20,103 bases of DNA from a virus, in the IMG/VR virus record IMGVR_UViG_3300042691_053961, positions 1 through 20,103 of that record, one strand, 5' to 3'. Under the pieces are notes generated by a model, which had not been told where the DNA came from, made no database searches, and worked only from the letters and a program-made list of their open reading frames with translations. This document shows positions 1 to 20,103 of this stretch, in pieces. Position numbers and translations under genes: made by a program. Within the stretch, counting starts at the first letter, position 1. Every line of letters begins with the position of its first letter.

Positions 1-937
1 GTCTTTCCACTCCATCTAAATTCATTCTTATGATTTGAGGATGATTTCTCACATTATCGATTATTTCTAATTTTTCATCGTTTGTAAGAATTGATTGATT
101 TTTTATATCAAAAATAGGGCAGTATCCTAATCTAAGACTCTTATCTTCTGGCGTTCTATCAAACTTAGCCAATTTTTCTCTCATATTAAACATTTCAATT
201 AAGCCTTCGTGAGTTCTATCAAACAAAGAAAATTGTAAATCAAACTCTCCACTTAATAATCGGTGTTCTGAAATGTTTGTTGGGTCAATATGGTCATCAT
301 CATCAATACAAACTTCTTGCCATGTCTTTCCTAATTGAGCATAATGTAAATATCCTCTACCAAATGCACCTGCTAAAGTAAACCAATCATCTGCTTCTTT
401 TGGTAATTCAACCTTTTGTATTGGAGCTAATCCGTTCATAAAGGTAGTACATATAGTTGCATCACCTCCCATATTCCATTCTTCGATTTCATGAGAAAGG
501 TCATTCAATCCTCTAACCGCATCTACTAATTTCCAATCCTTTTTTTCAATTATTTGCTGCCAATATTCTGATGGTTTCCAAACTTGTCCAATTAATAATT
601 CAAAATGGTGATGAATTATGTTATGAACTTCCATTGGATAATCTTCTGTAATTCTATCCGATTCAATTATATGATAATCAAACCAATCGGAATTATTAAT
701 AGTTTCAACGCATCTTTTTAGTTTTTCAACAAGAATTTTCGGGTGTCTGGAAGGAAGTTTAAATGCCGCCCATCTAGTTTCTAATTTCCAACTGCTATCC
801 GATAGTAAGTTGTACATCTTTTCGTACCATAATTCTGCAATCGGATGAGATTGAACTTCAAAAAATAATGAATATTCGGATGTTAATTTTTTATCGGAAT
901 CGAATTGTCCAAAATCTATTTTAAATACTTTTTTCAT
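1..937 (-). CDS. Large protein of unknown function (5' part, runs off the left edge)
   Basis: This open frame starts at an ATG on the minus strand (bases 935-937) and runs 312 codons leftward without a stop, so its C-terminus lies outside the window. The product begins MKKVFKIDFG and is soluble-looking, rich in Trp, His and acidic residues, with a His-rich stretch near residue 110 (NIIHHHFELL) and an Asp run near residue 212. I recognise no family and see no signal peptide or membrane segment. Codon use and A+T content match the rest of the window. It is the only leftward gene here and diverges from the oxygenase gene across 45 bases, so the two must share one compact promoter region. The uninterrupted length makes it clearly coding. 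Its function is open. Confidence 0.85.
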   Translation of the reverse strand, partial: MKKVFKIDFGQFDSDKKLTSEYSLFFEVQSHPIAELWYEKMYNLLSDSSWKLETRWAAFKLPSRHPKILVEKLKRCVETINNSDWFDYHIIESDRITEDYPMEVHNIIHHHFELLIGQVWKPSEYWQQIIEKKDWKLVDAVRGLNDLSHEIEEWNMGGDATICTTFMNGLAPIQKVELPKEADDWFTLAGAFGRGYLHYAQLGKTWQEVCIDDDDHIDPTNISEHRLLSGEFDLQFSLFDRTHEGLIEMFNMREKLAKFDRTPEDKSLRLGYCPIFDIKNQSILTNDEKLEIIDNVRNHPQIIRMNLDGVER

Positions 938-958
938 AAACTAATTAATAAAACCTTA

Positions 959-966
959 TATCTATA
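959..966 (+). promoter_or_regulatory. Candidate late-type promoter motif TATCTATA in a divergent intergenic region
   Basis: TATCTATA sits 16 bases before the ATG at 983. It differs at one base from the TATTTAT(A/T) motif found 17 bases before three other starts in this window. On the minus strand it reads TATAGATA, 21 bases before the leftward gene, which resembles the T4 late box TATAAATA. Either direction, or both, may be used. The whole 45-base gap is A+T-rich, so a chance match is possible. Confidence 0.35.
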
Positions 967-982
967 AGTATATATATTATTT

Positions 983-1696
983 ATGGAAAAACCCTTTTAT
1001 GAATTTGATTTAACTCAATATGAATCTCTAAAAGAAGAATTGAATGAATTATATATTCTTTGTCAAAATGAAGAAATCTATAAAAATTTAATTTATAGAG
1101 GAGTTGATACTGAATTTTTTAATGGTGAACATCATATAATGAAATTTGATTCTTACCAAAACTTAGTGACCACATATAAGAAAATAAATGAATTTATTTC
1201 ATTAAACCCAAATCACCAATATGCTCAATTATCATTATTTGGACAGGATTTAAGTTGGGAAAGCTATCCAAATATCCATGAATTTATCTTAGAAAAAGTA
1301 TATGATATTTATGGTGATTTAATTATAAATAAATTTCCAAATTTTGACTCAATTAAAAAAACTAAAATAGGTGATCCTCTCCCTACGATGTATAAGTTAG
1401 GTGGGTTTTTATCACCTCATCAAGATGGTAAACCAATTGTACCTCAGGAGTTCACTAAACCAGCTAATATACTAATATATCTTAATAAAAATTACAAAAA
1501 AGAATATGGAGGGTCTTTTGTTGTAGATGGTGTAGAGGTTTTACCTGAATATGGTAAAATGGTATTTTTAAATTTTAAAAATGATAGTGATCCCGAACAT
1601 TCTGTTTCAATTGTAAAGGAAGATATAAATCGAATAGCTCTTTTATTCAATGCCACATTTTCTAATACCGAAAAAAAAATTAGGAAAATTCTATAA
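983..1696 (+). CDS. 2OG-Fe(II) oxygenase (prolyl 4-hydroxylase-like)
   Basis: The 237-residue product carries the iron-binding triad of 2-oxoglutarate/Fe(II)-dependent dioxygenases: H146-x-D148 in SPHQDGK, then H206 in PEHSV, followed by R217 in the NRIALLF strand, which would bind the 2-oxoglutarate carboxylate. Residues 160-222 have the spacing of the double-stranded beta-helix core of the P4Hc group (ILIYLN, then YGGSF). The N-terminal 125 residues are not recognised and may set substrate choice. The family couples 2-oxoglutarate decarboxylation to hydroxylation of a protein side chain, nucleobase or small molecule; the substrate cannot be read here. The gene is the first of a rightward block and diverges from the gene at 1-937. 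The next gene starts 18 bases after its stop. Such oxygenases are frequent in large aquatic phages. Confidence 0.85.
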   Translation: MEKPFYEFDLTQYESLKEELNELYILCQNEEIYKNLIYRGVDTEFFNGEHHIMKFDSYQNLVTTYKKINEFISLNPNHQYAQLSLFGQDLSWESYPNIHEFILEKVYDIYGDLIINKFPNFDSIKKTKIGDPLPTMYKLGGFLSPHQDGKPIVPQEFTKPANILIYLNKNYKKEYGGSFVVDGVEVLPEYGKMVFLNFKNDSDPEHSVSIVKEDINRIALLFNATFSNTEKKIRKIL

Positions 1697-1703
1697 TTTT
1701 TTG

Positions 1704-1711
1704 TATATTTG
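1704..1711 (+). promoter_or_regulatory. Possible Bacteroidota -7 box, very close to a start codon
   Basis: TATATTTG matches the Bacteroidota -7 consensus TAnnTTTG and shares GTATATTTGG with the better promoter at 5127-5157. No TTG lies 19-20 bases upstream, so the match is only half a promoter. It ends 3 bases before the ATG at 1715. If used, the RNA would begin at about the start codon and be essentially leaderless. Confidence 0.3.
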
Positions 1712-1714
1712 GTT

Positions 1715-2482
1715 ATGATTTTTCGCATTTCACATATTAGTGATACTCACAACAAACACAAGCAATTAAATGGAAAATTACCAGGTGGTGATTTGCTTAT
1801 TCATAGTGGTGATATTTCATCTATTGGTAGAAAGCATGAAGTTGAAGATTTCGTTAAATGGTTTAATGGAATTGATAACTATATGTACAAAGTGTTTATT
1901 GCGGGTAATCACGATCTTTCATTTGATAGTGAAGAATTATTTAGGGATAAATCAGTTTACTTTGATAGAAAACAATACTTCGAACCACCTGTTAAGGGTA
2001 AACCAGAGTGGTTGTTAAACATATTGGAAACAGGTCTTAACCCTAATGTATTTTATTTAGAAAATTCTTTTGTTGAAATTGATGGGATAAAGATTTGGGG
2101 TTCTCCGTATTCTCCTTCATTTGGATATGGATGGGGATTTAATGTTGATAGAGGGCACGATTCCGCACAAATTTGGAATAGAATACCAACTGATTCGGAT
2201 ATTGTAATTACCCACTCTCCTATCTACGGATATTGTGATAAAACAATGAACACTTATGAAAATGTAGGGTGTGCAGATTTATTACACAAACTAAGAGAAG
2301 TTAAACCACATCTACACTTTTCAGGCCATATTCACGAAGGATATGGATACCTACCAATTGGATATGGGGATTGGAGTGGTTATGCTTTTAATGGGTGTAC
2401 TTGTAATTTAAGATATGAAGCGATAAATCCACCGATTACCTTTGATTATGATTTCTCAAAAAAAGAATTAGAATTTATATAA
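1715..2482 (+). CDS. Calcineurin-like metallophosphoesterase (MPPED/UPF0046 type)
   Basis: The five metal-binding blocks of the calcineurin-like phosphoesterase fold occur in order: DTH (D10, H12), GDLLIHSGD with the next motif near residue 30, AGNHD, ITHSP, and SGHIH near the C-terminus. The early IHSGDISSIG and KVFIAGNHDLSFD segments resemble the MPPED1/MPPED2 (UPF0046) subgroup of metal-dependent phosphodiesterases. I chose the ATG at 1715 (255 residues) because the protein then begins directly with the first beta strand, MIFRISHISD. An in-frame TTG at 1709 is possible, but it overlaps the TATATTTG box. The enzyme would hydrolyse phosphodiester or phosphomonoester bonds; the substrate is unknown, with cyclic nucleotides or nucleic acid as candidates. 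A strong intrinsic terminator overlaps its stop codon, so it closes the first transcription unit. Confidence 0.88.
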   Translation: MIFRISHISDTHNKHKQLNGKLPGGDLLIHSGDISSIGRKHEVEDFVKWFNGIDNYMYKVFIAGNHDLSFDSEELFRDKSVYFDRKQYFEPPVKGKPEWLLNILETGLNPNVFYLENSFVEIDGIKIWGSPYSPSFGYGWGFNVDRGHDSAQIWNRIPTDSDIVITHSPIYGYCDKTMNTYENVGCADLLHKLREVKPHLHFSGHIHEGYGYLPIGYGDWSGYAFNGCTCNLRYEAINPPITFDYDFSKKELEFI

Positions 2483-2511
2483 CCCATTGAAACTCAATGG
2501 GTTATTTTTTT
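2479..2511 (+). terminator. Rho-independent terminator
   Basis: AACCCATTGA (2481-2490) and TCAATGGGTT (2494-2503) form a perfect 10-base-pair stem with a 3-base loop, extendable by two A-T pairs. A run of seven T follows (2505-2511). The stem begins at the stop codon of the phosphoesterase gene, and a host-type promoter starts 20 bases after it, so this is a true unit boundary. Confidence 0.9.
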
Positions 2512-2530
2512 AAAATAATTCCCAAAAGGC

Positions 2531-2561
2531 TTGGAAAATCCAATTATTTATCTTATCTTTA
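2531..2561 (+). promoter_or_regulatory. Host-type (Bacteroidota) promoter
   Basis: TTG at 2531-2533 is separated by exactly 20 bases from TATCTTTA at 2554-2561, which matches TAnnTTTG except for the last base. The upstream element begins TTGGAAAAT, the same nine bases as the promoter at 5127. It lies between the terminator at 2479-2511 and the next gene and probably drives the block 2576-5120. Confidence 0.6.
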
Positions 2562-2575
2562 CTATGTAATAAAAG

Positions 2576-2929
2576 ATGATAATTATGAGAACAATGAACG
2601 AAAAAGCCCTTAGTTACTTAAAGGGGAATCCAAAGGTTGCCGAATTCTTAGAAAAGGTAAACTCTGAAAGAAGAGCCTATTATTCAAATCTAAATTGGAA
2701 TAAAGAGCCTGATTTGGTTATGGAGGTTGGAAACAAATTCCTTCGTTTTTGGAGTGGTTCTACTTGTTGGGGATTTATCAGTAGAGTTGATGGTGATTTG
2801 AAAGGTTCACCCATTAAGAAAGGAGACCTTCTTAAACCAGCTAGTTGGAAGGCTCCAGCAAAGCATGCGAGAGGAAACATTTTAGATGGTACTGCTCGTT
2901 ATGGGATTTATGGGCCAGAATATCTTTAA
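2576..2929 (+). CDS. Small conserved phage protein of unknown function (ASWKAPAKHARGN motif)
   Basis: The product is up to 117 residues. In-frame ATGs at 2576, 2585 and 2594 are all possible starts, and no ribosome-binding sequence decides between them. The C-terminal half, GNKFLRFWSG through KPASWKAPAKHARGNILDG, matches a pattern I remember from many short phage proteins in which a basic, tryptophan-containing KAASWKxPAKHxRGN segment ends the chain. No function is established for it to my knowledge. The protein is basic in this segment and has no membrane or signal sequence; nucleic-acid binding is a guess. It is the first gene after the promoter at 2531-2561 and lies 28 bases before the next gene. 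Confidence 0.75.
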   Translation: MIIMRTMNEKALSYLKGNPKVAEFLEKVNSERRAYYSNLNWNKEPDLVMEVGNKFLRFWSGSTCWGFISRVDGDLKGSPIKKGDLLKPASWKAPAKHARGNILDGTARYGIYGPEYL

Positions 2930-2957
2930 TAAAACTTAAACTTTAAATTTTAAAACT

Positions 2958-3188
2958 ATGGTAACTTCAGTAATTTTAAATGAGATTAAAAATTGGACTC
3001 CGAAAGAAGTTGAGTTAAATTATACATATCCCAGTGATAGACCTTACTTACGATTTAATTATTGGAGTAGAGTTGAAACAAATGAATTGAATAAAATATT
3101 AAAACCTTATGGATTATATTGTGAAGAATACGATGATTACGATGATGATTGTGGTGATTTGTTTTCTTACCATATTTACAAATTATAA
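2958..3188 (+). CDS. Small acidic protein of unknown function
   Basis: This 76-residue protein starts MVTSVILNEI and has a very acidic segment near residues 57-67 (YDDYDDDCGD). I recognise no family. The leader ends in TTAAAACTATG, almost the same as the leader of the heat-shock gene at 7324, which supports this ATG. It lies in a tight rightward array, with the next gene starting 3 bases after its stop. An acidic small protein could act as a DNA mimic or an inhibitor, but nothing in the sequence shows that. Confidence 0.65.
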   Translation: MVTSVILNEIKNWTPKEVELNYTYPSDRPYLRFNYWSRVETNELNKILKPYGLYCEEYDDYDDDCGDLFSYHIYKL

Positions 3189-3191
3189 ATT

Positions 3192-3647
3192 ATGAAAAAA
3201 GTATTGTGGATTGATATGGATGGCGTGCTAGTTGATTTCAATGGGCATGTTGATGAAACTATTTCTAAAAACGAATTTCTAAAAACATCATATAAAGGTC
3301 ATTACGACCATATACCAGGTATTTTCCGAAACCCTCCACCTATTAAAGGGGCAGTTGAGGCAATAAAGAAATTAGAAGAAAGTGGTAAGTATGAAATGTA
3401 TATCGCGACCGCAGCTCCGTGGGGAAATCCAATGGCAGCGATGGATAAAAGGTTTTGGATTGAAGAAACCTTTGGGAGATTGTTTCATAAAAAGATGGCA
3501 ATCACTCACCTGAAAAATATGTTAATTGGTGATTACATTATTGATGATAGAAAAGCTAACGGTGTAGAAAATTTCAAAGGAGAGCATATTCATTTTGGAA
3601 CTGATTCATTTCCAGATTGGGATGCTGTATTAAAACATTTATTATGA
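3192..3647 (+). CDS. 5'(3')-deoxyribonucleotidase (HAD superfamily, NT5C type)
   Basis: The 151-residue product begins with the HAD motif I sequence IDMDGVLVDF, whose D8 and D10 are the nucleophile and acid/base. T73 in ATAAPWGNP fits motif II, a Lys near residue 101-108 fits motif III, and IIDDR (D118, D119) fits motif IV. The DMDGVL, APWGNP and IDDR set is typical of the NT5C deoxyribonucleotidase family, which dephosphorylates deoxynucleoside monophosphates and so adjusts dNTP pools. The length is normal for small bacterial and phage members. The role in the phage is probably nucleotide metabolism during replication. The gene starts 3 bases after the preceding stop and overlaps the next gene by ATGA, so it is translationally coupled. 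Confidence 0.85.
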   Translation: MKKVLWIDMDGVLVDFNGHVDETISKNEFLKTSYKGHYDHIPGIFRNPPPIKGAVEAIKKLEESGKYEMYIATAAPWGNPMAAMDKRFWIEETFGRLFHKKMAITHLKNMLIGDYIIDDRKANGVENFKGEHIHFGTDSFPDWDAVLKHLL

Positions 3648-4195
3648 AAAAAGTTTTAATTGGTATTCTTTCAGTAATTATTTTTTCTTCGTGTGAGAAA
3701 GATGTGGAAAGTTTTGAGCCGATTAAAGAATATACTTTCAGTATTGATTCTGTTTTAATGAGAGATGGAAGAAGGTCTTTATTAAAAGATGGAAATGGAT
3801 TTTATCATCTTAAAATCGATACTAATACCAATCAACAATCACATAGAATTACAGGTCGAATAATGGTAAATGGTAAAGAACCTTTTCCACCTGAAAAAAT
3901 AGAATGGGAAAGTAACTTATATTGGGTACTACGAAGAGGTGATACATTAGCGACTATTACCAAATCATACCTTAATTATTTTACAGGTCAATTTACGATT
4001 GCAAAATTACCACCACTCATTGCTTCAAAAGATGAATTAGTGCCTACCGTTAATAAAGCATCATATAGTGGAACAAAAGGAGAAATTAATACTATCATAT
4101 CACCTATTAGTAGAATGAAAGGGGATACTATGATTGTAAAGGCATCCCACTATGAATCCAAAAAAATTCTTTATACAAAAATTATTTTAGATTAA
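3644..4195 (+). CDS. Phage-encoded lipoprotein, function unknown
   Basis: The ATG at 3644 overlaps the preceding stop (ATGA). From it the protein begins MKKVLIGILSVIIFSSCEKD, a textbook lipoprotein signal peptide: two lysines, a hydrophobic core and a lipobox ending in IFSSC with Cys17 as the lipidated residue. The mature protein is about 167 residues, beta-rich in appearance, and has no family I recognise. After Cys come E, K, D, V, E; this resembles the charged signals that send Bacteroidota lipoproteins to the cell surface, though it is not an exact match. An upstream in-frame ATG at 3617 would add nine residues before the signal peptide and lies inside the previous gene, so I rejected it. 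A lipoprotein made by an infecting phage suggests modification of the host envelope. Confidence 0.8.
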   Translation: MKKVLIGILSVIIFSSCEKDVESFEPIKEYTFSIDSVLMRDGRRSLLKDGNGFYHLKIDTNTNQQSHRITGRIMVNGKEPFPPEKIEWESNLYWVLRRGDTLATITKSYLNYFTGQFTIAKLPPLIASKDELVPTVNKASYSGTKGEINTIISPISRMKGDTMIVKASHYESKKILYTKIILD

Positions 4196-4509
4196 TGAAA
4201 CCAAAAATACAAATAGACCTGACTCCTATAACAGAAGACCATTTAAAAAAATTGGGTTTTGAAAAAATTGATGATGAGAATGGAGAACCAGGAGTTTATG
4301 CTTGGATGCTTAAATTGCCAAAAGACAATTCTGACCCAAATTGTATGTATCTTATTTCTTCGTATAATGTAGAATCAAACGATATCGGATTAGATGAGGG
4401 TGAATACATTGTTGAATTATTTGATAGTGGTGGATTAGGAATGTGTACTTTTGTTGAAGAATTAGATATGCTTTATTTTGTCTTAACCAAAGAAACTCTT
4501 TTACATTGA
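4195..4509 (+). CDS. Small protein of unknown function
   Basis: This 104-residue protein begins MKPKIQIDLT and is acidic, mixed alpha/beta in look, without membrane or signal sequences. I recognise no family. Its ATG overlaps the stop of the lipoprotein gene by one base (TAATG), and its own stop overlaps the TTG start of the next gene, so it sits in a chain of coupled genes. The tight packing and A+T-rich codon use support that it is real. Confidence 0.7.
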   Translation: MKPKIQIDLTPITEDHLKKLGFEKIDDENGEPGVYAWMLKLPKDNSDPNCMYLISSYNVESNDIGLDEGEYIVELFDSGGLGMCTFVEELDMLYFVLTKETLLH

Positions 4510-5120
4510 AATACATTTTAGAAGATTTACAGACAAAGGTTGTTAAAAAGGTGTTGGATAAAGTATATTCAAACGATTATAATCTTTATAAAAAGTATAG
4601 CAATTATTCTCCTATTCTTTCTTTGGAGAGAACACTTACTACTATTTTAGGCCTTACTTTACAGGAAATTGCCGAAAAGTGTTCTAAGAATCTTAAAGTT
4701 GTTAATACCGATAAAGAAGAAAAACTATTAGGTATCGATTTGAGAGTATTTGATGGAGATGTAATATGGGAAGGGCAACTTAAAAGCGATTCCAATACAC
4801 AAACAGGAACTTACTTAAATGATGCGCTAACTAAAATCTCAGAGTCTACTACTAAAAACCAAACTAAACCTTTTTTTGCTACTGCATTTGCTGATTCTCA
4901 TGATTACATAAAAGATGGTATCAGATACATAGGAGGGGAATCGTTTTGGGGGTGGATAGGAGTGAATTATAGAGAGTTAGAGTTGAGAGTAGGTAAAACC
5001 ATAGTTGAATGTGAGAACGAAGTGCTAATGAAGGCAAAATACCTTAAAAACAAAGAAGAAATTATAATCCCCGTTGAGTTTGAAAATTACGAAGAAAAAA
5101 AATTTGAAAAGTTTTGGTAA
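4506..5120 (+). CDS. PD-(D/E)XK nuclease-like protein (possible restriction-endonuclease fold)
   Basis: The start appears to be TTG at 4506, overlapping the upstream stop as TTGA. No in-frame ATG occurs until far into the protein, so the rare start and coupled translation are well supported. The 204-residue product has GID (D78), 10 residues, then E89-G-Q91-L-K93. This fits the PD-(D/E)XK nuclease signature with Q or E in the middle position, on strands LLGIDLRVF and VIWEGQLK. The later HDYIKDGIRYIGGESFWGWIG segment could be the C-terminal part of the same domain. The resemblance is to type II restriction enzymes by motif only. No methylase gene is next to it, so a classic restriction-modification pair is unlikely here. 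Host-DNA breakdown or recombination are other possibilities. Confidence 0.5.
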   Translation: MKYILEDLQTKVVKKVLDKVYSNDYNLYKKYSNYSPILSLERTLTTILGLTLQEIAEKCSKNLKVVNTDKEEKLLGIDLRVFDGDVIWEGQLKSDSNTQTGTYLNDALTKISESTTKNQTKPFFATAFADSHDYIKDGIRYIGGESFWGWIGVNYRELELRVGKTIVECENEVLMKAKYLKNKEEIIIPVEFENYEEKKFEKFW

Positions 5121-5126
5121 AAATAG

Positions 5127-5157
5127 TTGGAAAATTGGAAAATTTTTCGTATATTTG
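5127..5157 (+). promoter_or_regulatory. Host-type (Bacteroidota) promoter
   Basis: TTG at 5127-5129 is followed by 20 bases and then TATATTTG at 5150-5157, a full match to TAnnTTTG. TTGGAAAA occurs twice in tandem (5127-5134 and 5135-5142). The promoter sits just after the stop at 5120 and about 58 bases before the ATG at 5216, giving a leader of roughly 50 bases. Confidence 0.75.
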
Positions 5158-5215
5158 GGGTATCCTTTTATATTATAGACTTAACAAGAATTAATAAACA
5201 TAAAAAATAAAAGAA

Positions 5216-5872
5216 ATGAATAAGCACACAAATGAAGAGTTAGAAAGTAACTATCGAAAATTCTTAGGAATAATAGATAAGTACATTACAGGAGAAAGAA
5301 AAGAAAAACTTCTGAAGATGTATTCTATGGAAGAATTAGGGCCTAACCTAATGTTATCACCTGCTAGTGGTAATAAGAATTTCCATTATGCATACGAAGG
5401 GGGGTATATTGACCACGTGTTTAATGTGTGTAAGAACTCACTTAAAATGAAAAATCTTTTTGTTGAATGTGGAGGTGAAGTAGATTTTACTGATGAGGAA
5501 TTAATTTTCTCTGCATTACACCACGATTTGGGTAAATTGGGTACTAAAGGTGAATTACACTATATAGCTAACGATTCAGATTGGCACATAAAGAATAGAG
5601 GTGAATATTTTAAAAGAAACGAAGCTATTCCATATATGGCTATTACAGATAGAGGATTTTTTACATTAAATCAATATGGTATCACTTATTCTGACAAAGA
5701 ATGGTTTGGGATTAAACTTACAGATGGAGTTTACGATGATGATAATGAAAAATATTACAAAGTTTACGATACTTCAAAATACCTTCGTTATACTATTCAG
5801 TATATTCTTCATTGGGCTGACCACATGAGTACAGTAATAGAAAGACAGCAAGGTCTTAAAAATACTTTTTAA
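5216..5872 (+). CDS. HD-domain phosphohydrolase
   Basis: The 218-residue product has the HD-superfamily metal site in order: H67 in YIDHVFNVC, H103-D104 in ALHHDLGK, and D202 in HWADHMS. The HHDLGK form is typical of metal-dependent phosphohydrolases that act on nucleotides or cyclic nucleotides. The region between the HD pair and the last Asp (about 95 residues) is unusually rich in Tyr and Asp and may form a substrate lid. The gene has its own host-type promoter and an A-rich leader (AAAATAAAAGAAATG). Together with the deoxyribonucleotidase at 3192 it suggests nucleotide handling or signalling control during infection, but the substrate cannot be read from sequence. Confidence 0.85.
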   Translation: MNKHTNEELESNYRKFLGIIDKYITGERKEKLLKMYSMEELGPNLMLSPASGNKNFHYAYEGGYIDHVFNVCKNSLKMKNLFVECGGEVDFTDEELIFSALHHDLGKLGTKGELHYIANDSDWHIKNRGEYFKRNEAIPYMAITDRGFFTLNQYGITYSDKEWFGIKLTDGVYDDDNEKYYKVYDTSKYLRYTIQYILHWADHMSTVIERQQGLKNTF

Positions 5873-5923
5873 CAAAGGGTAAAGTGGACACCTATATCAA
5901 AGATTCACACAAATAATAATTTT

Positions 5924-7210
5924 ATGGAAAAATCAACAAATGGCGTTGTTGCCGAGCAGTTGTCCAGCGAAGTTATGAAAGCCCGTTACGCACATGGCGA
6001 TGAGTGGCAAACGTATATCGCGGAAAAATTTGAAGAATCAGGAATACCACCTGTATTCAAAACAATTAATGATGGTCTTTCAGACCGTATCGCAGATTAT
6101 CAGTACAAAGGTAATTGGATTGAAGCAAAAACATTTATTAATTCAGCGGAAGTAACCAAAATTCTTAAATTGTATGAAACTCTTCAGCAATTAGAAATTA
6201 GAATGGTTATAATGTGTGAATGGGAATCTGGTTCTAAAAAACACTCTAAAAATGTAAAAGATTTAAGAGATAGAGGTGTTATTGTTTTCGAAGGCCAATC
6301 AGCATGTGATTCCTTTATTATCAATGAAAGTGTAATCCTAAATCCAGATAAAGTTGTTAGGATGGCAGAACCTCTTACGATTCCTTTTGAAAACATTGTT
6401 CCTCATCCGAACAATAGGGATTTAAATATTAAAAATATCCCAACTATTAAATCATCTATTATTAAAAATGGGTTTTTCACCCAAATTAATGTTGTTCCAC
6501 ATCAATTAAATGATAAAGGTGAAATGACTTATATGATTTTTGAAGGTCATACTAGATATTTCTCTCTCGCAGATTTAAAAGAGAAGGGATACAATATACC
6601 ACCGATTGCATGTATTAATGTTCCTTGGGTATCATCGGCGGACATTGATGTACTTCATAAAATGTTGATTACAACTAATACTACTTATGCTGGTTGGAAA
6701 TTAAAAAATTATATCAAATCTCATAAGGGTAATTTAGAAATGTTAGGTGATAACGGTGGGGTTTACACTTATGGTAAGATGCTTGAATCGATGAATATGG
6801 CAAAAAAGCAAGGTTGGGGAGAAGCAAATCCAATTTATATATTCTGTCATACTAATTCTTTGGCATTTGATGATATGAAAAAAGTTAAAAGTGGTGAATA
6901 TAGAATAAGTGAGACCGAATATAAATCTCAGATTAAACCAATTTTAGATTTAATGACTAGATTAACATCTGATGATAGAAAGTTTTTAGGAACTGTAATG
7001 AGAGATATTATGGTTGATGTTAGAATTTTATTAAATACCAACCAAACAATTGCCGATAATTTTAATAGATTTTTAGGTTTCTTAGAAATCAAATTTATTA
7101 GTGATTATAAGCAAGGTAAATTCCCTGAAACCAAAGAAACTGGTCAAAATTATTGGGAAAGTGTAAAGGAAGAATACTTTGGATTACTTAAATTAGGATT
7201 AGTAGCATAA
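5924..7210 (+). CDS. Fusion of a PD-(D/E)XK-like nuclease domain with a ParB-like domain
   Basis: The 428-residue product has two recognisable parts. Residues 25-135 look like a small nuclease fold: D58 in RIADYQY, then E67-A-K69 in GNWIEAKTF, the D...ExK active-site spacing, followed by a strand (RMVIMCEW). Residues 150-240 look like a ParB/sulfiredoxin-type N-terminal domain: a VPHPNNRDLN-type opening and the phosphate-binding box EGHTR (207-211). The C-terminal 190 residues are unrecognised and largely helical. ParB-like domains bind or cut DNA or hydrolyse nucleotides, so a DNA-targeting role is likely. The first 90 coding bases or so are about 50% G+C, far above the surrounding gene. The stop is followed by the operator-like region before the heat-shock gene. 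Confidence 0.65.
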   Translation: MEKSTNGVVAEQLSSEVMKARYAHGDEWQTYIAEKFEESGIPPVFKTINDGLSDRIADYQYKGNWIEAKTFINSAEVTKILKLYETLQQLEIRMVIMCEWESGSKKHSKNVKDLRDRGVIVFEGQSACDSFIINESVILNPDKVVRMAEPLTIPFENIVPHPNNRDLNIKNIPTIKSSIIKNGFFTQINVVPHQLNDKGEMTYMIFEGHTRYFSLADLKEKGYNIPPIACINVPWVSSADIDVLHKMLITTNTTYAGWKLKNYIKSHKGNLEMLGDNGGVYTYGKMLESMNMAKKQGWGEANPIYIFCHTNSLAFDDMKKVKSGEYRISETEYKSQIKPILDLMTRLTSDDRKFLGTVMRDIMVDVRILLNTNQTIADNFNRFLGFLEIKFISDYKQGKFPETKETGQNYWESVKEEYFGLLKLGLVA

Positions 7211-7225
7211 TGACAAATTTTCCGA

Positions 7226-7236
7226 TTTGTTACAAA
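7226..7236. promoter_or_regulatory. Operator-like palindrome, copy 1 (TTTGTTACAAA)
   Basis: This 11-base near-perfect palindrome (TTTGT-T-ACAAA) is one of two that are exact reverse complements of each other. The second is at 7259-7269, 33 bases centre to centre, about three helical turns. Flanking it, TGACAA(A)TTTT at 7211 and AAAATTGTCA at 7245-7254 form a second, interlocked inverted repeat. Confidence 0.45.
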
Positions 7237-7258
7237 GTTATGGTAAAATTGTCAGTAT

Positions 7259-7269
7259 TTTGTAACAAA
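7259..7269. promoter_or_regulatory. Operator-like palindrome, copy 2 (TTTGTAACAAA)
   Basis: This is the exact reverse complement of the palindrome at 7226-7236. It contains a TTG (7260-7262) placed 20 bases before TATAAATT (7283-7290), a weak promoter candidate for the heat-shock gene. A protein bound here would cover the -33 element. The arrangement suggests control of the downstream gene, but the regulator is unknown. Confidence 0.45.
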
Positions 7270-7323
7270 AAGGGGTATGGTATATAAATTGAATAATATA
7301 GGTAAACTTAAAAACTTAAAACT

Positions 7324-7716
7324 ATGTTCTATTCAGATTTCGACAGATTTATTGACAAATTAATGGTCGCAGACCGTACCCCTTTATGGGAAACTTACTC
7401 AAAAACTTATGTACCTTCAAAGTTTGCAGTTGAGGTAAAGGATGATAAAGCATTTATTGCATTATCAGTTTTAGGGCATGACCCTAAAAATATTGAGATT
7501 AATTGTTACGAAGACAAAATAGAAGTAAAAGCAAAAAAAGGTGAAGAGAAAACACCATTTACTGAATTGGTAGCTAACATCGATGAAAGAATTACATTAG
7601 GTAAAGATTTAGATGGAAGAAGTGCTAAAGCAGAAATTAAAAATGGTATTCTTACTTTTATCGTTGAGAGAAAAGAAGAATCTAAACCTAAAAAACTAAC
7701 ACTTAAAGTTGGTTAA
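7324..7716 (+). CDS. Small heat-shock protein (Hsp20/alpha-crystallin family)
   Basis: The 130-residue product has a short N-terminal arm, an alpha-crystallin domain at about residues 34-120, and a C-terminal tail. The signature NGILTFIVERK near residue 107 is the conserved A-x-x-x-n-G-v-L segment, and LTLKV at the end fits the I-x-I anchor that docks in a neighbouring subunit. Such proteins are ATP-independent holdases that form oligomers in the cytoplasm. Phage versions are known from T4-like cyanophages, where they are thought to assist virion protein folding. The leader ends TTAAAACTATG as at 2958. The 113-base upstream gap holds paired palindromes, implying specific regulation, and a terminator follows the gene. 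Confidence 0.92.
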   Translation: MFYSDFDRFIDKLMVADRTPLWETYSKTYVPSKFAVEVKDDKAFIALSVLGHDPKNIEINCYEDKIEVKAKKGEEKTPFTELVANIDERITLGKDLDGRSAKAEIKNGILTFIVERKEESKPKKLTLKVG

Positions 7717-7739
7717 TTGAATTTTTATTACTACCTTTG
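7709..7739 (+). promoter_or_regulatory. Host-type (Bacteroidota) promoter overlapping the hsp20 stop codon
   Basis: TTG at 7709-7711 is followed by exactly 20 bases and then TACCTTTG (7732-7739), a full TAnnTTTG match. Initiation about 7 bases downstream would fall inside the left arm of the terminator hairpin at 7741-7766, so RNA starting here would lack a complete stem and could escape it. Confidence 0.55.
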
Positions 7740-7740
7740 T

Positions 7741-7769
7741 AAAGGGAAGATTTTTATCTTCCCTTTTTT
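7741..7769 (+). terminator. Rho-independent terminator after hsp20
   Basis: AAAGGGAAGAT (7741-7751) and ATCTTCCCTTT (7756-7766) form a perfect 11-base-pair stem with a TTTT loop, and three more T follow the stem. It ends the hsp20 transcript. Its position also shows that the apparent upstream extension of the next reading frame to 7717 is not protein coding. Confidence 0.9.
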
Positions 7770-7778
7770 ATTGATATA

Positions 7779-7786
7779 TATTTATA
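7779..7786 (+). promoter_or_regulatory. Candidate late-type promoter motif TATTTATA
   Basis: TATTTATA ends exactly 17 bases before the ATG at 7804, the same spacing as at 14713-14720 and 18510-18517. It lies just after the hsp20 terminator. The overlapping TATATTTA could also be a weak Bacteroidota -7 box, although no TTG is at the right distance. Confidence 0.45.
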
Positions 7787-7803
7787 CAAACAAACAAATT
7801 TTT

Positions 7804-7980
7804 ATGGCAAAATTTAAACAAAGGATTCAAGAAAACAACGATGCAATCAAACAAAGAATCAGAATCGTGTTGGATATGATGAAGGGGGCAAGACCAGCAA
7901 ACAACGTAGAAGCAATTAGATTATTAGAAGAAGTTGCAAATTTAATAAACACAAACAACGACCTAGTAGATTTAGGGTAA
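7804..7980 (+). CDS. Small helical protein of unknown function
   Basis: I place the start at the ATG at 7804, giving 58 residues beginning MAKFKQRIQENN. The frame stays open upstream to 7717, but that stretch contains the hsp20 terminator and promoter motifs and encodes only a hydrophobic run, so it is rejected. The product is mostly helical with alternating charges (KQRIQENNDAIKQRIR, then NNVEAIRLLEEVANLI), compatible with a small coiled coil or an oligomer. I recognise no family. It is followed 3 bases later by the membrane protein gene and is likely transcribed with it. Confidence 0.75.
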   Translation: MAKFKQRIQENNDAIKQRIRIVLDMMKGARPANNVEAIRLLEEVANLINTNNDLVDLG

Positions 7981-7983
7981 TTA

Positions 7984-8964
7984 ATGAATTGGTTAAAAAT
8001 CTTAGTAGGATTTTCAGCAATTTTAGTAGCAGGTTGTGCAGCTTATTTTTCAGTTACCGGTTTAGGAGTATTATTTGCTGGAGCATCTTTATCCGTAATG
8101 ATAATGGCAGGTTCATTAGAACTTGCTAAGTTAGTTGCTGCCACTTATTTAAAGCAAATGTGGGATTCCATACATGGATTTAACAAATGGTATCTTACAA
8201 TTTCTGTTGGAATACTGATGTTAATTACATCTGCGGGTATTTTTGGATACCTTTCTAATGCTTTTCAACAGCAAAATTTAGAATTACAAAAAATTGAGAG
8301 AGATATTGCAGTTTATCAAACGCAAATTGATAAAAACGATAAAGAGATTGAAAGATATACCACTCAATTAACCAATCAACAAAACATCCGTAACTCACAA
8401 GAGGCTAACATTTCTAAAGTTGTTGAAAGAAATGGTTCAACATCACGTCTTTCTCAAATGGTTCGTAATGCTGATAGCGAAATCTCAAAAATATCCAAAA
8501 GAATAGATGAATTAACTATTCAGAATAATGTTGCATTAGATTCTATTAACAATATAAAGAACAAAAATATAGATTTAGAAAGAGAAGTTGGTGGATTTCG
8601 ATTTGTAGCAGAGGCTTTCAATGTTTCACTTAATAATGTAGTGAAATTTTTCATTTTTATCATCGTTTTTGTGTTTGATCCGTTAGCAGTAGCACTTATT
8701 ATTGCATTTAATGGCTTGGTTGGTATAAAAAACCGAAAAGAAGAAGAAAATTTAACAAAAAATGTCAAAAATGATGGGGTAATTCGAAAAATTTCCGAAT
8801 TAATGGAAAAAAATTATCAAATTTATGGAGATGATGGAAAAAATTCAACAAAATCTGAAGAAAATCAAAATATAGTAGAAAATTCACAACAACCAGTTGA
8901 TGCACTCATTGAAGCAAAAGAAAGATATGAGGATGATTTAAAAAAAAAGTCGATGAATCTATAA
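7984..8964 (+). CDS. Membrane-anchored coiled-coil protein (zero-frame product)
   Basis: The 326-residue protein has hydrophobic segments at about residues 4-22, 27-45, 70-91 and 221-245. A long coiled coil (about 94-203) of Gln, Glu and Lys heptads lies between the third and fourth. The last membrane segment contains DPLAVALIIAFN, a pattern I recall from membrane coiled-coil proteins of other large phages. The C-terminal 75 residues are charged and low complexity. No signal peptide cleavage site is apparent. A role at the host inner membrane (lysis control, superinfection exclusion or virion docking) is possible but unproven. The last codons contain A AAA AAG in frame, 13 bases before the stop, so a fraction of ribosomes may shift into the frame ending at 9215. 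Confidence 0.8.
   Translation: MNWLKILVGFSAILVAGCAAYFSVTGLGVLFAGASLSVMIMAGSLELAKLVAATYLKQMWDSIHGFNKWYLTISVGILMLITSAGIFGYLSNAFQQQNLELQKIERDIAVYQTQIDKNDKEIERYTTQLTNQQNIRNSQEANISKVVERNGSTSRLSQMVRNADSEISKISKRIDELTIQNNVALDSINNIKNKNIDLEREVGGFRFVAEAFNVSLNNVVKFFIFIIVFVFDPLAVALIIAFNGLVGIKNRKEEENLTKNVKNDGVIRKISELMEKNYQIYGDDGKNSTKSEENQNIVENSQQPVDALIEAKERYEDDLKKKSMNL
8943..8949 (+). other. Candidate -1 ribosomal frameshift site (A AAA AAG)
   Basis: A run of nine A (8940-8948) followed by G contains A AAA AAG with AAA (8944-8946) and AAG (8947-8949) as zero-frame codons. This is the canonical bacterial -1 slippery heptamer, as in E. coli dnaX. Seven bases downstream, ATCTA (8957-8961) can pair with TAGAT (8968-8972) around a loop that contains the zero-frame TAA; the stem is short and weak. 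Transcriptional slippage on the A run would give the same fusion. Confidence 0.6.
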
Positions 8965-9215
8965 ATTTAGATAATTTGACACAAGATTTTTCAACGAGGG
9001 CAGTTGATATTGATGGTGATGGAAGTGTAGATGGGTGGGATACAAATGGTGATGGGATAATTGATAAATTTAGTTATGCGGGTTCAATAATGAACAAAGA
9101 GGGAAAACTTCCTTATTACGCGAGACCTGAATTTGATTGGGATAATACAAAAAATTGGATTAATGACCAAAATGCTGTAAATTATTGGATTACTCATAAA
9201 AAAACAAAAGAATAG
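8950..9215 (+). CDS. Calcium-loop (EF-hand-like) extension, probably expressed by -1 frameshift
   Basis: After a -1 shift at 8943-8949 the frame continues V-D-E-S-I-N-L-D-N-L and on to 9215, adding 87 residues to give a fusion of about 410 residues. The added part contains two overlapping calcium-type loops: DIDGDGSVDGWD (D at loop positions 1, 3, 5, 9 and 12) and DTNGDGIID. These resemble EF-hand, dockerin or thrombospondin type 3 loops. The rest is rich in Trp and Asn (YYARPEFDWD, KNWINDQNAV). The only independent start would be a TTG at 8976, 12 bases after the upstream stop, with no ATG before the calcium loops. An assembly error in the nine-A run could also make the two frames look separate. 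Confidence 0.65.
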
Positions 9216-9216
9216 T

Positions 9217-9246
9217 TTGAAATATTAAAAATTATTATTACATTTG
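9217..9246 (+). promoter_or_regulatory. Host-type (Bacteroidota) promoter
   Basis: TTG (9217-9219) is followed by 19 bases and TACATTTG (9239-9246), a full TAnnTTTG match. It lies in the 49-base gap before the ATG at 9265, with a leader of about 11 bases. It probably drives the block that includes the late sigma factor gene. Confidence 0.65.
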
Positions 9247-9264
9247 TTATAATTCGAATAAAAT

Positions 9265-9816
9265 ATGAAAATAAAAAAAATAGAATCTACATCATTCAAT
9301 CAAAGTGATGAAGAAAATTTAAGAAAAAAATTAGCATCTCATTGCAAAAGAAACAATTTATATGCAGCATCAACTCAATCATTAGGAGTATCATTTAGAG
9401 CATTCTACCTTAATTCCGAAACACCTATTTTGTTAATTAATCCTAAAATAACTGGTTATTCAGGTGAAACAATTCTTTCACAGGAAGTTTCTGAATTCGA
9501 TACTCAAAACAAATACCGATATGTAAATAGAGCATCTAAATTGCAGGTTGAATGTGATAATTTAGGAACTGTTATTTTTGAAGGAGATTTACAGGAAAAT
9601 AAAGAAGGATTAAATGAGTGTATTTACGCTCAGCAAATGATAGACCTTTTAGATGGTATAACAATTGCAGAAAAAAATATAAACCAACCTTTTAAAAAGG
9701 AAGTAAGTTATGAGAGAAATCAACTTATTATGGTTAAATCACCAGATGGAATGATTGAACAAATAAAATACAAACATATTCAGAAATTTATCGATAAAGG
9801 ATATGTTGTAATGTAA
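9265..9816 (+). CDS. Peptide-deformylase-like protein lacking the catalytic residues
   Basis: The 183-residue product follows the plan of peptide deformylase: a helix-rich start, LYAASTQSLGVSFRAF (33-47) in place of GxGLAAxQxGvxxR, the strand LLINPKI (56-62), VNRASKLQVECDNLG (88-101) matching the R-x-x-x-x-x-V-x-x-d-x-x-G region, and QQMIDLLDGI (123-132) in place of QHExDHLxGx. The two metal-binding His and the catalytic Glu are replaced by Q124, L128 and M125, and the EGCLS cysteine near residue 74 is absent. It should therefore be inactive as a deformylase, and the fold has probably been kept for binding. Active deformylases are known from cyanophages. The family call is by eye and is the main uncertainty. 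It starts a coupled run with the next three genes. Confidence 0.6.
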   Translation: MKIKKIESTSFNQSDEENLRKKLASHCKRNNLYAASTQSLGVSFRAFYLNSETPILLINPKITGYSGETILSQEVSEFDTQNKYRYVNRASKLQVECDNLGTVIFEGDLQENKEGLNECIYAQQMIDLLDGITIAEKNINQPFKKEVSYERNQLIMVKSPDGMIEQIKYKHIQKFIDKGYVVM

Positions 9817-9821
9817 TCAAA

Positions 9822-10124
9822 ATGGAACTAACACAAACAGATTTAACAAATTTATTAAAAATTTTAGATAATCAATCTATTGCAATTAATAATTTATCCA
9901 AAAGATTAATTGAAGCTGAAATTTTAATATCATCTATAACCGATGTTATTTTAGAAAAAAATATCATAGCTAATGAGGATTTATTGGAAATGATGACCGG
10001 TAAAATTGATATTATTAATACAAAATTTAAAATAGAGGAAAAGAGGAGACAGAGAGAATCGGAACTAAACTCCGAATCTATGATGGAATCTTATCCTTAT
10101 TTTGGAAAACCTGGGGAAGCATAA
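9822..10124 (+). CDS. Small coiled-coil protein of unknown function
   Basis: This 100-residue protein starts MELTQTDLTN and is nearly all helical, with Leu and Ile heptads over residues 8-75, a basic stretch (EEKRRQRE), and a distinct tail ending YPYFGKPGEA. I recognise no family. It begins 5 bases after the preceding stop and ends 3 bases before the next gene, two genes ahead of the late sigma factor. A transcription accessory role like that of T4 gp33 can be imagined from position only; I see no sequence likeness to gp33. Confidence 0.65.
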   Translation: MELTQTDLTNLLKILDNQSIAINNLSKRLIEAEILISSITDVILEKNIIANEDLLEMMTGKIDIINTKFKIEEKRRQRESELNSESMMESYPYFGKPGEA

Positions 10125-10127
10125 ATT

Positions 10128-10376
10128 ATGGAATTATTTTTGATAATATTTTTGTTTTTGGTAATTTTAGTATTAGTATATGGTATTTTTAATGTTATTA
10201 AAAAGATTGAATACTATGAAGGTTTTATATTAGATAGAAGGCTAAAATATGAACAATTATTAAAAACAATAAGAGAAATAGATAGTAACGAATTATTCGA
10301 AAAAGATGATGATGTTGGTACTGTATTTACACAGATAAAAGACGAAATAGAATCATTTGAAAATATTTTAGATTAA
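10128..10376 (+). CDS. Small single-pass membrane protein
   Basis: The 82-residue product has one strongly hydrophobic segment at residues 2-22 (built of Leu, Ile, Phe, Val), then a basic KK pair and a charged helical tail with acidic character (EKDDD, then DEIESFENILD). The layout predicts an N-terminal anchor with a cytoplasmic tail. I recognise no family; holin- or spanin-like functions are not supported by any motif. It ends one base before the sigma factor start and must be co-transcribed with it. Confidence 0.65.
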   Translation: MELFLIIFLFLVILVLVYGIFNVIKKIEYYEGFILDRRLKYEQLLKTIREIDSNELFEKDDDVGTVFTQIKDEIESFENILD

Positions 10377-10377
10377 T

Positions 10378-11100
10378 ATGCCAAAACAAAGAAAACCTAG
10401 AACTCCTAAAAATAAAATGTATTTTACTCTGGATACGGAGCAGGCTATAATTGAATACAATAAAACAACCGACCAGAGAATCAAAAATCAACTTTATAAA
10501 GAAAGAATACAATACGCTTTTGAAAAGTTAGCGGAAAATGTTTTAAATACTTACAAGTTTTCTTATTTTGATGATGGGCATGGTGATGTAAAAAGAGAAG
10601 TGGTATCTCAAATGATTTATAAAATTCACATGTTCCAGGAGGGTAAGGGTAAAGCATTTTCCTATTTTACTAGAATGGCACTAAACCATTTTATTTTATT
10701 AAATAATTCAAATTATAAAAGATACAAACAAAACGATTTAATTTCAGCAATGCCTGAAAGTTGGAATCCTGCTGAGGATACTGTTGCAATGGAAACCGAT
10801 AGTAATCATATTGAGTTTAGAACTATGATGTTAGAGTATTGGGATAAAAAATTAAATTCGGTATTTGATAAAAAACGAGATATTCAAATTGCTGATGCTA
10901 TTTTAGAGTTATTCAGAAGAGTTGATTACATAGAAAATTTTAACAAAAAAAGCCTATATCTTCTCATAAGAGAAATGACGGGGCATAAAACACATTACAT
11001 AACAAAAGTTATTTCGATAATGAAAGTTCATCAGGATAAAATATTAGAAGAATTTTTAAATACGGGAGATATCGAAATAGAAGAAGATACATTTTTTTAA
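10378..11100 (+). CDS. 55: Late transcription sigma factor (T4 gp55-like)
   Basis: The 240-residue product has the minimal sigma-region-2 plan of T4 gp55. Residues 44-110 run FEKLAENVLNTYKF, a short loop, VKREVVSQMIYKIHMFQ, then KAFSYFTRMALNHFI. These line up by eye with the core-binding and promoter-melting helices of gp55 (LAEGLSKRFNF, EMIADGIEASIKGLHNF, NPHAYITQACFNAFV). The basic N-terminus (MPKQRKPRTPKNK) could bind DNA. The C-terminus ends in an acidic segment plus FF (IEEDTFF), like the acidic-hydrophobic tail by which gp55 binds the sliding clamp. It would bind host RNA polymerase core and direct late transcription. It precedes the modification cassette and tail genes and is the likely reader of the TATTTAT(A/T) motif. 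Confidence 0.8.
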   Translation: MPKQRKPRTPKNKMYFTLDTEQAIIEYNKTTDQRIKNQLYKERIQYAFEKLAENVLNTYKFSYFDDGHGDVKREVVSQMIYKIHMFQEGKGKAFSYFTRMALNHFILLNNSNYKRYKQNDLISAMPESWNPAEDTVAMETDSNHIEFRTMMLEYWDKKLNSVFDKKRDIQIADAILELFRRVDYIENFNKKSLYLLIREMTGHKTHYITKVISIMKVHQDKILEEFLNTGDIEIEEDTFF

Positions 11101-11101
11101 T

Positions 11102-12787
11102 ATGATTAGTTTAGGGATAAGTTGCTTTTACCACGATAGTTCGGTTTGTTTAGTAAAAGACGGTAAGGTATTATTAGCAGTAGAAGAGGAAAGATTTAGT
11201 GGTATAAAACATGATAGTTCGTTTCCAGATAAATCAATTCATTGGATAATGAATGAATCTAAGATTAGTTTTGAAGATATTGATGAGGTATGTTTCTATG
11301 AAAAACCATTAATTAAAACACATCGAATCGTTACAACCTGTTTATCAAATTTTCAGATTAAAGATGCATTCAAATTCGCATTAAAAGGTGTGAGGCAATA
11401 CTTGGAATTAAAAAGAAAATTAAAATGGATGTTTTCAAATGCGGAATTAAAGTTTTATTCTCATCATGATTCCCATATTGGTTATTCTTACTTAACTTCA
11501 CCATTTAAAGAAGCGGCCGTTTTAAGTGTAGATGGTGTAGGTGAATGGGAAACTACTGTATTAGCAAAAGCAGAAGATAATGATTGGAAAAAATTAGAAA
11601 CCACTTTATTTCCTCATTCATTAGGAATGTTTTATTCTACATTTACTGCATTTTTAGGATTTAAACCAAATGAAGGTGAATATAAAGTTATGGGATTAGC
11701 ACCTTATGGTAATCCAAAAACTTTTATTGATAAATTTAGAGATATTATTTATCCATCAAAAAAAGGAATTTATAAATTGAATATGAAAATGTTCAATTAT
11801 GATAAAAGTGATGAAGTAATGTTTACATCTGAACTATCATCTCATTTAGGAATACTACCAAGATTACCAAACGAGGAATTAACACAACAACATAAGGATT
11901 TAGCGGCATCAGTACAATTCATTTATGAGATGTACTTTTTTAGATTATTGAAGCAATTACACAAATTAACAAAATGTGATAATTTGGTTTTAAGTGGAGG
12001 TTGTGCGTACAACGGTACAGCGAATGGAAAAATTAGTAAAAAAACCGGTTTTAAAAATGTATGGATACCATCTTCACCATCTGATTCTGGTTCTTCAATA
12101 GGAGCGTGTTTAATATCATATTACAGAGGAGAAATAGATAAAAGGTTAGATAATACTAATCCATACTTAGGCCCTAAATTTTCAAACGAATACATTTCGC
12201 AAATACTAAAAAATTACAATAATAAATTAATATACAAAAAACTATCTGATGAAGAAATTATTGATTTGGTATCAACTGAAATTTCAAATGGAAAAGTGGT
12301 TGCTTGGTTCGAAGGTAGATTGGAGTTGGGAGCTAGAGCATTGGGTCATCGTTCTATTTTTGCTGACCCAAAAAATCCTACAATGAAAAATAGGATAAAT
12401 CAAATTGTAAAGAAAAGAGAAGGATTCAGGCCTTTTGCTCCAATAGTAAAAGATGAAGCTAAAAACCTTTATTTCGAATGGGATAAGGAAGTACCGTATA
12501 TGAATCAAATTGTATCGGTGAGAAAAGAATTCAGAACTAAACTTCCTGCAATTACTCACATTGATGGTACTGCAAGAATTCAGACATTGAGAAAAGATCA
12601 ATGTGAAAGAGTATATAAATTACTTGATTCATTGGAGAAGAAAAATGATTTTCCAATTGTATTGAATACATCATTTAATATTAAAGACCAAACTATGATT
12701 ATGAATCCGGAAACTGCAATTAAAACATTTTTAGATATCGGTCTGGATATTTTGGTTTTGCAAAATTATCTTATTAAAAAGAAATGA
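11102..12787 (+). CDS. Carbamoyltransferase, NodU/CmcH/TobZ family
   Basis: The 561-residue protein is full length for the family. It opens with the Kae1-like ASKHA fold signature (LGISCFYHDSSVCLVKDGK, then AVEEERFS and KHDSSFP), followed by HHDSHIGYSY and VLSVDGVGEWET, and the nucleotide-binding NLVLSGGCAYN. The C-terminal domain carries WFEGRLELGARALGHRSIFA and VLNTSFNIKD, matching the usual GrxEfGPRALGnRSIL and NTSFN motifs with Ala for Pro. The family uses carbamoyl phosphate and ATP to place a carbamoyl group on a hydroxyl, for example on Nod-factor sugars or tobramycin. Phage members have been reported to carbamoylate 5-hydroxymethylcytosine in DNA. It starts one base after the sigma gene and overlaps the SGNH gene by ATGA. 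Confidence 0.95.
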   Translation: MISLGISCFYHDSSVCLVKDGKVLLAVEEERFSGIKHDSSFPDKSIHWIMNESKISFEDIDEVCFYEKPLIKTHRIVTTCLSNFQIKDAFKFALKGVRQYLELKRKLKWMFSNAELKFYSHHDSHIGYSYLTSPFKEAAVLSVDGVGEWETTVLAKAEDNDWKKLETTLFPHSLGMFYSTFTAFLGFKPNEGEYKVMGLAPYGNPKTFIDKFRDIIYPSKKGIYKLNMKMFNYDKSDEVMFTSELSSHLGILPRLPNEELTQQHKDLAASVQFIYEMYFFRLLKQLHKLTKCDNLVLSGGCAYNGTANGKISKKTGFKNVWIPSSPSDSGSSIGACLISYYRGEIDKRLDNTNPYLGPKFSNEYISQILKNYNNKLIYKKLSDEEIIDLVSTEISNGKVVAWFEGRLELGARALGHRSIFADPKNPTMKNRINQIVKKREGFRPFAPIVKDEAKNLYFEWDKEVPYMNQIVSVRKEFRTKLPAITHIDGTARIQTLRKDQCERVYKLLDSLEKKNDFPIVLNTSFNIKDQTMIMNPETAIKTFLDIGLDILVLQNYLIKKK

Positions 12788-13563
12788 AAAGATTAGTTGC
12801 ATACGGTGATAGTTGGACTATTGGAGAGGGTTGTAATAGAGAAATCGAAGACACCCTCTCTAAACACGAAAAGATGGCATACCAAAAAGAAAACAGTTGG
12901 GTTAAATTTTTAGGCCAAAGTTTGAACTTATCATTTGAAAATAATGGGATTAGTGGTAATCCTAATAACAAAATTTTTAATCAAATCGTAGATGATGTAA
13001 AAAATGGGATTACCACTAAAAATGATTTAGTAGTTGTAATGTGGAGTTCATCACTAAGAGATTATCTCCCTTATATGCCTCATGGGCCTAAAGGAGAATG
13101 GTTAAGTTGGAGTACTAAACATTTAATGGATACACCTGAAAGATTCTTTACATCAACCCAAACTGAAAATAGGTATTATGATTTTTTTATGGAAGACTAT
13201 AAAAAATTTTGGTTAAGTAATTTGCATACGGATTTGTATTATTCTATAATTAATCAGAATTATATTATTTTTCTTCAACAATTTTTTGCACACTATAAGA
13301 TAAATTACATATTATGTGATGGAATTGAGGATATGTTTTTAGGTATTCATCCAGAATTTGATAAAACTGATTTAATCAATAAAGATAGATATTGGGGTTG
13401 TATGAACATTACATTTAGGGATTGGTTAATTAAAAGAACTGATAATTCATTTTGGGAATATGGTGATAATTGGGATACTAGAAGCACTCAACATCCAAAC
13501 ATTAAAGGGTATAAATTAATTGCAGATGAATTGTTTAATTTTATAAGTAATGTGAAATGGTAA
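12784..13563 (+). CDS. SGNH/GDSL-type hydrolase or acyltransferase
   Basis: The 259-residue product starts MKRLVAYGDSWTIGEG, the block I motif with nucleophile S10. Block II is NNGISGNPNN (G58), and block V is STQHPNIKGYKLIA with H237 as the catalytic histidine. The Asp usually three residues before that His is Ser here, with D231 nearby as a possible substitute. The block III GxND is also altered (VVVMWSSSLRD), so activity may differ from textbook SGNH esterases. The family removes or transfers acyl groups, often on carbohydrates. The gene overlaps both neighbours (ATGA with the carbamoyltransferase, 7 bases with the next), showing that all three act as a unit. The substrate is probably the same molecule or sugar that its neighbours modify. 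Confidence 0.75.
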   Translation: MKRLVAYGDSWTIGEGCNREIEDTLSKHEKMAYQKENSWVKFLGQSLNLSFENNGISGNPNNKIFNQIVDDVKNGITTKNDLVVVMWSSSLRDYLPYMPHGPKGEWLSWSTKHLMDTPERFFTSTQTENRYYDFFMEDYKKFWLSNLHTDLYYSIINQNYIIFLQQFFAHYKINYILCDGIEDMFLGIHPEFDKTDLINKDRYWGCMNITFRDWLIKRTDNSFWEYGDNWDTRSTQHPNIKGYKLIADELFNFISNVKW

Positions 13564-14696
13564 AATTATATTTGTATGATTTAAGAGTTGAGTTTATAAA
13601 TTGGTCTCATTTAAAAAATAAAAATTTTTTTGAAGTTGTTGAGGCTGATGTAGAGGCAGATTTTCTTTATATATCCGCAACCGCATATAAAAACTTCTTT
13701 TTGAGGATATCAGAAGAACCATTGTTAAGAAAAAAGAAAATAATTTTTTACAATTTTACGGAGCCGGTATCATTAGGAAGTGCTCAATTTTTTTATAAGG
13801 CATGTATTGAAACTGGAGTAGAATCCAAGAATATATTTTTTCATTCAACCAACCATTTTTTAGATAAATTTAATTGTTTACATAAAGGGTTATCTATAAC
13901 AGATCATATCGTAAAATCTCAATTAGATACTGGATTTATAAATTTTGATGAAAGATTTTTAAAATTTTGTTTTATTAACAATACATTAAGAACTCCTCGT
14001 GCATTGGCAATAAACGAAGTTTTAAATCGAAAAATAAATTTTAACCAATCTTATGTTTCTGCAAATGGGGATTTTCATTATGGTGATAGAAATATTGAAT
14101 TATATGAAAACATTAAGGGTAACATAGATGTTTTACGAAGTCACGATCATACTGATGTTTTTTATCACACATCAGTAAAATCAGATAAAAATTTTCAATC
14201 AGTTTATAAGAATTCATTTTTTAATTTTACGATAGAAACTTTTTCTGATTTTGATATGGATGCGGATGGAGTTAATTCTCATTTGACAGAAAAAACTCTA
14301 AGAAACTTTTGTCATAAAATTCCTTTTTTATTATTAATTTCCTCCGAAGAACAGATAAGAATTATTGAAGATTTGGGGTTTGTTTTGTTTAATGATTTAT
14401 TTGATTTTAAAATTGATGCTACTAATAGGGAATTAACTATAAAAAAATACGTTGATGTTATTGAGAAGTTTTCTAAAATGAAATCAATTGATATAAAAGA
14501 ATTTGTAAAATCTGAGGAAATTCAAAAAAGAATAGAGCATAACTATAACCAATACCTATATTATAAAAATTTAGATATTGAAAATATATATAAATATATT
14601 TTATCCGATGAATATTTAGATAAAAATGGGATGTTATTAGAGGTAAAAGAAAGAGAAATTGATAATTCTAGACACATTTTGGCTAGTGATATTTAG
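13557..14696 (+). CDS. Glycosyltransferase-like protein
   Basis: This 379-residue protein has a C-terminal segment at residues 222-286: FNFTIETFSD, then HLTEKTLRNFCHKIPFLLL, then LGFVLFNDLFD. It has the form EKT-x-PF-x-GF-x-F-x-D that I associate with fucosyltransferase- or exostosin-like glycosyltransferases of large phages and viruses, where EKT binds the sugar nucleotide. The N-terminal half looks Rossmann-like (strands at 3-8, 35-40 and 61-66) but has no clear motif. The acceptor is unknown: hydroxymethylated DNA, a virion protein or a host glycan are all possible. It overlaps the SGNH gene and ends the cassette. A late-type promoter motif follows 16 bases after its stop. Confidence 0.55.
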   Translation: MVKLYLYDLRVEFINWSHLKNKNFFEVVEADVEADFLYISATAYKNFFLRISEEPLLRKKKIIFYNFTEPVSLGSAQFFYKACIETGVESKNIFFHSTNHFLDKFNCLHKGLSITDHIVKSQLDTGFINFDERFLKFCFINNTLRTPRALAINEVLNRKINFNQSYVSANGDFHYGDRNIELYENIKGNIDVLRSHDHTDVFYHTSVKSDKNFQSVYKNSFFNFTIETFSDFDMDADGVNSHLTEKTLRNFCHKIPFLLLISSEEQIRIIEDLGFVLFNDLFDFKIDATNRELTIKKYVDVIEKFSKMKSIDIKEFVKSEEIQKRIEHNYNQYLYYKNLDIENIYKYILSDEYLDKNGMLLEVKEREIDNSRHILASDI

Positions 14697-14712
14697 ATAT
14701 TGTGATTTTAGG

Positions 14713-14720
14713 TATTTATA
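14713..14720 (+). promoter_or_regulatory. Candidate late-type promoter motif TATTTATA before the tail genes
   Basis: TATTTATA ends exactly 17 bases before the ATG at 14738, the start of the tail and baseplate block. The overlapping TATATTTG (14717-14724) also matches the host -7 box, but no TTG lies at the usual distance upstream. A box without an upstream element is how T4 late promoters look. Confidence 0.5.
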
Positions 14721-14737
14721 TTTGATAAATTAATTTT

Positions 14738-15166
14738 ATGGGAAAACAACAGGCAACAGATTTTGTTTTATTTGGTGAAAAAAAATTATCTGATTTATTT
14801 CAGGAAATATACACTAACCAAAGAACAAAAAAACAAAAAATTGGTGATATGATTGAAGAATTCAAAAAATCAATCAGACATGCGGGTGATATTGCAGAGA
14901 TTGGCCCTGTGATAAAAGACTTAGTTAAATTTTCAGTAGAAAATGATGATTTATTATTAAGATTAGCTACTATTGCACAAAGAATAATCGCAGCAGAATC
15001 AAAAGGCCCATCCGATGATGGTTTCCTATCTGAAGCCGAAAGAGCTCAATTATTAGATGAGGTAAGGAGTGTTGCAGATGAAATGGAAAAGCAAACTAAG
15101 GATAAAGTTGATGATATAGAATTAGAGTTACAAGAGATACAAAGTAAATTAGAAACAAGAAAATAA
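14738..15166 (+). CDS. Helical protein at the head of the tail gene block, probable tail or assembly protein
   Basis: The 142-residue product begins MGKQQATDFVLFGEKKLSDL and is almost wholly alpha-helical, with coiled-coil potential at about 100-142 (DEVRSVADEMEKQTKDK, then DDIELELQEIQSK). A central LPD-type motif is absent and I recognise no family. Its place, directly before the gp5-like spike gene with one base between them and after a late-type promoter motif, suggests a virion or tail-assembly role. No membrane or signal sequence is seen. Confidence 0.7.
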   Translation: MGKQQATDFVLFGEKKLSDLFQEIYTNQRTKKQKIGDMIEEFKKSIRHAGDIAEIGPVIKDLVKFSVENDDLLLRLATIAQRIIAAESKGPSDDGFLSEAERAQLLDEVRSVADEMEKQTKDKVDDIELELQEIQSKLETRK

Positions 15167-15167
15167 A

Positions 15168-16430
15168 ATGGGAGAATTTCAACTTAAGGGGCAATATCAA
15201 ACGCCACATTTTGAAAACAAAACCTTAACGCAAGATAATTTTGCAGTTATGGGTATTGTAAAAAAAGTGTATTTTGATTTTGAAACTGATTCAAATGGAA
15301 AAACTATTTCTCCTGGAACAATAGAAGTAGATACTGTTGGAAAGAATAAGGGTAATCGTATGATTGCGTATCCTTACAATGATTTAATGGTTGATTTACC
15401 ATTAGAAAATGAAGTTGTTGATATTTTTTACAACGGTTCAGTTCCGACATATAGAAGATTAAACCTCAATGCAACCCCAAATAATGGTCTAACCCAAAAT
15501 CCACCTAAAACTGCTGCAACTGGAACTGTAATTAATCCTACTAGCTATAAAACAGGTGGGGGTTTTATTGATGCATTAAAATCAATAGGCGATAAATTAG
15601 GTTCATATTTTAAAGATAAAAAAATACATAGATTAAAGTTATTTGAAGGCGATACCATAATTCAATCAAAATTTGGACAAAGTATAAGATTAAGCGGGTA
15701 TAACAATGGAAAAAATGATTTTAATCCATCGGTAATAATAAGAAATAAAGAAGCGGCTAAATTTGATACGGTAGACGTAGGGACTGCTATTGAAGAAGAT
15801 ATCAATGGAGATGGGACTACGATATTATTGAGCAGTGGAGATAAGAATAAAATACCATTTATTCCTGGAACTCCAGATGACTTAGGTGGTTCTGATTTTA
15901 AAACAAGGCCAGATAAAAATGCTAAATTATTATTTTCAGGAACAAAAGATGATTATGCATTTGAAGCATTTCCATCTTCTTATGATGGAAACCAGTGTTT
16001 TATTACTTCCGATAGATTGGTGTTTTCATCTCGTAAAAATGAAACTATTTTTTGGAGTAAAGGTAACTACGGTGTAATTACCGATGGTATATATTCGGTA
16101 GATGCGGATAACGGTATTAACCTAAATGCTAGAAATAAAAATATTGATATTCAGGCTCACAATCAGATAATTAATTTTCATATAGGCAATACTGGTGAGA
16201 TAAGATTAGGCACTAAAGGAAATCCTGACTTAGTACCAGCCGTAGATGGTACTTTATTGATTGAAATTTTAGGTAAACTAGTAGCTGAAATTATTAATCT
16301 TAGAAATGGTGGGTTGCTTACTCCAGCGGGGCCAGTTTCAGGTATTGACCCAACGAGAAATAATGAATTAGATGCAATTGCAAAAAAAGTTCCATTACTA
16401 ACATCAACAAAAGTATTTATTCAGATGTAA
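15168..16430 (+). CDS. 5: Baseplate central spike/hub protein (T4 gp5-like, without lysozyme domain)
   Basis: The 420-residue product begins with an extended arm and then a likely OB fold (about residues 25-100: FAVMGIVKKVYFD, PGTIEVDTV, MIAYPYNDL, EVVDIFYNG). This is the arrangement of the gp5 N-terminal domain that plugs the tail tube. Its C-terminal part (about 260-345) has short alternating strands such as CFITSDRLVFSS, GINLNARNKNIDIQAHN and GEIRLGT, as in the gp5/VgrG spike. T4 gp5 is 575 residues with a lysozyme domain between these parts; no lysozyme motif is visible here. The protein would trimerise at the tail tip and pierce the outer membrane. The cell-wall enzyme seems to be supplied by the next gene. 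Confidence 0.75.
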   Translation: MGEFQLKGQYQTPHFENKTLTQDNFAVMGIVKKVYFDFETDSNGKTISPGTIEVDTVGKNKGNRMIAYPYNDLMVDLPLENEVVDIFYNGSVPTYRRLNLNATPNNGLTQNPPKTAATGTVINPTSYKTGGGFIDALKSIGDKLGSYFKDKKIHRLKLFEGDTIIQSKFGQSIRLSGYNNGKNDFNPSVIIRNKEAAKFDTVDVGTAIEEDINGDGTTILLSSGDKNKIPFIPGTPDDLGGSDFKTRPDKNAKLLFSGTKDDYAFEAFPSSYDGNQCFITSDRLVFSSRKNETIFWSKGNYGVITDGIYSVDADNGINLNARNKNIDIQAHNQIINFHIGNTGEIRLGTKGNPDLVPAVDGTLLIEILGKLVAEIINLRNGGLLTPAGPVSGIDPTRNNELDAIAKKVPLLTSTKVFIQM

Positions 16431-16474
16431 ATGAATAAATCTTGTATAATTGATATAAAAAATAAAAAAATCAA

Positions 16475-18475
16475 ATGACTCCTGAATATGATGCTATATT
16501 AGTTGGTGGATTAGATGATAGAGCAGGTGATTATAATATAATTCAGCAAATTGAACTTTTTAAAAAAGGTTTCGGTTCGGAAAAAAAAGTGTTAGGGCTT
16601 AGATATGTAACAACTCCTGCTCAGGTGTTACAACGAATGGCAAAAAGCCCTAAAGTTCCTGTAATTTTATTTAGTAAAGGTAATGAGAGAGCATTAGGAT
16701 TAGTAGGAAGTGAGCTTATTGATAAAGCGAAATTATTTTTAGTAGAACCTTATACCGAGTCAACTGGTGTAAAAACAATAATTTTAAATACAATAAGTAG
16801 AGGTGTTCCGGTAACAAATGTTTATGCAGGGCCTGGAGCTGCCAGAGGTGGAGCTATCACTGGTGCTTCGAAGACACCCACCGGAGTTGATCATTGGGGG
16901 GCTCTTTCTTATGTAGGTGGAGTAGTAAAACAAAAAGTTTTATTAGAACAACAACAATCGGCTTTACAAGGAGGAACATCATCTGATGCAAATACTAATG
17001 CAGGTGGAGGAGCGGGGACAGGATTAACATCTCCTTTGATAGGAGCTGGAGGTGCGGCAAGTAGCGGAGCAGGCGCTGGAGTTGGAGTTGGAGGTGTAAC
17101 GGGATATAATCCTGGTCAAATACCTCTTAGTTTACTAGGTGGTGTTGGTTCAAGTATGGGGTGGGATTTATTCAAAAGACAGGTAAAACTGGTAATGGAA
17201 TCTCCTCCTGCTTCATTTGAGGTATTGGCCTATACTATTGCAACTGCGTATGATGCCGTAATAAAAATGCCGCCAGCAGGAGATTTGATGAATAAAAATC
17301 CTGTTTTATCAGGAAATGTTTTAGCATTAGAAAACCAATTAAAACTTACTTTTTTACAACAATCAAACTCAATTCAGCAATTACCCATATTTGATTCATT
17401 TGCAAATGGATTGGTTCAATACTGGGGAGGAGCCACTCTTCAACCATTATTTCCACCATTAATACCTGTTCCAGGTGCAGTAGCTAATATTTTACCTGTT
17501 GTGCAGGTAATAGTTACTAATCCAGGCCCACAAATATTATTCCCATTTACCTATGAAGGATTAAATAATGTAGATGGATTTATAGATAAATTTATTTTAT
17601 TAGCAAATTTACACTTATCATTTGTGAGTGGGTTAATTTTAACAACTGCTACTTTTCCAGGTGGAGCTGTGGGAATTGGAGTTGGGAATTGGACAGGGTA
17701 TTCAATGACGGGTAATCTTGATTTAGGTAGTATTGATCCTTCAAAGTTTGTGGCAGACGACGCGGCTTTGGCAAGATTGGCTGCAAAATTTAGAGGAATT
17801 GTTAATCCATCCGAAATAGCTGCAGATCTTCAATTGGCGGCTGATAACATTTTAGCAACAACTGAGGCTTTAGGAGCCGGGGGAACCGGTGAAGGAGGTG
17901 GTACTGAGGGAATAGCATTAAGTGAATCACTTTCAGCGTATATAACTGATACACCTTGGAGTGCCGCCTTTATAAGTTATGTGATGTTAAAATCAGATGT
18001 ACCTTTTCCAGCTAGAGCGGCTCATACTCAATACTTAAATGCATTGAAAAGTTATTCAAATTTTGTACTATTAGATCCAGCAGTAACTAATGTACAAATA
18101 GGAGATTTGGTTGTTTTTAATAGACAGGGGAATACTCAGAAGTGGAAACAATCAAGTTGGAGTGGATTTTCGCATGGTGATATTATAGTATCTCTATCAT
18201 CAACTCAGGCTAAAGCGATAGGTGGAAACGTAGGAAATACGGTTAAAGAAAGCACTTTTAGTATAACTGATGGTAAACTTACCAGTGCTCGTACTCAAGG
18301 TGATGTTTTTGCAATTGCTAGACCGTTACAAAGAGCAAGTAATATAGTAAATACTGCAAAATTAGAACACGCACTTTGGTCTTCTAATGGTTGGAAAGAG
18401 TTAAATGGGGCAGCACTTCCTAAATTATCCGAATACTATAAAGCTGCAAATATTAATCTCGCTAATTATGCATAA
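16475..18475 (+). CDS. Large tail protein with a C-terminal DUF2272-like (NlpC/P60-type) domain
   Basis: The 666-residue protein has four parts. Residues 5-155 form an alpha/beta domain (ILVGGLDDR, VPVILFSKGN, HWGALSYVGG) of no clear family. Residues 165-215 are a Gly/Ala/Ser-rich flexible linker. Residues 228-465 are a hydrophobic, helical, unrecognised region. Residues 480-615 resemble DUF2272, a family in the NlpC/P60 or CHAP-like peptidase fold: TPWSAAFISYVM (S496), AAHTQY, QIGDLVVFNR, SHGDIIV (H567) and IGGNVGNTV. Ser stands where most such peptidases have the catalytic Cys, as I recall is usual for DUF2272. Being next to the gp5-like spike that lacks lysozyme, it may degrade peptidoglycan during entry. 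Virion location is inferred. Confidence 0.6.
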   Translation: MTPEYDAILVGGLDDRAGDYNIIQQIELFKKGFGSEKKVLGLRYVTTPAQVLQRMAKSPKVPVILFSKGNERALGLVGSELIDKAKLFLVEPYTESTGVKTIILNTISRGVPVTNVYAGPGAARGGAITGASKTPTGVDHWGALSYVGGVVKQKVLLEQQQSALQGGTSSDANTNAGGGAGTGLTSPLIGAGGAASSGAGAGVGVGGVTGYNPGQIPLSLLGGVGSSMGWDLFKRQVKLVMESPPASFEVLAYTIATAYDAVIKMPPAGDLMNKNPVLSGNVLALENQLKLTFLQQSNSIQQLPIFDSFANGLVQYWGGATLQPLFPPLIPVPGAVANILPVVQVIVTNPGPQILFPFTYEGLNNVDGFIDKFILLANLHLSFVSGLILTTATFPGGAVGIGVGNWTGYSMTGNLDLGSIDPSKFVADDAALARLAAKFRGIVNPSEIAADLQLAADNILATTEALGAGGTGEGGGTEGIALSESLSAYITDTPWSAAFISYVMLKSDVPFPARAAHTQYLNALKSYSNFVLLDPAVTNVQIGDLVVFNRQGNTQKWKQSSWSGFSHGDIIVSLSSTQAKAIGGNVGNTVKESTFSITDGKLTSARTQGDVFAIARPLQRASNIVNTAKLEHALWSSNGWKELNGAALPKLSEYYKAANINLANYA

Positions 18476-18509
18476 TAATATCTAAATAACACAAAAACAA
18501 AGACCTAAA

Positions 18510-18517
18510 TATTTATT
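18510..18517 (+). promoter_or_regulatory. Candidate late-type promoter motif TATTTATT
   Basis: TATTTATT ends exactly 17 bases before the ATG at 18535, in the 59-base gap after the DUF2272-like gene. It has no TTG at -33 spacing. It would start the transcript for the small helical protein and the wedge genes gp25 and gp6. Confidence 0.45.
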
Positions 18518-18534
18518 AACATAACGAAAGAAAT

Positions 18535-18990
18535 ATGAATACTGAAAAACTTTTTAAGGCGATTCAAATCGTAGTGAAAGAGGAAGTAAAGAAACAAACT
18601 TCGATTATTAAAGAAGAAGTAAGGAGGGAAATCCTTGCTGAACTTAAAAAATCAAGTGTTAAGCAACCTATTTCCGAAAGAAAAATTGAAAATCCATTTG
18701 ATAGAGCTTTGGCAGCATTAGAAGAAGATAGGGAGATTGAGCAAAAACAATACACAAAAAATCCAACCTTAAATCAAATTCTAAATGAAACTACAATAAG
18801 ACCTAATTTTAGTAAAACTGATGGTGAATGGGGAACGATTACCCCTGAGATGATTGGATATGGTGATGCAAGAGTAGGATTAGGAAACCCTTCCCAAGCT
18901 TCTATGCCAACAACTGGAAACGATATTTTGGATAAAGCAATTGCAAGAAGTGCAGCGGTTTTGAAAGCAAGTAAAGATAAAAATAGATAA
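18535..18990 (+). CDS. Probable structural or assembly protein of unknown function
   Basis: This 151-residue protein starts MNTEKLFKAI and has an N-terminal coiled coil with alternating Lys and Glu (residues 3-40), a basic middle (QPISERKIENPF), and a disordered Pro, Gly and Thr-rich C-terminal half ending in a basic helix (AVLKASKDKNR). I recognise no family. It lies 3 bases before the gp25 gene and behind its own late-type promoter motif, so a role in tail or baseplate assembly is likely by position only. Confidence 0.65.
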   Translation: MNTEKLFKAIQIVVKEEVKKQTSIIKEEVRREILAELKKSSVKQPISERKIENPFDRALAALEEDREIEQKQYTKNPTLNQILNETTIRPNFSKTDGEWGTITPEMIGYGDARVGLGNPSQASMPTTGNDILDKAIARSAAVLKASKDKNR

Positions 18991-18993
18991 TAA

Positions 18994-19425
18994 ATGGCGA
19001 TAGTTATTGGGCCTAAATTAGTTAAAGATCTTCCTGAGCAAGATAGAGTAGCTATTGGAGTAACCCTACCTTTTCAAAGAGGTAATAATGGATATTTTGC
19101 CCAATCATATCAAACTATTGACCAGATAAAATCAAATATTAAAAACTTACTTCTTACTAAAAGAAGAGAAAGATTGATGCATCCTAATTTTGGTACAGCT
19201 TTATATGAAGCATTATTTGAACAAAATACTGATGATTTAGAAATAAAGGTACAAAACTCAATCGAAGAATCAATTGCTAGATGGATGCCATTTATTTCAA
19301 TTGAAGAAATTATACTTGACCAATCAAATTCTGATAGAGATAGATATAATTTTAATGTTTCAATATCATTTAGGGTTTCGGGACAACAAAATTTAGAGAC
19401 GGTAACATTTAATGTAGTAGAATAA
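18994..19425 (+). CDS. 25: Baseplate wedge protein, gp25/GpW family
   Basis: The 143-residue product matches the gp25 lysozyme-like (GPW/gp25) family: IKNLLLTKRRERLMHPNFGTALYEALFE at residues about 49-76 is the conserved core, containing the R-x-x-x-P-x-FG-x-x-L-x-x-LFE motif. T4 gp25 is 132 residues, so length is normal. Despite the family's old lysozyme label it is a structural sheath initiator: it joins the wedges to the tail sheath at the baseplate. The stop overlaps the gp6 start by one base (TAATG), the order expected in T4-like tail clusters. Confidence 0.92.
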   Translation: MAIVIGPKLVKDLPEQDRVAIGVTLPFQRGNNGYFAQSYQTIDQIKSNIKNLLLTKRRERLMHPNFGTALYEALFEQNTDDLEIKVQNSIEESIARWMPFISIEEIILDQSNSDRDRYNFNVSISFRVSGQQNLETVTFNVVE

Positions 19426-20103
19426 TGGCATTCAAAGTAACAAATAAAAAAATAGGAAGAAATAGTAGAGATATAAACTATTTAGGTAAAGATTTCCAAT
19501 CTTTTAGGGAAAACCTTATAGAATATGCAAAAACCTATTTTCCGTCATCATACAACGATTTTAATGAAGCATCACCTGGAATGATGTTCATTGAAATGGC
19601 TTCTTATATAGGAGATGTATTAGGATATTATACCGATTCTACATTAAAGGAAAGTCTAATTCAATATGCGAGCGAAGAAAAGAATATATTTGCTTTAGCA
19701 AATTTATTGGGATATAAACCCAAATCAACATCACCCGCTATTACGACATTATCTGTTTATCAATTATGTAAAGCAACTTCTACTGGGGAATTAGATACAA
19801 AGTATTTACTGAGAATCGAAGCTGGATTAGAAGTTCGTAGTACTTCAAATAACCAAATTACTTTTAGAACTAACGAAATATTAGATTTCAATGATGTAAC
19901 TGATAGAGAAGTAAGTGTTTATAGTACAACACAGATTACAAATATACCAGATTATTTTCTAGTTAAAAAGAAAATCCAAGCAATTTCAGCAAATGAAAGC
20001 ACTTTAGAAAAAACATTTACCGTATCAGAACCTTTCCAAAAAATTGATTTAGTTGAAACTAATGTTATTTCGGTAGAAAGTATAATAGATGATAATGGTA
20101 ATA
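19425..20103 (+). CDS. 6: Baseplate wedge protein gp6-like (5' part, runs off the right edge)
   Basis: The frame opens at the ATG at 19425, one base inside the gp25 stop, and stays open for 226 codons to the edge. It begins MAFKVTNKKIGRNSRDINYL. The stretch at about 24-62 (FRENLIEYAKTYFPSSYNDF, then SPGMMFIEMASYIGDVLGYY) is the N-terminal signature of T4 gp6 and J-like wedge proteins. T4 gp6 is 660 residues, so roughly a third is seen. It forms the ring that holds the six wedges together around the hub. The link to gp25 confirms a contractile-tail baseplate cluster. Confidence 0.88.
   Translation, partial: MAFKVTNKKIGRNSRDINYLGKDFQSFRENLIEYAKTYFPSSYNDFNEASPGMMFIEMASYIGDVLGYYTDSTLKESLIQYASEEKNIFALANLLGYKPKSTSPAITTLSVYQLCKATSTGELDTKYLLRIEAGLEVRSTSNNQITFRTNEILDFNDVTDREVSVYSTTQITNIPDYFLVKKKIQAISANESTLEKTFTVSEPFQKIDLVETNVISVESIIDDNGN

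Follow-up and report, generated by a model that had tools for sequence, protein, structure and literature searches.

Recoding in tailed phages is known best from tail chaperones and virion proteins. Slippage on poly-A runs, the attachment of add-on domains to phage proteins by frameshifting, and the A AAA AAG heptamer are also known already. In Citrobacter rodentium, transcriptional slippage of about 20–25% at an A11 run in tssM1 yields two length variants, both of which are needed (PMC4256274). Mobile Ig-like C-terminal extensions are attached to phage proteins through a frameshift in some phages and as in-frame fusions elsewhere (PMC5009743), and dnaX and IS3-type elements undergo −1 frameshifting at A AAA AAG (PMC4066793, PMC3711429).

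Here we describe a locus in a viral record of 20,103 bases and 30% G+C, analyzed over its whole length (the window), in which a run of nine A residues (A9) near the end of a membrane protein gene precedes a second reading frame, the tail. As in tssM1, a membrane protein has an A run shortly before its 0-frame stop, short and full-length forms, and no stimulators; here, however, the gene is a phage gene, the A9 run ends in A AAA AAG, the added part is an 88-residue tail, slippage is predicted from sequence, and relatives have retained a run of this kind in the opposite register. The tail resembles the Ig-like extensions in being a mobile add-on domain that some phages encode out of frame and others in frame, but it is not Ig-like and is not known on a virion protein, and many in-frame members also retain a slippery run. 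The heptamer and its phase are identical to those of dnaX and IS3-type elements, whereas the SD-like element and hairpin are not conserved here and the run is extended to nine A. What is new is the gene family and the retention of a slippery run in both registers. We consider it very probable that slippage at the A9 run allows one gene to yield a short protein and a tailed long protein with a common membrane and coiled-coil part.

The window also encodes a gp25-type baseplate wedge protein, a carbamoyltransferase, a small heat-shock protein, and a further baseplate wedge subunit; the wedge genes indicate that the source phage has a contractile-type baseplate. The membrane protein (ORF1) has relatives at 80 loci in IMG/VR (protein scan) and 13 in INPHARED. 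The same membrane/coiled-coil part, with an FDPLA motif and about 31–35% identity, is found in Flavobacterium phage immuto, Pelagibacter phage Mosig, Xanthomonas phage XacN1, and Stenotrophomonas phage RAS14, the tails of which differ in lacking the acidic-loop and WINDQNAVNYW domain. Because a cultured relative of the membrane protein sits in phage immuto, a Bacteroidota host for the window phage is plausible but unproven. The family is widespread in large phages and has no assigned function: ORF1 scores 17.8 bits against DUF4407, below the Pfam gathering cut-off of 31.3 and over the coiled-coil stretch only; its PHROGs matches are weak and of coiled-coil type, the tail matching none; and the viral fold matches of the full-length homologue that have good E-values are uncharacterised or unnamed proteins. 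Hydropathy suggests that the coiled coil is probably periplasmic and the tail cytoplasmic. Positions of the features are collected in Table 1.

Table 1. Features of the membrane protein gene, the slippery site, and the tail in the window.
Feature	Position	Strand	Basis
ORF1, phage membrane protein, 326 aa	7984..8964	+	Translation, hydropathy, relatives, AF2 model of homologue L012
ORF1 hydrophobic N-terminal region	residues 1-56		Hydropathy
ORF1 TM segment	residues 68-94		Hydropathy
ORF1 coiled coil, long charged segment	residues about 95-209		Hydropathy
ORF1 TM segment with family motif VFDPLAVALIIAFN, then charged linker	residues 210-249		Hydropathy
A9 run, putative slippery site (0 frame TTA AAA AAA AAG TCG)	8940..8948	+	Conserved in class A; A>=9 rare elsewhere
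A AAA AAG heptamer, phase fit for −1 tandem slippage	8943..8949	+	Sequence; also in remote relative L160
ORF1 0-frame stop TAA, ends short product ...LKKKSMNL	8962..8964	+	Translation
ORF2, −1-frame tail, VDESINLDNL...NAVNYWITHKKTKE, 88 codons + TAG	8949..9215	+	Translation, dN/dS, start-codon survey
Predicted long-form junction peptide KK-VDESINLDNLTQDFSTR			
First acidic loop DIDGDGSVD	9006..9032	+	Translation, alignment of tails
Second acidic loop DTNGDGIID	9039..9065	+	Translation, alignment of tails
WINDQNAVNYW motif, best-conserved tail part	9156..9188	+	Alignment of tails

The 0-frame sequence at the junction reads ...GAT TTA AAA AAA AAG TCG ATG AAT CTA TAA, which bears out the first-pass annotation in placing an in-frame A AAA AAG just before the ORF1 stop, and the −1 frame is open from the GTC that follows the run to a TAG at 9213-9215. 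The window holds two A9 runs where shuffled sequences lead to an expectation of 8.3; since they are rarer than expected, the mere presence of a run proves nothing, and its conservation is the evidence. The other run (1671-1679) falls at codon 229 of 237 in a 2OG-Fe(II) oxygenase gene (983-1696), where the −1 frame stops immediately and the +1 frame after 12 codons, with no extension evident.

To the loci from the membrane-protein scan we added 80 found by scanning IMG/VR with the tail, some contigs being shared between the two scans. After junction-region duplicates were removed, 91 distinct junctions were classified, the counts per class being limited to loci that match two motif patterns. 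Class A comprises 19 junctions, the window and L115 among them, with the tail in the −1 frame; 18 of the 19 read exactly TTA AAA AAA AAG TCN and reach a 0-frame stop after 2 to 6 codons, the run-ending codon included. Class B, defined by a linker run of A9 or more, comprises 29 distinct junctions with the tail in frame and a run of A9–A11; 16 other distinct junctions join an acidic-loop tail in frame through a linker that lacks such a run. The remaining 27 have a WIN...AVNYW-type tail in frame, without acidic loops and without a run of A9 or more. Two out-of-frame relatives depart from the otherwise constant TT...GTC flanks, A9 length, and phase: L115 has A10 (GTA AAA AAA AAA TTG) with a 0-frame stop 14 codons on, and L160, with a remote membrane part, has GAA AAA AAA AAG TAG (A10), which again contains A AAA AAG and leaves the tail in the −1 frame. 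An X XXY YYZ heptamer in the correct phase ahead of the 0-frame stop is found in the window, at the 18 A9 class A junctions, and in L160. Conservation of heptamer and frame among homologues, which the first-pass annotation had proposed as a check, therefore holds across 18 distinct A9 junctions, and the relatives in which both parts form one frame, also sought at its suggestion, proved to be in the majority.

Codon usage sets the run apart. Both aligned AAA codons of the run are codon-invariant in class A, where only 18 of the 129 columns invariant in amino acid are invariant in codon as well and where, of the six other invariant Lys columns, five contain both AAA and AAG. Elsewhere in these loci, 661 other ORFs (403 kb) contain 11 A9 runs and none longer. 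We also scanned all of IMG/VR for TT-A9-GTC followed by GDG codons at the correct distance. This pattern returned 29 contigs. The protein scans had already yielded 27 of them, and the other two (L194 and L198) proved on translation to be class A. The corresponding A10 scan returned one family member (L201, in frame) and one unrelated protein, and the A8 scan returned unrelated genes only. A10 at the class A site occurs only in L085 and L201, both in frame, and no tail encoded as a separate gene with its own ATG was seen among the homologues; neither outcome that the first-pass annotation named as refuting it arises in the out-of-frame group. The unrelated A10 match is a viral protein (L200, 9715-9802) with the run shortly before two DxDGDG-type loops, in frame.

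On a tree of the membrane part, class A members are scattered, and well-supported branches require the label to change six times or more. This implies that the slippery site and tail were gained, lost, or moved repeatedly, apparently as one cassette. Several loci show further irregularities. In L064 (4024-4566) a 181-aa ORF has an A9 run at codon 167, from which a −1 frame of 223 codons opens; this frame may simply be an overlap with the next gene. The tail region of L167 (2971-4494), a relative from a 735-kb phage record, contains two A9 runs, of which the second opens a 46-codon −1 frame without acidic loops. The in-frame relative L027 ends right behind the acidic loops and its remaining tail sequence continues in another frame, which may reflect an assembly error.

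The presence of two acidic loops in the −1 frame, claimed from the window, is upheld by translation and by conservation: the loops are of DxDxDGxxD type, and their key D and G residues are invariant or nearly so across 42 tails. The tail frame is under purifying selection, with a median dN/dS of 0.21 (range 0.08–0.36) over 141 class A pairs. The absence of an ATG start was likewise confirmed, the TTG at 8976 being the only start-like codon before the loops in the window. In an AF2 model (mean pLDDT 87, pTM 0.78) the loops adjoin short strands at 18-20 and 30-32, with no flanking helix pair, and the model of L012, an in-frame homologue, shows a folded tail domain beyond a disordered linker. Foldseek found no match to this fold in the PDB, and none was found in BFVD. 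A motif related to WINDQNAVNYW also occurs in the loop-less tails. Many in-frame tails (L012, L014, L020, and others) end in K-(S/T/I)-Y, as YPTDFxSKSY or NIKTY, an ending that most class A tails lack, and in L113 (2680-2922) an in-frame deletion removes the second acidic loop of a class A tail (DLDGWNYS) and leaves the remainder intact.

Since the loop D and G residues are invariant, metal binding by the loops is plausible. The calcium-sensor role suggested for the tail is not supported: EF-hand families score under their cut-offs, the model lacks EF-hand helices, no PDB fold matches, and the tail is probably cytoplasmic. The window tail reaches 13.1 bits against EF-hand_5 (cut-off 25.9) and falls short of the cut-off of every EF-hand, dockerin, and TSP3 model, and the best E-value of any of 42 tail members against calcium-binding families is 0.0008. 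Membership in a calcium-binding family, sought by Pfam and PDB sequence searches, was rejected on scores under the thresholds. The window's tail is unmatched in INPHARED, and a scan of genome contigs found only two Clostridia loci, with acidic repeats. A literature search on phage calcium proteins, Bacteroidetes frameshifting, and immuto phages found nothing relevant.

Could this arrangement arise without slippage in expression? Purifying selection on the tail, together with the absence of any start codon (ATG, GTG, or TTG) ahead of the loops in 15 of the 19 class A sequences, makes an error, a separate gene, and decay each unlikely. The tail would be a separate small gene if reinitiation after the ORF1 stop used the TTG at 8976, which lies 11 bases past that stop in the window; yet this codon is TTA in the close relative L001, most of class A has no start to use, and relatives carry the tail as an in-frame fusion, and we regard a separate gene as extremely unlikely. 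It is hardly credible that the run was misassembled or misread and that the true gene is a single plain frame. Homopolymers are error-prone, and the two relatives with A10 at the site are in frame, but A9 is present in 29 family contigs from many separate assemblies, A8 in none of the family, and conservation extends to the 0-frame stop and to the sequences flanking the run. The existence of in-frame relatives might also suggest a decayed fusion gene, from which an indel severed the tail so that it is no longer made; the low dN/dS of the tail speaks against this, as does recurrence of the same junction on several membrane-part lineages, and we judge decay highly improbable.

Two further explanations accept that the run is maintained. 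Replication slippage could alter its length so that each genome makes either the short or the long form, and out-of-frame A9 and in-frame A10 do occur at the site in different phages. Such phase variation should mix A8, A9, and A10, whereas A9 is uniform in the 29 class A family contigs, which makes it very unlikely. The run might instead be kept as a point of homology for shuffling tail modules, a use consistent with the reassortment of tails and membrane parts on the tree and with DNA conservation around the run in the class B linker. We think this unlikely, as it fails to explain the lasting out-of-frame junction, the selected tail frame, and the adjoining 0-frame stop.

A −1 slip that fuses the tail to the membrane protein, the central proposal of the first-pass annotation, is instead supported by the conserved site, the selected tail frame, and the in-frame relatives, and the sequences make it very likely that the frameshift fusion is real and functional. 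Decoding in the 0 frame would end a few residues past the Lys run and give the short form. The long form, with its 88-residue tail, could arise if RNA polymerase slippage added one A to a fraction of the mRNA, or if the ribosome moved back one at A AAA AAG; both routes would produce the same LKKK-VDE junction. The sequences themselves show the arrangement, its conservation, selection on the tail frame, and the in-frame fusions of relatives; that slippage occurs, with whatever frequency and by whichever route, and that the isoform ratio matters, we infer from them.

Transcriptional and ribosomal slippage are about evenly matched as routes. The ribosomal frameshift originally envisaged stands as far as the −1 slip at the run is concerned; the ribosome as sole mechanism does not, because a run of A9 or more without a stimulator fits transcriptional slippage at least as well. 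In E. coli, A_AA.A_AA.G is among the most efficient motifs when stimulators are present, and A_AA.A_AA.A/G/C exceeds 0.10% without a stimulator (PMC4066793). Retention of the G after the run in 18 of 18 A9 members and in L160 leans toward the ribosome. So does the direction of the shift, since all out-of-frame members need −1 and none +1, and a direction that is not kept among orthologues is a criterion for transcriptional slippage (PMC3711429). Leaning toward the polymerase, both classes retain at least nine A, more than the heptamer requires, and the length associated with transcriptional slippage (about 8–9 or more) is reached in each group: A9 in class A, A10 in L115 and L160, and A9–A11 in class B. 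Ribosomal and transcriptional slippage may both act at one site (PMC5009743). The hairpin that had been put forward as a stimulator can form on paper in the window (z −0.55), but shuffled sequences fold just as well and relatives do not conserve it; a consensus fold of 14 sequences, covering nested pairs, contains 0 pairs, and inspection by eye found no SD-like element conserved upstream in the relatives. With neither a conserved structure nor an SD-like element, efficiency may be low.

In class B the polarity would be swapped: the tail is in frame by default, and slippage at the A9–A11 run ahead of a −1 stop would give the short form. In each of the 29 junctions the −1 frame closes 0 to 2 codons past the run, and nearly all continue there as (C)GAA A(T/C)T (G/A)AT. 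By chance a −1 stop falls within three codons at 36% of positions, so the stop alone is weak and the run is the stronger signal; its AAA codons are invariant in 29 of 29, and other Lys columns mostly vary. At the class A site itself, a −1 slip in L085 and L201 likewise meets a stop, and six loci (L070, L087, L088, L089, L099, and L113) carry both runs. A candidate hairpin downstream of the class B run (TTCCAC...GTGGAA) is present in some members and lost in others. As read from these sequences, both registers would yield the same pair of products, with the default and slipped forms exchanged. It is an even call whether selection keeps the slippery run, and thus a mixture of short and long membrane subunits, whatever the register, while indels and module exchange swap the default.

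By analogy with tssM1, the most likely consequence would be a membrane complex that carries the tail on only some of its subunits. If this is true, recoding would determine how much of each form large aquatic phages make of a widespread, uncharacterised membrane protein. The family includes natural variants of one site with A9 and with A10, as well as both polarities; it would offer a ready test of whether phages are selected for a mixture of isoforms, and could help to decide between slippage by the ribosome and by RNA polymerase in a host that is probably a member of the Bacteroidota.
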